Assembly: GCA_025934775.1 (NCBI GenBank)
Contig: JAICWO010000008.1
Span: forward strand, 124,001-188,000
Direction of reading: 5' to 3'
Origin: Gemmatimonadaceae bacterium
GTDB lineage: Bacteria; Gemmatimonadota; Gemmatimonadetes; Gemmatimonadales; Gemmatimonadaceae
DNA length: 64,000 nucleotides
Below the pieces are notes generated by a model. That model saw nothing but the letters and a program-made list of their open reading frames with translations, was not told where the DNA came from and searched no databases. The position numbers and the translations under genes were made by a program. Shown one piece after another: positions 1-64,000 of the stretch (its first letter is position 1; every line of letters begins with the position of its first letter).

Positions 1-366
1 CTCGTGAAATCGACGCGGGCCCGGCGCGCCGAGTCGGTGGTCGCGGTGATCGCGAACCGGCACGGGGAGTCCGTCGCCGCCGACGCCTGCGAGTACCTCG
101 CGGGCGCGTGCGCGCACTTCCTCGGCCGCACGATCGAGGTGGTCGGCAGCATCCCGGACGATCCGTGTCTGCAAGCCGCCGTCGGCGCCGGGATGACCGT
201 GCGCGACGCACTCGATGGTTCGCCCGCCGCGGATGCGATGCGCGGCGCACTCGCTCGTGTTCTTCCTCCCGTTTCCCCTCCGGCCGGCGCGCCTCGCGCG
301 CCGATGGCCATGGCCGGCGCTTCCCTCCCACCGCTTCCTCTTCCCTTCTCCCGACGCTGGAGCTGA
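1..366 (+). CDS. flhG: FlhG (MinD/ParA-like flagellar-number ATPase), 3' end only
   Basis: This is the C-terminal part of a gene that begins before the window; the GTG at position 4 is only an in-frame codon. The visible protein reads as the last part of a MinD/ParA-type ATPase: a V-A-V-I-A-N-R strand followed by helices, then F-L-G-R-T-I-E-V-V-G-S-I-P-D-D-P, the typical end of FlhG/FleN where the fold closes with an I-P-x-D-x-x-V motif. It ends in a Pro/Ala-rich tail of about 40 residues. FlhG sets flagellar number with the GTPase FlhF. It lies 1 nt before fliA, as in many polar-flagellum clusters. The nucleotide-binding half is outside the window, so the call rests on the C-terminal fold and the neighbours. 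Confidence 0.7.
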   Translation, partial: LVKSTRARRAESVVAVIANRHGESVAADACEYLAGACAHFLGRTIEVVGSIPDDPCLQAAVGAGMTVRDALDGSPAADAMRGALARVLPPVSPPAGAPRAPMAMAGASLPPLPLPFSRRWS

Positions 367-367
367 T

Positions 368-1120
368 ATGGATTCCCGAGACACCTGGCAGGCGTTCGCC
401 GCCGGCGACCTCGCCGCGCGAGACGCGCTCCTCACCGAGAATCTGAGCCTCGTTCATCACGTCGCGCGGCAGCTCGAGCGCAAACTCACGAACGAGCTCG
501 ATCACGACGAGCTGGTGAGCGCCGGGACGCTCGGTCTCATGTCGGCGATGTCGGCGTTCGATCCCGATCGCGGGCTGGCGTTCAGCACGTTCGCCGTGCC
601 GCGCATTCGCGGGTCGATCCTCGACGAGCTCCGCCGGCAGGATCACGTGCCGCGCTCCGTGCGGCGCAAGACGCGCGACATCCAGACGGCGCGCAATCAG
701 CTCGCGTCCAAGCTCTGTCGCATTCCCGACGATCAGGAAGTCGCCGAGGCGCTCGGCGTCGACGTGCAGACGCTCTGGCGGTGGGAATCGGACGTCGAGG
801 GCGCGATCCGCGTTCCGCTCGACCGGCCGGCCAACGATCGCGGCGAACCGCATTCGTCGCCGCTCGACCTGCTGCACACCGATCCGGATCACGGCATCGA
901 CGCGCAGCTTGGCCGCGAGCAGGAAGTGGCGATGCTCCGCGAAGCGATCATGAAGCTCAAGGAGCAGGAGCGGACCGTATTAGCACTCTATTATTTCGAG
1001 GAGCTCAAGCTGCACGAGATCGCGGAGATCCTCGGGCTCACCGAGTCGCGCGTCTCACAGATCCGGTCGAAGGCGCTCACGCGGTTGCGGGCGACGATCG
1101 GCGTGGCGTTGGCGTCGTAG
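368..1120 (+). CDS. fliA: RNA polymerase sigma factor FliA (sigma-28)
   Basis: A 250-residue sigma-70 family protein of flagellar type. Region 2 contains S-A-G-T-L-G-L-M and F-S-T-F-A-V-P-R-I-R-G-S-I-L-D-E-L-R, with the R-I-R-G-x-I-L-D-E-L-R sequence characteristic of FliA/WhiG/SigD. Region 3 follows (P-R-S-V-R, about residues 95-150) and region 4 near the end holds the helix-turn-helix L-H-E-I-A-E-I-L-G-L-T-E-S-R-V-S-Q-I. The ATG at 368 was chosen over upstream in-frame codons because it gives the family's usual length and sits right after the flhG stop. FliA directs RNA polymerase to late flagellar, motility and chemotaxis promoters; a good match to its consensus lies upstream of motA at 8154-8180. 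Confidence 0.95.
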   Translation: MDSRDTWQAFAAGDLAARDALLTENLSLVHHVARQLERKLTNELDHDELVSAGTLGLMSAMSAFDPDRGLAFSTFAVPRIRGSILDELRRQDHVPRSVRRKTRDIQTARNQLASKLCRIPDDQEVAEALGVDVQTLWRWESDVEGAIRVPLDRPANDRGEPHSSPLDLLHTDPDHGIDAQLGREQEVAMLREAIMKLKEQERTVLALYYFEELKLHEIAEILGLTESRVSQIRSKALTRLRATIGVALAS

Positions 1121-1258
1121 CGGCGCGGATTCCGCCCGGCAAATCCCGCCGCAGCGGAAAGTTTTTCCGTAGCCGCGCCGCAGCGGCAGCGGCGCTCGCT
1201 GACAGGCAAGGCGTTCTCTAATAAGGAGTTATCACCGTAGTACAGGAACCAGCTGACA

Positions 1259-1274
1259 CGGCACCTCGGTTGCT
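1259..1274 (+). promoter_or_regulatory. Sigma-54-type (-24/-12) promoter upstream of flgF
   Basis: The sequence CGGCAC-CTCGG-TTGCT matches the RpoN consensus TGGCAC-N5-TTGCW except for the first T. The invariant GG (1260-1261) and GC (1272-1273) are separated by exactly 10 nt, the spacing RpoN requires. The expected start is near 1285, about 65 nt upstream of flgF. Middle flagellar genes are RpoN-dependent in many bacteria. No rpoN or enhancer-binding protein gene is in the window, so this is a sequence match only. Confidence 0.5.
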
Positions 1275-1349
1275 TTTGCAGCGGCACGCAGACCAGCAGT
1301 CTCTCGATCGACTTCCCTCCTCGCGATTCCCAACTCCCTCCCCCGACCA

Positions 1350-2060
1350 GTGCCTCGAACGCCCATTCTCAATGGTATGGACAGCGCCGCGAGCGCTCTT
1401 CGGTACTGGGAGCGCAAGCAGGAGGTCGTGGCGAACAACCTTGCCAACGTGTCGACCGACGGCTTCAAAGCGCAGCGCGTGTTCGCGCGGCTGCTCGACG
1501 GCATCAAGCCAGTCGCGGAAGCGACGTCGGATCTCTCGACGGGAAACCTGAAGCAGACGGGGAACGCGATGGATGCCGCGATCGACGGCCCGGGCTTCTT
1601 CGTGGTGCAGACGCCGAGCGGCGAACGCTATACCCGCGGCGGCAGCCTGCGACTGGACGAGAAGCACCAGCTCGTCGACGGAGACGGACGTCCGCTCCTC
1701 GGCGTGAAAAAGAACGGCCCGCTCGTGCTGACCGACGCGCCCGTGGAGATCACGAGCGCCGGCGACGTGAAGCAGAACGGCCAGGTCGTGGACCGGCTGC
1801 GGATGGAGCAGGCGCCCAAGGGCGCCGAGCTCTCGCGCGAGGGCGAATCGCTCTGGGTGCCGCCGCAGAATCGGCAACCCGTCGCGCCGGCCGACCGCAA
1901 CGTGAAGCAGGGCTTTCTCGAGGAAAGCAACGTGAACTCCATGACCGCGCTCGTCGACATGGTCGCGGTGCAGCGCGCGTACGCCAACGTCCAGAAGTCC
2001 GTCGTCGAGATGGACCAGATCGACCAGACGATCACCACGCAGCTCGCGAGACCGCTATGA
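1350..2060 (+). CDS. flgF: Flagellar basal-body rod protein FlgF
   Basis: A 236-residue axial protein of the flagellar rod family. The N-terminus carries the rod motif V-V-A-N-N-L-A-N-V-S-T-D-G-F-K, the middle has the A-A-I-D-G-P-G-F-F-V-V segment of FlgE/F/G proteins, and the C-terminus has N-V-N-S-M-T-A-L-V-D-M and Q-R-A-Y, the second half of the D0 coiled coil. FlgF forms part of the proximal/distal rod junction in the periplasm. The GTG at 1350 gives the usual nine residues before the conserved G-M; the ATG at 1377 would cut into the first helix. It is followed by flgG with a 4-nt ATGA overlap and is the first gene of the run. Confidence 0.92.
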   Translation: MPRTPILNGMDSAASALRYWERKQEVVANNLANVSTDGFKAQRVFARLLDGIKPVAEATSDLSTGNLKQTGNAMDAAIDGPGFFVVQTPSGERYTRGGSLRLDEKHQLVDGDGRPLLGVKKNGPLVLTDAPVEITSAGDVKQNGQVVDRLRMEQAPKGAELSREGESLWVPPQNRQPVAPADRNVKQGFLEESNVNSMTALVDMVAVQRAYANVQKSVVEMDQIDQTITTQLARPL

Positions 2061-2845
2061 ACCCCGCTCTCAGAACCGCCGCGACCGGCATGGCCGCGCA
2101 GCAGACGCGCACGGAAGTCATCGCCAACAACCTGGCGAACGTCAACACGACCGGGTTCAAGCGGAGCCGGGCACAGTTTGAAGATCTCTTATACCAGACC
2201 ATGCAAGGCGCGCAGACGCTCGGCACGTCCGAGACGAACACCGCGCCGGCGATCCAGATCGGGCGCGGCACGCGCCTCACCGCGATCCAGCGGCTCGATA
2301 CGCAGGGCGCGCTCGAGCAGACCGGCCGCTCGCTCGACGTCGCCGTCGACGGCGAGGGCTTCTTCCAGGTGCAGCTTCCGAACGGCCAGACCGGGTACAC
2401 GCGCGACGGTAGTTTTCAGATCTCTGATCAGGGCGTGCTCGTCACGTCCGACGGCTACCAGATCGGATCCGGGATCAAGATTCCGAGCGACGTGACGGAC
2501 GTGACGATCTCGCCGACCGGCGTCGTGACCGGGAACAAGGGTCCGGGCGGCGACTCGACGGAGCTGGGGCGGATCGAGCTCGCGCGCTTCGCGAATCCGA
2601 GCGGCTTGATGGCGATGGGACAGAACCTGTTCGCCGCGACGCCGGCATCCGGCGAAGCGGAGGTCGGGTATCCGCAGGACGAAGGCATGGGCCGGCTCGT
2701 GCAGGGGCAGCTCGAGGGGAGCAACGTGGAGATCGTGCAGGAGATGGTCGACATGATCTCCGCCCAGCGCGCCTACGAGCTCAACTCCAAAGCGGTGAAA
2801 GCGGCCGACGAGATGTCGCAGACCGCCACCGACATGGTGCGCTGA
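2057..2845 (+). CDS. flgG: Flagellar basal-body distal rod protein FlgG
   Basis: A 262-residue protein of normal FlgG length. It begins N-P-A-L-R-T-A-A-T-G-M-A-A-Q-Q and has the rod signature V-I-A-N-N-L-A-N-V-N-T-T-G-F-K-R; the FlgG-specific loop F-E-D-L-L-Y-Q follows. The C-terminus E-G-S-N-V-E-I-V-Q-E-M-V-D-M-I and Q-R-A-Y-E-L-N-S-K is canonical. FlgG polymerises as the distal rod that passes through the P and L rings encoded just downstream. The start codon overlaps the flgF stop by 4 nt, suggesting translational coupling. Confidence 0.96.
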   Translation: MNPALRTAATGMAAQQTRTEVIANNLANVNTTGFKRSRAQFEDLLYQTMQGAQTLGTSETNTAPAIQIGRGTRLTAIQRLDTQGALEQTGRSLDVAVDGEGFFQVQLPNGQTGYTRDGSFQISDQGVLVTSDGYQIGSGIKIPSDVTDVTISPTGVVTGNKGPGGDSTELGRIELARFANPSGLMAMGQNLFAATPASGEAEVGYPQDEGMGRLVQGQLEGSNVEIVQEMVDMISAQRAYELNSKAVKAADEMSQTATDMVR

Positions 2846-2847
2846 GC

Positions 2848-3324
2848 GTGACCCGCCGCCTGCTGCAGCATCCGTTGACGCTGATCGCGCTCGCCGCGGT
2901 GCTCGCGCTCATGGCCCGCGTGGCCGGGGCGCAGGAGATGCCGGCCGCGAAGGCGCGGGTCGCCGTGGCAGCGCGCGCGTTGATGCGCGGCGAGGTGCTG
3001 GGCGACAGCGACGTGGTCTACCGCGACACGACCGTGCGCGGCGACGCCGACGCCAGGGTCGACACCAAGGTCGCCGCGGGGTGGATCACCCGCCGGGTGA
3101 TCGCGGCCGGCGAAGTCCTCCGGTCGCCTGCCGTCGAGCCGCCGAATCTCGTCTCGGCCAACGACCCGGTCGAGGTGGAGTTCCACGACGGCAACGTGCG
3201 GCTCTCGATCGCCGGGACCGCGACGCGCGGCGCCGCGCTCGGCGAGCGCGTGTCCGTCCGCACCGAGCTCGGTCATCGCGTCGAAGGGACGGTCGTGGCA
3301 CGAGGCCGCGTCCGGATTGATTGA
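2848..3324 (+). CDS. flgA: P-ring assembly chaperone FlgA
   Basis: A 158-residue exported protein. Residues 1-29 form a signal peptide (basic start, Leu/Ala-rich core, end A-G-A-Q). The body is an SAF-type domain: V-A-V-A-A-R-A-L-M-R-G-E-V-L, W-I-T-R-R-V-I-A-A-G-E-V-L, then V-E-V-E-F and the closing G-T-V-V-A-R-G-R-V. FlgA is the periplasmic chaperone that assists FlgI polymerisation around the rod. It is shorter than the enterobacterial protein (about 220 residues), which has an extra N-terminal domain. It starts with GTG 2 nt after the flgG stop, in order with flgH and flgI. Confidence 0.85.
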   Translation: MTRRLLQHPLTLIALAAVLALMARVAGAQEMPAAKARVAVAARALMRGEVLGDSDVVYRDTTVRGDADARVDTKVAAGWITRRVIAAGEVLRSPAVEPPNLVSANDPVEVEFHDGNVRLSIAGTATRGAALGERVSVRTELGHRVEGTVVARGRVRID

Positions 3325-3334
3325 GGATATTCGA

Positions 3335-3952
3335 ATGAAGCATTCGCTGAAACTCGCCCTCGCCCTGCTCGGCCTCTCGCTCGCCGCGCCGATGCTGCTC
3401 GCGCAGGGCGCGAACCAGAGCGCGCCGGCGCACCGGCTCGTCTCCTGGACGTCGGACCGGCACGAATACCAGGTGGGTGACGTAATCACCGTGCTGGTGA
3501 GCGAGGCCACGCTCGCGACGGCCACGAAGCAGCAGAACGGAAGCGACCAGCAGTCGCGCAAGAACGACATCGGGATCGATCCCCCGCAGATGGGCGCGAC
3601 GCCCATGCCGTCGATCGACGCGACGGTCACGTTCGGCAAGAACGCGTCGTCGCAGCAGAGCGGCGACGCCAAGCGCGGCGTGAACTTCACCGGCGACATC
3701 AGCGTGCGGGTGGTGGCCGTGGACGCGAAGACCGGGCTCCTCCAGGTGAAGGGAACCAAGCTCGTCGACGTCGACAACAATAAGCAAACGCTCAATTTCG
3801 GCGGGTACCTGCGGCCGGAAGACGTGTCGCCGCAGAACTTCGTGGCGAGCGAGCGCGTGGCCGACGCGCAGCTCACCTATCAGCTCTCCGGCGCGATCGG
3901 CAAGACGCGCGGCGGCATCATCGGCCGGCTCATCTCGGTGTTCTGGCCATGA
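3335..3952 (+). CDS. flgH: Flagellar L-ring protein FlgH
   Basis: A 205-residue exported protein with a signal peptide over residues 1-24 (ending L-L-A-Q). The body has FlgH features: Y-Q-V-G-D-V-I-T-V-L-V-S-E, F-T-G-D-I-S-V-R-V-V, and the end F-V-A-S-E-R-V-A-D-A-Q-L-T-Y. FlgH forms the outer-membrane bushing of the basal body. Start chosen at ATG 3335 because GAGG at 3323-3326 is well spaced and the signal peptide begins there. Oddly, the protein contains no cysteine, so it cannot be the lipoprotein FlgH usually is. Confidence 0.93.
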   Translation: MKHSLKLALALLGLSLAAPMLLAQGANQSAPAHRLVSWTSDRHEYQVGDVITVLVSEATLATATKQQNGSDQQSRKNDIGIDPPQMGATPMPSIDATVTFGKNASSQQSGDAKRGVNFTGDISVRVVAVDAKTGLLQVKGTKLVDVDNNKQTLNFGGYLRPEDVSPQNFVASERVADAQLTYQLSGAIGKTRGGIIGRLISVFWP

Positions 3953-4986
3953 TCGCCAAGCGGTGGCTCCTCGCGGCACTCACCGGACTCGCGCTCTCGG
4001 CGCCGCTCCGCGCGCAGGAGATGATTCGCGTACGCGATCTGACGATCGAGGACAAGGCGATTCCCGTGCGCCTGATGGGGTACGGGCTCGTCGTGGGCCT
4101 CGACGGCACGGGTGATCGCTCGAGCGGCGGCAAGCAGGGCGGCATGACCGTGAACTCCGTCGTGAACCTGCTGCGCCGGTTCGGCATCCAGCTTCCCGTG
4201 GAGGCGCTCAAGACGCGCAACGTGGCGGCCGTGCTGGTGACGGCGGAAATCTCGCCGTATCTCCGGCCGGGTGGCCGCTTCGAGGTGCACGTCTCGTCGG
4301 TGGGCGACGCGCGGTCGCTGCGCGGCGGCGTGCTCTGGATGACGCCGCTCATGTCGGACGTCAGCACCGACCCGGTTGCATCGGCGCAGGGTTCCGTGCT
4401 CATGGCCGACCTCGGCGACGGGCGCATGGGCATGGCGATCGAGAACTCGTCGCGCATTCCGACCGGCGGGCTCCTCGAGGCCGATCTGCCGCGGCCGCAG
4501 TTCGCGTCCAGCTCCAAGCTGTTGCTCCGCGACCCGGACGTCTCGATGGCCACGCGAATCGCGACCGCGATCAACAAGGAGATGGGCGATGGGACCGCGA
4601 CCGTGGAGGACCCGGGGTCGGTCGCGCTGGCATTCAAAGATGCTAAAGAGGATCACGCCGCGACGCTGGCGCGCATTCAGGAGCTGCGCGTCCAGCAGCC
4701 GGTGATTTCGCGTCTCATCATCGACGGGCGCGACGGTACGATCATGGCCGGCGGCGAGCTCACGGTCGGTGAAGCGACGGTGAGCCACGGCGGGATCACG
4801 CTGACCATCGGCGCGAACGACACCACCGCCGCGACGCCGGGCCAGCTCAAGCTGGCCTCGGGCACGCCGGTCACGCGCGTCGCCGCCGCGCTGCACGCGA
4901 TCCAGGCGCCGCCGAGCGAAGTCGCGGCGATCTTCGAGTCGCTGCGCGCGATCGGCGCCATCGCGGCCGACGTGGTGGTGCGATGA
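3949..4986 (+). CDS. flgI: Flagellar P-ring protein FlgI
   Basis: A 345-residue periplasmic protein with a signal peptide over residues 1-22 (L-A-L-S-A-P-L-R-A-Q). It shows the FlgI hallmarks L-M-G-Y-G-L-V-V-G-L-D-G-T-G-D, T-V-N-S-V-V-N-L-L-R-R-F-G-I and V-R-D-L. FlgI polymerises as the ring around the rod in the peptidoglycan layer, helped by FlgA. Start overlaps the flgH stop by 4 nt and the end overlaps flgJ by 4 nt. Confidence 0.95.
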   Translation: MIAKRWLLAALTGLALSAPLRAQEMIRVRDLTIEDKAIPVRLMGYGLVVGLDGTGDRSSGGKQGGMTVNSVVNLLRRFGIQLPVEALKTRNVAAVLVTAEISPYLRPGGRFEVHVSSVGDARSLRGGVLWMTPLMSDVSTDPVASAQGSVLMADLGDGRMGMAIENSSRIPTGGLLEADLPRPQFASSSKLLLRDPDVSMATRIATAINKEMGDGTATVEDPGSVALAFKDAKEDHAATLARIQELRVQQPVISRLIIDGRDGTIMAGGELTVGEATVSHGGITLTIGANDTTAATPGQLKLASGTPVTRVAAALHAIQAPPSEVAAIFESLRAIGAIAADVVVR

Positions 4987-5312
4987 CCAGCATCCGGCCG
5001 GCGCCCGGACTCTCGTCCGCTCCCGCGGCGTCGCCGCAGGAGCGCCTTCGACAGTCGGCGCTCCAGATGGAAGGCGTGTTCGTGCAGCAATTGTTCGCCG
5101 CGATGCGCGACACCGTCCCGCAGGACGGCATCGTCGCGCAGTCGAGCGCGCAGGACACATTCACGAGTCTCTTCGACGAGAAGCTCGCGGAGAAGGTGCC
5201 TGCGCAATGGAGCGGCAGTCATTCGCTCGCGCAGGCGCTCTATGAACAGCTCAGCCAGCGGCTCGCGCCGGCAGCAGCGGACCCAAACGCATCCGAACCG
5301 CCGAAATCATGA
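4983..5312 (+). CDS. flgJ: Rod-binding protein FlgJ, muramidase domain absent
   Basis: A 109-residue protein corresponding only to the N-terminal rod-capping half of FlgJ: residues 20-85 contain M-E-G-V-F-V-Q-Q-L-F-A-A-M-R-D-T-V and the later L-F-D-E-K-L-A-E, the pattern of the Rod-binding domain. The C-terminal peptidoglycan hydrolase found in enterobacterial FlgJ is missing, as in many other bacteria, so a separate lytic enzyme must open the wall for the rod. Overlaps flgI and flgN by 4 nt each. Confidence 0.85.
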   Translation: MTSIRPAPGLSSAPAASPQERLRQSALQMEGVFVQQLFAAMRDTVPQDGIVAQSSAQDTFTSLFDEKLAEKVPAQWSGSHSLAQALYEQLSQRLAPAAADPNASEPPKS

Positions 5313-5830
5313 CGACCGACCCGACGGAGATGCCGGCCACGAGAACCGTGATCTCGCCGATCGACTCGCTCACCGACGCGCTGGCGACGGAGCGCCGACT
5401 GCTCGACGAGCTGATCGCCGTGATGCGGCGCCAGCGCCAGGCCGTTGGCGACGACGATCTCCAGCGCGTGGACGACAGCGTGTTCGCCACGCATCGCGTG
5501 CTGGTGACGTTGAGCGAGGCGCGCCGGCGCCGGCGCACGCTCAACCAGCTCCTCGGGCAGCCGGAAGACCTGGGCATTCACGCGCTCGAGGACGCGCTTG
5601 GCGCGCGGATGACGCCGGCCCTGCGTGACGCGCGCGATCAGCTCCACGAAGCGGCGCGCTCGTTGTCGCGGGAAGTGTCGATCAATCGCCGCATCCTGCG
5701 GGAAGCGCTGGCGTGCGGCGACGCGTACGCGCGCACCCTCGCCGGCGCGGCGCAGGTGCCGACGCAGTATCCCACGCCGGGCGCCGGCGTTCGCACGCAA
5801 TCGGCGACCCTGCTCGACCGGAGGATCTGA
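5309..5830 (+). CDS. flgN: FlgN-family flagellar export chaperone
   Basis: A 173-residue, mostly helical, charged protein placed directly before flgK. The helix L-A-T-E-R-R-L-L-D-E-L-I-A-V-M-R-R-Q-R-Q-A, then V-L-V-T-L-S-E-A-R-R-R-R-R-T-L-N-Q-L-L-G, fits FlgN chaperones, which bind the C-termini of hook-associated proteins and take them to the export gate. Sequence similarity within this family is weak, so the call relies on helical pattern, size and position. The stop overlaps the flgK start by one base. Confidence 0.72.
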   Translation: MTTDPTEMPATRTVISPIDSLTDALATERRLLDELIAVMRRQRQAVGDDDLQRVDDSVFATHRVLVTLSEARRRRRTLNQLLGQPEDLGIHALEDALGARMTPALRDARDQLHEAARSLSREVSINRRILREALACGDAYARTLAGAAQVPTQYPTPGAGVRTQSATLLDRRI

Positions 5831-7257
5831 TGAGCCTCGGGAGCATTCTCAACGTCGCGCGAAACGCGATGAACGCGCAGCAGGCCGCCGTGCAGGTGGC
5901 CTCGCAGAACATCAGCAACGCGCAGACCGACGGGTACACGCGCGAACGCATCGAGCTCACAGCGGCCGTGCCGACGACGTACCCGTGGGGGACGGTCGGC
6001 AACGGCGTCTCGATTGCGGACGTCACGCGCACGCGCGACGCGCTGCTCGACACGAGCTTCCGCTCCGAGTCCGCGGACGCCGGCGCGGCGAGCACGACGA
6101 GCGCGGCGCTTCAGCAAATTCAAACGATCTTCAACGAGCCGTCCGACAACGGGCTCGCCGCTACGCTCGACAAGTTCTGGAGCTCGTGGAGCGATCTGGC
6201 GAACGATCCGACCAACCAAGCCGCGAAGAGCGTCGTGCTCTCGGCGGGCCAGGACGTGGCGTCGCAGCTCAACCAGTCCGCCTCGCAGCTCGACGCGACG
6301 GATCAGCAGAACCGCCAGGCGATCCAGACCGACGTCGATCGCGTGAACCAGCTCACGCAGCAGGTCGCGGATCTCAATACGAAGATCGTAGGCGCCGAAT
6401 CGGGCGGACACCCGGCCAATGACCTGCGCGACGCGCGCGACAGCGCGGTCGACGAGCTCGCGAAGCTCACGGGCGCGCAGACCATCGAGCGCTCGAACGG
6501 CACGGTCGGCGTGTACGCGGCGGGCCGGCTGATCGTCGACGGCTCCGCGGCCAAGCCGCTCCAGTTCAACGACGCGAACCCGCCGGCGATCACGGCCGGC
6601 GGCAGCGCGACGCCGCTCGCGGGCCTCGGCGGATCGCTCGGCGCCGAGCTCGGTCTTTCGACAAGTAGTATTCCAGATCTCATGAATCGCCTCGACGCGC
6701 TCACGAGCGCGCTCGTGACCAACGTCAACGCGATTCACGGCGCCGGCACCGCGTACAGCGGCACGCCGCCCGTCGGCGCTCCCGCGGGCAACTTCTTCGA
6801 CGTCACCAATCCTCCGCCCTCGGGCGGGGACCCGCGGCTCACGGCGCGCGGCGTTCAGGTCGCGGCGTCCCTCACGCCGGACGGCGTCGCCGCGTCGGCC
6901 GGCGCAAACCCCGGGCCGGGCAACAACGACGTCGCGCTCGCGCTGGCGCAATTCAAGGACACGTCGGTCACCATCACCTCGCCCGGCGGCGCGGCGCTCG
7001 GCAATGAAACGATCGGCGGCTTCTATCAGCAGACGATCGGCGGGCTCGCCACCGCGACGCAGCAGGCGCAGGACAACGAGACCGTCCAGAATACGATGCT
7101 GAGCAACGTCACGACCCGCCGGCAGAGCGAGAGCGGCGTGTCGACCGACGAAGAGCTGATCGACATCATTCAACACCAGCACTCGTACGAGGCCGCCGCG
7201 CGGCTCGTGAACGTCGTCGACGACATGACGCAGACGCTCGTCGACCTCGGCCGCTAA
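5830..7257 (+). CDS. flgK: Hook-associated protein 1, FlgK
   Basis: A 475-residue protein. The N-terminal D0 helix has L-N-V-A-R-N-A-M-N-A-Q-Q and S-Q-N-I-S-N-A-Q-T-D-G-Y-T-R-E-R, the HAP1 form of the axial motif. Residues 95-215 contain the conserved F-W-S-S-W-S-D-L-A-N-D-P and the coiled coil with L-N-T-K-I; the C-terminus has the S-Y-E-A-A-A-R-L-V-N-V-V-D-D-M helix. FlgK joins hook and filament. Start at ATG 5830 (GAGGAT just upstream) rather than the long upstream in-frame extension, which is flgN in another frame. The partner flgL, usually next, is absent: csrA follows after 9 nt. Confidence 0.95.
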   Translation: MSLGSILNVARNAMNAQQAAVQVASQNISNAQTDGYTRERIELTAAVPTTYPWGTVGNGVSIADVTRTRDALLDTSFRSESADAGAASTTSAALQQIQTIFNEPSDNGLAATLDKFWSSWSDLANDPTNQAAKSVVLSAGQDVASQLNQSASQLDATDQQNRQAIQTDVDRVNQLTQQVADLNTKIVGAESGGHPANDLRDARDSAVDELAKLTGAQTIERSNGTVGVYAAGRLIVDGSAAKPLQFNDANPPAITAGGSATPLAGLGGSLGAELGLSTSSIPDLMNRLDALTSALVTNVNAIHGAGTAYSGTPPVGAPAGNFFDVTNPPPSGGDPRLTARGVQVAASLTPDGVAASAGANPGPGNNDVALALAQFKDTSVTITSPGGAALGNETIGGFYQQTIGGLATATQQAQDNETVQNTMLSNVTTRRQSESGVSTDEELIDIIQHQHSYEAAARLVNVVDDMTQTLVDLGR

Positions 7258-7266
7258 TTTTCCGGC

Positions 7267-7509
7267 ATGCTGATCCTGGGCCGGAAAGTCGGCGACACGA
7301 TACTGATCGGCGATGGCATTCGCGTCGTCGTGCTGGCGTGCGACCGCAAGGGCGTGCGCCTCGGCATCGAAGCGCCCAACGACGTGACGATCCTGCGCGG
7401 CGAGATCGTGAGCGACATCGCCGCCGAGAACCAGCGCGCCGGTGCCGTCGGCTCAGGCGGTCAGGAGTGGCTGCAGGTCATTGGCGGTCCGCGGCGCGAC
7501 GAGCCTTGA
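7267..7509 (+). CDS. csrA: Carbon storage regulator CsrA
   Basis: An 80-residue protein starting M-L-I-L-G-R-K-V-G-D-T-I-L-I-G, with G-V-R-L-G-I-E-A-P and I-L-R-G-E-I in the right places for the RNA-binding dimer; the tail of about 25 residues is longer than the E. coli protein. CsrA binds GGA motifs in mRNA leaders and in many bacteria controls flagellin translation with the antagonist FliW. Here it follows flgK by 9 nt, but no fliW is adjacent. Its last 32 nt overlap the 3' end of the gene on the other strand. Confidence 0.93.
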   Translation: MLILGRKVGDTILIGDGIRVVVLACDRKGVRLGIEAPNDVTILRGEIVSDIAAENQRAGAVGSGGQEWLQVIGGPRRDEP

Positions 7510-8140
7510 GCGTCGGCAGGCGAAGCCCGAACGTGCCGGGCTTTCGCACGACGATTCCACCGAACGACGCCGCGAGCTGATCGGCGTACGCGCCGCGAGA
7601 TTCCGGCGGCGCGTCGCTCCCCGGCGACAAGCGGTACTCGACCGTCACCCATTGCTCGTCGGACTCGGTAATGGCGCGCAGTGCGGCGCCCGCCCGTTGC
7701 GCGGCGAGCTTCGCCTCGAGCAGGAGCAGCGTGAGGGCGCGCACGAGCGCCCAGCGCTCGACCCGCACCGGTTCCACGTACCGCGTCGGCACGATCGTCA
7801 CCGGTAAGTCTCGGACGTCGTGCAGAAAACGATGAATCGCCAGCACGTCGGCGATCACGTCGTCGAGAATCAGCGCCTCTTCACCCGGCACGTCGTCGCG
7901 CGGAAGCAGCCGCACCATGCGACTGCAGTCCTCCAGGCGAGCGAGATCCGCGGCCAAGCTCTCGAAGCCCGGAGCGCCGCCGTCCGGCGGGAGATCGCCC
8001 AATTGAAACAGCTCGACGATGGCCGAGAGCGAGCCGATGCGATTGTTCAGCGCGTGGTGCAAGCCCTGGAGCGCCTGCTCGACGAGGGCGGCCCATTCCA
8101 GCTCGGGATCTCTCCCCCCCACGTTCGCGTCGTGCATCAC
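7478..8140 (-). CDS. Degenerate histidine-kinase / phosphotransferase-like protein
   Basis: A 220-residue cytoplasmic protein with no sensor domain. Residues 22-45 (A-L-Q-G-L-H-H-A-L-N-N-R-I-G-S-L-S-A-I) resemble the phosphoacceptor H-box helix of His kinases (H-x-L-N-N-x-L). The rest keeps the order of an ATPase domain but lacks clear N, G1 and G2 boxes. Small H-box proteins with a degenerate ATPase domain can act as phosphotransferases of the ChpT type; that is inference. It is transcribed away from motA and overlaps the csrA end by 32 nt. Substrate and partner are unknown. Confidence 0.55.
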   Translation of the reverse strand: MMHDANVGGRDPELEWAALVEQALQGLHHALNNRIGSLSAIVELFQLGDLPPDGGAPGFESLAADLARLEDCSRMVRLLPRDDVPGEEALILDDVIADVLAIHRFLHDVRDLPVTIVPTRYVEPVRVERWALVRALTLLLLEAKLAAQRAGAALRAITESDEQWVTVEYRLSPGSDAPPESRGAYADQLAASFGGIVVRKPGTFGLRLPTLKARRAADRQ

Positions 8141-8153
8141 GATGCCGCGTCCC

Positions 8154-8180
8154 TACAGATCGCCCGCTGTCCGCCGATAC
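8154..8180 (+). promoter_or_regulatory. FliA (sigma-28) promoter of motAB
   Basis: TACA at 8154-8157, a 15-nt spacer, and GCCGATAC at 8173-8180 match the flagellar sigma-28 consensus TAAA-N15-GCCGATAA at 10 of 12 positions with exact spacing. It lies about 40 nt upstream of the motA start on the same strand, between motA and the divergent kinase-like gene. FliA itself is encoded at 368-1120, so motAB is probably a late flagellar operon. Confidence 0.75.
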
Positions 8181-8218
8181 TGCCAATATCCCGCACACGC
8201 GCCACCCGCGAGACTCTC

Positions 8219-9073
8219 GTGTTCGTCATCGTCGGACTCATCGTCGTTTTCGGAAGCATTCTCTTCGGCTTCACGATGCATCACGGCCACATCGTCGTGC
8301 TGCTGCAGTGGTCGGAGTTCGTCATCATCGGCGGCGCCGCCGGCGGCGCGTTTCTGGTGAGCAATCCGATGACGGTGGTGGTCGGAAGCATCAAGAGCTC
8401 GCTCGCGCTGCTCAAACCTAATCCTTATAGCGAGAAGGCGTACGCGGAATTGTTGCAAGTACTCTATGATGTGTTTCAGAAGGCTCGCAAGGACGGTCTC
8501 GTCGGGCTCGAGACGCACATCGAGGAGCCGGACAAGAGCGAGATCTTCAAGAAGTATCCGTTCTTCCGCGCGCACCATCACGCGCTGCCTTTTCTCTGTG
8601 ACACGCTCAAGGTGCTGCTGACGGGCGCGGTCGAGGATCATCATCTCTCCGAGATCCTCGACCTCGATCTCGAGCGGCAGCACGAGGAAGCGCGCGCGAT
8701 TCCGGTGGCGATGTCCAAGATCGGCGACGCGCTGCCGGGGTTCGGCATCGTGGCGGCAGTGCTCGGCGTCGTGATCACCATGGCGTCCATCGGGGGCACG
8801 GCGAGCGAGATCGGCGAGAAGGTCGCCGCGGCGCTCGTCGGCACGTTCCTCGGCATTTTGCTCTCGTATGGCGTCGTGAACCCGCTCGCCAGCGCGATCG
8901 AGGCGCGGCTGCGCGCGGAGAGCGATTACATGAGCTGCATTCGCACCGCGCTGCTCGCGTTCGCGCGCGGCGACGCGCCGATGACCTGCGTGGAGTTCGC
9001 GCGGCGCAACATCGAGCCGGTGGAACGTCCCACGTTCGCCGAGCTCGAGGCGCTCACGCGCAAGGCAGCCTGA
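8219..9073 (+). CDS. motA: Flagellar motor stator protein MotA
   Basis: A 284-residue inner-membrane protein. It begins V-F-V-I-V-G-L-I-V-V-F-G-S-I-L-F-G-F (helix 1), continues with E-F-V-I-I-G-G-A-A-G-G-A-F-L (helix 2), a cytoplasmic domain of about 100 residues, then P-G-F-G-I-V-A-A-V-L-G-V-V-I-T-M and A-A-L-V-G-T-F-L-G-I-L-L-S-Y-G (helices 3 and 4), the standard MotA order. The GTG at 8219 matches the family start just before helix 1; upstream in-frame codons run through the kinase-like gene on the other strand. With MotB it forms the proton-conducting stator. motB begins 1 nt after the stop. Confidence 0.95.
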   Translation: MFVIVGLIVVFGSILFGFTMHHGHIVVLLQWSEFVIIGGAAGGAFLVSNPMTVVVGSIKSSLALLKPNPYSEKAYAELLQVLYDVFQKARKDGLVGLETHIEEPDKSEIFKKYPFFRAHHHALPFLCDTLKVLLTGAVEDHHLSEILDLDLERQHEEARAIPVAMSKIGDALPGFGIVAAVLGVVITMASIGGTASEIGEKVAAALVGTFLGILLSYGVVNPLASAIEARLRAESDYMSCIRTALLAFARGDAPMTCVEFARRNIEPVERPTFAELEALTRKAA

Positions 9074-9074
9074 C

Positions 9075-9893
9075 GTGCGCCAGGGCGATCGCCGGCCGAT
9101 CATCGTCGTCAGGAAGAAAAAGCAGGCTCACGCCAGCCATCACGGCGGCGCGTGGAAGGTCGCGTACGCCGACTTCGTGACGGCCATGATGGCGTTCTTC
9201 ATGGTGATGTGGATTCTTGGAATGGATCAGCGGCTGCGGAATTCGATCGAGGGCTACTTCGCGAATCCGATCGGCTACAAGAAGGGCTACACGGCGGGCA
9301 AGAGCCCGTTGTCGTCCGGCATGTCGCCCATGGCGCTCTCGACGACGCCGCTCAGGCTCGTGACCCGCCAGGAGGAGAAAGCCCAGCTCGACTCCACGGG
9401 CGGCCGGATCAAATCGAAGCTCGCGAAGGCTGGCCTCACCGCGATTGGCGATCGTATCGAGATCGTCGAGACGCAGACCGGGCTCCGCATCGAGCTCGCG
9501 GACGCCGCGAAGGGCCAGGACTTCTTCCCGATGGCCTCCGCCACGATGTCGAAGACGATGCACAATACGCTCGAGATCATCGGGCAGGAGCTCGCCCCGC
9601 TCCGGAATCCCGTCATCATCGAAGGACACACGGACGCGGCGCAGTACGCCGGCCTCTACTCGAACTGGGAGCTCTCCGCCGACCGCGCCAACGCGGCGCG
9701 GCGCGTGCTCGAGTCGAGCGGGTTGAACGAAGCACGCATCGTCGAAGTGCGCGGGCTCGCCGATCGCCAATTGCGGGATCCCGAGAATCCGCTCGATCCG
9801 CGGAACCGTCGCATCACGATCTTCCTGCCGTTCACGACGAGTGGACCGGCGAGCGATACATCGACTGTCGTGGGGAAGACCTCGAGCAGCTGA
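9075..9893 (+). CDS. motB: Flagellar motor stator protein MotB
   Basis: A 272-residue protein with a basic N-terminus, one membrane helix and a periplasmic OmpA-like domain. The plug-helix region reads W-K-V-A-Y-A-D-F-V-T-A-M-M-A-F-F-M-V-M-W; Asp33 is the proton-binding residue. The C-terminal half has the peptidoglycan-binding pattern V-I-I-E-G-H-T-D-A and L-S-A-D-R-A-N-A-A-R, ending D-P-R-N-R-R-I. It anchors MotA to the wall. Starts with GTG right after motA. The proton rather than sodium type is inferred from helix composition. Confidence 0.94.
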   Translation: MRQGDRRPIIVVRKKKQAHASHHGGAWKVAYADFVTAMMAFFMVMWILGMDQRLRNSIEGYFANPIGYKKGYTAGKSPLSSGMSPMALSTTPLRLVTRQEEKAQLDSTGGRIKSKLAKAGLTAIGDRIEIVETQTGLRIELADAAKGQDFFPMASATMSKTMHNTLEIIGQELAPLRNPVIIEGHTDAAQYAGLYSNWELSADRANAARRVLESSGLNEARIVEVRGLADRQLRDPENPLDPRNRRITIFLPFTTSGPASDTSTVVGKTSSS

Positions 9894-9902
9894 CGGATCT
9901 CG

Positions 9903-11129
9903 TCACGCGGCCGCGAGCGAGACTTGCTCCGTCGCCCACTGCAACGCATCGAGATAGATCCTCGGGAGCGCCTCATCCGCGACGCCGGTGCTGATCGCGA
10001 GCTCGCGCGCGGCATCCCAGTCGGCGTGCTCGTACGCTTGGACGAGCCGAAGCGGTGCGCCGAGCGGCCCGGAGGACTTGAGCAGCGCGCCGCGAATCTC
10101 GTCGCTCAGCTCCAATCGAGCGACGATCGTCTCCATCGGCATCTCGAGCAAGGTGTCGAGCAGCGACAGCAGCCCGACGATGAACGCGGAGCCCACGTTG
10201 CGCGGCTCGCTCGAGTTGAGCGCGACCAGCTCGCACATCCGCGCTCGGGTGATCGCGGCCATCGCGAGCTCGCGTGTCACGTCGCCTTTGCGGCCGAGCG
10301 ACGCGACGAGAATCACGGACAGCCATCGGTGCAGCGCGTCGCGTCCAATCAGCCGGATCGCGTGCGGAATCGAGCTGACGCCGCGCCCGCCGACCGCCGC
10401 CGCGTTCACGATGCGCAGCAGCTTGTAGCAGAGCGCGAGGTCCGACTGGAACGCGGCCTCGAGCTCCGGATCGGAGGTGCCGGGATCCTGCAGCAGATTC
10501 AGAAGCCGCATCGTCGCGAGCTGGCCCGCCGACACGTCGGTCTTGGTGAGCGTCTCCGGGCGGCTGAACAGATATCCCTGAAAGAGCACGAAGCCGAGCT
10601 CCGTGCACATGTCGCGCACCGTTGCCGTCTCCACACGCTCGGCGAGCAGACGCACGTCGGCATCGGCGAGCTGTGCAACGACCTGCTCCAGGTCGCGCCG
10701 CGAGCGGTTCAGCACGTCGATCTTGACGATCGATGCCACTTCGAGGAGCGGGCGCGAGTGCGCTTCGACGATGTAGTCGTCGAGCGCGAGACGGTACCCT
10801 TCGCGCACCATCCGGCGGCAGGCCTCGATCGTCTCCTGCGTTCGCTCGACGGTCTCGAGCAGCTCGATCACGACGGCGTGGGGGTCGAAGAGGCGCCAAC
10901 TGTCATTCAACAGTTGCCCACGCGAGAAGTTGATGAACGCGACCGCATTCCCGGCGAGCGACGGCAAGCCCATTCCGAGGAGTGCCGTGACGATGACTTC
11001 GGCGCTCATGAAGCCGTCTTCACCGTCGGCGCGCACGATCGACTCGTTGCGGCGGTACAGGAGCTCGTACCCGACGAGCCCGCGCTTCAGCTCGAAGATC
11101 GGCTGGCGGGCAACGTGGATCGAGCTCAT
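9903..11129 (-). CDS. EAL-HDOD domain signalling protein
   Basis: A 408-residue cytoplasmic protein of the YuxH/CdgJ architecture. It begins I-H-V-A-R-Q-P-I-F-E-L-K-R-G-L-V-G-Y-E-L-L-Y-R, where E-L-L-Y-R replaces the catalytic E-A-L, and the first 200 residues form a degenerate EAL domain. The second half, with L-L-R-I-V-N-A-A-A and I-P-H-A-I-R-L-I-G-R-D-A-L, is an HDOD domain. Such proteins usually bind rather than hydrolyse cyclic-di-GMP and influence motility; in Vibrio CdgJ acts on motility. It converges with motB, 9 nt apart, which fits a motility role (inference). Confidence 0.85.
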   Translation of the reverse strand: MSSIHVARQPIFELKRGLVGYELLYRRNESIVRADGEDGFMSAEVIVTALLGMGLPSLAGNAVAFINFSRGQLLNDSWRLFDPHAVVIELLETVERTQETIEACRRMVREGYRLALDDYIVEAHSRPLLEVASIVKIDVLNRSRRDLEQVVAQLADADVRLLAERVETATVRDMCTELGFVLFQGYLFSRPETLTKTDVSAGQLATMRLLNLLQDPGTSDPELEAAFQSDLALCYKLLRIVNAAAVGGRGVSSIPHAIRLIGRDALHRWLSVILVASLGRKGDVTRELAMAAITRARMCELVALNSSEPRNVGSAFIVGLLSLLDTLLEMPMETIVARLELSDEIRGALLKSSGPLGAPLRLVQAYEHADWDAARELAISTGVADEALPRIYLDALQWATEQVSLAAA

Positions 11130-11290
11130 CGCGATGGCTCGCGATGAACCGCGGTGCTGTGGAATCGACGCTCGACAGGGATGAGCACGAGCACGCGTTT
11201 CACCTTCGGCGGTGGGAACGTCACACCTGGTTGCCCGGGTTGCTTGAGAGCAGTACGGTATTTCAACCTCATCAGCCCCCGGGACGTATC

Positions 11291-11920
11291 ATGCTCGTGC
11301 TAGGAGCCTTCCAATTGATTATCGGCGCGACGAGCCTCGGCTTGACCGCGCGTGCACCAATCGCGGACGTCGGTGACACGACGGTGCCGGCGGCGGTCGT
11401 TCGGATTGGCGCCCAGACGAGCGACTCCGCGCTCCGCGATCTCGTGCGGGCGCCGGTGGACACGCCGCACACGCGCCGGCGCAAGGTGATCGAGGTGAGC
11501 GACTGGTATTCGCGCCGGCTCACGATTCACCGCTACGTGGCGTACGCGACGATTCCGGTCTTTGCGCTGCAATGGGCCGCGGGCGATCAGCTCTATCACA
11601 AGAGCTCCGCCGCGCCGACGTGGGCCAAGACCATGCACCGCGTCGGAGCGACGGCGCTGGCTGGCATGTTCACGGTCAACACGGCGACCGGACTCTGGAA
11701 TCTCTGGGACTCGCGCAGCGTACCCCAGGGCCGTGCGCTGCGGACCGTGCACGCGCTCGCGATGCTCACGGTGGACGCCGGCTTCACGTGGGCGGGCGCC
11801 AAGTTGTCGAACGAGGCGGAGACCGACAACAATGCCCGTCGGCTACACCGCGAAGTGGCGTTATCGTGCATGGGGCTGACGGTCGTCAGTGGCCTGGCCA
11901 TGAAACTCTGGAATCACTGA
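11291..11920 (+). CDS. Four-helix membrane protein with one His per helix, b-type cytochrome-like
   Basis: A 209-residue membrane protein of no named family that I recognise. After an N-terminal hydrophobic segment and a soluble stretch, four helices begin near residues 80, 116, 154 and 186, each introduced by a histidine: T-I-H80-R-Y, T-M-H116-R-V-G, T-V-H154-A-L and R-L-H186-R-E. That layout suits axial ligation of heme b on one membrane side, as in cytochrome b561-like proteins; heme binding is inference. The ATG at 11291 was chosen because it opens a hydrophobic segment; codons upstream overlap the leader of the divergent gene. First gene of a redox group with the following three. Confidence 0.6.
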   Translation: MLVLGAFQLIIGATSLGLTARAPIADVGDTTVPAAVVRIGAQTSDSALRDLVRAPVDTPHTRRRKVIEVSDWYSRRLTIHRYVAYATIPVFALQWAAGDQLYHKSSAAPTWAKTMHRVGATALAGMFTVNTATGLWNLWDSRSVPQGRALRTVHALAMLTVDAGFTWAGAKLSNEAETDNNARRLHREVALSCMGLTVVSGLAMKLWNH

Positions 11921-11930
11921 ACGGGACGAT

Positions 11931-12431
11931 ATGAGCGCACCTCACGCGTTGGTCGCACTGTGCAAGCCCTGGGCGGACTACTACAGCGACTCCAAGGGCG
12001 CCGAGACGGTCGTGCAGTTTCTGCACATTGGCGGACTGTTGCTCGCGGGCGGGCTCGCGATCGCGGCCGACCGCGGCACGTACCGCACCATGCGCCACGC
12101 GGCGACCGACCGCCTCTCGCACCTGAAGGAGGTCTCGGCGGTGCACCGCTGGGTGCTCACCGGGCTGGCCGTCGTGGTGGTCAGCGGCATCGCGCTCTTC
12201 GCATCGGATGTGGACACCTTCTTCGGTTCCTGGATCTTTTGGACGAAGATGGGATTAGTGGTATTGCTGCTGCTCAATGGATGGCTGATGACGCGGTCCG
12301 AGCACGCGCTGGCGCTGGATCCCAGCGAGAGCTCGCCGCAATGGCGACGAATGCACCGGGCCGCGATCACGAGTCTCACGCTGTGGTTCATCATCACGGC
12401 GTTCGGGGTTGCGCTCGTCAATCTTGCGTAA
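11931..12431 (+). CDS. Four-helix membrane protein with conserved His, possible cytochrome b subunit
   Basis: A 166-residue membrane protein with four helices at about 27-46, 71-91, 100-120 and 142-163. Histidines sit in or at the ends of helices 1 (H32), 2 (H72) and 4 (H142), so it may carry heme or interact with the preceding His-rich protein. It resembles small CopD/DUF2214-like integral proteins in pattern, without a secure family. It starts 10 nt after the previous gene and is followed after 10 nt by a Rieske gene, which supports a joint electron-transfer role. Confidence 0.6.
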   Translation: MSAPHALVALCKPWADYYSDSKGAETVVQFLHIGGLLLAGGLAIAADRGTYRTMRHAATDRLSHLKEVSAVHRWVLTGLAVVVVSGIALFASDVDTFFGSWIFWTKMGLVVLLLLNGWLMTRSEHALALDPSESSPQWRRMHRAAITSLTLWFIITAFGVALVNLA

Positions 12432-12441
12432 TGAGGAAGCT

Positions 12442-12984
12442 GTGAAGCAGAACGATATCGGTGGTGAGGAACAGGACGCGCTGGCGTGTGACGGCTGCGC
12501 TGTGGTTGGCCGGCGGGGCTTTCTCGTGCGCGCCGGCGCGGCGGCGGCCGGCGTGCTGGTCGCGCTCGGTGCGTTGCCCGCGATGGCCGAAGCGGCGCCG
12601 TTGGAGTTCGTGAAGGCGCTGGGCGGCGGACGACAGGACAAGACGTATCCCATTCCCGCCGCGGACGGCGTGCAGATCGACAAGGACAACGACACGATCC
12701 TCGCCCGCTGGCAGGGGAAGGTGTATTGCTTCAACCTCGGCTGCCCACACCAGAACACCGCGCTGCACTGGTCGGATAAGGACACGCAGTTCGAGTGTCC
12801 CAAGCACCACTCGCGCTTTCTCCCCGACGGCACCTATATCGCGAACAGCGGCCGCGCGACGCGCGACATGGACCGTTTCGCGATCAAGCGCGACGGGAAC
12901 AATGTCGTGGTCAACCTGGATTCGCTCTATCAGGATGATGACGACGAAGCCGCATGGAAGTTGGCGTTCATCAGCGTTTCGTGA
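12442..12984 (+). CDS. Tat-exported Rieske 2Fe-2S protein (no disulfide type)
   Basis: A 180-residue protein. The N-terminus has C-D-G-C, then the twin-arginine stretch G-R-R-G-F-L-V-R-A-G-A-A-A-A and a hydrophobic helix to residue 50, so folded export by Tat is likely. The Rieske centre ligands are C101-P-H103 and C119-P-K-H122, without the extra cysteines of bc1-type Rieske proteins. GTG at 12442 is preferred, with GAGGA at 12433 upstream, over a TTG inside the previous gene. It probably accepts electrons from, or gives them to, the two membrane proteins before it; the partner oxidase is not visible here. Confidence 0.85.
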   Translation: MKQNDIGGEEQDALACDGCAVVGRRGFLVRAGAAAAGVLVALGALPAMAEAAPLEFVKALGGGRQDKTYPIPAADGVQIDKDNDTILARWQGKVYCFNLGCPHQNTALHWSDKDTQFECPKHHSRFLPDGTYIANSGRATRDMDRFAIKRDGNNVVVNLDSLYQDDDDEAAWKLAFISVS

Positions 12985-13008
12985 TCGGCGCTCCCGAATC
13001 CAATTCGA

Positions 13009-13476
13009 ATGACTTGTCGCGATTGCCTCAGCCGTCGTGAGTTTCTGACCAAGTCCGCCATGGCGGCCGCGGTCCTCGTCGCCGCGGAAGCCTGCGGCGA
13101 TGGGCAGATCGGACCGCCGCAGATCTCCGGGCCCGATCCGCTCAAGCCGCCCGGCGGTCCGTTCCAGATCGCGATTTCCGATTTTCCCGATCTCGCGACG
13201 ACGGGCGTGATCGTCGACATCGGCCGCGTCGCGCCCGAACGGACGCTGATGCGCACCGGACCGGCCACGTTCATCGGACTCTCGCGCATCTGCTCGCACC
13301 AGCAGTGCACGATCGACATCAAGACGGACCACTATCAGTGCCCGTGTCACCTCTCCGAGTTCACCAGCACCGGCGCGGTGATCCACGGACCGAACGTCGC
13401 GAGCGCGCCAATCGGACCATTGCGACAGCTCGCGATCAGCTTCGATGCATCAACCCAAACGCTGACCGTCGAGTAA
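13009..13476 (+). CDS. Tat-exported Rieske 2Fe-2S protein (bc1-like, with disulfide cysteines)
   Basis: A 155-residue protein starting M-T-C-R-D-C-L-S-R-R-E-F-L-T-K-S-A, a twin-arginine signal preceded by C-x-x-C. The cluster motifs are C95-S-H97-Q-Q-C100 and C111-P-C113-H114: ligands C95, H97, C111 and H114, with C100 and C113 placed to form the stabilising disulfide of high-potential Rieske proteins. A Pro/Gly-rich linker (residues 31-52) separates signal and domain. It is a different Rieske class from the neighbour at 12442, so the group may span two potentials. Confidence 0.88.
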   Translation: MTCRDCLSRREFLTKSAMAAAVLVAAEACGDGQIGPPQISGPDPLKPPGGPFQIAISDFPDLATTGVIVDIGRVAPERTLMRTGPATFIGLSRICSHQQCTIDIKTDHYQCPCHLSEFTSTGAVIHGPNVASAPIGPLRQLAISFDASTQTLTVE

Positions 13477-13524
13477 GTTCGGGCCTGGTTTCGCGCGGGC
13501 GTGAAATCTCGTAGCTTCACGTCC

Positions 13525-14205
13525 ATGTTGATCGGCGTTGCGGGAATGGTCGGCACCGGCAAGACGACGCTCACGCGTGCGCTCGCCGCGCGCTTCGGGC
13601 TGCAGCTCGCGCTGGAGAGTGTCGACGACAACCCGTGGCTCGAGAGCTTCTACGGCGGCGGCTCCGACGAGATGCGGGCGTACGCGCTGCATCTGCAACT
13701 GCACTTCCTCGCCACGCGCTTCGCCAGCATGCGACGGATGCGCGGCCTGGGCGGAAGCTGGATTCTCGACCGCACATGGTACGAGGACGCCGAAGTGTTC
13801 GCGCGTGGTCTGCACGAGCAGGGGCTGATGTCGACGCCGGAGTGGACGCTCTATCGCCGCTTGTACGCCGAGCTGCTCCACTCACCCGCGGCGCGTCCGC
13901 CAAAGCTGCTCATCTATCTGCATGGACCGCTCGACGTCATCGTCGACCGCATTCACACGCGCGGGCGCCCCAAGGAGCGCGACACCGGAATCGAGTACTG
14001 GTCCACGCTGCACGCGCGCTACTCGAGCTGGATCACGGATTTTCAGCACTGTCCGGTGCTGGCGCTGGACGTGCGTGAATACGACCTCATGACCGACGCC
14101 GGCGCGATCGAGGAGATCGCCGGGCGAGTCAGGCTTCAGCTCGAGGGGGAGCTGCCTCAGACCGAGCTGTGGCCGGCCGTTTCGAGAAGGCGCGTCTTTG
14201 CGTGA
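13525..14205 (+). CDS. Deoxynucleoside kinase family protein
   Basis: A 226-residue P-loop kinase of the deoxyguanosine/deoxyadenosine kinase type: A-G-M-V-G-T-G-K-T-T (P-loop, Lys13), then E-S-V-D-D-N-P-W-L-E-S-F-Y, the family's substrate-site E-x-x-x-x-N-P-x-L-x-x-F-Y, and I-L-D-R-T-W-Y-E-D-A-E-V-F-A (DR[ST] motif). The lid is R-G-R-P-K-E-R-D. It phosphorylates deoxynucleosides in salvage. ATG 13525 places the P-loop at the usual distance from the start; GTG 13501 would add 8 residues. It sits 25 nt upstream of the first gas vesicle gene, which is not a standard association. Confidence 0.85.
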   Translation: MLIGVAGMVGTGKTTLTRALAARFGLQLALESVDDNPWLESFYGGGSDEMRAYALHLQLHFLATRFASMRRMRGLGGSWILDRTWYEDAEVFARGLHEQGLMSTPEWTLYRRLYAELLHSPAARPPKLLIYLHGPLDVIVDRIHTRGRPKERDTGIEYWSTLHARYSSWITDFQHCPVLALDVREYDLMTDAGAIEEIAGRVRLQLEGELPQTELWPAVSRRRVFA

Positions 14206-14230
14206 CCACCCCATTTTGCCAAGTGAATCG

Positions 14231-15031
14231 ATGACGGATCAAGTGGCCGAATCGGAAATCACATCGCTTCCGTTGTCCGACGGCGGCCGATATGTCTATT
14301 GCATCATCCGCAGCGATCGCCAGCGCGAGTTCGGCTCGATCGGCATCGGCGGCGGCCAGCGCGTCTTCACGGTGGCCTACCAGGACCTCGCCGCCGTCGT
14401 CAGCGACACGCCCATCGTCATCTACGACCCCACACGTGAGAACGTCCTCGCGCACGAATTCGTGAACGAGACCGTCATGCGCGAGCATACTGTGATCCCG
14501 ATGTCGTTCGGCACGGTGTTTCGTTCGGAAGACGACGTCACGGAGCTCCTCCGCTCGACGTATCAAGCGTTCAGCGACGTGCTCGAGAAGATGCAGGACA
14601 AGATCGAGTTCGGCCTCAAGGTGCTCTGGGATCGCGACAAGGTCGTCGCCACGCTCGAGCGCGAGAATGACGAGATCCGGCGTCTCAAGGACGAGATCAG
14701 CCGCCACACGACGACGTCGACCTACTTCGCGCGCATGCAGCTCGGGCGCTTGATCGACTCGGCGATGGAAGAGCTGTCGAGTCGCTACGTGTCGGACATC
14801 CACGAAGCGCTGAAGCCGGTAGCGGTGGCGAGCCGCTCGAACAAGCCGATCGGCGACCGCATGATCTTGAACGCGGCGTTCCTGGTGGACCGCGCGCAGG
14901 AGCAGGCGTTCGACGATCGCGTGAAGGAGACGAGCCGCAAGTACGAGGACGTGCTCGCGTTCAAGTACTCGGGCCCATGGCCGCCGTACAACTTCGTCAA
15001 CATCAAGCTCAAGCTCGAGAAGGCCGACTGA
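14231..15031 (+). CDS. gvpF: Gas vesicle protein GvpF/GvpL family (copy 1)
   Basis: A 266-residue soluble assembly protein. It starts its fold with R-Y-V-Y-C-I-I-R and has V-A-Y-Q-D-L-A-A-V-V-S-D, T-V-M-R-E-H-T-V-I-P-M-S-F-G-T-V-F and the C-terminal S-G-P-W-P-P-Y-N-F-V, all typical of the family. A charged coiled coil lies near residues 140-165. GvpF/L proteins bind GvpA and are required in early vesicle assembly. This is the most canonical of three copies in the cluster; whether to call it F or L cannot be decided from sequence alone. gvpG starts 1 nt after the stop. Confidence 0.9.
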   Translation: MTDQVAESEITSLPLSDGGRYVYCIIRSDRQREFGSIGIGGGQRVFTVAYQDLAAVVSDTPIVIYDPTRENVLAHEFVNETVMREHTVIPMSFGTVFRSEDDVTELLRSTYQAFSDVLEKMQDKIEFGLKVLWDRDKVVATLERENDEIRRLKDEISRHTTTSTYFARMQLGRLIDSAMEELSSRYVSDIHEALKPVAVASRSNKPIGDRMILNAAFLVDRAQEQAFDDRVKETSRKYEDVLAFKYSGPWPPYNFVNIKLKLEKAD

Positions 15032-15032
15032 C

Positions 15033-15335
15033 ATGGGTCTCCTCTCGAACCTCCTGTTCTTTCCGGTGACCGGTCCCGTCGCGGGGATCAAGTGGTCGCT
15101 GGGGAAAGTGCAGAAGGTGGTCGAGGAAGAGCTGACCGACGACACCGCGATCAAGCAGGATCTCATGGAGCTGCAGATGCAGCTCGAGCTCGGCGACATC
15201 GACGACGACGAGTACGCCCGCCGCGAGTCGGAGATCATGGGGCGACTGCGCGACGTCCGCGCGTGGCGCGAGCGGCTCGGCAAGGCGACGAGCGGCGGTC
15301 CGGTCCGCGTCGCGCGCGATACCGACGAGGAGTGA
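15033..15335 (+). CDS. gvpG: Gas vesicle protein GvpG
   Basis: A 100-residue protein starting M-G-L-L-S-N-L-L-F-F-P-V-T-G-P-V-A-G-I-K-W-S-L-G-K, the GvpG hallmark, then an acidic helical region with D-L-M-E-L-Q-M-Q-L-E-L-G-D-I-D-D-D-E-Y. GvpG is an essential small accessory protein in vesicle assembly, commonly next to gvpF. It overlaps the following ATPase gene by 4 nt (GTGA), so the two are likely translationally coupled. Confidence 0.93.
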   Translation: MGLLSNLLFFPVTGPVAGIKWSLGKVQKVVEEELTDDTAIKQDLMELQMQLELGDIDDDEYARRESEIMGRLRDVRAWRERLGKATSGGPVRVARDTDEE

Positions 15336-17218
15336 GCGCGCTCGACGCGCTGCTCGACCGTCTTCCCCGCACCACGCTGGTCGTCGGCAAGGGCGGCGTC
15401 GGCAAAACGACGATCGCGTGCGGCATCGCCGCCCGACTCGCGAGTCGCGGCGACGAAACGCTCCTCCTCTCCACCGACCCGGCCGCCGCACTCGCGTCGA
15501 CGATCGGCGCGCCGGTGGCCGACCGCGCGACGCCCATTCCCAACGCCCCGCGCCTGCACGCGCGACAGCTCGTCGCGGAGGAGCTCCGCACCGAATTCCT
15601 CGGGCGCTGGCGCGAAACGATCGCCGAGATCGTCGATCGCGGCACGTATCTCGACCGCGCCGACGTCGATGGCCTCGTCGACGCCGCGCTGCCAGGTGCT
15701 GATGAGATCTTCGCGCTCCTCGCGTTGGCAGATCTGCTCGCCGAGTCGACGGTCTATGAGCGAATCGTGGTCGACACCGCACCGACCGGGCACACGCTGC
15801 GGCTGCTCGCGCTCCCGGACACGTTTCGTGCGCTGCTCTCGATGCTGGACCTCATGCAGAGCAAGCATCGGTTCATGGTGCGCGCGCTGACCCGGCGCTA
15901 CCGCCGCGAGCGAGCGGACGATTTTCTCGACGACATGCGCGCCCGGGTCGACGCGCTCCGCGCCGCGCTCTCGGACGCGAGGAGCTGCGCGGCGCTCGTC
16001 GTCACGCGCGCCGAACCGGTGGTGCTCGTGGAGACGGGGCGGTACATCGAGAGTCTGCGCGCACTGCACGTCACGATCGCCGGGCTGATCGTGAATGGGT
16101 ACGCGGCATCGCGCGGGAGCTCCGCGCTCGCGCCGGTCGCCGAGCTCGACCCCTCGCTCTCGCGGCTCTGGATCTCCAGAGCCGCCCAGCCGCCACGCGG
16201 TCTTGCCGCCGTGGAGGCGCTGACCGCGTCGGCGAGCGACGCGCCGCCGACCGCTATTAGAGAACTGGAAACCGCGCCCCGAGGGCCGTCGCTTTCGACG
16301 AAGACGCTCTCGCAGCTCGTGCGGCAGCTCACCGTGGTCGCCGGCAAGGGCGGCGTCGGCAAGAGCACCGTCGCGTGCGCGCTCGCGATCGCGGCCGCCG
16401 ATTCGGCCGCGGGCGACGTGCTGCTCGTCTCCACCGACCCCGCGCCGTCGCTCGCCGACGCGCTCGGCGAGAGCGATGCGCCCTGGGCGCGCGCCGACGT
16501 CGAGCACCGGCTCCCGGACCCGCCGCGGCTCGTCGTCCGCCAGATGGACGCCACCGCAGCGTTCGCGCGCGCGCGCGACGAATATCGCGATCGCATCGAC
16601 GCGCTCTTCGCGGCGCTCGTCGGGCGCGGCGTGGATATCGAGCAGGATCGCGCGATCCTCCGCGACCTGATGGCGCTCGCGCCGCCCGGCATCGACGAGC
16701 TGTTCGCCATCAGCATCCTTGGCGACGCGCTCGCCGAACGACGCTTCGATCGCGTCATCGTTGATCCGGCGCCGACCGGACATCTGCTGCGACTGCTCGA
16801 CATGCCGGCGATCGCGCTCGACTGGTCGCATCGCCTGATGCGCCTGATGCTCAAGTACCAGAGCGTCGTTGCCTTGGGTGACAGCGCGCAGCAACTGCTC
16901 GACTTCGCGAAACGCACGAAGGCGCTTGGCGCGCTGCTCCACGATCCCGAGGCATGCGGCGTCGTGATCGTGGCGTTGGACGAGCCGGTTGTGCGCGATG
17001 AAACGGAGCGGCTCGCCGGGGCAGTGGCCGCGCGCGACATGGACGTCATCGCGATCGTGTGGAATCGGCTCACGCGCAGCGCCACCTCCGCGACCCCTCT
17101 TCCTGCGACGCTCGCCGCGCGACAGTTTTTCGCGGACGAGGCGAGTCCGCCTCCCGTTGGAGCGGCCTCGCTCCGGGCGTGGTCGCGCGGTTGGCGCGAG
17201 CACGTGACGACTTCGTGA
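15332..17218 (+). CDS. Tandem ArsA/Get3-type ATPase inside the gas vesicle cluster
   Basis: A 628-residue protein with two ArsA-family ATPase halves. Half 1: V-G-K-G-G-V-G-K-T-T (about residues 18-27), L-L-L-S-T-D-P-A-A and V-D-T-A-P-T-G-H-T-L-R (near 148). Half 2: A-G-K-G-G-V-G-K-S-T (near 337), L-L-V-S-T-D-P-A-P and V-D-P-A-P-T-G-H-L-L-R (near 478). These are the P-loop and switch motifs of ArsA and of the tail-anchored-protein chaperone Get3. I see no arsenite-site cysteine set, no Get3 C-x-x-C and no arsenic genes nearby. GTG at 15332 overlaps the gvpG stop. A chaperone role for hydrophobic GvpA is inference. The frame upstream of 15332 belongs to gvpG. Confidence 0.85.
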   Translation: MSALDALLDRLPRTTLVVGKGGVGKTTIACGIAARLASRGDETLLLSTDPAAALASTIGAPVADRATPIPNAPRLHARQLVAEELRTEFLGRWRETIAEIVDRGTYLDRADVDGLVDAALPGADEIFALLALADLLAESTVYERIVVDTAPTGHTLRLLALPDTFRALLSMLDLMQSKHRFMVRALTRRYRRERADDFLDDMRARVDALRAALSDARSCAALVVTRAEPVVLVETGRYIESLRALHVTIAGLIVNGYAASRGSSALAPVAELDPSLSRLWISRAAQPPRGLAAVEALTASASDAPPTAIRELETAPRGPSLSTKTLSQLVRQLTVVAGKGGVGKSTVACALAIAAADSAAGDVLLVSTDPAPSLADALGESDAPWARADVEHRLPDPPRLVVRQMDATAAFARARDEYRDRIDALFAALVGRGVDIEQDRAILRDLMALAPPGIDELFAISILGDALAERRFDRVIVDPAPTGHLLRLLDMPAIALDWSHRLMRLMLKYQSVVALGDSAQQLLDFAKRTKALGALLHDPEACGVVIVALDEPVVRDETERLAGAVAARDMDVIAIVWNRLTRSATSATPLPATLAARQFFADEASPPPVGAASLRAWSRGWREHVTTS

Positions 17219-17225
17219 TCGCCAC

Positions 17226-18047
17226 ATGGCCACATCCACCGCGCAATCCATCTGGTACGTGTACGGCGTCGTGCCCGTCACGCTCGCGCCGACATCGGCG
17301 CCGGCGGGGCTCGACGACGTAGGCGTCGCCGTGGAGAGCGAAGGTGCGCTGGCCGCGCTCGTGTCGATTCTCGATGCGTCGCGCTACGCACCCGAGCGCA
17401 TCGAGGCCGCGAGTGGCGAGGTGGAGTGGTTGAGCCCCCGCGCCGTCGCACACGACCTGGTGTTGACCTGGGCCAGCGATCGCGGGCCGGTGATTCCCAT
17501 GCCGATGTTCTCGATGTTCACCGGACGCGAAGCTGTGCGCGAGATGCTGCGCGATCGGGCGTCGCAGCTCGCGGACACCCTCGAGCGCGTCGGCCGTGGA
17601 CGCGAATACGCGCTGCGCGTGTACCGCGTCGACCGCGAGCTCCTTGGCGCGATCGATACCATGAGCCCGCGCCTCCGCGAGCTCGCGGACAGCGCCGCGG
17701 CGGCGTCGCCCGGGCAGCGATACCTCCTCGAGCGCAAGCTCGATGCGGAGAAGAAGGCCGAAGTCCGTGTCGTGAGCCAGCAAGCGGTCGACGAGATCGC
17801 CGATGCGCTCGGCGATCTCGCGCTCGACTCGGTGCGCTCGGCCATTCCCCGCGTCGCGGAGAGCGACGCCGCGGCGCGCGGCGTGATGGTGCTGAACGCC
17901 GCGTTCCTCGTCGCGCCGGCGGCGTTGGAGCAATTTCAGAGGACGCTCACGATGTTCGTCGAGCGCTACGACGGGCGCGGCTTCCGGTTCGATTTCACCG
18001 GCCCGTGGCCCGCGTACCATTTCGCCGGCGAGACGTCGCATGCGTGA
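17226..18047 (+). CDS. gvpL: Gas vesicle protein GvpL/GvpF family (copy 2)
   Basis: A 273-residue protein with the family start I-W-Y-V-Y-G-V-V-P and the closing F-D-F-T-G-P-W-P-A-Y-H-F-A, plus V-L-N-A-A-F-L-V shared with copy 1. The mid-part has V-I-P-M-P-M-F-S-M-F where copy 1 has I-P-M-S-F-G-T-V-F. It lies 7 nt after the ArsA-like gene and overlaps the next small gvp gene by 8 nt. It probably acts with the other F/L copies in the nucleation complex; separate roles cannot be read from sequence. Confidence 0.88.
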   Translation: MATSTAQSIWYVYGVVPVTLAPTSAPAGLDDVGVAVESEGALAALVSILDASRYAPERIEAASGEVEWLSPRAVAHDLVLTWASDRGPVIPMPMFSMFTGREAVREMLRDRASQLADTLERVGRGREYALRVYRVDRELLGAIDTMSPRLRELADSAAAASPGQRYLLERKLDAEKKAEVRVVSQQAVDEIADALGDLALDSVRSAIPRVAESDAAARGVMVLNAAFLVAPAALEQFQRTLTMFVERYDGRGFRFDFTGPWPAYHFAGETSHA

Positions 18048-18282
18048 TGATGACGCGGGTGGCGAGGAGATCGACACCGAGCAGCTCGTGCTCAGCGATC
18101 TGCTCAATCACGTGCTGGACAAGGGCGTGGTGATCAGCGGCACCGTCACGATCTCGATCGCCGACATCGATCTGTTGATGGTCGATCTCCGTCTGCTGCT
18201 GACGTCGATCGAGACGTCGATGCGACACGGGATTGCGGATGCCACACGGCGGCTCGTCTCTGGCGAGGGAGGAGAACGGTGA
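18040..18282 (+). CDS. GvpA-domain accessory gas vesicle protein (GvpJ/M/S type)
   Basis: An 80-residue protein carrying the GvpA-fold core: L-S-D-L-L-N-H-V-L-D-K-G-V-V-I-S-G-T-V-T-I and I-A-D-I-D-L-L-M-V-D-L-R-L-L-L-T-S-I-E. It differs from the shell protein at the conserved D-A-W-V-R-V segment, so it is one of the minor GvpJ/M/S proteins thought to start or cap the vesicle. Overlaps gvpL by 8 nt and shares a TGATG junction with the next gene. Confidence 0.85.
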   Translation: MRDDDAGGEEIDTEQLVLSDLLNHVLDKGVVISGTVTISIADIDLLMVDLRLLLTSIETSMRHGIADATRRLVSGEGGER

Positions 18283-19034
18283 TGAGCACGCATCTGTACT
18301 GCGTTTTGCCGCACGCGTTGCGCGGTGACGTGCCGCCCGGGTTGAGCGGCGTCGATGGCGCTCGCGTGCGCGCGCTCACCGTCGAGCAGCTCGTCGTCTG
18401 GGTGAGCGACGTGGAACGCCGCGCGCCGATGTCGTTCGACGGCGTGCGCGCGCACGACGCCGTCGTCGAAGCGGCGCTCGAGATGGGCGCCACGCCGATG
18501 CCGGCGCGGTTCGGTCAGACGTTCAGCGACGATGCCGCGTGTCGCACGGCGATTGCCCGGCGCGCGACCTCGGTCGAGACGGTGCTCGAAGAATTGCAGG
18601 GGTGTGTCGAGATGACGGTGATCATCACGCCCTCCACCCGGCGCATGCTGAGCGATCTGGAGCCTGTCGTGCCGCAGATGTTCGAGGCGGATGCTCCCGG
18701 CGCGGGGCGCGACTACCTCGAGGCGCTGAGTGCGCGCGAAGCCGCCTCGGGGACCGTACAGCGCACCGCGAACGGACTCGCCGAGCGCCTGGAGGCAGCG
18801 GTCGCCCCGGTACTGGTGAAGAAGGCGCAGCCAAGGTCCGTGATGCGCATGCCAATGCTGACGCTGTCGCATCTCATTCGGCGTGACGATGTCGACGCAT
18901 ATCGAGAGGCGATCTCTTCCGTCAAGTCTGGGCCGGAGTTGCGGTATCTTCTCATCGGACCGCGGGCGCCGTACAGCTTCTGTGGACTGGACGCCGGGCC
19001 CGGCGGGGCGCACGGCATGAATCTGGCGGACTGA
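18282..19034 (+). CDS. Gas vesicle protein GvpF/GvpL family (copy 3, divergent)
   Basis: A 250-residue, shorter and more divergent GvpF/L protein: it starts H-L-Y-C-V-L-P, has the mid-motif M-P-A-R-F-G-Q-T-F and closes L-L-I-G-P-R-A-P-Y-S-F, the counterpart of G-P-W-P-P-Y-N-F in copy 1. GGAGGAG just upstream favours ATG 18282 over GTG 18279. The conserved closing Trp is replaced by Arg, suggesting a specialised role. Followed by gvpK after 3 nt. Confidence 0.8.
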   Translation: MSTHLYCVLPHALRGDVPPGLSGVDGARVRALTVEQLVVWVSDVERRAPMSFDGVRAHDAVVEAALEMGATPMPARFGQTFSDDAACRTAIARRATSVETVLEELQGCVEMTVIITPSTRRMLSDLEPVVPQMFEADAPGAGRDYLEALSAREAASGTVQRTANGLAERLEAAVAPVLVKKAQPRSVMRMPMLTLSHLIRRDDVDAYREAISSVKSGPELRYLLIGPRAPYSFCGLDAGPGGAHGMNLAD

Positions 19035-19037
19035 ACC

Positions 19038-19382
19038 ATGCCCAACGACGAAAGCAATTCCAGCCCGGCGGACGACGACGAAACGACCGCCGCGCTGCAT
19101 GCAATCGCGCGCGCGCTGCCCGACCGGATCAACGCGGACCCTGAGCACGTCGAACAAGGTCTTGCGCGACTCGTGCTGACGGTGATAGAACTGCTGCGGC
19201 ACGTGCTCGAGCATCAGGCGATTCGCCGGATGGACGGCGGCTCGTTGTCGCCGGAAGAGCTCGAGCGGCTTGGCCTGGCGCTGCTCAAGCTCAACCATCG
19301 CATGGACGAGCTGAAATCAGTATTTGGATTGTCGGATGAGGATCTCAATATCGACCTCGGACCGCTGGGCCGGCTGCGCTAG
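19038..19382 (+). CDS. gvpK: Gas vesicle protein GvpK
   Basis: A 114-residue protein with the GvpK core: V-E-Q-G-L-A-R-L-V-L-T-V-I-E-L-L-R-H-V-L-E-H-Q-A-I-R-R-M, then L-S-P-E-E-L-E-R-L-G-L-A-L and the final D-L-N-I-D-L-G-P-L-G. GvpK is an essential accessory protein in most gas vesicle clusters. It has an acidic N-terminal stretch of about 15 residues. It lies between the third GvpF/L copy and a second GvpA-domain protein. Confidence 0.93.
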   Translation: MPNDESNSSPADDDETTAALHAIARALPDRINADPEHVEQGLARLVLTVIELLRHVLEHQAIRRMDGGSLSPEELERLGLALLKLNHRMDELKSVFGLSDEDLNIDLGPLGRLR

Positions 19383-19407
19383 CCGGCCGTGCACAGGAGC
19401 ATTCTGA

Positions 19408-19740
19408 TTGCCAGAGTTCGTCAGCCCCACGCGCACACATGGTCTGGTCGACATTCTCGATCGAGTCCTCGACAAGGGCTTGGTCATCGCCGGTGACATC
19501 AAGATCAACTTGGCCAACGTCGAGCTGCTCACGATTCAAGTGCGGCTGCTCGTCTGCTCGATCGACAAAGCCGAGCAGATCGGCCTGAACTGGTGGCGGC
19601 AGGATCCGCGGTTGAGCTCCGAAGCCGCGGTCGGCCGCGTTGGCGATGGATCCGACCTCGATGCCCGTCTCTCCCGCATCGAGCAGCAGTTGACGCAACT
19701 CGCCGGCGCGGCGCAGCCGCCCGCGAGGCCGCACCGATAA
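19408..19740 (+). CDS. GvpA-domain accessory gas vesicle protein (second GvpJ/M/S type)
   Basis: A 110-residue protein with the GvpA core [22 protein letters not shown] and V-E-L-L-T-I-Q-V-R-L-L-V-C-S-I-D-K-A, then a 50-residue polar tail with a short coiled coil (D-A-R-L-S-R-I-E-Q-Q-L-T-Q-L). It starts with TTG at 19408, supported by AGGAG at 19396-19400. It is likely a GvpJ- or GvpS-like nucleation protein; the exact letter is uncertain. Confidence 0.85.
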   Translation: MPEFVSPTRTHGLVDILDRVLDKGLVIAGDIKINLANVELLTIQVRLLVCSIDKAEQIGLNWWRQDPRLSSEAAVGRVGDGSDLDARLSRIEQQLTQLAGAAQPPARPHR

Positions 19741-19806
19741 TTCGTCGCTTAGCGCTGTAACCGCCTCGCGCGGTCTCGTACCCCAGCTCCCAAGGACGGG
19801 ATAATC

Positions 19807-20115
19807 ATGGCCGTTGAACGCACACCAAGTGGTAGTTCACTCATCGACGTCCTCGATCGCGTACTCGATAAGGGTATCGTGATCGATGCGTGGGTGCGCG
19901 TGTCCCTCGTCGGCATCGACCTGGTGACCGTGGAAGCCCGCGTCGTGGTGGCCTCGATCGACACGTACCTCAAGTACTCCGAGGCAGTCGGCATCACGGG
20001 ACCGGTCTCGCGGCCGCGCGAACTCGGCGCCGGTGGCGCGGACGAGCTCGAACGCATGCAACGCGAAAACGCCGAGCTTCGTCGCCAGCTCGAACAGCGG
20101 AACAAAAAGGACTGA
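19807..20115 (+). CDS. gvpA: Gas vesicle structural protein GvpA with C-terminal extension
   Basis: A 102-residue protein whose first 66 residues match the canonical shell protein: [26 protein letters not shown], then [16 protein letters not shown]. GvpA polymerises into the ribs of the gas-filled shell. Unlike the usual protein of about 70 residues, it continues for some 36 residues into a charged helix, [18 protein letters not shown] weak AAGGA lies 10 nt upstream, after a 66-nt gap that is the largest in the gvp run and may hold its own promoter. Confidence 0.93.
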
Positions 20116-20121
20116 CGTCGC

Positions 20122-22362
20122 ATGGCAGTAATCGGAGACCGTGGAGTCGCCGGTCTCCTTTCCGCTCTGGCGGAAGCCCCCGACGTCTCCGCGGCGGCTT
20201 CCTTTCTGCTTGCGCAGCTCGCTGACATCACGGGAGCGCCGCGAGGGGTCCTGTTGCGCATCGACCCCTCGCAAGACCACCTCGCCCTCGTCGCATCGTT
20301 CGGCCTCGACGTGGATCCGCTCTCGGTGCGGGTGCCGATCGGCGATCTTTCGAGTCCTCTCATCGTCAGCGCGCTCGCATTATCCGCGATTCGCGGCGAG
20401 GGACCTGTCGGTCCGCGTGCGTTCGCGGGCTTCACGGGCTGGACGGTGCTCCCCATGTCGCAGCCGCGCTTCCGCGGCGCGCCCGACACGCTCGGACCGG
20501 GACGCGCCGCGGAGCTGATCGCGTCCAAGCGCGTCGCGATCGTGAGCCCCCCGCCCGCTCGCCCGGGCATCGTACCCGGCGGGGTGGTGCTGCTCGATGC
20601 CAAAATCGAGGGCGAGGCGCTCGAGGAGGCGGTCGAGCTCGTTTCGCTCGCGAGCCCGGTGCTTGCGCGGCTGGGCTCACTCGAGGACGCGCGCGAGCTC
20701 TCGGATCGTCTGGGCCAGCAGCGCGAGCGGCTCACGCTGATGGTCGATTCCCTCCCCGACCCGGTCGTGATCACGAACGCGGCAAACGACATCATCACGC
20801 AGAATCAGCGCGCCGAGCGGCTGCTGCACGTGCGTGACGATGACTCGCCTGGTCGCCGCCGCGCGATCGAGTTGAACAACCTGCTCTTCACGTCGTTCCT
20901 CTCCAAGGCGGCGATGACGGGCGGCCAGCAGGCGGGTCCGCGCGAGCTCAATCTCGTCGACCCCGACGAGGGCAACGACCTCCTGTTCGAGGTTCTGGCG
21001 CATCCCCTTGGCGAGCGCGTGGGACCCGAGGACGCCGTGCTCTCCGTGCTGCGCGACGTGACCGACCTGCGACGCGCGGCCAATGAGCTCGAGCGCCAGG
21101 TGCAGCGCGTGCGGCAGGCGGAGATGACCGTCCGCGGCGAGCGCGACCGGCTCAACCTCGTCCTCAAGAACGTCGCCGATCCGATTCTCGTCACCGACGA
21201 GCGGTCGAACATCATCCTGATGAACGATCAGGCCGAGGGGCTATTCCAGATCTCTGAAGGCGAGCCGCGGTCGCGGCGGGAGATCGGCGCCGTCCGCGGC
21301 AACGACACGAAGTTCACGTCGTTCATCTCGGAGTTCGCGCTGCTCGACGATGATTCGCGGCGCGAGCGCATGTCGCTCACCCAGCCGCGGACCGGCCTCG
21401 CGCTTCCCGTCGAGGTCGTATCGGGCAAGGTGAAGAACGAGCGCGGCGAGCCGATCGCGATCATCTCCGTGCTGCACGACCTCACCAAGCAGGTGGAGAA
21501 CGAGCGGCTGTATGAAGCGCTCAAACGCCTCAACAGCGAGCTCGAGGAGCGCGTCCGGGAGGCGACCGCCGACCTGGCCGAGCAGAACGCGCGGCTCCAG
21601 TGGCAATCGCAGGAAGTGGAGCGCGCGAACAAGCTCAAGTCGGAATTTCTCGCGAGCATGTCGCACGAGCTCCGCACGCCGATCAACGCGCTGATCGGCT
21701 ACACCGCGCTCCTCCTCGACGGCGTGCTCGGCGACGTCAATCCGCGCCAGGGTGACGCGCTCAAGCGGAGCCGCGCCGCCGCCGAGCATCTCCTGGCCCT
21801 GATCAACGACATTCTGGATCTCGCCAAGATCGAGGCGGGCAAGATGCCGCTGCACCTCGAGGAGGTCGCGCTGCGCGAGGTCACGCTCGAGGTTACGCAG
21901 CAGATCGAGCCGATGGCGCGCAAGAAGCAGCTCGACTTCGAGATCGACGTCTCGCCCGACTGCCCGACGCTCTATTCGGATCGCACGAAGATCAAGCAGG
22001 TGCTGCTGAATCTCCTCTCGAACGCCGTGAAGTTCACGAACCGCGGCAAGATCTCCGTCAACGCGCAGCCGGCCGCGAGTGGCGTGCGCATCGATGTGGC
22101 GGACACCGGGATCGGCATTCGGCAATCCGATCTCCAGGCGATCTGGGAGGATTTCCGACAGGTGGATCAGTCGCGGACGCGCGAATTCGGCGGCACGGGA
22201 CTCGGCCTCAGCATCACGCGCAAGCTGCTCGAGCGGCTCGGCGGCTCCGTCTCGGCGCAAAGTGTGTACGGCGAGGGCAGCACGTTCACCGTGTACCTCC
22301 CGGTGCGGACGCCAGCCGGCAATCCGCTCGAGACACCGGTGGCCACTCCCGCGCAAACGTGA
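20122..22362 (+). CDS. PAS-domain histidine kinase at the end of the gas vesicle operon
   Basis: A 746-residue cytoplasmic sensor kinase without membrane helices. Residues 10-190 look like a GAF domain, followed by two PAS-like domains (P-D-P-V-V-I-T-N near 216 and A-D-P-I-L-V-T-D near 354), a coiled coil (about 460-510), HisKA with S-H515-E-L-R-T-P-I-N-A, and HATPase with N-L-L-S-N-A-V-K-F near 633, D-T-G-I-G-I near 661 and G-G-T-G-L-G-L. It starts 6 nt after gvpA. No response regulator is adjacent. Position suggests control by, or with, buoyancy genes; the signal is unknown. Confidence 0.88.
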   Translation: MAVIGDRGVAGLLSALAEAPDVSAAASFLLAQLADITGAPRGVLLRIDPSQDHLALVASFGLDVDPLSVRVPIGDLSSPLIVSALALSAIRGEGPVGPRAFAGFTGWTVLPMSQPRFRGAPDTLGPGRAAELIASKRVAIVSPPPARPGIVPGGVVLLDAKIEGEALEEAVELVSLASPVLARLGSLEDARELSDRLGQQRERLTLMVDSLPDPVVITNAANDIITQNQRAERLLHVRDDDSPGRRRAIELNNLLFTSFLSKAAMTGGQQAGPRELNLVDPDEGNDLLFEVLAHPLGERVGPEDAVLSVLRDVTDLRRAANELERQVQRVRQAEMTVRGERDRLNLVLKNVADPILVTDERSNIILMNDQAEGLFQISEGEPRSRREIGAVRGNDTKFTSFISEFALLDDDSRRERMSLTQPRTGLALPVEVVSGKVKNERGEPIAIISVLHDLTKQVENERLYEALKRLNSELEERVREATADLAEQNARLQWQSQEVERANKLKSEFLASMSHELRTPINALIGYTALLLDGVLGDVNPRQGDALKRSRAAAEHLLALINDILDLAKIEAGKMPLHLEEVALREVTLEVTQQIEPMARKKQLDFEIDVSPDCPTLYSDRTKIKQVLLNLLSNAVKFTNRGKISVNAQPAASGVRIDVADTGIGIRQSDLQAIWEDFRQVDQSRTREFGGTGLGLSITRKLLERLGGSVSAQSVYGEGSTFTVYLPVRTPAGNPLETPVATPAQT

Positions 22363-22458
22363 GCGCGAGCTCCGAAACACGCGCACGGCGCGGGGGTACA
22401 AACGGTCGTCCGGCGCGGTGATCAGGGCCGGACCTCGCTACTCTCGCCGATCCGATCC

Positions 22459-23364
22459 ATGCATTCTCCCCGTCATCTCACATCACGCCGCGTCGTGCGC
22501 GCCTCGCTGCTGAGCATCATCGTTTTGTCAGTAGCGTGTCGTGACAAGCAGCCGGCCGCTCGCTCCGATTCGGACCTGTCGCGCGATCTCGCACTCGCCG
22601 GCGCGCCGAGCGTGCAGCAGCCGACGACGTTTCAGGACACGGCGATCGCGCCGAATCCGACGCGCGCATCGAGCGCGAAGAGCGAGCAGCCAGCACCCAA
22701 GCGCAGCACGGCGAGCGAGCGCCCGCAGCCGCATGTCGAGCGTCCGCGGCCAACGACGCCCGCGCCCGCGCCGCAACCGGTGCAAGCACCCGCGCCCGCT
22801 CCCATTCCGGCGCCCGCTCCGCAGCAGCAGGCCGCGCCCGCGCAGGGTCAGATTGGCGCGGGCACCAGCATGGCGCTCACGACGAGCAACAAGGTGTGCA
22901 CGGACACCAATCTTCCCGGCGACAAGATCGTCGCGACGGTGAACTCCGACGTCACGGGCTCCAATGGCGCGGTGATCCCCGCGGGATCGTCCGTGGTGCT
23001 CGAAGTGGCGGCGGTGAATTCCGGGAACAGCGGCGAGAACGCGCAGATCACCTTTCGGGTGCGCTCGATTCTGGTCAAGGATAAGACGTTCACCCCGCCG
23101 GGCGACGTGACCGTCAACACGCCGCTCGAGCGCACGAAGGAAGCGGGCGATCCGAATGGTGACAAGAAAAAGGTGATCGGCGGCGCGATCGCGGGCGCGA
23201 TTCTCGGCCAGATCCTCGGGCACAACACGAAGGGCACGGTGATCGGCGCGGCGACCGGAGCGGCCGCCGGCGCGGCGGCGGCGCACATGAGTCAGAAGTG
23301 GGAAGGGTGCTTGCCGGCTGGGGCGTCGCTGAAGCTGACGCTCAACGGACCGGTAGTGATGTAG
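22459..23364 (+). CDS. Lipoprotein with Pro-rich linker and glycine-zipper segment
   Basis: A 301-residue exported protein. A hydrophobic signal ends in the lipobox L-S-V-A-C (Cys near residue 27). Residues 75-130 are rich in Pro, Ala and Gln (P-A-P-A-P-I-P-A-P-A-P repeats), a wall- or periplasm-spanning linker. The C-terminal domain is a beta-rich stretch followed by a Gly zipper, G-G-A-I-A-G-A-I-L-G-Q-I-L-G and G-A-A-T-G-A-A-A-G-A-A-A-A, as in YMGG/Slp-type outer-membrane proteins. Function unknown. Its last 73 nt overlap the convergent gene. Confidence 0.75.
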   Translation: MHSPRHLTSRRVVRASLLSIIVLSVACRDKQPAARSDSDLSRDLALAGAPSVQQPTTFQDTAIAPNPTRASSAKSEQPAPKRSTASERPQPHVERPRPTTPAPAPQPVQAPAPAPIPAPAPQQQAAPAQGQIGAGTSMALTTSNKVCTDTNLPGDKIVATVNSDVTGSNGAVIPAGSSVVLEVAAVNSGNSGENAQITFRVRSILVKDKTFTPPGDVTVNTPLERTKEAGDPNGDKKKVIGGAIAGAILGQILGHNTKGTVIGAATGAAAGAAAAHMSQKWEGCLPAGASLKLTLNGPVVM

Positions 23365-23900
23365 TCGCTCATCGGCGGCGAGTGGCGGAAGATACCGCTG
23401 AGGCGTGGATGGCCGGCACCGATACCGAAGCGGTCAATCGCTGTCGATGCACTGGTTGACGTCCGAGCGTGCGACAGGTGTCGCGTGATGATCCACGCGA
23501 GCGTGCCGCCGGACGCAGCGCCGATAACCGTGCCCCACAGAAAGTGCTCATTTAGAGTACTGGCACGTAACGCGCATGCCGAGCAGTTGCCGGGACGGGC
23601 CGTAACCCCACCGATCACGAATCCCGAAACGCTGCCGATCACGGCGCCGAGCACTATCGCTCCGATGTGGCGGTGAGCAACCGAATCCCGACGCGCGGCG
23701 GGCTGAGACCGTTTCTGGCCCATCTGGACTGCCGATGCATGAGCCGTCTCTGGGTAGCCCACGGGCTGCAAGCCCGCTACGTCATGGGCGCTCAGTTCAA
23801 CGGCCTGACTGACTGCGCCGCGAATGGGCGCGGCTGTCACGAATACGCCGAAGAGCAACCTAAGCGTCGCCATTTGCCGACTGCGAGCAGTAATGCTCAT
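23292..23900 (-). CDS. Hypothetical protein with two glycine-zipper membrane segments
   Basis: A 202-residue protein. Residues 10-32 look like a signal peptide (L-R-L-L-F-G-V-F-V-T-A-A-P-I-R-G-A-V-S-Q). Two Gly-rich hydrophobic segments follow: G-A-I-V-L-G-A-V-I-G-S-V-S-G-F-V-I-G-G (near 80) and G-T-V-I-G-A-A-S-G-G-T-L-A-W (near 122). The ATG at 23900 is supported by GAGG about 8 nt upstream. Convergent overlap of 73 nt with the neighbouring glycine-zipper lipoprotein is unusual. GC is lower than in the core genes. No family recognised. Confidence 0.5.
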   Translation of the reverse strand: MSITARSRQMATLRLLFGVFVTAAPIRGAVSQAVELSAHDVAGLQPVGYPETAHASAVQMGQKRSQPAARRDSVAHRHIGAIVLGAVIGSVSGFVIGGVTARPGNCSACALRASTLNEHFLWGTVIGAASGGTLAWIITRHLSHARTSTSASTAIDRFGIGAGHPRLSGIFRHSPPMSDYITTGPLSVSFSDAPAGKHPSHF

Positions 23901-24384
23901 CGCGGACGCCTCACGGAAGTGATCTATGATGCACTGCGGGTTTCAAATTCAGGAATAAGCACGCCACAGCGGTTCCTGTTGCTCATGAGATAGTTGATGA
24001 TTGACAGCACTTCCCTTGATGAATCCCGAGCGCGTGCAAGGCGGGCACGGCCGGCACCGCTCACGCAACAACCAACACACACGAGAATGCGTTGACGGTC
24101 AGCATCACGACACGCGCTGGTAGCGCCGCACCACTGGGCAAGTTGTAGGTTCCTTTCCGATTCGACGAGGAAGCTCGATCGAGGCTCGGTAGTCGAATGT
24201 ACCACCGCCTCGCTGAAGAGCGAACACAGGATCTCAGGGTGATCCGACCGTAGCACACGCAGCATTCCGGGGATCTCTCCATTTGACGCGCGCTTGAATC
24301 TCGGTCGACCACCTCAGTGGGTTTTGAGGTTCACTATCATGGACATTGGACTTGGTTCGGCGTCGAGCCATTCGCAGCGGTCAA
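23901..24384. other. Intergenic stretch, no supported gene
   Basis: Composition is less GC-rich than the core genome. A 113-codon frame on the minus strand (23924-24265) has no signal, domain or ribosome site that I can support. It forms the left flank of the IS256-family element and the start of the accessory island. Confidence 0.5.
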
Positions 24385-25787
24385 GTGCAGAAAAGTGTGT
24401 GAATCGCTTCTGGGTGAGTGAAATCAGGCAGCGGGCATGAGCGGATGGGTCGTGAGGATATTCTCAAGCGCACTCACGTAGCGCTTGGCGAGCCATTTCT
24501 CGTTGCGTTCCATGGCGAGCGCACTGGCGAGTCGCACGAAGCTCGCCTCGTTGGGGAAGACGCGAATGACCGACGTGCGCCGGCGGACCGCCATGTGATC
24601 GTGCTCGATCCCGTTCGTGCTCTTCACGCGATGCCGCGCGACGGCGTCGGTCAGCGCGAAGACGGTGAGCGTCTCGCCGATCGAGCCCTCGATCCAGTCC
24701 GCCAGCGTCGGCACGGTCGCTCGCCACTCGGCGACGAGCGCCTGGACCCGCAGCTCGGCCAGGGCCCGCGTCGGTGCTCGCCACACATCCTGGAGGCCGT
24801 GCTTCACCGCGTCGCGGCGCGCCTCGCTCGACACGCGATCGAGGGCGTTGCGCAGATAGTGCACTTGGCAGCGCTGATGGATGGCCTCGGGAAAGAAGCG
24901 GCGGATCGCATCGACCAAGCCCGCGTGCTCGTCCGAGACGACGTACTGTACGCCAGTGAGACCGCGTTGCAGCAGCTGTTCGAAGACACGCCGCCAGCCG
25001 AGGCCCGTCTCACTGGGATTGAGCCACACGCCAAGGTGTTCGCGATACCCGTCGGCGCCGACGCCGATCACCCAGAGCACCGCGGTGCTGCGCACCTGGC
25101 CCTCGCGCCGCACCCGCTCGACGTGCGCATCGACAACGAGATAGGGATAGGCCTTCGCACTGAGCGGCCGCGTGCGCCAGGCTGCCAAGTCACCGTCGAG
25201 GCGTTTCGTGAGCGCGCTGATCTCCGACGCCGACACGCTCGCGCCGCACAACGTCTCCACCACCGTGCTCACTTTCCGCGTCGACACGCCTTGGATGTAG
25301 AGCTCCACGAGCGTCGCGACGAGCGCCTGCTCGCTGCGTTGGTCGCGCGCGAAGAGCGAGGGCTGAAAGCGGCCGGCCCGGTCGCGCGGAATGCGGAGCT
25401 CGAGCGTCCCGACGCGCGTGGTGAACTGCCGCCGGCGGTAGCCGTTGCGGACCCCGCGCCGCTCAGCCGTGCGTTCAAACGGCTGGGCGCCGAGGAACTG
25501 CGTGAACTCCCGTTCGATCGTCTCGTGAATCAACGTGGAGAGCATCAGGCGAAGGGCATCCGCGGGGGCGGCGGCGCTGCCGGTGCCACCCGCGTCTTGC
25601 GGGAGTGTGAGAATTGAAGAATTCTTCGAGAGACTGGTCATCGTGTATCTCCTGGGTTTTGGGGGCGCCAACCCCCGATGAGTGTTTCTGAACACCCAGA
25701 AGATGGACGGTGGCCAGTTCTCGCTTCCAGTCTGGCGACCGTCAGCTCAACCGACCATCGTCTCCGATTCTACACAAATCTCTGCAC
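24385..25787 (-). mobile_element. Complete IS256-family insertion sequence
   Basis: Imperfect terminal inverted repeats bound the element: GTGCAG-AAAAGTGTGTGAATCG at 24385-24406 and, read from the other end, GTGCAGAGATTTGTGTAGAATCG (25787-25765). The core GTGTGTGAATCG is typical of IS256 ends. Length is about 1.4 kb with one transposase gene, normal for the family. I see no matching 8-nt target duplication next to the ends, so the insertion is old or one flank was rearranged. Confidence 0.8.
24424..25641 (-). CDS. IS256-family (mutator-type) transposase
   Basis: A 405-residue full-length transposase. It has the family order: L-I-H-E-T-I-E-R-E-F-T-Q-F-L-G-A near the start, R-N-G-Y-R-R-R, V-G-T-L-E-L-R-I-P-R-D-R-A-G-R-F-Q-P, then Y-L-V-V-D-A-H (first catalytic Asp), V-V-S-D-E-H-A-G-L (second Asp) with the C-x-x-H of R-C-Q-V-H-Y-L-R-N, and the Glu in N-G-I-E-H-D-H. 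ATG 25641 is chosen because AGGAG lies 8 nt before it; an earlier in-frame ATG at 25695 has less support. No frameshift or stop is visible, so it may be active. Confidence 0.93.
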   Translation of the reverse strand: MTSLSKNSSILTLPQDAGGTGSAAAPADALRLMLSTLIHETIEREFTQFLGAQPFERTAERRGVRNGYRRRQFTTRVGTLELRIPRDRAGRFQPSLFARDQRSEQALVATLVELYIQGVSTRKVSTVVETLCGASVSASEISALTKRLDGDLAAWRTRPLSAKAYPYLVVDAHVERVRREGQVRSTAVLWVIGVGADGYREHLGVWLNPSETGLGWRRVFEQLLQRGLTGVQYVVSDEHAGLVDAIRRFFPEAIHQRCQVHYLRNALDRVSSEARRDAVKHGLQDVWRAPTRALAELRVQALVAEWRATVPTLADWIEGSIGETLTVFALTDAVARHRVKSTNGIEHDHMAVRRRTSVIRVFPNEASFVRLASALAMERNEKWLAKRYVSALENILTTHPLMPAA

Positions 25788-26312
25788 ACGACCCGAAGCT
25801 CACCGCAATTCGTGTTGGCACTCGGATAAAGACTCCTATGTCCATTAGATGATGGACCTCAAAGAGGGGCGTGATGCCGCGGTAATGATCGCGACCACGA
25901 TTCTATCTTATTAGTACAAAATGTCAATAGCTACGCGATCAGATTAATGCATCTTAACATCAAAATTATAATGACGACGATCAGCAGCAGTTACTTTCTG
26001 AGTCTCGGAGTATTACTCCTGGGCCCGCCAGCCACAGTGGAGGTTATCCTACTCTTCCTCGCACCTTCTTATTCAACTGTCTTAATGATTATCATCGGAG
26101 GAATCGGGCCGCTTCCACACCCTCTCAACCGATTGCGGTTCCGGCGTACAAAGGCCCGCACCAGCCACGCGCCACTTCGGCAGGTTAGCAGTCACTTCAT
26201 CCGCAAGCCGGCGAATCTGGTCCGTTGCACCCGAGTGGTCACCCGTCGGGCATGTTTGACCCATGGCGCACTCGTGCCTTGATGTCCCGAACACCCGTCC
26301 CAGCGAGGAGCC
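25788..26312. other. AT-rich stretch between two insertion sequences, no supported gene
   Basis: About 525 nt, with the part around 25830-26100 clearly AT-rich compared with everything else in the window (runs such as TTAACATCAAAATTATAATG). An open frame at 25947-26282 begins hydrophobic but ends in shadow-like Arg/Pro sequence and has no ribosome site. This looks like foreign or decaying DNA caught between the IS256 and IS5 copies. Confidence 0.5.
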
Positions 26313-26316
26313 CTAG
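26313..26316. repeat. CTAG target duplication, left of the IS5-family element
   Basis: CTAG here and again at 27182-27185 directly flank the inverted ends AGGTGGTTT and AAACCACTT. IS5-family elements duplicate short C/T-T-A-R type targets, so this is a likely 4-nt target-site duplication. Confidence 0.7.
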
Positions 26317-26324
26317 AGGTGGTT

Positions 26325-26780
26325 TCAAAATTGGCGTAGGGCAATGAGCATGCAGGCCACATGCACGAAGCCGGAATAATTCTCGAGCTTGTTCTCGCAA
26401 CGCGTGACGAGGTGGCGAAAGGCATGCAGCCGCACGTTGGCGCGTTCGACGATCCAGCGGCGCTTGTAGCGACGCGGCCCGCGGCCGTCTTGGCAGCGAT
26501 GCTTGCGCGTGGACAGGCGCGGCGCGATGAGCTGGATACCGCGCTGCTTCACGCGGACCCAGAGTTGCCGGCTGTCGTAGCCGCGAGCGGCGGTGATGCG
26601 CTCGGGCTTCTGCTTTGGCCGGCCACGTCCTGGGCGTGGCACGGCTACCGTCGCGAGCGTCGCTTCGGCGAGCTGGCTCTCGGCGAGATTGGCAGGCGAA
26701 AGGTGCACTCCGAGAGGAATACCCTGGCCGCCGGCCGATACCATAAGCTTTGGCCACTTACCCTTGCGTGCTTTGCCCAT
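26325..26780 (-). CDS. IS5-family transposase, second frame (orfB)
   Basis: 151 codons carrying the C-terminal catalytic part: G-K-W-P-K-L-M-V-S-A-G-G-Q-G-I-P-L-G-V, A-R-G-Y-D-S (Asp of the triad) and Y-K-R-R-W-I-V-E-R (Glu), ending L-I-A-L-R-Q-F. It is in the -1 frame relative to orfA. The true product is probably the frameshift fusion covering 27118 to 26325, with the switch at the four A residues complementary to 26792-26795. The ATG at 26780 would give a fragment lacking the DNA-binding half. Confidence 0.85.
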   Translation of the reverse strand: MGKARKGKWPKLMVSAGGQGIPLGVHLSPANLAESQLAEATLATVAVPRPGRGRPKQKPERITAARGYDSRQLWVRVKQRGIQLIAPRLSTRKHRCQDGRGPRRYKRRWIVERANVRLHAFRHLVTRCENKLENYSGFVHVACMLIALRQF

Positions 26781-27118
26781 GCCAGCGCCCGTTTTATCGA
26801 GGGAGCGAAGGTCCCGTCCATGAACGCCTCACTCCGATCGAGTTGCTGGCCTTCAGCGAGGTCCTTCACGAAGGCACGCCAGAGCGTGAGCCAGACGTCG
26901 GCGCGCTCCCATTCGCCAAGGCGCCAGCACGTGACCGGCCCGGGATACGAGACGGGGAGATCGCGCCATCGTGCGCCCGTGCGGAGGACGCAGAGAATGC
27001 CGTCCACGCGCTGCCGGTCATCGGCGCGAGGCCGAGCGCCCTTCGGCTTTGCGTTCGGCTTCGGGAGATACTTGGAAATTCGCGCCCACGGCTCATCCGT
27101 CAGCTCAGTGCGCATCAC
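26645..27118 (-). CDS. IS5-family transposase, first frame (orfA)
   Basis: 157 codons, of which about the first 110 are genuine: L-T-D-E-P-W-A-R-I-S-K-Y-L-P, I-L-C-V-L-R-T-G-A-R-W-R-D-L-P (helix-turn-helix region) and F-M-D-G-T-F-A-P-S with the first catalytic Asp. Beyond that, orfA drifts into nonsense while the conserved sequence continues in orfB. At I-K-R the mRNA reads ATA-AAA-C, where Lys-tRNA can slip back one base; this matches programmed -1 frameshifting in this IS group. Confidence 0.85.
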   Translation of the reverse strand: MMRTELTDEPWARISKYLPKPNAKPKGARPRADDRQRVDGILCVLRTGARWRDLPVSYPGPVTCWRLGEWERADVWLTLWRAFVKDLAEGQQLDRSEAFMDGTFAPSIKRALAWAKHARVSGQSLWYRPAARVFLSECTFRLPISPRASSPKRRSRR

Positions 27119-27185
27119 GACCTCGCGGGAGAGAGGACGATTTTCCTCTCACACGACCCAGCGAGGGTTTGCAAACCACTTCTAG

Positions 27186-27506
27186 CGTCGTCGCACCAGC
27201 TACGCGGTCTCAGAGACGATCGCTCATGGGGTCCAGTGCGGCCGCCGGACCTCGAACTTGCATGGCCGCAGCTCGCACGGATCTACAGTCAACGGGCCAG
27301 CCGCCGCAGTACCGCCGACGACGAGAAATTGTTCGGGGTGAATTCCTCCGCCACGATTTAATAGGCGGCTAGCGTCGTTTATCGGAATTCCGAACGCCAG
27401 CGCCGCGTATGTAGAATCCCGACACGCGACCACGCGATTTGCGCGCCAAGCCACCGACAGCGCGCGCGGCCTGGGCGCACGACCACGACGGAGTTAGTAT
27501 CTTCTG
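27186..27506. other. Intergenic stretch upstream of lhr, no supported gene
   Basis: 321 nt between the IS5 copy and lhr. A 76-codon minus frame (27224-27454) shows no recognisable feature. Joining the left and right flanks of the IS at CTAG does not restore an obvious gene, so the insertion seems to have hit non-coding DNA. The lhr promoter should lie here but no clear consensus is seen. Confidence 0.4.
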
Positions 27507-30500
27507 ATGCCCCGCAGAACACCCGCCGCACTGAAGCCCTTCCACCCGCTGGTGCGGCGGTGGTTCACTGAAACCCTCGGCGCACCCAGTGCGCCCCAGT
27601 CGCGCGGCTGGCCCGCCATCGCGAGCGGCGACCACACCCTCATCCTCGCGCCGACCGGCACCGGCAAGACGCTCACCGCGTTCCTCTGGGAGCTGAATCA
27701 GCTCATCGTCGATGGGCAGCAGGCGCCGCTCGCGAACGCCGTTCACATTCTCTACATCTCGCCGCTCAAGGCGCTGAACAACGACATTCAGCGCAACCTC
27801 GAGCGCCCGCTCGCCGAACTGGCGGAGCGCTTCGCCGCCGCGGGTGAGCCGTTCCCCGAGATCCGCGTCGCCGTGCGCACGGGCGACACGCCCGCGTCGG
27901 CGCGCGCGCGCATGATCCGCAAGTCGCCGCACATCCTCATCACGACGCCCGAATCGCTGCACATCATGCTCACCACGCAGCGCGGGCGCGGGATGTTCAG
28001 CGGCGTGCGCGCGGTGATCGTCGACGAGATCCACGCGCTCGCGGGCACCAAACGCGGCGCGCATCTCGCGCTCACGCTCGAGCGCCTCGAGCAGATCACC
28101 GCCGCGCCGCCGCAGCGCATCGGCCTCTCGGCCACGCAGCGCCCGCTCGACGAGATCGCGAAATTCCTCGCTGGCCCACCGCCGCGCGAATGCACGGTCG
28201 TCGATTGCGGGCTCGTGAAACAGCTCGAGCTCACGGTGCAGTCGCCGGTCGAGGACCTCGCGCACGTCGGCGGCACGATCTGGTCGTCCGTCACGCCGCT
28301 CGTGCTGCAACACATTCGCGCCGCGCGCACGACGCTCGTCTTCGTCAACAATCGGGCGCAGGCCGAGAAGATGGCCGCGCGGGTGAACGCGCTCGCCGGC
28401 GAGGAGCTCGCGCTGCCGTACCACGGATCGCTCTCGCGCGAGCGGCGGCTGACCCTTGAGCAATCTCTAAAGTCCGGGTCGCTGCGCGCGCTCGTGAGCA
28501 CCAGCTCGCTCGAGCTCGGGATCGACATCGGCTCGGTCGATCTCGTGCTCCAGCTCCAATCGCCCAAGCGCGTCGCCAACGGGCTTCAGCGCGTCGGACG
28601 CGCCGGCCACTCGCTCGACGCAGTGAGCCGCGGCGTGTTCGTCCCCACGTTCCGCGACGACGGCATGGAGCTGCTCGCGATCGTGCACGCGATGCAGGAG
28701 GGCGACGTCGAGCCGACGCGCGTCGTGCAGAACGCGCTCGACGTGCTCGCCCAGGTGATCGTCGCGATGGTCGCCGTCGACGACGATTGGACGAGCGCGG
28801 CGCTCTTCGAGTGCGTGCGGCGCGCGTATCCCTACCACGCGCTCACGCGCGCCGCGTTCGACGAAGTGCTCGCGATGCTCGCCGGCAAGTATCCCTCCGA
28901 CGTCGCCGCGGAGCTCGACGCGCGCCTGAGTTGGGATCGCGTCACCGACCGTCTGTCGCCGGCGCGCAGCGCGCGCATGGTCGCGATCATCTCCGGCGGC
29001 ACGATCCCGGACCGCGGCCTCTACACCGTCAACCTTCCCGATCGCACCCGTCTCGGCGAGCTCGATGAAGAGTTCGTGCACGAGACGCGCGTCGGCGACG
29101 TCTTTCAGCTCGGCTCATCCACCTGGCGCGTCGATGCGATCGAGCACGATCGCGTGATCGTGACGCCGGCACCCGGCGCGCCGGCGCGGATGCCCTTCTG
29201 GCACGGCGAGTACGCGGCGCGCTCGCCGCATCTCGCCCCGCGCGTCGGCGAGCTCCGGCGCGAGCTCGCCGCCGTGCGTACCGCGGAACAGGTCTCCGCG
29301 CTCGCCAAGCGCTACGTCGCGGACGACGCGACCGTCGCCTCCCTCGCCGAGTACGTGCACCAGCAGAACGTCGCGACGGACGGAGTGCCGGACGATCGCG
29401 TGCTCGTCGTCGAACAATTCCGGGACGAGACCGACGCGTTGCGTGTGGTGCTGCACGCGCCGTTCGGCGGACGCGTGAACGCGCCGTGGGGCATGGCGCT
29501 CGCGAATCGCGTACGCGAATGGCTCGCCGATCAGGGGCGCGCCGCGCGCGACGGGCCGAACTTCGAGCTCCAGGTGCAGACCACCGACGACGGTATCATG
29601 CTGCGGCTCCCCAATCTGCGCGAGCCGCTTCCGTTGTCGCTGATTCGCGAGCTCGGCGTCGCCGAAGCGGAGCAGCGCGTCCTGAGCGAAGTGGGATCAT
29701 CGTCGCTCTTTGGAGCGCGCTTCAGAATGAACGCCGGCCGCGCACTGCTGCTCCCGCGCGGCACGCCGTGGCGGCGCATGCCGCTCTGGCTGCAACGCCT
29801 CAAGGCGCTCGATCTGCTCGAGGCGGTCAAGGAATTCCCGTCATTTCCAATTCTGGTCGAGACGTACCGCGACGTGCTGCAGGACGCGTTCGACATGCCG
29901 TCGCTGGCGCGCGTGCTCGAGCAGCTCTCGGTCGGCGACATCGGGCTGCGCGCGGTGAACACCGCCGCGCCGTCGCCCTTCGCCGCATCGCTCCAGTTCG
30001 GATTCGTGATGGACTGGATGTACGCCGATGACGCACCGCGCGCCGAGCAGCGCGCGGCGCTGTTGTCGCTCGATCGCGCGCTGCTCGACGAGTTGATGGG
30101 CGCCGCCGGGGCGGACGAGTCCACGCTCGCGATGCTGGAGTCGATGCTCGCACGACGCCGCGGGGCCGCGCCCGGCTCGCGCGCGCGCAGCGCCGATGAG
30201 CTCGCGGCGCTGCTCGATCGCGCCGGCGATCTCGCGTTGGACGAGCTTCGCGCGCGCGTGGCGACCGACGACGAAGGCGTGCGCGGCGATCCGCTCGCCG
30301 AGCTGCTCGATCGCGATCGCGCAATCGGCATCGACATTCCGACCGCGAACGGTGCAGCGCGTCGCATCATTCTCACGGAGAGCTATCCGCGCTACGTCGC
30401 CGCGTTCGGAGCCGACTTGCTGGCGACGGTGTACCGAGGTATGGCATTTATCGCCATAGGAGCCTCGGACATCGTTCCCGACTCGCTGCGCGCACCGGTG

Positions 30501-32111
30501 CTGACGCAAGCCGCCGCGCGCCGCGAGCTGCTCGTGCGTTGGATGTCGCTCGCCGGCCCGATATCGATCGACGACGTGCTCGCGCGCTATGCACTCGACG
30601 CTGTCTGGGTTCGCGACCGACTCGACGAATGGACGCGCGCCGGAAAGCTCGTGCGCGGCGCGTTCGGCGGCGATGCATCGGTGGCCCGGTGGTCCTCTCG
30701 GCGTTTGCTCGAGCAGGCGCGCCGGCGCGAGCTCGCGCACGCTCGGCGCCAGATCGAGGCTGTGGACCTGAGCCGCTTCGCGCGCTTCATGCAGCGGTGG
30801 CAGTATCTCGATCCGACGACGCACGGCTCCGGCGACGAAGGAACCGTACGCGCGATTCGCCAGTTGTACGGCGTCGCGCGCCCCGCCGAGCTGTGGGAGC
30901 GCGAGTATTTCCCCGCGCGCGTCGAGGAATACGACGATGACGCACTCTCGCGTCTCATTGCCGCCGGTGAGCTGGTGTGGATCGGCGGCAGCGGCGATGC
31001 AAAGCCGGACGAAGCCGCGAACCTCTCGACCGTGCGGTGGCTGCGCCGCGGCACCGCGCGCGCGTGGATTCCCGCAATCGCGCAGCGGCCGCTCAGCGAC
31101 CATGCCAAGCGCGTGCTCGAGTCGCTCGAGCGTGACGGCGCCTCGTTCTTCGACGAGCTGCTCGCGACCACCGTGCTCACCTCTCGCCGTCTGCGCGATG
31201 CGCTGCGAGAGCTGGTCGGGGCCGGGCTCGTCACGAATGACTCCGTCGGATCGCTGCGAGCGGTCGTGCGCTGGCGTCCAACGATCTCGCCTCGCGACCG
31301 CATGCAGCCCGACCCCACGCGCTGGCTCCCGGCCGACTTCACGCCATCAGCAAATCGTCATGTGGTACAGCGGCGGCCGAATCTTCGTCGTCTGCCAAAG
31401 TGGAAGCGGCCGGACTCCGCGGCCGCCGAACCGACTACCTGGCCGGGCCGATGGTCGCTCGTGCAAGTACCGCGCGTGCTCGGTCCGGACGTCTCGGAAG
31501 ACGAGTGGGCGGACATTCTCGCGCGGCAGCTTCTCGATCGATATGGAATCGTGTCGCGCGAGATGTGGCGCCGCGAACGCCCCGCGATCTCCTGGCGCGC
31601 GATCTACCGCGAGCTCAAGCGCCTCGAGTTTCGCGGCGAAGTGCGACGCGGATATTTCGTGCGCGGCCTCTCGGGCGCGCAGTTCGCGCTGCCACACGCC
31701 GTCGAGCTGTTGCGCGCGACTGATGATGCCGGCGCTGAACCGAACGCGATCGTCATCGCGGCAAGCGATCCCGCGAACGTGTACAACCTGCCCGCTCCCG
31801 CCGACCCCGCACGCGACGCATTCGTGCGCCCGCGCGCCCGCGGCGCGCTGCTCGTGACGGTCGGCGGCGTGGTCGTCATGATCGCCGAGCGGCGCGGGTC
31901 GCGCGTGAACGTCCGGCCGGATGCCGATCCGTCGCTCGTCGAGCGCGCCGCGGCGGCGCTCGTCGCGCACCTCACCGCCCGGTCATCACGCGACATCATT
32001 CTCGAATCGATCGATGGCCAGCCGGCGGCGGCGAGCTCGTACGCCGAAGCCTTCCTCGCCGCCGGCTTCCGCCGCGGCACCGGCGGGCTGCGGTATTATA
32101 GAAATATCTAA
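27507..32111 (+). CDS. lhr: Lhr-family (large helicase-related) DEAD/H-box ATPase
   Basis: A 1534-residue superfamily 2 helicase of the long Lhr type. Motif I is A-P-T-G-T-G-K-T near residue 50, motif II V-D-E-I-H near 172, motif III S-A-T-Q, and the second RecA domain has S-T-S-S-L-E-L-G-I-D-I-G and Q-R-V-G-R-A-G-H. A winged helix and the large Lhr C-terminal domain follow. Lhr unwinds DNA:RNA or DNA with 3'-5' polarity and acts in DNA repair; long forms of about 1500 residues are common in bacteria. It stands alone, convergent with the DUF2723 gene. No nuclease or ligase partner is adjacent. Confidence 0.93.
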   Translation: MPRRTPAALKPFHPLVRRWFTETLGAPSAPQSRGWPAIASGDHTLILAPTGTGKTLTAFLWELNQLIVDGQQAPLANAVHILYISPLKALNNDIQRNLERPLAELAERFAAAGEPFPEIRVAVRTGDTPASARARMIRKSPHILITTPESLHIMLTTQRGRGMFSGVRAVIVDEIHALAGTKRGAHLALTLERLEQITAAPPQRIGLSATQRPLDEIAKFLAGPPPRECTVVDCGLVKQLELTVQSPVEDLAHVGGTIWSSVTPLVLQHIRAARTTLVFVNNRAQAEKMAARVNALAGEELALPYHGSLSRERRLTLEQSLKSGSLRALVSTSSLELGIDIGSVDLVLQLQSPKRVANGLQRVGRAGHSLDAVSRGVFVPTFRDDGMELLAIVHAMQEGDVEPTRVVQNALDVLAQVIVAMVAVDDDWTSAALFECVRRAYPYHALTRAAFDEVLAMLAGKYPSDVAAELDARLSWDRVTDRLSPARSARMVAIISGGTIPDRGLYTVNLPDRTRLGELDEEFVHETRVGDVFQLGSSTWRVDAIEHDRVIVTPAPGAPARMPFWHGEYAARSPHLAPRVGELRRELAAVRTAEQVSALAKRYVADDATVASLAEYVHQQNVATDGVPDDRVLVVEQFRDETDALRVVLHAPFGGRVNAPWGMALANRVREWLADQGRAARDGPNFELQVQTTDDGIMLRLPNLREPLPLSLIRELGVAEAEQRVLSEVGSSSLFGARFRMNAGRALLLPRGTPWRRMPLWLQRLKALDLLEAVKEFPSFPILVETYRDVLQDAFDMPSLARVLEQLSVGDIGLRAVNTAAPSPFAASLQFGFVMDWMYADDAPRAEQRAALLSLDRALLDELMGAAGADESTLAMLESMLARRRGAAPGSRARSADELAALLDRAGDLALDELRARVATDDEGVRGDPLAELLDRDRAIGIDIPTANGAARRIILTESYPRYVAAFGADLLATVYRGMAFIAIGASDIVPDSLRAPVLTQAAARRELLVRWMSLAGPISIDDVLARYALDAVWVRDRLDEWTRAGKLVRGAFGGDASVARWSSRRLLEQARRRELAHARRQIEAVDLSRFARFMQRWQYLDPTTHGSGDEGTVRAIRQLYGVARPAELWEREYFPARVEEYDDDALSRLIAAGELVWIGGSGDAKPDEAANLSTVRWLRRGTARAWIPAIAQRPLSDHAKRVLESLERDGASFFDELLATTVLTSRRLRDALRELVGAGLVTNDSVGSLRAVVRWRPTISPRDRMQPDPTRWLPADFTPSANRHVVQRRPNLRRLPKWKRPDSAAAEPTTWPGRWSLVQVPRVLGPDVSEDEWADILARQLLDRYGIVSREMWRRERPAISWRAIYRELKRLEFRGEVRRGYFVRGLSGAQFALPHAVELLRATDDAGAEPNAIVIAASDPANVYNLPAPADPARDAFVRPRARGALLVTVGGVVVMIAERRGSRVNVRPDADPSLVERAAAALVAHLTARSSRDIILESIDGQPAAASSYAEAFLAAGFRRGTGGLRYYRNI

Positions 32112-32112
32112 T

Positions 32113-32210
32113 CCGTCATCCCGAGGGAGCGAAGCGGCCGAGGGATCTTCCCTCTGAGTCGCGACCCCGGCCGGCACGCAAGATTCTCCGCTGCGCTCGA
32201 AATGACACGG
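32113..32210. repeat. Intergenic palindromic repeat between convergent genes
   Basis: CCGTCATCCCGAG-GGAGCGAAGCGG at the left is mirrored by CCGCTGCGCTCGAAATGACACGG at the right. The halves form an imperfect stem filling the space between the lhr stop and the DUF2723 stop. Repeats of this kind (TCATTTCGAGCG...CGCTCGAAATGA) are scattered in intergenic DNA of many phyla and can act as bidirectional transcription ends; that role is inference here. Confidence 0.65.
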
Positions 32211-34706
32211 CTATTTCTTCGGTCCCGCCCGCGCCGGCTCGCTCGACTGCGACTTGACCTTGCTCTGATCGACGTGCAGCGAGACGCCCGCTGATTCCTG
32301 CGCTGGCGCGGCCTGCATCTGCGCCGTGAGGTTTTTCATATAGTCGTCCAGGCTCGTCGCGTGCGCGATCGCGCCCATCGTCGAGAGGACGCCGTTCGCT
32401 TCCGCCGCGCGGCCCGAGGCGCGCAAGCCGTCGGCGAGCTCCGCGCCGGTGAACAGGTACAGCAGCGGCATGCCCACCGATGCCCGATCCACCCATTGCC
32501 CCTCCGCCGCGATCGACCCCGGCGCGTGGAACATGTGCCACAGGCTGTCGGTCGTGCGGAGGTCGAACCAACCGTCGCCTTGCACGAAGAGCGTATCGGG
32601 CGACGGACTCGCCGGCGGCACGAACAGCTTCTGCGCGAGCCCTTGTGTGATGAAATAATTCTGAAGTCCGAGCGAGCGCGCATACCCGCCGTCCGACCGC
32701 GCGAAGTAGATCGGACGCCGCGGCCACGAGTCTTGAATCATACGCAGCACCACGAGATCCGAGCGCTGCAGGACGCCGTACTCCAGATTCCGCGGATCGA
32801 TCGTCGCGTGAATCGGCCCGTCGCTGAACGTCATCGGGCCTTGCAACTGGTAATACTCGGGAATCGTGCTCGCGTCGGCCAGCGTCATCCTGAGCGGCGG
32901 CGTCGCGGGCTTCGGCCACGCGGTAGTGCGGTAGATCGCCGGCCCCTTCGCGGCATCGTACGTGTAGATCGGACGCTGGATCATCTGCCGCACGTTCCAA
33001 TCCGTATTCAGCAGCGAGGTGCACGCGACGACGACGTCCTTGCGGATGCCTTCCACCTCCTGCGCGTACCAGAGCGGGAACGTGTCATTGTCGCCGGCCG
33101 TGATGAGCACGCCGTAGGGCTCGACGGAGTTGAGGAGATCCGCCGCCATGTCGCGCGTCGCCCGATGATGCTTGCGCGACGCGGCGCCCCAATTCCCGAA
33201 CAACGGCACGATCGCGAGCACGAGCACCGGCGATGCCATCCGCCACGCGCGCTTCGTCGGCGCCTCCACCAGGATCTTCGCCACCCGGCGCTGCTCGGTC
33301 GCGACGAGCGACGCGATCAGCTCCCAGACGTGCACCAGCCCGAGCGCGGCCCACACGCCCCACATCGAGAAGCTCCAGATGAAGAAGTAGTCGCGGTCGC
33401 GCACTTCGTGCGGGCTCCGGGACGTCGGGTCCTGCGACGCGCCAAGCTTGAAGTTCAGGTAATAGATCAGCAGGAGCGTCACGGTGAACATCATCGTTCC
33501 GAAATACCAGAAGGATGATCGATCGTGCTTGAAGTGCATCCATGCGCCGAGCAGCCCGAGCACCAGGAAGAGCGCGGCCAGGATCGCCTGCGACAGCGCG
33601 TGCACGTTGCTGGGGTCGCGCAGCCACTGCCACTTGAAGTACAACCACCACATTCCGATCTGCTGCCCGAGCGACGCCTGCCGGTCGCTCAGCGCGGGTT
33701 TGCCATACTGCCCGCGATTGAAGTTGTACATGAACGCGTCGTACGTGCCCTTCGAGAACGTGCACGACCACTCGAGCTTCGTGAGGCAGCCGGTAGGATG
33801 CCCCTCGTCGAGCGCCGGATGATGGGCCGAGCGAATGGGCTGGGTCGCGAATGGAGTGACCCCCACGACGAGCAGCGCCGCGCACGCGAGTAACAACCGC
33901 CACCGCATCAGCGTCGCCGGCCGCCGCACGAGAATCGCGATCAGGATCGCCGGCGCGGGCAGCATGCCCGCCATGTGATTGGCGTAGCCCAGCCCGCAGA
34001 GGTACGCCATCATCACGAGCATGCGATCCGCGCGCGGACCATCGGGCCGCTCCGACCACCGGACGGCGAGCCACGACACGATCGCGATGCCGAGCAGCGA
34101 GACGGTGTACACCTTCTCGTTCACCACCGACTGGTTCCACACGGTGAACGCGGTTGCGCCGATCAGCGCACCGACGATTCCGCCGGTGATCCGCTGCCAG
34201 CGCGCCTCGAGCCAGCGCGCGAGCACGTGCTCCGTGATCAGAAACCAGAGCGCCGCCGAGACGGCGCTCGAGATCGCCGCGAGAATGTTCACGCGCGCCG
34301 CCACGTTCCCCGCGATCGGCAGCAGCGCGAACACGTGGCCGATGATGACGAAGAACGGATTGCCCGGCGGATGCGGCAGGCCGAACGCGTACGCGGCCGC
34401 GATGTACTCGCTCGTGTCCCACATCGCCGTCGAGGGTGCCATCGTGAGCAGATAGATCACGAACACGACGACGCACACGATGAGCGCGACGAGATACGGC
34501 GGCCGGTTTTCCTCCGCCTCCGCCTCCGCCTCGGCACCCGCGCCCGCCCAGATTGCCAGGGGAATCAGCGCGCAGTACGCGATTGCCAGCAGGAACGCCG
34601 ACAACGTCGTCCCTCCGCGCACGAGATCGGCGAAGCCGAGGACGAGCGCGAGGATCGTGAGCGCAAGATAAAAATTTCTCTCTTTCAGGCGTGACGCGAT
34701 CGGCAT
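32211..34706 (-). CDS. DUF2723-family multi-spanning membrane protein
   Basis: An 831-residue inner-membrane protein. The first 450 residues hold about ten or more hydrophobic helices. The DUF2723 signature is visible near 85-125: M-A-P-S-T-A-M-W-D-T-S-E-Y-I-A-A-A and L-P-H-P-P-G-N-P-F-F-V-I-I-G. The remaining half is periplasmic-looking and ends in a helical region. The fold resembles protein O-mannosyl-transferases, so a glycosyl-transfer role is plausible. Residues 55-67 are an E-A-E-A-E-A-E tract from a 6-nt DNA repeat. It starts 24 nt after the BlaR1-like gene and may share its transcript. Confidence 0.85.
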   Translation of the reverse strand: MPIASRLKERNFYLALTILALVLGFADLVRGGTTLSAFLLAIAYCALIPLAIWAGAGAEAEAEAEENRPPYLVALIVCVVVFVIYLLTMAPSTAMWDTSEYIAAAYAFGLPHPPGNPFFVIIGHVFALLPIAGNVAARVNILAAISSAVSAALWFLITEHVLARWLEARWQRITGGIVGALIGATAFTVWNQSVVNEKVYTVSLLGIAIVSWLAVRWSERPDGPRADRMLVMMAYLCGLGYANHMAGMLPAPAILIAILVRRPATLMRWRLLLACAALLVVGVTPFATQPIRSAHHPALDEGHPTGCLTKLEWSCTFSKGTYDAFMYNFNRGQYGKPALSDRQASLGQQIGMWWLYFKWQWLRDPSNVHALSQAILAALFLVLGLLGAWMHFKHDRSSFWYFGTMMFTVTLLLIYYLNFKLGASQDPTSRSPHEVRDRDYFFIWSFSMWGVWAALGLVHVWELIASLVATEQRRVAKILVEAPTKRAWRMASPVLVLAIVPLFGNWGAASRKHHRATRDMAADLLNSVEPYGVLITAGDNDTFPLWYAQEVEGIRKDVVVACTSLLNTDWNVRQMIQRPIYTYDAAKGPAIYRTTAWPKPATPPLRMTLADASTIPEYYQLQGPMTFSDGPIHATIDPRNLEYGVLQRSDLVVLRMIQDSWPRRPIYFARSDGGYARSLGLQNYFITQGLAQKLFVPPASPSPDTLFVQGDGWFDLRTTDSLWHMFHAPGSIAAEGQWVDRASVGMPLLYLFTGAELADGLRASGRAAEANGVLSTMGAIAHATSLDDYMKNLTAQMQAAPAQESAGVSLHVDQSKVKSQSSEPARAGPKK

Positions 34707-34730
34707 GGGAAAGTACTGGATAGAGAATGT

Positions 34731-35993
34731 TTATTGGTGAATTGGCGCCGCGGCGGCCGCCCCGGCCACGGCGGCCGCGGTCACGCCGGATTCGGCGAGC
34801 GCGTACCGCGCCCACGCGCGCACCCGCGGGCTCGGGTCCTGCTCGGCCGCCGAGCGCGCGACGGCGATCGTGTCCTGCCGCTGGGCGAGGCCGAGCACGG
34901 CGTAGGCGCGCGATTCCCAGCGCGCGTCGCGCATGAGCGACGTGAGCAGGCCGCGCGTCGGCGCCAGCCGGACGGTGGACATCGGCAGCGCGAGCGCCAT
35001 CGTCGCGGCGATCGACAGCCGCGACCAGCGCTGCGCGAGCGGCCGGGCGACGCGGCTCGAGTCGAGAATCGCCGCGAGCCGCGCGCGAATGCCGTGACGG
35101 CCGCGACCGGAGAGCGCGAACGCGCTCGTGATGTTCGGCGTTCGCGCGCCGGGAAGCATCGACGCCGCGCGCACGAGCAGCTCCGCGTAGTCGCTGCGCC
35201 GCACCCCGGCCTCGAGCACGCGCTCGTCGCACGCCAGCTCGGCGTCTTCCTCGAGCCGCCGCGCGATCCACCATGCGCCGGGATGAAACCAGTACAACGC
35301 GCACATGGCGCGCGCGGCGATGCCGCAGATCCAATCCGCCGCGCGCACGTGCGCCAGCTCGTGCGTGAGCACGATCGCGAGCTCCGCGTCGGACCACGCG
35401 AGCGCGTGCGGCGGGAGGAGGATGACCGGACGAATCCAACCGAACGTGACCGGCACCGTCGCGCGCGGCGAGACGTGCACGGCGACCGATCGGCGAATGC
35501 GGAGCATGCGCGACACCGCCTGGGTCGCGCGCGCAAGCGCGGGTGCGTTCGTGTTTGAGATGATGCGCAGTCGGCGGCGCACGATCATCGAGCCGACGAG
35601 CGTCGGCACCAGCACGAGGGCAGCGCCGAGCCAGTACACGAGCACGAGTACGTCAGCGACGGAGAACCCGTGCGCCGTGACCGTGGGTGAGGCGGTCACC
35701 TGAATACGCCCGAGCTCGACGAGCGGCGCCGCGAGCGGCGACGGGATCGTCCACGCGAACCAGTGCACCTGAAGCTGGCGTCCGATGTAGGCGAGGAGCA
35801 GCGCGAACACCGCGGATCGCAGCAACAGCGCGCGACTGGATGCGCTCGCGCGCCGGAGCAGCAGCGCGCCCGCGGCGACCCCGGCGATCGGGAGCGTCGC
35901 GAGCAGCGACACGGTGTAGACCGTGGCGACGGTGCGCGCGCTGTCCGCCGGGATCCACATCGAGCCAAGGCCGCCGCCGGCGATGACCATCAT
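34731..35993 (-). CDS. BlaR1/MecR1-like M56 metallopeptidase with C-terminal HEAT-like segment
   Basis: A 420-residue membrane protein. Four hydrophobic segments flank an M56 zinc protease domain with V-L-T-H-E-L-A-H-V-R-A-A-D-W (HExxH near residue 210) and E-E-D-A-E-L-A-C-D-E-R-V, the third ligand region. It lacks a penicillin-binding sensor domain; instead the last 70 residues resemble HEAT repeats (D-P-S-P-R-V-R-A-W-A-R-Y-A-L-A). M56 proteins cleave the paired BlaI repressor on sensing a signal. Overlaps the BlaI gene by 4 nt. The signal is unknown and no beta-lactamase gene is nearby. Confidence 0.88.
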   Translation of the reverse strand: MMVIAGGGLGSMWIPADSARTVATVYTVSLLATLPIAGVAAGALLLRRASASSRALLLRSAVFALLLAYIGRQLQVHWFAWTIPSPLAAPLVELGRIQVTASPTVTAHGFSVADVLVLVYWLGAALVLVPTLVGSMIVRRRLRIISNTNAPALARATQAVSRMLRIRRSVAVHVSPRATVPVTFGWIRPVILLPPHALAWSDAELAIVLTHELAHVRAADWICGIAARAMCALYWFHPGAWWIARRLEEDAELACDERVLEAGVRRSDYAELLVRAASMLPGARTPNITSAFALSGRGRHGIRARLAAILDSSRVARPLAQRWSRLSIAATMALALPMSTVRLAPTRGLLTSLMRDARWESRAYAVLGLAQRQDTIAVARSAAEQDPSPRVRAWARYALAESGVTAAAVAGAAAAAPIHQ

Positions 35994-36385
35994 TTGCCTT
36001 CGGCCCGCAGCCGTCGAATGACCGCGTTCAGCTCGTGACGCTCGTCCTCGGACAGCGGACGATCGGATTCGTCGAGCAGGGCTGCGACGGCGGCGGCCCG
36101 CGAGCCGTTGAAGAAGGTCCCGATCAAATGCCGCACGGCCGATCGCTGCGCCACGCTGCGGGGCGTGGTCGGATAGTAGACGTGCCGCTGTCCTTCCTTC
36201 TCGTGCCGAAGCTGCCCCTTGTCCTCGAGGATGCGCAGCAGCGTGCGCACCGCGGCGGCGACCGGTGGATCGGGCAGTTGCTCGTGCACCTCGGCGGCGG
36301 TGGCGCGGCCGTGCTTGTACACGAGATCCATGATCTGTCGCTCGCGGCGGCTGAGCTGGGCGGAAGACGGGGAGAGGCGAGGCAT
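35990..36385 (-). CDS. BlaI/MecI-family transcriptional repressor
   Basis: A 131-residue winged-helix repressor: L-S-R-R-E-R-Q-I-M-D-L-V-Y-K-H-G-R-A-T-A-A-E-V-H, V-R-T-L-L-R-I-L-E-D-K-G and Y-Y-P-T are the family's DNA-binding pattern, and the C-terminal helices dimerise. It is the first gene of a run with the M56 protease and probably the DUF2723 gene, so it likely represses its own operon until the protease cleaves it. Confidence 0.9.
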   Translation of the reverse strand: MPRLSPSSAQLSRRERQIMDLVYKHGRATAAEVHEQLPDPPVAAAVRTLLRILEDKGQLRHEKEGQRHVYYPTTPRSVAQRSAVRHLIGTFFNGSRAAAVAALLDESDRPLSEDERHELNAVIRRLRAEGK

Positions 36386-36393
36386 CAGGTAGG

Positions 36394-36425
36394 GATAAGA
36401 AATTGTCTCTGTGAGATAAGAATTT
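36394..36425. promoter_or_regulatory. Candidate BlaI operator: 11-nt direct repeat at 21-nt spacing
   Basis: GATAAGAAATT (36394-36404) recurs as GATAAGAATTT (36415-36425), exactly two helical turns apart, and TCTC-TGT-GAGA lies between them. The site begins 9 nt upstream of the blaI-like start, where an autorepressor would act. It does not resemble the classical TACA/TGTA Bla operator, so it is only a candidate. Confidence 0.4.
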
Positions 36426-36490
36426 GGCGGGGGAGGGGAAAAGTCAAGGCTTCGGAAAGCGAAAGGCGGGCGGCGCCGGTCGCTGTCGTT

Positions 36491-36592
36491 CTGCGTTGTC
36501 CGTTCTCCGTCTTCCGTTTATCCGACGCAGACATCGCGCGGAGCATCAAACGGAAGAACGGATTACGGACAACTCATAACACACAACGACTG
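36491..36592. repeat. 7-nt-periodic hairpin element, CCGTT variant
   Basis: Left arm: heptads CTGCGTT, GTCCGTT, CTCCGTC, TTCCGTT. Right arm, read on the other strand: GTCCGTA, ATCCGTT, CTTCCGTT. The two arms fold on each other around a short central loop. The element lies between the oxidoreductase stop and the blaI promoter. Same construction (7-nt period, inverted halves) as the GGAGAGT elements at 47.5, 49.0, 56.2 and 57.8 kb but with a different heptad. Confidence 0.6.
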
Positions 36593-36621
36593 CGATCGCG
36601 CGCAGAACCCACTCGCAGCCT

Positions 36622-38151
36622 CTACTCTCGCTCCATAGCAATCTCCCCCTTCAAACTTTCCTCATCCCTGAACAACGTCACCAACGCCAGCATCTTCCCT
36701 CCCCGCTTCAACCGCACCGCGACGTCATGCTTCGTCGCATCCCCTTCGACCTCGGCCTCGTCCCACTTCTCCGCGTGCCCGATGTAGTTGAAGCTCAGGT
36801 CGTAGTGCGCGCTCCAGAAGAACGGCACCTGATCGAACTGCTCGCGCGCGCCGAGGATGTTGCGCGCCGCAACCTGGCCCTGCCGCTGGGCGACGACCCA
36901 ATGCTCGACGCGAATGCGCTCGCCGCTGTGCGGGTCGGGCCAGCGTGCGATGTCGCCGGCGGCCCACACGCCGGGGGCGCTCGTCTCCAGGTACTCGTTC
37001 ACAGACACGCCGCGATCGATCGCGATCCCGGCCTGCTCGGCGAGCGAGAGCCGCGGCTTCACGCCGACGCCGATCACCACGAGCTCCGCGGGCAAGCGCT
37101 TGCCGTCGTCCATCACGGCCGCGTCGCGTTCGATCGACGTGCACGTGTGCCCCAGATGGAACGTGACGCCTTTCTCTTCATGATACGACTTCACGAAATT
37201 GCCGAGGTATTCGCCGAGCACGCGCTCGAGCGGGATCTTCTCGGGCGCGACGACGTGCACGTCGACGTTCCGCGCGCGCAGCGATGCGGCGACCTCGAGG
37301 CCGATGAAGCTCGAGCCGATCACGACGGCGCGCTCGACGTCCTTTGCCCGCGCGACGATCGAACGGCTGTCGTTCAGCGTTCTCAGATAATGCACGTGCG
37401 GCTGGTCTTCGCCGGGCATGCCGAGGTGGACTGGCTCGGCACCGGGGGCGAGGAGCAGCGCGTCGTACGCGATCGGCGCGTGTCCCTCGACCTCGAGCCG
37501 GCGATTCGCGGTATCGATCTTGGTGGCGCGGCCGCGCACGACGTCGATGTCGTGCTGCGCGTAGAAGCCGTCCGGGCGGATCGGGATCCAGTCCTCGGGC
37601 GCGTTGCCGGCGAGGTAGTCCTTGGAGAGGTTCGGCCGGTCGTACGGTGAGCCGCTGTCGTCGTCGACGATTGTGACGCGTCCGTCGTAGCCGCACCGCC
37701 GGAGCATCTCCGCGGCGGCGCTGCCCGCCGCGCCGGCGCCCACGATCGCCACGTGGCGCGGCCACTCCGCGCGATTGACCGATGCCGGGAACGTTGGCGC
37801 GAGCGGATCGTGCTCCTGCTTGCCGGTCACGACTACCTGTCCGCCCCGCCGCTCCACGTTCCAGCACGCGACCGGATTCAGTGCGGGCGCGCGCAACGCT
37901 TCGCCCGTCCGCAGACTGAAACACGCGTGGTGCCACGGACAGCGAACGGTCTCGCCGTCAATCACGCCTTCCGCGAGCGGGCCGCTGTAATGCGTGCACG
38001 TCGCGCCAATCGCGAGATACTCGTCGCCGACTCGCGCGAGCAGCACGGGCTCGCCGTTCGCATGTCCAAGAATCTTGTCGCCCGGCTTGATCGACTTGGC
38101 ATCGACACCCTGGGCGAGGTCGGGACCGCTGAGCTGCGTATCTCCACTCAT
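36622..38151 (-). CDS. Rieske-FAD/NAD(P)H oxidoreductase (AIFM3/ferredoxin-reductase type)
   Basis: A 509-residue fusion. Residues 15-110 are a Rieske domain with C52-T-H54 and C71-P-W-H74. The rest is a pyridine nucleotide-disulfide reductase fold: V-A-I-V-G-A-G-A-A-G (FAD, near 135), A-V-V-I-G-S-S-F-I-G-L-E-V-A (NAD(P)H, near 270) and A-P-G-V-W-A-A-G-D-I-A near 400. This is the layout of AIFM3-like proteins and dioxygenase ferredoxin reductases. The substrate is unknown and no oxygenase gene is adjacent. It is divergent from the YfiT-like gene. Confidence 0.9.
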   Translation of the reverse strand: MSGDTQLSGPDLAQGVDAKSIKPGDKILGHANGEPVLLARVGDEYLAIGATCTHYSGPLAEGVIDGETVRCPWHHACFSLRTGEALRAPALNPVACWNVERRGGQVVVTGKQEHDPLAPTFPASVNRAEWPRHVAIVGAGAAGSAAAEMLRRCGYDGRVTIVDDDSGSPYDRPNLSKDYLAGNAPEDWIPIRPDGFYAQHDIDVVRGRATKIDTANRRLEVEGHAPIAYDALLLAPGAEPVHLGMPGEDQPHVHYLRTLNDSRSIVARAKDVERAVVIGSSFIGLEVAASLRARNVDVHVVAPEKIPLERVLGEYLGNFVKSYHEEKGVTFHLGHTCTSIERDAAVMDDGKRLPAELVVIGVGVKPRLSLAEQAGIAIDRGVSVNEYLETSAPGVWAAGDIARWPDPHSGERIRVEHWVVAQRQGQVAARNILGAREQFDQVPFFWSAHYDLSFNYIGHAEKWDEAEVEGDATKHDVAVRLKRGGKMLALVTLFRDEESLKGEIAMERE

Positions 38152-38294
38152 TCGTTCTTTCTCCGTGTTGTCTTACAACGACCGGGACGAGTACGCGCAC
38201 GAGGACAGCCGTTCCCGTCGCGCTTCTCGGCCAAGATACACTTCACGTCCAGCGCAGCTCATCGCCCCGACCTCACCCGCACCGGAGCCGAGCC

Positions 38295-38819
38295 ATGGAA
38301 GATCTCCGCTACCCCGTCGGCCGGTTCAGCCGCCCGGACTCGCTCACGCCGGCCGCGCGCCGCGATGCGATCGACCTCGTCGCGCAGTGTCCGGCGAATT
38401 TGCGCGCCGTGGTGACCGGGCTCGACGAGGCGCAGCTCGAGACGTCGTACCGGCCTGATGGCTGGTCCGTGCGGCAACTCGTGCACCACGTCCCCGATAG
38501 CCACGCGAACGCCTACATCCGATTCAAGCTCGCGCTCACCGAGGACACGCCGACGATCAAGACGTACGACGAAGCGGCCTGGGCCAAGCTCCCCGACTCG
38601 CAGACGACCCCGGTCGAGACGTCGCTCGTGATGCTCGAGGTGATTCACGATCGCTGGATCCGCCTGCTGCAGGCGATGAGCGCGACCGATTTCGAGCGCA
38701 CGCTGAATCATCCGGAGAACGGGATCATGTCGCTGGATCAGATGCTGGCGATGTACGCGTGGCACAGCAGGCATCATGTGGCGCACATCAGAAATCTCAG
38801 ACAGCGGAACGGATGGTAG
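38295..38819 (+). CDS. YfiT-type DinB-superfamily metal-dependent hydrolase/transferase
   Basis: A 174-residue four-helix protein of the DinB/YfiT family. It begins L-R-Y-P-V-G-R-F and has V-R-Q-L-V-H-H-V-P-D-S-H-A-N-A-Y-I-R-F-K-L-A-L-T-E and the C-terminal Y-A-W-H-S-R-H-H-V-A-H-I. The three conserved His positions that bind zinc in YfiT are present. Relatives include thiol S-transferases such as BstA, which works with bacillithiol; the thiol used here cannot be told from the sequence. Confidence 0.88.
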   Translation: MEDLRYPVGRFSRPDSLTPAARRDAIDLVAQCPANLRAVVTGLDEAQLETSYRPDGWSVRQLVHHVPDSHANAYIRFKLALTEDTPTIKTYDEAAWAKLPDSQTTPVETSLVMLEVIHDRWIRLLQAMSATDFERTLNHPENGIMSLDQMLAMYAWHSRHHVAHIRNLRQRNGW

Positions 38820-38829
38820 CGCGGCGGGC

Positions 38830-39117
38830 CCGCCGAATACGGTTGGATTGGCGTTGGGACGCGGACTGGACGGACCTATGGCAGCCGGACGGGGTGCGGA
38901 CACGATTTTGCAGCGACGCATCGCTCGCTACGAGCCCGGAGGATTTCTTGGGAGCTGCCTCAGTTGCCAGTAGTGGCGTCCTAAGCGGCGGTGCCCAAAT
39001 GGATCAGGGCTCGTTGGGATTCGAGTCGTAAGCATCGAGTAGTCTGTCCGCTCCTCGTCTGGACGCCGCAGGCCCGTCCAGTCCGCGTCCCAAGACCAAT
39101 CCAACTGTATCCGGCGG
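38830..39117. repeat. 288-bp imperfect palindrome (snap-back element)
   Basis: Left arm from CCGCCGAATACGGTTGGATTGG and right arm ending CCAATCCAACTGTATCCGGCGG are inverted copies. In the core, TTGGATTGG-n2-TTGGGACGCGGACTGGACGG (left from 38843) recurs inverted at 39074-39104 with very few differences. Similarity weakens but continues towards the centre near 38973 (ACGAGCCC, TTGGG). Both arms give short frames with I-x-L-D-W-x-W-D-A-D-W-T, a by-product of the repeat. It fills most of the 468-nt gap between the YfiT-like gene and the next gene. Confidence 0.8.
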
Positions 39118-39287
39118 TTCGTACCAGCCCGGCGCGCCGTGCCGTACTCGACGTGACCCGCATCACACTCGCCGTGTGTCAACTATCCGCCATTTAACAT
39201 CTCGAATGAGCGTACGTCCTCCTCGGTGCGTGGCGTGTCGACGATCGGCGCGCGCGATCAACCGGTGAACAGCAGCAGGAGGGTCGT

Positions 39288-39632
39288 ATGAAAAGCGTGA
39301 ACGCGGTGGTGCTCGGGGTGGTGATGGCGGTGGCGGCGGCGGGGGTGGCGGGAGCGCAGACGGCGAGCGCGCCGACCAAGCGGGAGGTCCGCGACCTGCG
39401 ACAGGATCATCGTGACGTCTGGCGCGACCGCCGGGACGTCCGGCAGGACTCGCGCGAGCTCACGGCCGACAAGCGCGACGTGCGCCACGACATCAATCAG
39501 GGCGAATACCGCGACGCACAGCGCGACCTGCAGGACATGCGGAGCGACCGCCGCGACGTTCACCAGGACAAGGTCGATGTGACGCGCGATCGCCGGGACA
39601 TCCGGTGGGATCGCCGCGAGATCCGGGAGTAG
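39288..39632 (+). CDS. Small exported Asp/Arg-rich heptad-repeat protein
   Basis: A 114-residue protein. Residues 1-24 are a clear signal peptide ending G-V-A-G-A-Q. The mature part is almost entirely 7-residue repeats of the form R-D-V-x-x-D-R, for example R-D-V-W-R-D-R, R-D-V-R-Q-D-S, R-D-V-R-H-D-I, R-D-I-R-W-D-R, which predicts a long, highly charged helix. A strong GGAGGG lies 8 nt before the ATG. Function unknown; periplasmic scaffold or metal/cation buffering are guesses. Its stop is 1 nt from the convergent debranching enzyme. Confidence 0.8.
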   Translation: MKSVNAVVLGVVMAVAAAGVAGAQTASAPTKREVRDLRQDHRDVWRDRRDVRQDSRELTADKRDVRHDINQGEYRDAQRDLQDMRSDRRDVHQDKVDVTRDRRDIRWDRREIRE

Positions 39633-39633
39633 C

Positions 39634-41712
39634 TCACGTCGCGGTGTCCTCCGCGGTCTTGACCCAGCACCGCAACACCTCCGCCACGCTCCAGGCCTGC
39701 GCGATGCAGCCCCGGGGCGTGTACGGAGGCTCGGCGTCGAAGATCTCGCCGATCGTACCAAGGCCGAATTCGCCGAGCGCGTGGATGCAGCCGTCGAGAA
39801 AGCGCCGCGCGCCGGCGCGATCTTCCGGATGGCAGCGGATCCACGCGTCGATCCAGGCCCCGATGAGCCATGCCCACACCGTCCCCTGGTGGTACGCGGC
39901 GTCGCGCGACCGCAGATCGCCGAAATACTTCTTCTTGTAATCCGGCTCGTCGGGCGCGAGCGAGCGAAGACCGACCGGCGTCAGGAGCCGGGCGCGCACC
40001 GTCTCGAGCACGGCCGCCCAGTGCTCGCGCGCCAGCACGGGATGATCGAGCGAAACGGCGAAGATCTGATTGGGCCGGCAGAGCGCGCTGTCGCCCTCCT
40101 CGCCGTCGATGACGTCGTAGAGGTAGCCTTCGCCGGGCATCCAGAAACGCTCATTAAATGATTTATATACACCGTCCGCGCGCGCGGCGATCTCCTTCGC
40201 CGCGTTGACGCCGCGGATGTCCGTCAGCCAGCCCTGCAGCAGCCTGAGCGCGTTGTACCAGAGCGCATTGATCTCCACCGCCTTGCCCCGCCGAGGCGTC
40301 ACCACCCAGCCGTCCACCTTCGCGTCCATCCAGGTGAGCTGGTAGCCCGCCGCGCCTTCGTGGAGCAGTCCGTCCTTGGGATCGACGCAGATGCCGAAGT
40401 CCGTGCCCGAGATGTGGTGCTCCACGATGTCGCACATCACCGGCAGCAAGTGCGTGAGCGTGACGTTGTCGTTCGTCAGCCGCACGTAGCGGTCGACGGC
40501 GTGGAAGAACCAGAGCGTCGCGTCCGCCGTGTTGTAGAGCCCGTGATTGCTGCCGTCGGGAAACATGTTCGGGATCAGGCCATTCTTCACGTAGTACGCG
40601 AACGTACGGAGGATGAACTCGGCCTCGCGCTGGCGCCCCGTGATGAGGGCCAGCCCCTCGAGGCTGATCATCGTGTCGCGACCCCAGTCCGTGAACCAGT
40701 GATAGCCGGCGATCACCGTCCGGATCTCGTTCCCCATTGCCGACGCGCGCGTCGCGTCGGCGACGCGGCCGGCCGGGGTGATGATGAACTGGTTGGCCGC
40801 GAGCACCAAGGCCGCGCCGGTCTCGTCCTGCGCTTGCGGCACCGCCGAGAAGATCAAGCGCCGCCGCCGCTCTTGCTCGCAGCTCGCCGCCTCGCTCGGC
40901 GAGAGGGCGAGCATGACCTCTTCACGCTCCACGGAGCCGATCAACGTCACGCACGCGTCGCGCTCGAGCGTGACGTTGAAGTAGCCGGGCGTCCACAGGG
41001 TTCCGCGGAACTCGTAGCCGCGGCTTTCTTCCACCGGATATAAGAACTCGCTCGTCACGCGCTCGTCGGCGATGAACGGCGATCCCTCGGCGCCATCGAT
41101 TCGGATGCGCAGCGGCGGCGTGTCACCGGAGACGGAAACGACGTGTACGCCGCCCGAGCTCGACATCGTGTAGCGCGTCGTCGCCGGAGAGTTGACCGAC
41201 GAGCCCACCGGATCCTCGTAGCCGCGGAAGTGCAGCGCGGGCATGAGCTGGAGCAGCACGCGATCGGGTCCCTCGAGCAGGCGATAGCTCACGTGCACGG
41301 AGTTCTGGCGGTGCGGCATGAGCACACGCTTCTCGAGATGCAGGCCGGCCCACTTGAACTCCCAGACAGGCAGCCCGGCCTCCAGCCGCACCTCGGCCAC
41401 ACGCTCCGCGACGTCGCTGTCGATCTTCCCCGCCGTTCGCTCCTCGCTGATCAGATTCGTCGTGTTGCCATTCGCGACGAGCCGCTCGCCGAGGTGGTTG
41501 AGCATCACGGTGCGGCCGAGCGGATTCGGCAGCGCGGCGACGAGCAGCCCGTGGTAGCGCCGCGTGATCACGCCCGCGAGCGTCGACGACGCGTATCCGC
41601 CGAGGCCGTTGGTGACGAGCCATTCCGTATCGAGGAGGCAGCGGGCGCGTGCGTCGCGATCGGCTGGGAGGTCCAGCCGCCGCACGACCCGGTCGAGCAG
41701 GCGTCGCGTCAT
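39634..41712 (-). CDS. Glycogen debranching enzyme (amylo-alpha-1,6-glucosidase type)
   Basis: A 692-residue cytoplasmic enzyme of the archaeal/bacterial GDE type. The N-terminal domain has E-W-L-V-T-N-G-L-G-G-Y-A-S-S-T and T-R-R-Y-H-G-L-L-V-A, the family opener. The C-terminal (alpha/alpha)6 domain has G-Y-H-W-F-T-D-W-G-R-D-T-M-I-S-L near residue 320, L-T-W-M-D-A-K near 465 and Y-H-Q-G-T-V-W-A-W near 605, with the catalytic Asp residues in W-G-R-D and W-M-D. It removes alpha-1,6 branches of glycogen. ATG 41712 overlaps the treZ stop by 4 nt. Confidence 0.93.
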   Translation of the reverse strand: MTRRLLDRVVRRLDLPADRDARARCLLDTEWLVTNGLGGYASSTLAGVITRRYHGLLVAALPNPLGRTVMLNHLGERLVANGNTTNLISEERTAGKIDSDVAERVAEVRLEAGLPVWEFKWAGLHLEKRVLMPHRQNSVHVSYRLLEGPDRVLLQLMPALHFRGYEDPVGSSVNSPATTRYTMSSSGGVHVVSVSGDTPPLRIRIDGAEGSPFIADERVTSEFLYPVEESRGYEFRGTLWTPGYFNVTLERDACVTLIGSVEREEVMLALSPSEAASCEQERRRRLIFSAVPQAQDETGAALVLAANQFIITPAGRVADATRASAMGNEIRTVIAGYHWFTDWGRDTMISLEGLALITGRQREAEFILRTFAYYVKNGLIPNMFPDGSNHGLYNTADATLWFFHAVDRYVRLTNDNVTLTHLLPVMCDIVEHHISGTDFGICVDPKDGLLHEGAAGYQLTWMDAKVDGWVVTPRRGKAVEINALWYNALRLLQGWLTDIRGVNAAKEIAARADGVYKSFNERFWMPGEGYLYDVIDGEEGDSALCRPNQIFAVSLDHPVLAREHWAAVLETVRARLLTPVGLRSLAPDEPDYKKKYFGDLRSRDAAYHQGTVWAWLIGAWIDAWIRCHPEDRAGARRFLDGCIHALGEFGLGTIGEIFDAEPPYTPRGCIAQAWSVAEVLRCWVKTAEDTAT

Positions 41713-43616
41713 GGTCGTAAGCTGAGTAGCACGGCGCATTCCGGCGGAATTCGCCAGGCGCCGTCGTTCGTGTCGATCGTTGGAGTCCCGGCGCCGCCGT
41801 ACACCGGCGACTCCGTCGAGAAGGTCGTCTTCCACGCCGTGCCGGCGGGCGGCGCCGCGAGCGGCTCGGCGAGTGGATCCGCGTGAACGCGTGCACCGAG
41901 ATTCACCACGAGCAGCCGGTCGCCATCGCCCTCGCCGAAATAGCGGAGGATGAAGGCGTGCTCCTCGAGCACGGCGCCGTCCAGCGATCGCGGACGTTGT
42001 GCGTGCAGCACGGGATCCTCGCGCCGAAGCCGAATCAGATCGCGGTGGAGCGCGAGAACCGCCGCATGCGCGCGCCGCTCCGCCCAATCGAGCTTGCAAC
42101 GTACGAACGTCTCGGGTTCGGCGGGATCGGGCACCAAGGTTCGACCCTCGGGCGACGCGGCGCTCGGAAACTGCGAGACGAATTTCGTGCGCCCCTCGCG
42201 CACGAGCGCCGCGAGCTCCGGCGCGTGGTCGGCGAAGTAGAGAAAAGGCGCCGACGCCGCAAATTCCTGCCCCTGAAAGAGCATCGGCGTTTGCGGCGCG
42301 AGCAGCAGCAGCGCGGTCATCGCGCGGAGCCGGCCGGGGCTGGTCTCCTCGTGCAATCGGCGTCCGCCCGCGGTGTTCGCGACCTGGTCGTGATTCTGAA
42401 TGAACGTGACGAACTGCCGGGGGGCGAGATCGAGCGCCGGCGAGCCGCGCCGGCAGTGCTGCCACCCGTACCATTCGCCCTGATACAAGAATCCATATTT
42501 CGCCGCCGAGACGAATTCCTGCGCCGAGCCGCGATAGCCCTCGTAGTACGCCTCGGACCGGCCGGTGAGCGCCACGCGCGCCGCGTGATGGAAATCGTCG
42601 TTCCAGAGCGCGTCGAGCCCGGAGCCGCCCGCGGCGGCGGGCCGGGCGAGCGAGGCGCGCTGCGGCTCGTTCTCCGCCACGAGGATCGTCTTTCGCCGGC
42701 CAGCGGCCTCGCGCGCCGCCGCCGCGACCTCGGTCATGATGTTCGGCGTCGACGCGTCGAAGATCTGCTGCGTCGCGTCGAAGCGCAGGCCATCGAAGTG
42801 GTACTCGTCGATCCAGTAGCGCGCGTTCGTGATGAAGAACTCGCGCACCGGCCGCGCATCGTCGGCGTCGAAGTTGATCGCCTGGCCCCACTCGGTGTGT
42901 CCGGGGCTGAAGTACCCTGATGAGAATTTACTAAAGTAATTTCCCGACGGCCCGATGTGGTTGTACACGACGTCGAGAATGACGCCCAGCTCCAGCCGGT
43001 GCGCCGCGTCCACGAGCGCGCGCAGCTCGTCGGGCGTGCCGTAGAGTCGCGACGGCGCGAACAGGTCCACGCCGTCGTAGCCCCAGCCGAAGTTTCCCGC
43101 GAAGTCCGCGAGCGGCATGAGCTCGATCACGGTAGCGCCCAGGTCCACGAGATCCGGCAGCCGGTCGATCGCCGCGGCAAAGGTGCCGGCGCGCGTGAAC
43201 GTGCCCACGTGCAGCTCGTAGAGCACCTGGCCGTCGATGCTCACGCCAGGCCATGCGTCGTCCGTCCAGCGATAGCACGAGGGATCGACGACCATCGACG
43301 CGCCATGCGGGCCCGACGGCTGAAATCGTGACGCCGGATCGGGGAACGCTTCGCCCCCGTCGAGCCTATAACGATAGAGCGATCCGGCGCTCAGACCCGG
43401 AACGAGCGCCGAGAAATACCCATCGCCCTCGGCCTCGAGTGGAAACGCGATCGGCGCGGGCGACGCGTTTTCGGTGACGAGCTCGACGGTCTTTGTCGCC
43501 GGAGCCCAGACCCGCGCGTGGACGGCGGCCCCGGACTCGCTGTGAGCTACGACCTCGACGCCAATCGGGTACCTACGCACCGTCGGAGGTCGCTCTATCG
43601 GCTGGCGAGATGGCAT
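41709..43616 (-). CDS. treZ: Malto-oligosyltrehalose trehalohydrolase TreZ
   Basis: A 635-residue GH13 enzyme. An N-terminal beta-sandwich (V-H-A-R-V-W-A-P) precedes the barrel with Y-E-L-H-V-G-T-F-T, F-G-W-G-Y-D-G-V-D-L-F-A-P, V-V-Y-N-H-I-G-P-S-G-N-Y, F-D-G-L-R-F-D-A (catalytic Asp) and V-A-E-N-E (catalytic Glu region), then I-Q-N-H-D-Q-V. The pattern fits TreZ rather than branching enzyme. TreZ frees trehalose from maltooligosyl trehalose made by TreY; no treY lies in the window. ATG 43616 begins just before the kinase on the other strand; longer frames overlap it. Confidence 0.87.
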   Translation of the reverse strand: MPSRQPIERPPTVRRYPIGVEVVAHSESGAAVHARVWAPATKTVELVTENASPAPIAFPLEAEGDGYFSALVPGLSAGSLYRYRLDGGEAFPDPASRFQPSGPHGASMVVDPSCYRWTDDAWPGVSIDGQVLYELHVGTFTRAGTFAAAIDRLPDLVDLGATVIELMPLADFAGNFGWGYDGVDLFAPSRLYGTPDELRALVDAAHRLELGVILDVVYNHIGPSGNYFSKFSSGYFSPGHTEWGQAINFDADDARPVREFFITNARYWIDEYHFDGLRFDATQQIFDASTPNIMTEVAAAAREAAGRRKTILVAENEPQRASLARPAAAGGSGLDALWNDDFHHAARVALTGRSEAYYEGYRGSAQEFVSAAKYGFLYQGEWYGWQHCRRGSPALDLAPRQFVTFIQNHDQVANTAGGRRLHEETSPGRLRAMTALLLLAPQTPMLFQGQEFAASAPFLYFADHAPELAALVREGRTKFVSQFPSAASPEGRTLVPDPAEPETFVRCKLDWAERRAHAAVLALHRDLIRLRREDPVLHAQRPRSLDGAVLEEHAFILRYFGEGDGDRLLVVNLGARVHADPLAEPLAAPPAGTAWKTTFSTESPVYGGAGTPTIDTNDGAWRIPPECAVLLSLRP

Positions 43617-43716
43617 GATGATCCGACCCTCGGCGCAGGATCGGGACCAATGGGGCCGGCAACGGGTAGCGCAGGACCGTGCAATGGGCATACTCTTGGC
43701 TGGCACACCAGCAACG

Positions 43717-45465
<1,749 letters not shown>

Positions 45466-45474
45466 CCGCGCGAC

Positions 45475-45951
45475 TCAGCTCTTCTTGCCGATCCGCGTCC
45501 TGAGCTCGACGACGGCGTCCTCGAGCATCTGGCTGTCGTAGCCGACGTCCCACTCGTCGCCGCGCTGCCAGTTCGCTTCCACGCGGACGGAGAGCTGCTT
45601 CCAGTCGTCGCCGATGAACCGCGTGATCACGCGCGTGCGGTAGCGGAGATCGGGCACGCCCTCGCGAATGATCGGGGCCTGCCACGGCGTCATCAGAAAG
45701 CCCGCGTGCGAATCGCTCACGTCGACCGCGTACTTCTGCGACAGAAAGTCGGAGACGGCGCGAAAGGCGGCGGACTTCGACAGTCCATCGCGCACGTCGA
45801 TCACGCGCGTGGTGCGCGTGTCGGACGTCGTCATGACGAACGTAGCCGGCGGTGCGGCGGCCGGCGTGATGGGACTTCTGAGCCGCACGCTCGAGCAGGC
45901 GGCGAGGCCGAGGCACACGGCGGCGGTCGAGACGGTGCGATGCAGAGGCAT
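45475..45951 (-). CDS. Hypothetical lipoprotein
   Basis: A 158-residue exported protein. The N-terminus M-P-L-H-R-T-V-S-T-A-A-V-C-L-G-L-A-A-C is a lipoprotein signal with lipobox L-A-A-C at residue 19. The mature part is an alpha/beta domain with T-R-V-I-T-R-F-I-G-D-D-W and a conserved-looking end, L-R-T-R-I-G-K-K. The start at 45951 was preferred over one at 46059, which would bury the signal. No family recognised. It converges with the kinase gene, 9 nt apart. Confidence 0.7.
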   Translation of the reverse strand: MPLHRTVSTAAVCLGLAACSSVRLRSPITPAAAPPATFVMTTSDTRTTRVIDVRDGLSKSAAFRAVSDFLSQKYAVDVSDSHAGFLMTPWQAPIIREGVPDLRYRTRVITRFIGDDWKQLSVRVEANWQRGDEWDVGYDSQMLEDAVVELRTRIGKKS

Positions 45952-46137
45952 GCGTGTGTGAGCGTTCGGACCATTGAACATAATTCGGTGTCGGGGAGAT
46001 GATGACCCGCGCGTCGCATTCTCCTGATTTGCGCCGGCGGCCGGCGCGCGTAGGTTCAAGCTGCGTCAGCATTTCCCCAGCGGCGTGCGTAATCGTTTCA
46101 CGGGGTGTCGCCCCGCCCGCCGGTGAACCGGATCTTC

Positions 46138-47247
46138 ATGAAAATCAGCGTACCGACAGAAACCGCTCCGCGCGAGCAGCGTGTCGCGCTCGCGCCTGAT
46201 AGTGTCGCCCGGTTGGTCAAGCAGTTGAAGCTCGAGGTCGCGGTACAGCGCGGGGCCGGAATTCGAGCCGGCTTCCGCGACGACGCGTACACGAGCGCCG
46301 GCGCGACGATCGTTCCCGACGCCGCCGCGGCGTTCGGCGGCGCAGAAGTCGTCGCCAAGGTGCAGCCGCCCACCGCTGATGAGATTTCTCTCATCGGCGA
46401 CGGCGCGGCGCTCATCTCGCTGCTCCGCCCCGGGCACGACGCGCGGATCCCCGCCGCCCTCGCCCAGCGGCACGTCACCGCGCTGGCGCTCGAGCTGGTG
46501 CCACGCATCACGCGCGCCCAGTCGATGGACGTGCTCTCGTCGCAGAGCACCGTGTCCGGCTACAAGGCGGTGCTCATCGGCGCGTCGTCGCTCGGCAAGT
46601 TCCTGCCGATGCTCACGACCGCGGCGGGCAACATCTCGCCGGCGAAAGTCTTCGTGATCGGCGCCGGCGTCGCGGGCCTCCAGGCGATCGCCACCGCGCG
46701 CCGCCTCGGCGGCGTGGTGTCCGGATTCGACGTGCGCCCCGCGGCCCGCGAGCAGGTGCTGAGCCTCGGCGCCACCTTCGTCGCCAACGACGTCGTGAGC
46801 GACTCCGCGCAGACGGCCGGCGGCTACGCCCGAGCGCAGACTGAAGACGAGCAGGCGCGCACGCTGGCGGCGATCGGGAATCACATCAAGGACATGGATC
46901 TCGTCGTCACCACGGCGCAGATCCCGGGACGCGCCGCGCCGACGCTGATCACGGAAGAGATGGTGCAGTCGATGCGCGCCGGCTCGGTGATCGTCGATCT
47001 GGCCGCGGAGACCGGCGGCAACTGCGCGCTGAGCAAGCCGGGCGAGACCGTGACGGCGCACGACGTCACGATCCTCGCGCCCGTCAATCTGCCGAGCACC
47101 GTCGCGTTCCACGCGAGCCAGATGTTCGGCCGCAACGTCTTCGAGTTGATGAAGCACCTGGTGCAGGACGGCGCGCTCGTGCTCGATCCCAACGACGAGA
47201 TCACGGGCGCGATGATGATGACTCACGACGGCAAGGTGGTCCGCTAA
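46138..47247 (+). CDS. pntAA: NAD(P) transhydrogenase alpha subunit, NAD-binding part (PntAA)
   Basis: A 369-residue soluble dI domain. It starts M-K-I-S-V-P-T-E-T-A-P-R-E-Q-R-V-A-L-A-P, the family's opening, has V-F-V-I-G-A-G-V-A-G-L-Q-A-I-A-T-A-R-R-L-G (NAD fold, near residue 175), R-P-A-A-R-E-Q-V and V-D-L-A-A-E-T-G-G-N-C. It binds NAD(H) and exchanges hydride with the PntB NADP domain, coupled to proton flow. As in many bacteria the alpha chain is split; the membrane part is the next gene, with overlapping TAATG. Confidence 0.95.
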   Translation: MKISVPTETAPREQRVALAPDSVARLVKQLKLEVAVQRGAGIRAGFRDDAYTSAGATIVPDAAAAFGGAEVVAKVQPPTADEISLIGDGAALISLLRPGHDARIPAALAQRHVTALALELVPRITRAQSMDVLSSQSTVSGYKAVLIGASSLGKFLPMLTTAAGNISPAKVFVIGAGVAGLQAIATARRLGGVVSGFDVRPAAREQVLSLGATFVANDVVSDSAQTAGGYARAQTEDEQARTLAAIGNHIKDMDLVVTTAQIPGRAAPTLITEEMVQSMRAGSVIVDLAAETGGNCALSKPGETVTAHDVTILAPVNLPSTVAFHASQMFGRNVFELMKHLVQDGALVLDPNDEITGAMMMTHDGKVVR

Positions 47248-47537
47248 TGAGCTCACAACTGCTCGAGCTGTACGTGTTCGTGCTCGCCGCGTTCACCGGC
47301 TACATGGTGATCTCGCGCGTGCCGGCACTGCTGCACACCCCGCTCATGGCCGCGACGAACGCGATCGCCGGCATCTCCCTCGTCGGCTCGCTGATCGCCG
47401 CCGGCGCGGCGCAGAACCGCGTCGCGACGATCCTCGGCTTCGTCGCGGTGGTCGCCGCGACGAGCAACATCGTCGGCGGCTTCATCATCGTCGATCGGAT
47501 GTTGAAGATGTTTAAACGAGAGGATAAGAAGAAATAG
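47247..47537 (+). CDS. pntAB: NAD(P) transhydrogenase alpha subunit, membrane part (PntAB)
   Basis: A 96-residue membrane protein with three to four helices: Y-V-F-V-L-A-A-F-T-G-Y-M-V-I-S-R-V-P, L-L-H-T-P-L-M-A-A-T-N-A-I-A-G-I and G-F-V-A-V-V-A-A-T-S-N-I-V-G-G-F, the conserved H-T-P-L-M segment of PntAB. It ends F-K-R-E-D-K-K-K. It forms half of the proton channel with PntB. The ATG overlaps the pntAA stop. A hairpin repeat fills the space to pntB. Confidence 0.95.
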   Translation: MSSQLLELYVFVLAAFTGYMVISRVPALLHTPLMAATNAIAGISLVGSLIAAGAAQNRVATILGFVAVVAATSNIVGGFIIVDRMLKMFKREDKKK

Positions 47538-47538
47538 A

Positions 47539-47611
47539 GTGTGGAGAAAGGAGAGTGGAGAGTCGAGAAATCGCCTCCGCCACTCTCCTCTCTCGGCTCT
47601 CTACTCTCCAC
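47539..47611. repeat. 7-nt-periodic hairpin element, GGAGAGT family
   Basis: The left arm is made of heptads GTGGAGA, AAGGAGA, GTGGAGA, GTCGAGA; the right arm, on the other strand, of GTGGAGA, GTAGAGA, GCCGAGA, GAGGAGA. Together they fold into a long imperfect stem. It fills the whole pntAB-pntB gap and ends 5 nt before the pntB ATG, so the pyrimidine-rich arm CTCTCCACCCCTT occupies the ribosome-binding position. Confidence 0.8.
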
Positions 47612-47616
47612 CCCTT

Positions 47617-49002
47617 ATGCGCGACACCTTCATTCAAGGCAGTTACCTCGCCGCGTCGGTCCTGTTCATTCTCGGACTGCGCATGCTCACGCGTCCCGAC
47701 AAGGCGCGGCGGGGGATGCAGCTCGCCGCCGTCGGCATGCTCTGCGCCATCGTCGGCACGCTGCTCAATCACACGATCGTCGACTACCGCTGGATTGTCG
47801 GCGGCATCGTGCTCGGCGTGATCATCGGGTATCCGATGGGCACGCGCGTCCCCATGACCGCGATGCCCCAGCGGATCGCGCTCTCGCTCACGCTCAGCGC
47901 GCTGGCCGCGACGCTCGTCGGCGTGGCGGAGTACTACACGCGCATGGCGAACGGCACGCCGCCCGATCGCGTGACGATGACGGCGCTCGGCTTCGAGATC
48001 ATGCTCGGCTGCATCACCGTCGCCGGTACGATCGTCGCGGCCGGCAAGCTCCAGGAGTGGCTCCCGTCCAAGCCGCTGACGTACAAGGGTCAGAATCTGC
48101 TGAACGGATTGGTCTTCCTGTTCATCGTCGTGCTGCTCGTGACGGTGATCTCGAATCCGACCAAGCAGTGGGCGTTCTACACGATGATCGGCGCGTCGCT
48201 CCTGTTCGGCGTCATGCTCGTGCTGCCGATCGGCGGCGCGGACATGCCGGTGGTCGTCGCGCTGCTCAACTCGTACTCGGGCCTCGCGTCGTGCGCGACC
48301 GGATTCGCGATCGGCAACGTCATCCTGATCATCAGCGGCTCGCTCGACGGCTCGTCGGGCTTCATCCTCTCGGTGCTGATGAGCAAGGCGATGAACCGCT
48401 CGTTCACCAACGTGTTGTTCGGCGCGTTCGGCAGCGAGGTCAAAGCGGGCCCGAAGTCGAGCGCGGGGATGACCGTGCACTCGATCGGCGTCGAGGATGC
48501 GGCGATCCAGCTCGCGTACGCGCAGCTCGTGATCATCATCCCGGGCTATGGTATGGCGGTGGCGCAGGCGCAGCACGCGGTGCGCGAGCTCGCCGAGGTG
48601 ATCGAGAAGCGTGGCGGCGAGGTAAAGTTCGCGGTGCATCCGGTGGCCGGACGCATGCCCGGCCACATGAACGTGCTACTCGCCGAGGCGAACGTTCCGT
48701 ACGACAGGCTGTATGAAATGGACGAGATCAATGGCGAGTTCGATCGCGCCGACGTGGCGCTCGTGATCGGCGCGAACGACGTGGTGAACCCGGCCGCGCG
48801 CAACGACAAGTCGTCGCCGATCTACGGAATGCCCATCCTGAACGCCGACCACGCCAAGAGCGTGATCGTCCTCAAGCGCGGCATGAGCGCCGGCTTCGCC
48901 GGGATCGAGAACGAGCTCTTCTACGACAAGAAGACGAGCATGTTGTTCGGGGATGCGAAGGCGTCGTTGACGGGATTGCTCGCGGAGATAAAGAACGTCT
49001 AA
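47617..49002 (+). CDS. pntB: NAD(P) transhydrogenase beta subunit PntB
   Basis: A 461-residue membrane protein. The first 180 residues hold about eight hydrophobic helices; the rest is the NADP-binding dIII domain with I-I-P-G-Y-G-M-A-V-A-Q-A-Q-H (near 308), V-A-G-R-M-P-G-H-M-N-V-L-L-A-E-A, I-G-A-N-D-V-V-N-P-A-A and K-S-V-I-V-L-K-R-G-M. Also A-D-M-P-V-V-V and L-L-N-S-Y-S-G, canonical PntB. No purine-rich ribosome site is seen before ATG 47617, only the arm of the hairpin repeat, so translation may depend on pntAB coupling or on that structure. Confidence 0.95.
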   Translation: MRDTFIQGSYLAASVLFILGLRMLTRPDKARRGMQLAAVGMLCAIVGTLLNHTIVDYRWIVGGIVLGVIIGYPMGTRVPMTAMPQRIALSLTLSALAATLVGVAEYYTRMANGTPPDRVTMTALGFEIMLGCITVAGTIVAAGKLQEWLPSKPLTYKGQNLLNGLVFLFIVVLLVTVISNPTKQWAFYTMIGASLLFGVMLVLPIGGADMPVVVALLNSYSGLASCATGFAIGNVILIISGSLDGSSGFILSVLMSKAMNRSFTNVLFGAFGSEVKAGPKSSAGMTVHSIGVEDAAIQLAYAQLVIIIPGYGMAVAQAQHAVRELAEVIEKRGGEVKFAVHPVAGRMPGHMNVLLAEANVPYDRLYEMDEINGEFDRADVALVIGANDVVNPAARNDKSSPIYGMPILNADHAKSVIVLKRGMSAGFAGIENELFYDKKTSMLFGDAKASLTGLLAEIKNV

Positions 49003-49005
49003 AGG

Positions 49006-49101
49006 CTGGAGAGTGGAGAGTAGAGAGTAGGGAGTGGAGAGTGGAGAATGGACGGAACACCATCGATTCTCCACCCTCTCCTCTCCGCTCTCCACTCTCC
49101 A
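49006..49101. repeat. 7-nt-periodic hairpin element, GGAGAGT family
   Basis: Six clear heptads on the left (CTGGAGA, GTGGAGA, GTAGAGA, GTAGGGA, GTGGAGA, GTGGAGA) and five on the right in inverted form (TTGGAGA, GTGGAGA, GCGGAGA and others). It starts 3 nt after the pntB stop and may end the pnt transcript. The most regular copy in the window. Confidence 0.85.
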
Positions 49102-49178
49102 ATTCCAGAGCAATCCCCGGATAGCCGCGACGCACTCCACGTGGACAGCTTGCGGTCGCCCCTTTCAGAGAGATACTA

Positions 49179-50267
49179 ATGGCGACCATGGCAGCCGAGC
49201 TTCGTACCTCCCGTTCTCGTCCGACTGACGCGGAGGCGTGGCGCGCGGTGCAAGAGCGCGATGCGCGCTACGACGGCGAGTTCGTGTACGCGGTCAGATC
49301 GACCGGGATCTACTGCCGGCCGTCGTGCGCGGCGCGGCGGCCATCGCGCGCCAACGTCGAGTTCTACGAGGATCCAGGCGCCGCGGAGCACGCCGGGTTT
49401 CGCGCGTGCAAGCGTTGTACGCCGCGGAGCGCCGATCCCCGCGACAACACGTCGCGCGCGATCGAACGCGCGCGGGCGTATCTGGATCAGCACGCGGGCC
49501 GCGCCGTGTCGCTCGCCGAGCTGTCCGGCGCGAGCGGATTGAGCGGCGCGCACCTGCAGCGGTCGTTCAAGCGGATCGTCGGCATGAGTCCTAAAGAATA
49601 TCAGGACGCTCATCGCGTCGGCCGGTTCAAGTCGCGGCTCCGAGCCGGCGATACCGTGAGCCGCGCGACGTACGAAGCGGGCTTCGGGTCGAGCAGCCGC
49701 GTGTACGAGCGCGCCGACGCGTTGCTCGGCATGACTCCGGGGGAGTACCGGCGGAAGGGCGCCGGCGTCCGCATCGCCTACACCATCGCCGACTCGCCGC
49801 TCGGACGTGTGCTCGTCGGGATGACCGAACGGGGCGTGTGCGCCGTGGAGCTCGGCGCGACGGACGCCGAGGTGGAGCGCACGCTCCGTGCGGATTTTCC
49901 GAACGCGACAGTCGAGCGCACGAGCGACGCGCGGCACGCGTGGGTGCGCGCCGTACTCGAGGTGGTTCGCGAGCCGCGGCGCGTGCGCGCGGCGTCGATT
50001 CCGCTCGACGTGGGGGGGACCGCGTTCCAGTGGCAAGTGTGGCAAGCGCTTCGCGAGATTCCGCCCGGGGAGCGGCGTTCGTACAGCGAGATCGCGCGCG
50101 CCATCGGGCGGCCGAAGGCAACGCGAGCCGTCGCGCGCGCGTGCGCGACGAATCGCGTCGCGGTCGTGATCCCATGCCATCGCGTCGCGCGCGAGGACGG
50201 CGGACTCGCGGGTTACAAGTGGGGCGTGGAACGCAAGCGGCGGCTCCTGGAGCGCGAGGAGGCGTGA
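49179..50267 (+). CDS. ada: Ada: DNA alkylation repair methyltransferase and transcription activator
   Basis: A 362-residue full-length Ada. N-terminal zinc domain: T-G-I-Y-C-R-P-S-C-A-A-R and F-R-A-C-K-R-C-T-P, whose cysteines bind zinc and take methyl groups from phosphotriesters. An AraC helix-turn-helix follows (L-A-E-L-S-G-A-S-G-L-S, near 105, and the second near 150). The C-terminal O6-methylguanine methyltransferase has I-P-C-H-R-V with the acceptor Cys and G-L-A-G-Y-K-W-G. ATG 49179 is used; 49188 is possible. The DUF3667 gene overlaps its stop by 4 nt. Confidence 0.95.
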   Translation: MATMAAELRTSRSRPTDAEAWRAVQERDARYDGEFVYAVRSTGIYCRPSCAARRPSRANVEFYEDPGAAEHAGFRACKRCTPRSADPRDNTSRAIERARAYLDQHAGRAVSLAELSGASGLSGAHLQRSFKRIVGMSPKEYQDAHRVGRFKSRLRAGDTVSRATYEAGFGSSSRVYERADALLGMTPGEYRRKGAGVRIAYTIADSPLGRVLVGMTERGVCAVELGATDAEVERTLRADFPNATVERTSDARHAWVRAVLEVVREPRRVRAASIPLDVGGTAFQWQVWQALREIPPGERRSYSEIARAIGRPKATRAVARACATNRVAVVIPCHRVAREDGGLAGYKWGVERKRRLLEREEA

Positions 50268-51178
50268 CCGAGACGAGCGCGGTGGAGCGGACGGCAGCGC
50301 TCGCACCGCCCGCGTGCGCGCGGTGCGGCGCGCCGGCGCTCGGCGAGTTCTGCTCGTCGTGCGGCGCACCAGTGCATGCGGTGCGGAACCTCTCGGTCCG
50401 CCATTACGTGCGTGAAGCGATCGCCAGTTTGGTCGACATCGACTCGGCGGTGATCGCGAGCATGCGCGCACTCTTCTTCAAGCCTGGCGAGTTGACGCGC
50501 GAGTACTTTCACGGCTCGCGCTTTCGGTACCTCCCGCCGTTCCGCGTGTTCCTCGTCTGCAACATCATCTACTTCCTCGCCGCGTCGCAGCTCGGGATCA
50601 ACGTGCTGACGACGTCATTCCGCGGGCAGGTCGACGACATGGTGTACCACAACGTCACGAGCGCCGTATTCCGCGCACGGTATCCGGCGCTCGCCGCGCC
50701 GACCACGCGCGTCAGTCCGCGGCTCGCGCGCTTGAGGAACAATTTCGAGGCGCGGTACGATGCGGCGACCGAGCAACTCGGCAAGACGATCCTGATCGTC
50801 CTCGTGCCGTTCTACGCGCTCGTCTTTCTGATGCTCTACGCCGGCACCAAGCGGTACTTCGCCGAGCATCTCGTGTTCGCGACCCACACGGTGGGTGCAC
50901 TGCTCGTCGCGATCGTCGCGCTCGGGACCGCGGTGAGCGGCTGGGCAATGATTGCCTATTTCACTCTCCGTGTGCTGCCGCCGGACAGCGAGTGGCTGTC
51001 CGCGAGCGTTCTGCTCGTGGGCATCTGCAGCTACCTGTATGCGGCGCAGCGGGTAGTCTACCGCGGGGGGCGCGCCGCGACGGTCGTGCGCACCGCGATC
51101 TTCGGACTCACGATCGTGCCGATGATCATCGCGTTCAAGTTCGTCCTATTCTTCGCGACGCTCTGGTGGATCTCGTAG
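50264..51178 (+). CDS. DUF3667-family membrane protein with zinc ribbon
   Basis: A 304-residue protein. Residues 17-33 hold a zinc-ribbon, C-A-R-C-G-A-P...C-S-S-C-G-A. Then L-F-F-K-P-G-E-L-T-R-E-Y-F-H-G and R-Y-L-P-P-F-R-V-F-L-V-C-N, the DUF3667 signature, and four or five membrane helices, the first at about 87-107 and the rest after residue 165. Starts with GTG at the ada stop (GTGA overlap). Function unknown; a role in the alkylation response is not implied beyond shared transcription. Confidence 0.85.
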   Translation: MTETSAVERTAALAPPACARCGAPALGEFCSSCGAPVHAVRNLSVRHYVREAIASLVDIDSAVIASMRALFFKPGELTREYFHGSRFRYLPPFRVFLVCNIIYFLAASQLGINVLTTSFRGQVDDMVYHNVTSAVFRARYPALAAPTTRVSPRLARLRNNFEARYDAATEQLGKTILIVLVPFYALVFLMLYAGTKRYFAEHLVFATHTVGALLVAIVALGTAVSGWAMIAYFTLRVLPPDSEWLSASVLLVGICSYLYAAQRVVYRGGRAATVVRTAIFGLTIVPMIIAFKFVLFFATLWWIS

Positions 51179-51262
51179 CCACGCGCAAACCTTCGCCGGC
51201 ATGTCGCTGTCCCATCTCGTGACCGCACCGATCGAGCTGATCTCGGCGGTCACGACTTCTTC

Positions 51263-52159
51263 ATGTGGGCTCTCATGATTCGAACGTTCTCAATCGTCGC
51301 CGCGTCGCTCCTCGTCGCACAGGGCGCGCTGGCGCAGCAGCAAGGCCGCGACGATGCGACGTGGACCTGGTCCAGGCAGCTCGAGTCCGGGGCGCGGCTC
51401 ACGATCATCAATCCCGACGGGCCGATCACCGTACGCGAAGCGTCGGGGAATACGGTGCAGGTGCGCGCGACCAAGACGCCGCGCCGCGGCTCATCGATTC
51501 GCGATGTCGCGTTCGAGGTTCAGGAGACTGGTGTAGGGGTGCTGATCTGCACGGTGTACCCCGATCAGCGGTCGTGCCGCGAGGATCGCAACAACGGCGA
51601 TCGCGACGTGCACGTGCGGGTGGCGTACGAAATCGCGATCCCCAAGTCGTTGCGCCTCGACGCAACGACGGGCAACGGCGACGTCTCGATCGAACGCGCG
51701 GGCGCGGACGTGCACGCCGTCACCGGGAACGGACGCGTGATGGTCGGCGAGACCTCCGGCCGCGTGGACGTCACGACGGGCAACGGCGACGTGACGATCG
51801 AGAACGCGAACGGGCCCGTCACGGCGAACTCCGGCAACGGCCGCATCACGGTCAACACGTCGGCGGGGCCGGTGAACGCGAACACCGGCAATGGCGGGAT
51901 CGACGTGCGCATGAAATCGCTCGTCGCCGCCGACGGAATGAGCTTCACGTCAGGATCGGGATCGATCAGCGTGACGCTCCCCGACGACTTCAACGGCCGC
52001 ATCGACGCAATGACGGGAAGCGGATCGCTGCGCTCGGATTTCGAGATCAGTATCGTCGGCCGGATGAATCCGCAGCACATCCGCGGCACGATCGGCAAAG
52101 GCGGCCCGCTGCTCCGCTTCGTGACCGGCAGCGGCAGCATCGAGCTCCGGAAGAATTAG
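51263..52159 (+). CDS. DUF4097-type exported beta-helical protein
   Basis: A 298-residue exported protein with a signal peptide ending L-A-Q (residues 1-25). The mature part is a repetitive parallel-beta pattern: T-G-N-G-D-V-S-I, T-G-N-G-R-V-M-V, T-G-N-G-D-V-T-I, S-G-N-G-R-I-T-V, T-G-N-G-G-I-D-V, S-G-S-G-S-I-S-V, T-G-S-G-S-I-E-L, one turn roughly every 18-20 residues, as in DUF4097 putative adhesins. Start at 51263 or at the second Met, 51275. The real function of the family is unknown. Confidence 0.85.
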   Translation: MWALMIRTFSIVAASLLVAQGALAQQQGRDDATWTWSRQLESGARLTIINPDGPITVREASGNTVQVRATKTPRRGSSIRDVAFEVQETGVGVLICTVYPDQRSCREDRNNGDRDVHVRVAYEIAIPKSLRLDATTGNGDVSIERAGADVHAVTGNGRVMVGETSGRVDVTTGNGDVTIENANGPVTANSGNGRITVNTSAGPVNANTGNGGIDVRMKSLVAADGMSFTSGSGSISVTLPDDFNGRIDAMTGSGSLRSDFEISIVGRMNPQHIRGTIGKGGPLLRFVTGSGSIELRKN

Positions 52160-52193
52160 CCGCCCGTCACGCGCTCCACGCGGCTCACTCTGC

Positions 52194-52424
52194 TCACGCG
52201 GCTTCGCTCACGGCCGGCATCCACACAGGATGTCGGCCGTTGATCGCGCCCACGCACTGATATCGCGCCGGCGGAAAGCCGAGCACGCCAATCTCGAGCA
52301 CGTCGCCCATGCGCACGTCGACGTGGTCGCCCAGAGCGTCGATCGCCGCGACGAACGACTCGCTCTCGACGATGCCTTCCTGCCGGGATTCCGCACCGTT
52401 TACCGAAAAACAGAATTTCGACAT
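52194..52424 (-). CDS. Small conserved-looking hypothetical protein
   Basis: A 76-residue protein with no signal or membrane helix. Its start is strongly supported by GGAGG located 6 nt before the ATG. It is a balanced alpha/beta composition (F-C-F-S-V-N-G-A, V-E-S-E-S-F-V-A-A-I-D-A-L) unlike a shadow frame. It lies alone between the DUF4097 gene and the terminator-like hairpin. Function unknown. Confidence 0.65.
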   Translation of the reverse strand: MSKFCFSVNGAESRQEGIVESESFVAAIDALGDHVDVRMGDVLEIGVLGFPPARYQCVGAINGRHPVWMPAVSEAA

Positions 52425-52512
52425 GCGATCCTCCGGTGGCCTAGCCTGCTGGGTTGTACCCCGCCTCTGCCGTTTCGTTGCTATGGCTGAGCAACAGCGA
52501 GGCGTCGATGCG

Positions 52513-52546
52513 AACGAGCGGCAGCTCTCTCGGGCTGCCGCTCGTT
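52513..52546. terminator. Perfect 13-bp hairpin, likely transcription terminator
   Basis: AACGAGCGGCAGC (52513-52525), an 8-nt loop, and GCTGCCGCTCGTT (52534-52546) pair without a mismatch. It lies 68 nt past the protease stop. The T-run after it is short (GTTTCGTT), so it is a strong stem rather than a textbook intrinsic terminator. Confidence 0.65.
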
Positions 52547-52613
52547 TCGTTCGCTTCGCTCTCTCTCCCTCGGAAATGATTATCGGGAGCCGCCGCGAAT
52601 ACTTGAACGCTCA

Positions 52614-55223
52614 TCACGAGCCAGCGCGCACCTGCAATCGATAACGGCCGCGCGACGCGAGATTGTTCGCGGCCGTGCCAGTGACCGTGACGTAGTAGAT
52701 GCCGGGCACGATCGTCGCCTGCACGCGCGAGCAGAACGGACCGGCGCCCGATTGCGTGTTGTCATTGCTGCCCACCGCGGTGCCCGACTGGCTCGTGACG
52801 GACAGGAACGTGTCGAGCTCCGTGCCGAAGCCGCACGTCCCGACCACACCTGATGTCTCGAAGGTGTAGGTGCCGGTCGTGGGGATCGCGACCGCGTAGA
52901 CGTCTCGCACGTCGGGCGGCGTGATCTGTCCGATGACGTAGCTGCCGGGCGTCAACAGATTGGCAGTCGAGAGATCGTCGTTGGGCTCGACTTCCGTCGG
53001 CATCCCAAGGAGAATCGCCGTCGCCTGCGTCTGGCCCGAGACGTTGAACACGGTCGGCTTGCCGAAGCCGCCCGCCCACGCGAAGCGGCGCCCGGGAACG
53101 CCAAGCGTGGAATCCGCGTTCTCGTCCTCGCCCGCCTGCACGTAGTACGTGCCTTGTGAGAGTTTCGTAAATGCGAAGTTCCCGCTCGCGTCGGCGGCGG
53201 TGGTCTTCACCGTCGCGCCGGTCACCGCGTCGATCAGCCGCGCGTACACCTGGCGCGGCGGACCGGCCTGCTGCGTGAGCGCGTCGTACGCGTTCACAAT
53301 GCCCCAGCCGAGGAGATCGGTGCGGCCGCCGCCGGGCGGCCGCACCGCGAACTGCTCGAGCCGCTGCCGCACCTGCGCCGCCGTGAACCCCGGATTCTGC
53401 GCGAGCACGAGCGCGGCCACGCCGGCGACGAATGGCGCCGCGGCCGACGTGCCGAAGCCGAGCAGGTACACGGGCGCGTGATTCTCGAAATCCCAGCCCG
53501 GTCCGAGAATTCCGCCGCCGCCATTGAACGCATCGTCGAGACGGAAATCACCGCCGGGCGCCGCGACCGAGATGTCCGTGCCCGCGCTCGAATACGTCGC
53601 GAGCAATCCGTCCTGGCCGACGGCGGCTACGCCCATCACCTCGGGGTACGCCGCGGGATAATTGAGCTCGTCGAGGCCGTCGTTGCCCGCTGATGCCACG
53701 AGCAGCGAGCCCGCGTTCGACGCCGCCGTGATCGCGTTCGCCATCATGGCACTCGGCTGCGCGCCACCGAAGCTCATGTTGATGATCTGCGCGCCAGTCT
53801 TCGCCTGCACCAACGCACCGCCCGCGCCGGGCGCCGGCAAACCCGCGGCGTACAGAATCGCTTGCGAGATGTCGAAGATCGAGCCGTCACCGGTTGTTCC
53901 GAGCGCGCGCACGGGACGAATGCGCACGTTCCAATTCACGCCGCTCACGCCGGCACCGTTATTCCCCGCGGCGCCGATGATCCCGGACGTCCAGAGCCCG
54001 TGATCGCCGAGCGTGTTGTGAGACCAGCAATTGTCGGCCGCATCGAAGTCGAGGTCGTCGGGATCGGTGGGATCCGCGTCCGGTCCGTCACCGTCACCGT
54101 CGATCGTGGTGAACGTGCCCCCCTCGCAGTAGTTCTCCGTCGTGCCATAGCCGATCTGCGACACGAAGTCGTAGCCGTCATTCGTGAAGCTCGAGCCGAT
54201 GTCGGGATGCTCGAAGCGCACACCCATGTCGATCACCGCGACCGTGACGTTGGTGCTGCCCGTCGTGATCGACCACGCTTTGGGCAGATCGATCATGTTC
54301 GCGCCCCACTGCGCGTAATAGAACGGATCGTTCGGCAGCTTGGTCCCGACGGATGCGATCGCGGGCCGCGTGACGGTCGACGCCAGTCGCATGATCTGAT
54401 CGGCGCTCATCGGCTTGGGAGCGCCGTCGCGCACCGACATGATCCCGTCCTCCTCCACCCACGCAACGCTGGGATCCGCGGCGAGCGATTGCATGATCGC
54501 GGCGGTCTGCGTCGTGTCGTCCACGCGAAGTCTCACGGCGAGCATCGCCGGCGAGAGCTCCGCGTGGCTCAATGGACGCGACTGCGTGATCGCGGCGACC
54601 TGATTCTGCAATCGCGCGAGCGCCGAGCGTGCGACCGAGATCGAGCGATAGACACCGGAGCCCGCCGCGGCGACGCCAAGGACGTTGTTCTTGAATCCGA
54701 CGACGATGCGCCCGGTAAAGCGCCGAGCCGGCGCCCGTGTGGTGGTCGCCAGCCGCGGCGCGCGCGGATCGATTCGCGAGAACGTGGAACCGAAGCCGTA
54801 GGCGTTCCCGGCGCCGATGGTCACGTTGCCCGTGATCACCGCGCCGTTGTTCGCGACGAACGACACCGATCCGCCAATGATCTGGGCACTCGATACCGTC
54901 ACGACCTGCGTGCCGGTCACCGGAGCGAGCGTCCAGGAGACGGAGGACTTGCCGGTCGCGTCCGTGGTCGTGGTCGTCGACGAAACCGCGCCGCCGCCGG
55001 CGACGCTCCACGTGAGCGGCACGTTCGCCACCGGGCGGTTCGCGCCGTCGAGCACTTGCACCACGAGCATCGAGTCGAGCGCCTGCGAGACGCCGGCGGA
55101 TTGATTCGCACCCGACACCATCACGATGTGCGTCGGAGTGTGCGGAATGGGCTCGGTGCTCTTGCACGCAGCGAGCGCGGCCGCCCCGAAGAGCGCGGCG
55201 GCGAGAGAACGATAGGCTGGCAT
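52614..55223 (-). CDS. Subtilisin-family (S8) serine protease lipoprotein
   Basis: An 869-residue exported protein. The signal ends in lipobox A-L-A-A-C (Cys20). An Ig-like bacterial domain follows (residues 30-130), then a propeptide-like region and the S8 domain: A-V-I-D-M-G-V (Asp near 330), D-H-G-L-W-T-S-G (His near 407), A-S-A-G-N-D-G (Asn near 513) and F-G-T-S-A-A-A-P (Ser near 593). A carboxypeptidase-like beta domain and a C-terminal PPC domain (E-V-E-P-N-D-D-L-S-T-A) complete it. The usual H-G-T-H is H-G-L-W here. It probably acts at the cell surface in protein degradation. Confidence 0.92.
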   Translation of the reverse strand: MPAYRSLAAALFGAAALAACKSTEPIPHTPTHIVMVSGANQSAGVSQALDSMLVVQVLDGANRPVANVPLTWSVAGGGAVSSTTTTTDATGKSSVSWTLAPVTGTQVVTVSSAQIIGGSVSFVANNGAVITGNVTIGAGNAYGFGSTFSRIDPRAPRLATTTRAPARRFTGRIVVGFKNNVLGVAAAGSGVYRSISVARSALARLQNQVAAITQSRPLSHAELSPAMLAVRLRVDDTTQTAAIMQSLAADPSVAWVEEDGIMSVRDGAPKPMSADQIMRLASTVTRPAIASVGTKLPNDPFYYAQWGANMIDLPKAWSITTGSTNVTVAVIDMGVRFEHPDIGSSFTNDGYDFVSQIGYGTTENYCEGGTFTTIDGDGDGPDADPTDPDDLDFDAADNCWSHNTLGDHGLWTSGIIGAAGNNGAGVSGVNWNVRIRPVRALGTTGDGSIFDISQAILYAAGLPAPGAGGALVQAKTGAQIINMSFGGAQPSAMMANAITAASNAGSLLVASAGNDGLDELNYPAAYPEVMGVAAVGQDGLLATYSSAGTDISVAAPGGDFRLDDAFNGGGGILGPGWDFENHAPVYLLGFGTSAAAPFVAGVAALVLAQNPGFTAAQVRQRLEQFAVRPPGGGRTDLLGWGIVNAYDALTQQAGPPRQVYARLIDAVTGATVKTTAADASGNFAFTKLSQGTYYVQAGEDENADSTLGVPGRRFAWAGGFGKPTVFNVSGQTQATAILLGMPTEVEPNDDLSTANLLTPGSYVIGQITPPDVRDVYAVAIPTTGTYTFETSGVVGTCGFGTELDTFLSVTSQSGTAVGSNDNTQSGAGPFCSRVQATIVPGIYYVTVTGTAANNLASRGRYRLQVRAGS

Positions 55224-55361
55224 TGCGGTAGCGCCCGGTGCGAGAGGCAGGGAGGAAGGAATGGCGAGACGGGGTAGACGCCCGTCGCGCTACCCCATGT
55301 AGACGAAACAGTTCACCGTGTGTTTTGTTCGCGAACTCTCAACAACGACACTCGAGGCCGG

Positions 55362-57773
55362 TCACTCCCCGTAGGGAACCCACACATTCTTGACCTGTGT
55401 CGCGGCGCGAAGGAATTCTCTCCCTTCGCCGTCTGCGGCGTCGAGCCAATCGCGTTCGCGCCACGTCGCCCACGTGCGCTTCATGTTCGACGCCGACGCG
55501 AGCTCGACAGCCGTCACTCCGTCGCGCGTTCCGAAATACCACACCGCTTCGACGTCGTCGTGCTCGGCGAGCACCTTCGACAGTGCGTCGCGACCGCCAG
55601 TGACGACGTTCACGACGCCGGCGGGAACGTCTGACGTCTCGAGCACGCTGTACAAATCCGTGGCCGCGAGCGGATATGGTTGCGACGGTACCACGATCGT
55701 CGCGTTGCCCGTCGCCATCGTCGGCCCGAGGAGCGAGACGAGCCCCAGCAGCGGAAACTCGTCGGGACACGCCACGCCGATCACACCGATCGGCTCGTTC
55801 ATCGCGATCGAGACGCCGCGAATCGGAACGCTGTGCACGAGGCCGTCGTACTTGTCCGCCCACGCGGCGTACGTGAACAGTCGCGAGATCGACGCGTCGA
55901 CCTCCTGCTTCGACGCGCGCTTGCCGCACGCGGTCATCGCGTCGATGCGCGCCGCAAACTCCGCCGCGCGCGCGGAGAGATTCTCCGCGATGTAGTAGAG
56001 AATCTGACCGCGGTTGTGGCCGGTCGACCGCGCCCACTTGCCCGCCGCCGCATGCGCGGCCTCGACCGCGTTACGAATATCCTTACGGTTCCCTTCGCCG
56101 ACTTCCCCGACCAGCGTGCCCGTGGGCGAATGGATGCGCCGCGTGTAGCCCTGATCCGGCCGCGCCTGCTTGCCCGCGATGAAGAGTTTGGGGGTGCGGT
56201 CGATCGAAGGGAGAGTGGAGAGTGGAGAATCGAGAGTGGAGGCGGCGCTAGACATGCGCTCCGGCCGGCGTTCTGCCGTGCCGCGCTTCTTCTCCACTCT
56301 CCTCTCTCGACTCTCCGCTCTCTTCAAATACTCCCACATCCCCTCTCTCCCTCCCTCCCGACCGAATCCGCTCTCCCGATAGCCGCCAAAGCCCGCCGCG
56401 GCGTCGAAGAGGTTCGTCGAATTCACCCACACCACGCCCGCTTTGATCTTGGGCGCGATGTCGAGTGCGAGGTTGATGTTCTCCGTCCACACGCTCGCGG
56501 CGAGGCCGTATGGCGTGTTGTTCGCGAGCGCGACGGATTCATCTGGGGTGCGGAACGTCATCGTCACGAGCACGGGGCCGAAGATCTCGACCTGGGCAAT
56601 CGTCGACGACGGTTCAACGTTCGTGAATAACGTCGGCGGATAGAAGCACCCATCCTGCGGCGCGGCCCACGACGGCTGCCACATCGTCGCGCCTTCGTCC
56701 GCACCCTGCTGCACGAGCGAGCGGATGCGCTCGAGCTGCACCGGCGCGACGATCGCGCCCATGTCGACGGCTTTGTCGAGCGGAGCGCCGACCCGCAGCT
56801 TCTCCATCCGCGCCCGCAATTTGGCGACGAGCTGCTCGGCGATGCCCTCCTGCACGAGCAGGCGCGATCCGGCGCAGCAGACCTGCCCCTGGTTGAACCA
56901 GATCGCGTCGACCACGCCTTCGACCACGCTGTCGAGGTCCGCGTCGTCGTAGACGATGAACGGACTCTTGCCGCCCAGCTCGAGGCTGAGCTTCTTGCCC
57001 GAGCCCGCGGTCGCTTTGCGGATGATGCGGCCGACTTCGGTCGATCCGGTGAACGCGATCTTGTCGACGTCCGGATGATCGACGATCGCCGCGCCCGTGT
57101 CGCCGTGGCCGGTCACGATGTTGATCACGCCCGCCGGGATCCCGGCCTCGTGCGCGAGCTCGGCGAAGCACAGCGCCGTGAGCGGCGTGAATTCGGCGGG
57201 CTTTAGGATAACGGTATTACCACATGCTAATGCCGGCGCGATCTTCCAGGCCAGCATGAGCAGCGGGAAGTTCCACGGAATGATCTGGCCGACGACGCCG
57301 ACCGCCTCGTAGCCCGCGAACTCGGCGCCGAGGAGCTGCGCCCAACCGGCGTGGTGATAGAAGTGGCGCGCGACGAGGGGCACGTCGATGTCCCGCGTCT
57401 CTCGAATCGACTTGCCGTTGTCCATGCTCTCGAGGACCGCGAGCAGGCGCGCGTGCTTCTGCACGGCGCGCGCGAGCGCGTAGAGGTGCCGCGCCCGCGC
57501 GTGCGGCGCGAGTCCCTTCCACCCCGGGAGCGCGCGCCCCGCGGCGCGCACCGCCGCGTCGACGTCGGCGGCGGTGCCGTCGGTCACGCGGGCGATGACC
57601 TTGGAGGTCGCGGGGTTCATCACGTCGTACGTGGTCCCCGGCTCCGTCCACGCGCCGTCGATGTAATGCCCGAACACGCGCTCGTGCTTCCCGAGCCACG
57701 AGAGCGCTTCCTTGTCGCTCTCCGGCGCGGGGCCGTATTCCATCGTGCGGAAGATTTTGGAGACGGATGGCAT
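55362..57773 (-). CDS. ALDH16-type double-domain aldehyde dehydrogenase
   Basis: An 803-residue protein with two aldehyde dehydrogenase domains. Domain 1 (residues 1-480) is complete: I-I-P-W-N-F-P-L-L, F-T-G-S-T-E-V-G, L-E-L-G-G-K-S-P (Glu) and F-N-Q-G-Q-V-C-C-A-G-S-R (catalytic Cys near 298). Domain 2 (about 530-803) keeps I-G-V-I-G-V-A-C-P-D-E-F-P and V-V-T-G-G but lacks the G-Q-x-C site and the E-L-G-G motif, so it is a pseudo-domain, as in ALDH16. ATG 57773 is chosen; the frame upstream reads through a hairpin repeat. A similar repeat lies inside the linker (residues 484-522). deoC is just upstream and makes acetaldehyde. Confidence 0.9.
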   Translation of the reverse strand: MPSVSKIFRTMEYGPAPESDKEALSWLGKHERVFGHYIDGAWTEPGTTYDVMNPATSKVIARVTDGTAADVDAAVRAAGRALPGWKGLAPHARARHLYALARAVQKHARLLAVLESMDNGKSIRETRDIDVPLVARHFYHHAGWAQLLGAEFAGYEAVGVVGQIIPWNFPLLMLAWKIAPALACGNTVILKPAEFTPLTALCFAELAHEAGIPAGVINIVTGHGDTGAAIVDHPDVDKIAFTGSTEVGRIIRKATAGSGKKLSLELGGKSPFIVYDDADLDSVVEGVVDAIWFNQGQVCCAGSRLLVQEGIAEQLVAKLRARMEKLRVGAPLDKAVDMGAIVAPVQLERIRSLVQQGADEGATMWQPSWAAPQDGCFYPPTLFTNVEPSSTIAQVEIFGPVLVTMTFRTPDESVALANNTPYGLAASVWTENINLALDIAPKIKAGVVWVNSTNLFDAAAGFGGYRESGFGREGGREGMWEYLKRAESRERRVEKKRGTAERRPERMSSAASTLDSPLSTLPSIDRTPKLFIAGKQARPDQGYTRRIHSPTGTLVGEVGEGNRKDIRNAVEAAHAAAGKWARSTGHNRGQILYYIAENLSARAAEFAARIDAMTACGKRASKQEVDASISRLFTYAAWADKYDGLVHSVPIRGVSIAMNEPIGVIGVACPDEFPLLGLVSLLGPTMATGNATIVVPSQPYPLAATDLYSVLETSDVPAGVVNVVTGGRDALSKVLAEHDDVEAVWYFGTRDGVTAVELASASNMKRTWATWRERDWLDAADGEGREFLRAATQVKNVWVPYGE
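56207..56324. repeat. 7-nt-periodic hairpin element inside the ALDH16-type gene
   Basis: Left arm GGGAGAGT, GGAGAGT, GGAGAAT, CGAGAGT; right arm, inverted, AGAGCGG, AGAGTCG, AGAGAGG, AGAGTGG. The element lies in frame in the linker between the two aldehyde dehydrogenase domains and encodes the Arg/Glu- and Ser/Thr-rich residues around 484-522. It is the only coding copy of the family in the window. Confidence 0.8.
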
Positions 57774-57862
57774 GTGGAGAGAGTAGATAGTCGAGAGTGG
57801 AGCGTGGAGACTCGGAGGGCGATCGGGGCGGCATCTCTCCACCCTCCACTCTCCACTCTCCG
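57774..57862. repeat. 7-nt-periodic hairpin element between deoC and the ALDH16-type gene
   Basis: Left arm GTGGAGA, GAGTAGA, TAGTCGA, GAGTGGA, GCGTGGAGA; right arm, inverted, GTGGAGA repeated three times. The element fills nearly all of the 91-nt gap. Its CTCTCCAC arm directly precedes the dehydrogenase ATG on the minus strand, as it also does before pntB, leaving no classical ribosome site. Confidence 0.8.
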
Positions 57863-57864
57863 CG

Positions 57865-58872
57865 CTATGGCATCGGCATCCGATGCGCCGCGGCGTAGCG
57901 GCCGGTCACGAAGTGCTCGAGCTGGCGCTCGATATCGGTGAGCAACGAGCTCGCGCCAAAGCGGAAGAGATCGGGCTGGAGCCAGCGATCGCCCAGCTCC
58001 TCTTTCATCACATACAGATACTCGAGCGCATTCTTCGCCGAGCGAATCCCGCCGGCTGGCTTGAAACCGATCGCCCAGCCCGTGCGCTCGTAGTATTCGC
58101 GAATCATGCGGCACATCACGAGCGCGAAGGGGAGTGTCGCGTTCACGCCTTCCTTGCCCGTGGACGTCTTGATGAAATCCGCGCCGGCCTGCATCGCCAC
58201 CATGCTCGCGCGCGCCACGTTGCCGAGCGTCGCGAGCTCTCCGGTCGCGAGGATCGCCTTCATGTGCGCGTCGCCGCACGCCTCGCGGAAGCGGCGGACT
58301 TCGTCGTACAGCGCCGCGTAGTTGCCGGTGAGCACGTGCGCGCGCGTGATCACGATGTCGATCTCCCGCGCGCCGGCGGCGACACTCGCGCGAATCTCCT
58401 GCACGCGCTGCTCGACCGGGCTCAACCCGGCGGGGAATCCCGTGGAAACCGCGGCGACAGGAATGTCCGATCCGGCGAGCGCGTCGACCGCGGTCTTCAC
58501 GAGCGCGTGATAGACACACACCGCGCCGACGGTGATGCCGAGGTCGCGGGCGCCGAGGGCATCGATGATGTCGTCGCGCACGGGACGCCGCGCCTTGGCG
58601 CACAGTCGCCGCACGTTTCCCGGCGTATCGTCGCCCGAGAGCGTGGTGAGATCGATCAACGTGACCGCGCGCAGCAGCCACGCCGCCTGCCATTCGTTTT
58701 TCACCGTGCGTCGCGTCGGAATCGTCGCCGCACGACGCTCGACGGCGCTGCGGTTGACGCGAATCGCGCGCACCACGTCGAGATCCAGCGGCACGCCGGC
58801 GTTGCGCTCGACATGATCCGCCGGCAGCGGACGCGGCGAGGTGACCAGCGAAAGGTTTGGTTTTGCGGTCAT
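57865..58872 (-). CDS. deoC: Deoxyribose-phosphate aldolase DeoC
   Basis: A 335-residue class I aldolase: L-I-D-L-T-T-L near residue 75, V-A-A-V-S-T-G-F-P-A-G, R-E-I-D-I-V-I, K-A-I-L-A-T-G-E-L (active-site Lys region) and D-F-I-K-T-S-T-G-K-E-G with the Schiff-base Lys, then G-F-K-P-A-G-G-I-R. It splits 2-deoxyribose-5-phosphate into glyceraldehyde-3-phosphate and acetaldehyde. It has a longer N-terminus than E. coli DeoC, as in the animal/DERA-like group. The next gene on this strand, an ALDH16-type enzyme, can oxidise the acetaldehyde. Confidence 0.95.
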   Translation of the reverse strand: MTAKPNLSLVTSPRPLPADHVERNAGVPLDLDVVRAIRVNRSAVERRAATIPTRRTVKNEWQAAWLLRAVTLIDLTTLSGDDTPGNVRRLCAKARRPVRDDIIDALGARDLGITVGAVCVYHALVKTAVDALAGSDIPVAAVSTGFPAGLSPVEQRVQEIRASVAAGAREIDIVITRAHVLTGNYAALYDEVRRFREACGDAHMKAILATGELATLGNVARASMVAMQAGADFIKTSTGKEGVNATLPFALVMCRMIREYYERTGWAIGFKPAGGIRSAKNALEYLYVMKEELGDRWLQPDLFRFGASSLLTDIERQLEHFVTGRYAAAHRMPMP

Positions 58873-58977
58873 GAGGAGCCCACCAGTTCGTGACGAAAGC
58901 GGGTCCGAGCAATGGCTCGCGACCCGCTCGTTCAATGTACGCTGAAGCGCGGAGCCAGACGAGACTGGCGCGCCCGG

Positions 58978-60384
58978 CTATTTGTCTTCGACGATCACGA
59001 CCGGGCCGATCTTCAGGGCGTTCAGACGCGGCTCGAGCAGCTTCCGGTCGCCCGCCATCACGATCACGAGATGTTCGGGATCCACGTATCGCGTCGCCGC
59101 GGCCGCGACGTCCTTGGGCGTGACCGCCGCGACCGATCTGGCATACGTGTCGTAGAAATCGGCCGGCAGATGATTCTGCGCGAGGAACGCGACGCGGTCC
59201 GCGACGCCGTCATCGGTCTCGATCTGTTCCGGGAGCGTGCCGATGAGAAAGCCGCGCGCGCGTATCATCTCCTGCTCGGTCGGCGGCCGTGTGCGCGCGC
59301 CGCGCAGCTCGTCGATCCATGCGACGAGCGCGCTGTCGGTCTTTGCGGCGTAGATCGGCACCGAGCCGTAGAGCATCGACGGCAGCGGCGCGGGTCGCCA
59401 CGCGATCGCGAACGGCGTGCCCGAGTAGTAGTACGAGTGCCGCTCGCGAAGCTCGAGTGGAATCCGACTCGCCGGCGCGGAGCCGAGTATGGGCGCGAGC
59501 GCCTGGAGCGCGGCGTAGTCGCGCGAGGTGCGCGCCGGGCCCAACGTGCCGACGAACGTGAGCGTCTGCGGCGCGTTCGGCCGATCGATGAGATAGATCG
59601 TCGTCGGCGCCGCGCGCGGCGGTGCTGGAACATGGATTCTCGGAACCGCGCCGCGTGCCCAACCGCCGAATGCCGCGCGCACTGCGGCGATCGCGCGCGC
59701 CGGCTGCACGTCCCCGACCACGACGAGCGTCGTGTTGTTCGGACGGAAATATGAATTGTAGAATTGCACGATGTCGTCGCGGGTGATCGACGCGATCTCC
59801 GACGGCGCGCTCACCACGCTCCGCGCGATCGGGTGATCCGCCCCGAGGAGCTTCTCGAACAGCAGCCGACGCGGGAACGTCGCCGGGCTCTGAAGCTGCC
59901 GCTGCTCCGCGGTCGTGAGCGTCGCCTTGACGCGCTCGAGCGCGCCCGCCGGAAACGCCGGCCGCGCCAGCATCGCCGCCATGAGCGCGAGCGACCGGCC
60001 GAAGTTCGGCGTGATCGTCGTGAACCGGAACGGCGCCACGTCGTTGCCGAGCGATGCGACGCTGTCCGCGATCTGCTCGGCGGACATGGATGCGGTGCCT
60101 TCGCGCAGCATGTCGGCGGTGATGTCGTACAGCCCCTGCTTCCCCGACGGATCCTCGAGGGAATCCACCCCCACCACCGCGCGTACGGCGACGAGCGGCA
60201 ATGCGTGACTCTCGACGACGACCACGCGCAGGCCGTTCGGAAGCGTTTGAGAATACTGTTTCGGAAAATGGAATACCGGGGCCGGCGGCGCGACGGGTCG
60301 CCGCGCCCGATCGAGCGCCTGACCGGCGGCAGCGTGCGCAAGCACGGTCGTCGCGATCGCCAGAGCGAGAACGCGCGCGCTCAC
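58978..60384 (-). CDS. M16-family peptidase homologue, non-catalytic partner
   Basis: A 468-residue exported protein with a signal peptide (residues 1-22, ending A-A-A-G-Q). The fold is M16: L-P-N-G-L-R-V-V-V-V-E-S-H-A-L-P-L-V-A-V, then Y-D-I-T-A-D-M-L-R-E-G-T where a catalytic member has H-x-x-E-H, so the zinc site is missing; R-P-N-N-T-T-L-V-V-V-G-D follows. Such inactive chains pair with an active one, here the gene just upstream on the same strand, with which it overlaps by 4 nt (GTG start). Confidence 0.9.
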   Translation of the reverse strand: MSARVLALAIATTVLAHAAAGQALDRARRPVAPPAPVFHFPKQYSQTLPNGLRVVVVESHALPLVAVRAVVGVDSLEDPSGKQGLYDITADMLREGTASMSAEQIADSVASLGNDVAPFRFTTITPNFGRSLALMAAMLARPAFPAGALERVKATLTTAEQRQLQSPATFPRRLLFEKLLGADHPIARSVVSAPSEIASITRDDIVQFYNSYFRPNNTTLVVVGDVQPARAIAAVRAAFGGWARGAVPRIHVPAPPRAAPTTIYLIDRPNAPQTLTFVGTLGPARTSRDYAALQALAPILGSAPASRIPLELRERHSYYYSGTPFAIAWRPAPLPSMLYGSVPIYAAKTDSALVAWIDELRGARTRPPTEQEMIRARGFLIGTLPEQIETDDGVADRVAFLAQNHLPADFYDTYARSVAAVTPKDVAAAATRYVDPEHLVIVMAGDRKLLEPRLNALKIGPVVIVEDK

Positions 60385-61829
60385 GGCGTCACCCTGGCGG
60401 CGTGGGGCGTGACGTTCGTGTATGGCAGGTCGGGCCGGCTGATCAGATCGAGCTTGCCCGCCGGAATGAGATTGAGCACCACGTGCGGCCGCGCGAGATA
60501 CCGGGGCGCCACTCGAGACACGTCGTCGCCGGTGAGCGCGAGAATCCGATCGAGCTGCTTGGCGTAAGCGGTGGGATCTCCGGCGAACATCTCGTCGTGC
60601 GCGAGCGTGTCGGCGCGGGCGGCGCGGGTTTGGAGACTCGTGATCGTGTTCACGGGCGCGGCGTGCTGGAACGGCGCGATGTCGCGGCTCGCGACGCCGT
60701 GGGCGATCACGTCGGCGACCACGCTGTCGACGAGCTGCTCGATCACCGTCGCCGGCGCGTTGGGCCGCGGCGTCACCGCGATCTGAAACACGCCGCTCCG
60801 CTCCATGTCGAACGCGTCCGCCGACACGCGTGTGGCCAGCGCGCGGTCGTAGACGAGCAGCCGGTTCAGCCGGCCGCCGCGGCCGTCGGAGAGTGCAGAC
60901 GCGAGGGCTAGCAGCGCGAGGCGGTCCGGATCATCGTACGCGGCGCCGTGCCAGGCGAACACCAGCACCGAGAAGCGCGCCTTCGGATCCTCGAGCACGA
61001 GCCGGGGATTCGCCGCGAGCGTGCGCGGCGCAACGACCGGATGCGGCGGGTTCGTTCCGCCTGGAATGGACGAGAAGTATTTTGTAATGAGCGTTTTGGC
61101 ATTAGCCGCCGACAGATCGCCGCTCAGCGAGACGATCGCGTTGTTCGGCACGAAGTAGGGCGCGCAGAACGTCCGCGCCTCCGCCGCCGTCGCCACGTCG
61201 AGATCGGCCATCGGGCCGAGCGGGTCGATCTGGTACGGCGGCTCGAGCAGCGCTCGCGTCACCGCCGACCGCGCGAGGCCGAAGACCGGCGTCTCCCGAT
61301 TCTGGAGCCGCTCCTGATGAATCACCTCGCGCACCGACGCGACGTGCTGCTCGTCCGCCTTCGACAGCGGCGCCGCCATCCGATCGGATTCCAGCCAGAG
61401 CATGGTCTCGAGCTCATTGCTCGGCACCGTCGCGTAGAACTGCATCCGATCTTCGCCCGTCTCCGCCCAGTGCACGGAGGTGCCGCCGATGGATTGGATG
61501 AACACCTTTTCGGGCTCCGGCTCGTTTGGCGAGCCTTCGCCCATCAGATGCTCGCAGAGATGCGCGAGTCCCGTGTGGCCTGGCTGCTCGTCCTTCGCGC
61601 CGAAATGATACGTGACGTTGACGGCGACGACCGGCGCCGAATGGTCTTCGTTTATCAAGGCGACGAGGCCGTTGGCCAGCACCAGGCGCGTGTACGCGAG
61701 CGGGCGAACCGCGGGTGCGCCTTGCGCGTGCGCCACGAGCGCCGCGCACGCCGTGAGCGTGATGGCGAGTCGCGCGGTTGTCGTTGCCAGTCGTCGCATC
61801 CGGAGCCGGGTCGCAGTGTCTCCGCGCAT
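60381..61829 (-). CDS. M16-family zinc peptidase, catalytic
   Basis: A 482-residue exported protein. A signal peptide ends A-L-V-A-H-A-Q (about residue 36). The inverted zinc motif is L-A-H-L-C-E-H-L-M near 91-99 (H-x-x-E-H) and the third ligand lies in V-R-E-V-I-H-Q-E-R. L-A-N-G-L-V-A-L-I-N-E-D-H-S-A-P-V-V-A-V is the standard opener, and V-P-N-N-A-I-V-S-L-S-G-D the second. With the downstream inactive partner it should form a periplasmic heterodimer that degrades small peptides. Confidence 0.92.
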   Translation of the reverse strand: MRGDTATRLRMRRLATTTARLAITLTACAALVAHAQGAPAVRPLAYTRLVLANGLVALINEDHSAPVVAVNVTYHFGAKDEQPGHTGLAHLCEHLMGEGSPNEPEPEKVFIQSIGGTSVHWAETGEDRMQFYATVPSNELETMLWLESDRMAAPLSKADEQHVASVREVIHQERLQNRETPVFGLARSAVTRALLEPPYQIDPLGPMADLDVATAAEARTFCAPYFVPNNAIVSLSGDLSAANAKTLITKYFSSIPGGTNPPHPVVAPRTLAANPRLVLEDPKARFSVLVFAWHGAAYDDPDRLALLALASALSDGRGGRLNRLLVYDRALATRVSADAFDMERSGVFQIAVTPRPNAPATVIEQLVDSVVADVIAHGVASRDIAPFQHAAPVNTITSLQTRAARADTLAHDEMFAGDPTAYAKQLDRILALTGDDVSRVAPRYLARPHVVLNLIPAGKLDLISRPDLPYTNVTPHAARVTP

Positions 61830-61883
61830 GGCGGATTCTACACACTTACGAGCCGCGCACCGGCGCGCAACGGCCTTACACCG

Positions 61884-63068
61884 TCACATCACCGGTTCGT
61901 CGCCGATCGACATGAACTCGCTCTCGGCGCGCGCGTCGCGTTCCGGGAACAGGTCCAGCAGCTCGCCCTGCATGGTGAACCATGCCGCGGCGCAGCAGGC
62001 CGACGCGGCGAGGAGTGGCGCATCGACGCTCGACGTCACGAGGCCGGGCGCCGCCACTGCCATGAATATCGGCACCGTCGAGATGAATACTGCACCCGTG
62101 AGAACACTTCGTACCGGTGCACGGGGCGACGTCGCATACCAGATGGCCATGCCCGTCACGGCGATGATGAACGACGCCTGCTCCGCCTTGTGGTTGAAGA
62201 TCACCGAGAACACGAGCACCGAGGCGAGAAATGTGCGCCGGAAGTCGCCGTCCGCCCATCGCGCGGGACGCAGCAGCACGGGGAGTATGAGCAGCCCCGC
62301 GCCGCCGAGCTGGATCGGCCAATTAGGTCCGTCGTAGCCGGCGGCGAGGTGCATGAGCCGCATGATCGACGCGCCGCGGTCGGTCGCGTCGGCGGTGCCC
62401 ATCGCCCACCAGGCGCGGTACTGCGCGGCGAGCGTCGGCACGTCGGTCACGAGCAACGGGAGCGCGATCAATGCCACGCCGACGGCGGCGCATGCGACGG
62501 CGAACCGCGCGCGATCGCGCCGCGGCAGCGCGAACGCGCATGCCGAGAGTGGAAAGAGCTTGATCAGCGCGCCCGCGAAGATCGCCGCGGCGGCGCGCGC
62601 GATCCGGTCGCGCTCCAGCGCGGCGAACGCCAGCACTACGAGCGCGGCGACGAGACCATTGCTCTGCGTGCCGTCGACGGTCGTCACGAGACCGATTCCC
62701 GCGAGCTGAATCGCCTCGAGGCGCTGCGCCGGCGGCATGACCAGCGTCAGTGCGCGGTGGATCAGCATGACGTTGAGCAGATTCCACGCGAACAACGCGA
62801 CCGCGAACGGCGCGCGCGAGAATGGCGCGAAGAGCAGCGCGAACGTGGGGCTGTACTTGAATAAGTCGGCGTGCTCGCGCGGATACGGCAGATAGAGAAT
62901 GCGCTGGCCGGCGAGATGCGCGTACGCCGCGCGGAAGATCAGAAAGTTGTTGCATTCCCGCGCGATGCACACGAACGTCCCGATCGCGGCGACGAGAAAG
63001 TACACGCCGAGCCACGTGGCGTAGTGGCCGAAGAAGGCGCGGACGAGCCGTTTGAGCTTGCTAGCCAT
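61884..63068 (-). CDS. GT87 (DUF2029)-type membrane glycosyltransferase
   Basis: A 394-residue protein with about ten membrane helices. Features of DUF2029/GT87 mannosyltransferases are Y-L-P-Y-P-R-E-H-A-D-L-F-K-Y-S-P-T-F-A-L-L-F, T-V-D-G-T-Q-S-N-G-L-V and I-K-L-F-P. These use polyprenyl-phosphate sugar donors for envelope glycans. ATG 63068 is used; the longer frame to 63239 adds an unlikely Arg-rich leader. The neighbours give no pathway context. Confidence 0.8.
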   Translation of the reverse strand: MASKLKRLVRAFFGHYATWLGVYFLVAAIGTFVCIARECNNFLIFRAAYAHLAGQRILYLPYPREHADLFKYSPTFALLFAPFSRAPFAVALFAWNLLNVMLIHRALTLVMPPAQRLEAIQLAGIGLVTTVDGTQSNGLVAALVVLAFAALERDRIARAAAAIFAGALIKLFPLSACAFALPRRDRARFAVACAAVGVALIALPLLVTDVPTLAAQYRAWWAMGTADATDRGASIMRLMHLAAGYDGPNWPIQLGGAGLLILPVLLRPARWADGDFRRTFLASVLVFSVIFNHKAEQASFIIAVTGMAIWYATSPRAPVRSVLTGAVFISTVPIFMAVAAPGLVTSSVDAPLLAASACCAAAWFTMQGELLDLFPERDARAESEFMSIGDEPVM

Positions 63069-63184
63069 GGTCGGCGTCGCTAGCGCAAGTTCCTCGCCCT
63101 CGGCGGCTCTCGGGGTGGAACTCGCCCGCGCGGCGTCCCGTAGTGCCCCATACGAACGACGTACTCCACTCAGTCGAGGTTCGT

Positions 63185-63928
63185 ATGCGGGTTTTTCGGA
63201 TCGTCGGTGCGATCGCCGCTGCTCTGGCGCTCGCGACACCGCTCGTTGCGCAGGATTCTACCGGCGCCGCGGGGCGCCGCCGCGACGGGCCGCCGTCCGA
63301 GCTCGCGCTTCGCAGCGCAGGATCGCTCGCCGTGATTCAGAGCCGACCGCTGGGCGAGATGGCGCGGAACATCAACTTCGGCTACGGCGTCGACGGCGCG
63401 TATCTCTTCCGGCTCGATCACGCCGGAATGTTCTCGCTGCGGGCCGACGTGGGCATCGCGCAGTATGGCAATTACTCCAAGCGGGTCCCGCTCAGCAGCA
63501 CGATCGGCGGTCGCGTCCAGGTGGACGTCGTCACGGACAACGACGTCGCGGCGTTGAGCTTCGGCCCCCAGCTCGCGCGTCCGACTGGCATGATCCGGCC
63601 ATACGTGAACGCGGGCGTCGGCGCACAGTTCTTCTTCACCGACAGCCACGTGAACGGCACGGACGGCACCTCGGAGTTTGCGAACACGACCAACCAGCAC
63701 GATTGGACGCCGGTGTGGGTCGCCGGCGGCGGCGTGACGGTCCCCGTGTACCAGCGCCGGATGCACGTGCTGCTCGACGCCGGCGTGCAGTACCTCGAGG
63801 GCGGCCACGCGAAATATCTGCGTCCGGACAGCATCCACGATTTTCCGGACGGTCACATCGAGATCACGCCGATCGAGAGCGACACCCACATGGCGCTGGT
63901 GCACGTGGGCGTGCGGATCGGGCTCTGA
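63185..63928 (+). CDS. Outer-membrane beta-barrel family protein
   Basis: A 247-residue exported protein. The signal peptide is residues 1-22 (V-F-R-I-V-G-A-I-A-A-A-L-A-L-A-T-P-L-V-A-Q). The mature part shows alternating beta strands: F-G-Y-G-V-D-G-A-Y-L-F, M-F-S-L-R-A-D-V-G-I-A-Q-Y-G, P-Y-V-N-A-G-V-G-A-Q-F-F and the final M-A-L-V-H-V-G-V-R-I-G-L, as in OmpA/OmpW-like small barrels. ATG 63185 starts the signal; the frame from 63143 adds 14 unlikely residues. Function unknown. Confidence 0.8.
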   Translation: MRVFRIVGAIAAALALATPLVAQDSTGAAGRRRDGPPSELALRSAGSLAVIQSRPLGEMARNINFGYGVDGAYLFRLDHAGMFSLRADVGIAQYGNYSKRVPLSSTIGGRVQVDVVTDNDVAALSFGPQLARPTGMIRPYVNAGVGAQFFFTDSHVNGTDGTSEFANTTNQHDWTPVWVAGGGVTVPVYQRRMHVLLDAGVQYLEGGHAKYLRPDSIHDFPDGHIEITPIESDTHMALVHVGVRIGL

Positions 63929-64000
63929 GCCTCGCCGCGAACCGGCGGCCTCGGCCGCGAGTTCCATAGTTGCCTGACGCCGCGCGAGATTGACCTCGCG

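Follow-up and report, generated by a model that had tools for sequence, protein, structure and literature searches.

Gas vesicle (gvp) operons can encode two-domain homologues of the arsenical pump ATPase ArsA. In 2010, Castillo & Saier (PMC2963123) described such proteins of ∼637 aa from cyanobacteria, Chlorobi/Bacteroidetes, Geobacter and an acidobacterium, observed that the arsenite-binding cysteines of the E. coli protein are not conserved in them, and proposed that they energise a step of vesicle biogenesis. We found no experimental follow-up of this proposal in the literature searched. These ATPases bear on the question of how the very hydrophobic GvpA stays soluble and reaches the growing vesicle, a process in which GvpF, GvpG and GvpL are a known interaction hub contacting GvpA-family proteins. 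Vesicles have been produced in mammalian cells from gvpA and gvpNJKFGWV of Anabaena flos-aquae and, in irregular form, in E. coli from the Anabaena 7120 cluster, the ATPase being in neither gene list. Most gvp clusters tried in E. coli failed, and extra genes may be needed (acoustic reporter study in mammalian cells).

A two-half ATPase in a nine-gene gas vesicle cluster

The window, a 64,000-nt stretch of a 4.9-Mb Gemmatimonadota genome, contains a gvp cluster of nine genes (14231–20115) in the order gvpF, gvpG, ATPase, a gvpL-type gene, a gene for an 80-aa A/J/M-type protein, a third gvpF/L-type gene, gvpK, a gvpJ-type gene and gvpA; next comes a PAS/histidine kinase gene (Table 1). The phylum is also indicated by single-domain ArsA proteins, which in 10 of 16 of its sampled genomes are closest, with 60–66% identity, to one from a Gemmatimonadales record. 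The ATPase frame holds 628 open codons and matches Pfam ArsA_ATPase with 269 bits across two stretches, the better one being residues 14–257; in a whole-genome search, its two matches scored 146 and 126 bits. Both halves bear the marks of Get3/TRC40, namely a GKGGVGK P-loop with the signature lysine, DPA as switch I and a switch II of the DTAPTGH type (DTAPTGH in the N-terminal half, DPAPTGH in the C-terminal half), and our alignments showed these P-loops and switches to be invariant or nearly so among relatives. The intact nucleotide-binding motifs in both halves, together with the cluster layout, thus confirm the first-pass annotation, which had read two complete ArsA-type ATPase halves in one chain within a gvp cluster. 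It had further described the gene as coupled to gvpG and lying 7 nt before gvpL. The GTG start does overlap the gvpG stop by 4 nt (GTGA, 15332–15335), and the stop ending at 17218 is followed after 7 nt by an ATG at 17226, but with three GvpF/L-type genes in the cluster, names other than gvpL are possible for the gene that starts there.

In an AlphaFold model of the ATPase (mean pLDDT 82, pTM 0.77), the N-terminal half matched archaeal TRC40 (Z 30.9), and the whole chain with both halves matched closed ArsA (Z 29.8). The best sequence match in the PDB was the fused algal ArsA1 of Chlamydomonas (PDB 5zme).

Table 1. Features of the gvp locus in the window, with the basis of each assignment
Feature	Position	Strand	Basis
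GvpF/L-type gene (gvpF)	14231..15031	+	PF06386, 275 bits
gvpG, 4-nt overlap with ATPase start	15033..15335	+	PF05120, 73 bits; sequence
Tandem ArsA/Get3-fold ATPase (gvp-type ArsA)	15332..17218	+	628 aa, GTG start; Pfam, alignments, AlphaFold model
P-loop of N-terminal half, GKGGVGKT, residues 19–26	15386..15409	+	Sequence; invariant in alignment
P-loop of C-terminal half, GKGGVGKS, residues 338–345	16343..16366	+	Sequence; GKGGVGK invariant in alignments
GvpF/L-type gene (gvpL), 7 nt past ATPase	17226..18047	+	PF06386, 177 bits
Short GvpA/J/M-family protein, 80 aa	18040..18282	+	PF00741, 53 bits
Third GvpF/L-type gene	18279..19034	+	PF06386, 130 bits
gvpK	19038..19382	+	PF05121, 119 bits
GvpJ-like A/J/M-family protein	19408..19740	+	PF00741, 61 bits; NCBIfam GvpJ/GvpA-like
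gvpA, main shell protein	19807..20115	+	NCBIfam PRK09371, 117 bits, above cut-off
PAS/histidine kinase directly 3′ of gvpA	20122..22362	+	Pfam; homologue adjoins gvpA in phylum clusters

Clusters 4 and 6 of Castillo & Saier (PMC2963123) are the closest described counterparts, as their members are likewise ∼630 aa long, encoded in gvp operons, devoid of the arsenite cysteines and without ars genes nearby. With its two domains in a gvp cluster, no equivalents of the cysteines and a position in the gvp clade (see below), the window ATPase is a gvp-type two-domain ArsA that shows no essential difference from that set, although Gemmatimonadota are absent from their list and the window cluster differs in having no gvpN and in being followed by the histidine kinase. 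The association with gvp genes and the missing cysteines have therefore been known since 2010; new are the specificity for gas vesicles, the single clade with an independent fusion, and the Get3-length segments together with CXXC motifs in Myxococcota relatives.

Several other features of the locus were apparent. The kinase is probably part of the gvp locus: wherever gvpA was found in a cluster of this phylum, a homologue of the kinase adjoins it, and further ones are present in the Myxococcota loci L219 and L220 and apparently in L115. More constant than the ATPase, it may sense conditions for vesicle formation. The window's gvpA extends past the shell domain into a charged, coiled-coil-like tail. 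Downstream of the locus, at 24424–25695 (−) and 26325–27118 (−), lie Mutator-family and IS4/5-type transposases with overlapping frames.

The gvp-type ATPase co-occurs with gas vesicle genes

We searched genomes with a profile of the gvp-type ATPase, taking matches of >400 bits as strong. Of 395 Gemmatimonadota genomes, 40 had a gvpK match; strong ATPase matches were found in 17 of these 40 (in two of the 17, split over two pieces) and in none of the 355 gvpK-negative genomes, and among 244 cyanobacterial genomes the strong form was present in 35 of the 37 with gvpK and in none of the other 207 (Fisher 3e-19 and 2e-40, respectively; both values ignore shared ancestry and are descriptive only). 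Below the strong matches, the scores in the window's phylum dropped to 254 bits for a single-domain gvp-linked form (genome G185) and then to 198. The cyanobacterial ATPase gene lay ≤8 kb from gvpK in 24 of the 35 genomes, 129–718 kb away in five and on another contig in six. Because the two genes are thus far apart or on different contigs in 11 of the 35, their co-occurrence is not mere linkage. With its near-perfect match to the occurrence of gas vesicles in cyanobacteria, which holds also where it lies far from the cluster, the ATPase is a strong but neglected candidate for an assembly factor.

In Myxococcota, the phylum of a Labilithrix genome, the ATPase was found in 8 of 379 genomes, with seven of the eight strong matches lying within visible gvp clusters. 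Matches at 240–313 bits were also obtained in this phylum, and the three that we inspected each proved to be two neighbouring single-domain genes in surroundings without gvp genes. One strong gvp-type match (L222, 414–2597, genome G706) showed no gvp gene in the 12 kb fetched; three CxxC pairs precede the first P-loop in its open frame.

The tandem ATPase is not a constant part of the cluster in the window's phylum, being absent from 22 of 39 gvpK-positive genomes, including some with otherwise similar clusters. Some clusters comprise nine genes including the ATPase, others six (F, G, L, K, J, A) and no ATPase; in most clusters in which it is present, it lies between gvpG and a gvpF/L-type gene. 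At least four clusters contain the additional A/J/M and F/L genes yet lack the ATPase. Its presence was associated with the combined state of a third A/J/M and a third GvpF/L gene (raw p 0.006); however, only 2–3 of five independent pairs in a tree with long branches agreed with a link to the third A/J/M-family gene and none opposed it, and we therefore regard the association as not significant.

The gvp-type ATPase is distinct from arsenical ArsA

The fold and the two-domain layout are the same as in arsenical ArsA (PDB 1f48, 9nbw), with whose closed form the model superposes, and one might suspect that a pump ATPase of arsenic resistance had reached a gvp cluster by chance. We consider this extremely improbable. 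A check of the cluster products and of the closest flanking genes found no arsenic gene (arsB/acr3, arsD, arsR); the cluster and these flanks comprise genes for Gvp proteins, a kinase, Rieske and dNK proteins and transposases. Each of the three arsenite-binding cysteine positions was occupied by cysteine in all 21 arsenic-type ArsA proteins and in none of the 20 gvp-type ones, the window ATPase having V116, A185 and G453 in the alignment columns of C113/C172/C422. These results bear out the first-pass annotation, which had noted neither arsenic genes nor the arsenite-binding cysteine set. Against the arsenic ArsA equivalog model TIGR04291, moreover, the window ATPase reached only 167 bits (cut-off 650 bits).

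The domain-level tree separated the two types as well. Every gvp-linked ArsA domain fell into one clade (support 99/94), in which the N-terminal and the C-terminal halves of the fused proteins formed separate clades and the single-domain versions (Chlorobiaceae and G185 of the window's phylum) were sister to the fused ones, whereas the halves of ArsA from arsenic operons were placed elsewhere (100/99). Judged by sequence motif only, neighbours of several of these arsenic-type proteins read as ArsD, ArsC, ArsR or Acr3. Forcing the gvp N-terminal halves together with the arsenic N-terminal halves cost 82 log units (AU test, p 1e-7). Common ancestry of the fusion with that of arsenic ArsA is thereby rejected, and the tree and this test indicate that fusion took place independently in the gvp and the arsenic lineages.

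An arsenic role of the window ATPase is thus rejected by the TIGR04291 score, the domain tree and the cysteine columns, and its assignment to gas vesicles is strongly supported by the co-occurrence with gvpK and the absent cysteines. We also checked whether the gene occurs mostly outside gvp clusters and alongside arsenic genes, which is not the case, and the gas-vesicle idea survived. A gvp-type ATPase may be misread as an arsenic gene, and naming it as one is misleading. In Nodularia, the gvp genes run from nsp15380 to nsp15470, and the next number, nsp15480, belongs to a gene listed as arsenate-related.

Resemblance to Get3 and a proposed role

In Get3, the helical region that follows switch II contributes to the client-binding subdomain. 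Between the switch II histidine and the next core strand, 20 gvp-type proteins have 66–69 aa in the N-terminal half and 62 aa in the C-terminal half, as compared with 55 aa and 42–46 aa in 21 arsenic-type proteins. By length and predicted helices, the window ATPase has a helical subdomain of Get3 size in addition to the ATPase motifs, which it shares with Get3/TRC40 and the fused algal ArsA1. The mean hydropathy of the region did not clearly distinguish gvp-type from arsenic-type proteins, which leaves a greasy groove, or TRC40-insert character, conjectural. A CXXC motif, as in the zinc site at the dimer interface of Get3, occurs in each half of the Myxococcota and Thiohalocapsa relatives and once in one single-domain member; there is none in the window ATPase or its cyanobacterial relatives. 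The algal ArsA1, an accepted Get3-type protein and, like the window ATPase, a single-chain pseudodimer without CXXC, still binds and carries tail-anchored proteins (PMC11170914). Compared with Get3/TRC40, the gvp-type ATPase is set in a gas-vesicle context, has no known membrane receptor and a putative client, and has CXXC in only some relatives.

In these features, the gvp-type ATPase is closer to Get3 than to the arsenic pump, and a Get3-like mode of action, the idea of the first-pass annotation, is supported indirectly by its branching away from arsenic ArsA and among single-domain Get3-type proteins, the Get3-length segments and the match to ArsA1. We give about an even chance to its being a Get3-like carrier, pre-fused and dedicated to gas vesicles, of hydrophobic Gvp subunits. 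The two fused halves would form a permanent pseudodimer of the Get3/ArsA fold, with a putative client, most likely GvpA, GvpJ or a GvpM-like protein, bound in a helical groove common to both. ATP would close the halves around the hydrophobic segment of the GvpA-family protein, and hydrolysis would open them, such that the subunit could be passed to the GvpF/G/L assembly proteins. That ATP drives the binding, and which protein is the client, are inferences. The fuller proposition, of a Get3-type carrier with a fusion of its own and the shell subunits of a protein organelle, in place of tail-anchored membrane proteins, as clients that is near-universal in gas-vacuolate cyanobacteria, we put forward tentatively, as somewhat less likely to hold than to fail. 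Gas vesicle clusters that do not have the ATPase, and vesicles formed in foreign hosts without it, suggest an enhancer that is not essential; most probably, the protein assists assembly by improving the yield or quality of vesicles and is not an absolute requirement. If Gvp subunits are carried, the Get3 principle would apply to a protein organelle as well as to membrane proteins, and the ATPase could help to move gvp clusters that fail in foreign hosts, an obstacle for acoustic reporter genes.

Alternative roles in gas vesicle formation

A gas vesicle ATPase need not carry a hydrophobic client; it might energise or regulate assembly at GvpF/G/L as a switch, release factor or nucleation timer. 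The gene's usual place between gvpG and a gvpF/L-type gene, the hub formed by these proteins and a helical region that is not unusually hydrophobic are all in line with such a role, energising a biogenic step was all that Castillo & Saier proposed, and the earlier proposal that GvpF and GvpG are themselves GvpA chaperones counts against a carrier. On the other hand, a client carrier would be expected to retain two features seen here, conserved helices of Get3 length in both halves and a placement among Get3-type proteins and not with arsenic ArsA. We consider a role at the assembly platform a serious possibility, though one that probably does not apply. The P-loop fold is common also to ParA-type ATPases, by which other protein organelles are positioned, and the Serratia gvp cluster reportedly includes a parA gene; this raises the idea that the ATPase positions or partitions vesicles as ParA/MinD/McdA do for plasmids and carboxysomes. 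This is improbable, given a ParA score of 51.5 bits against 269 for ArsA_ATPase, the two fused halves with their helical subdomain, and best structural matches to TRC40/Get3 and ArsA.

The ATPase might also replace GvpN, the AAA+ ATPase of gas vesicle clusters, where gvpN is missing, and the first-pass annotation had suggested that its presence would track gvpN absence. The GvpN profile (TIGR02640) had no match above the cut-off in the window's genome, was absent from the NCBIfam matches of the ATPase itself and found no gvpN in any of the 39 gvpK-positive genomes of the phylum. This holds with or without the ATPase, however, and many clusters of the phylum consist of six gvp genes only and have neither. 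As positive controls, the same profile recovered gvpN in all 37 gvpK-positive cyanobacteria, 35 of which also have the ATPase, and in five of seven other genomes with a gvp-linked ArsA; the two are found together also in two Chlorobiaceae (single-domain form) and in Thiohalocapsa. The suggested tracking did not hold up, and replacement of GvpN, which differs in family and coexists with the gvp-type ATPase in cyanobacteria, is rejected as a general rule and very improbable for clusters without gvpN. According to a review, gvpN is one of the genes that all gvp clusters conserve, and the clusters of this phylum are thus unusual in themselves.

Other P-loop proteins were seen near the ATPase. In Chlorobiaceae gvp clusters, the single-domain gvp-type ArsA is followed by a large P-loop protein of CDC48-like appearance (L119, 5254–7419; L121, 10884–13073). 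A different P-loop protein of 633 aa, with FKGFEQLLE(L/I)AKALEEKAE near its start (L118, 8107–10005; L116, 18530–20428), adjoins the ATPase in Lyngbya, lies inside the gvp region in Nostoc and is possibly a further gas-vesicle ATPase.
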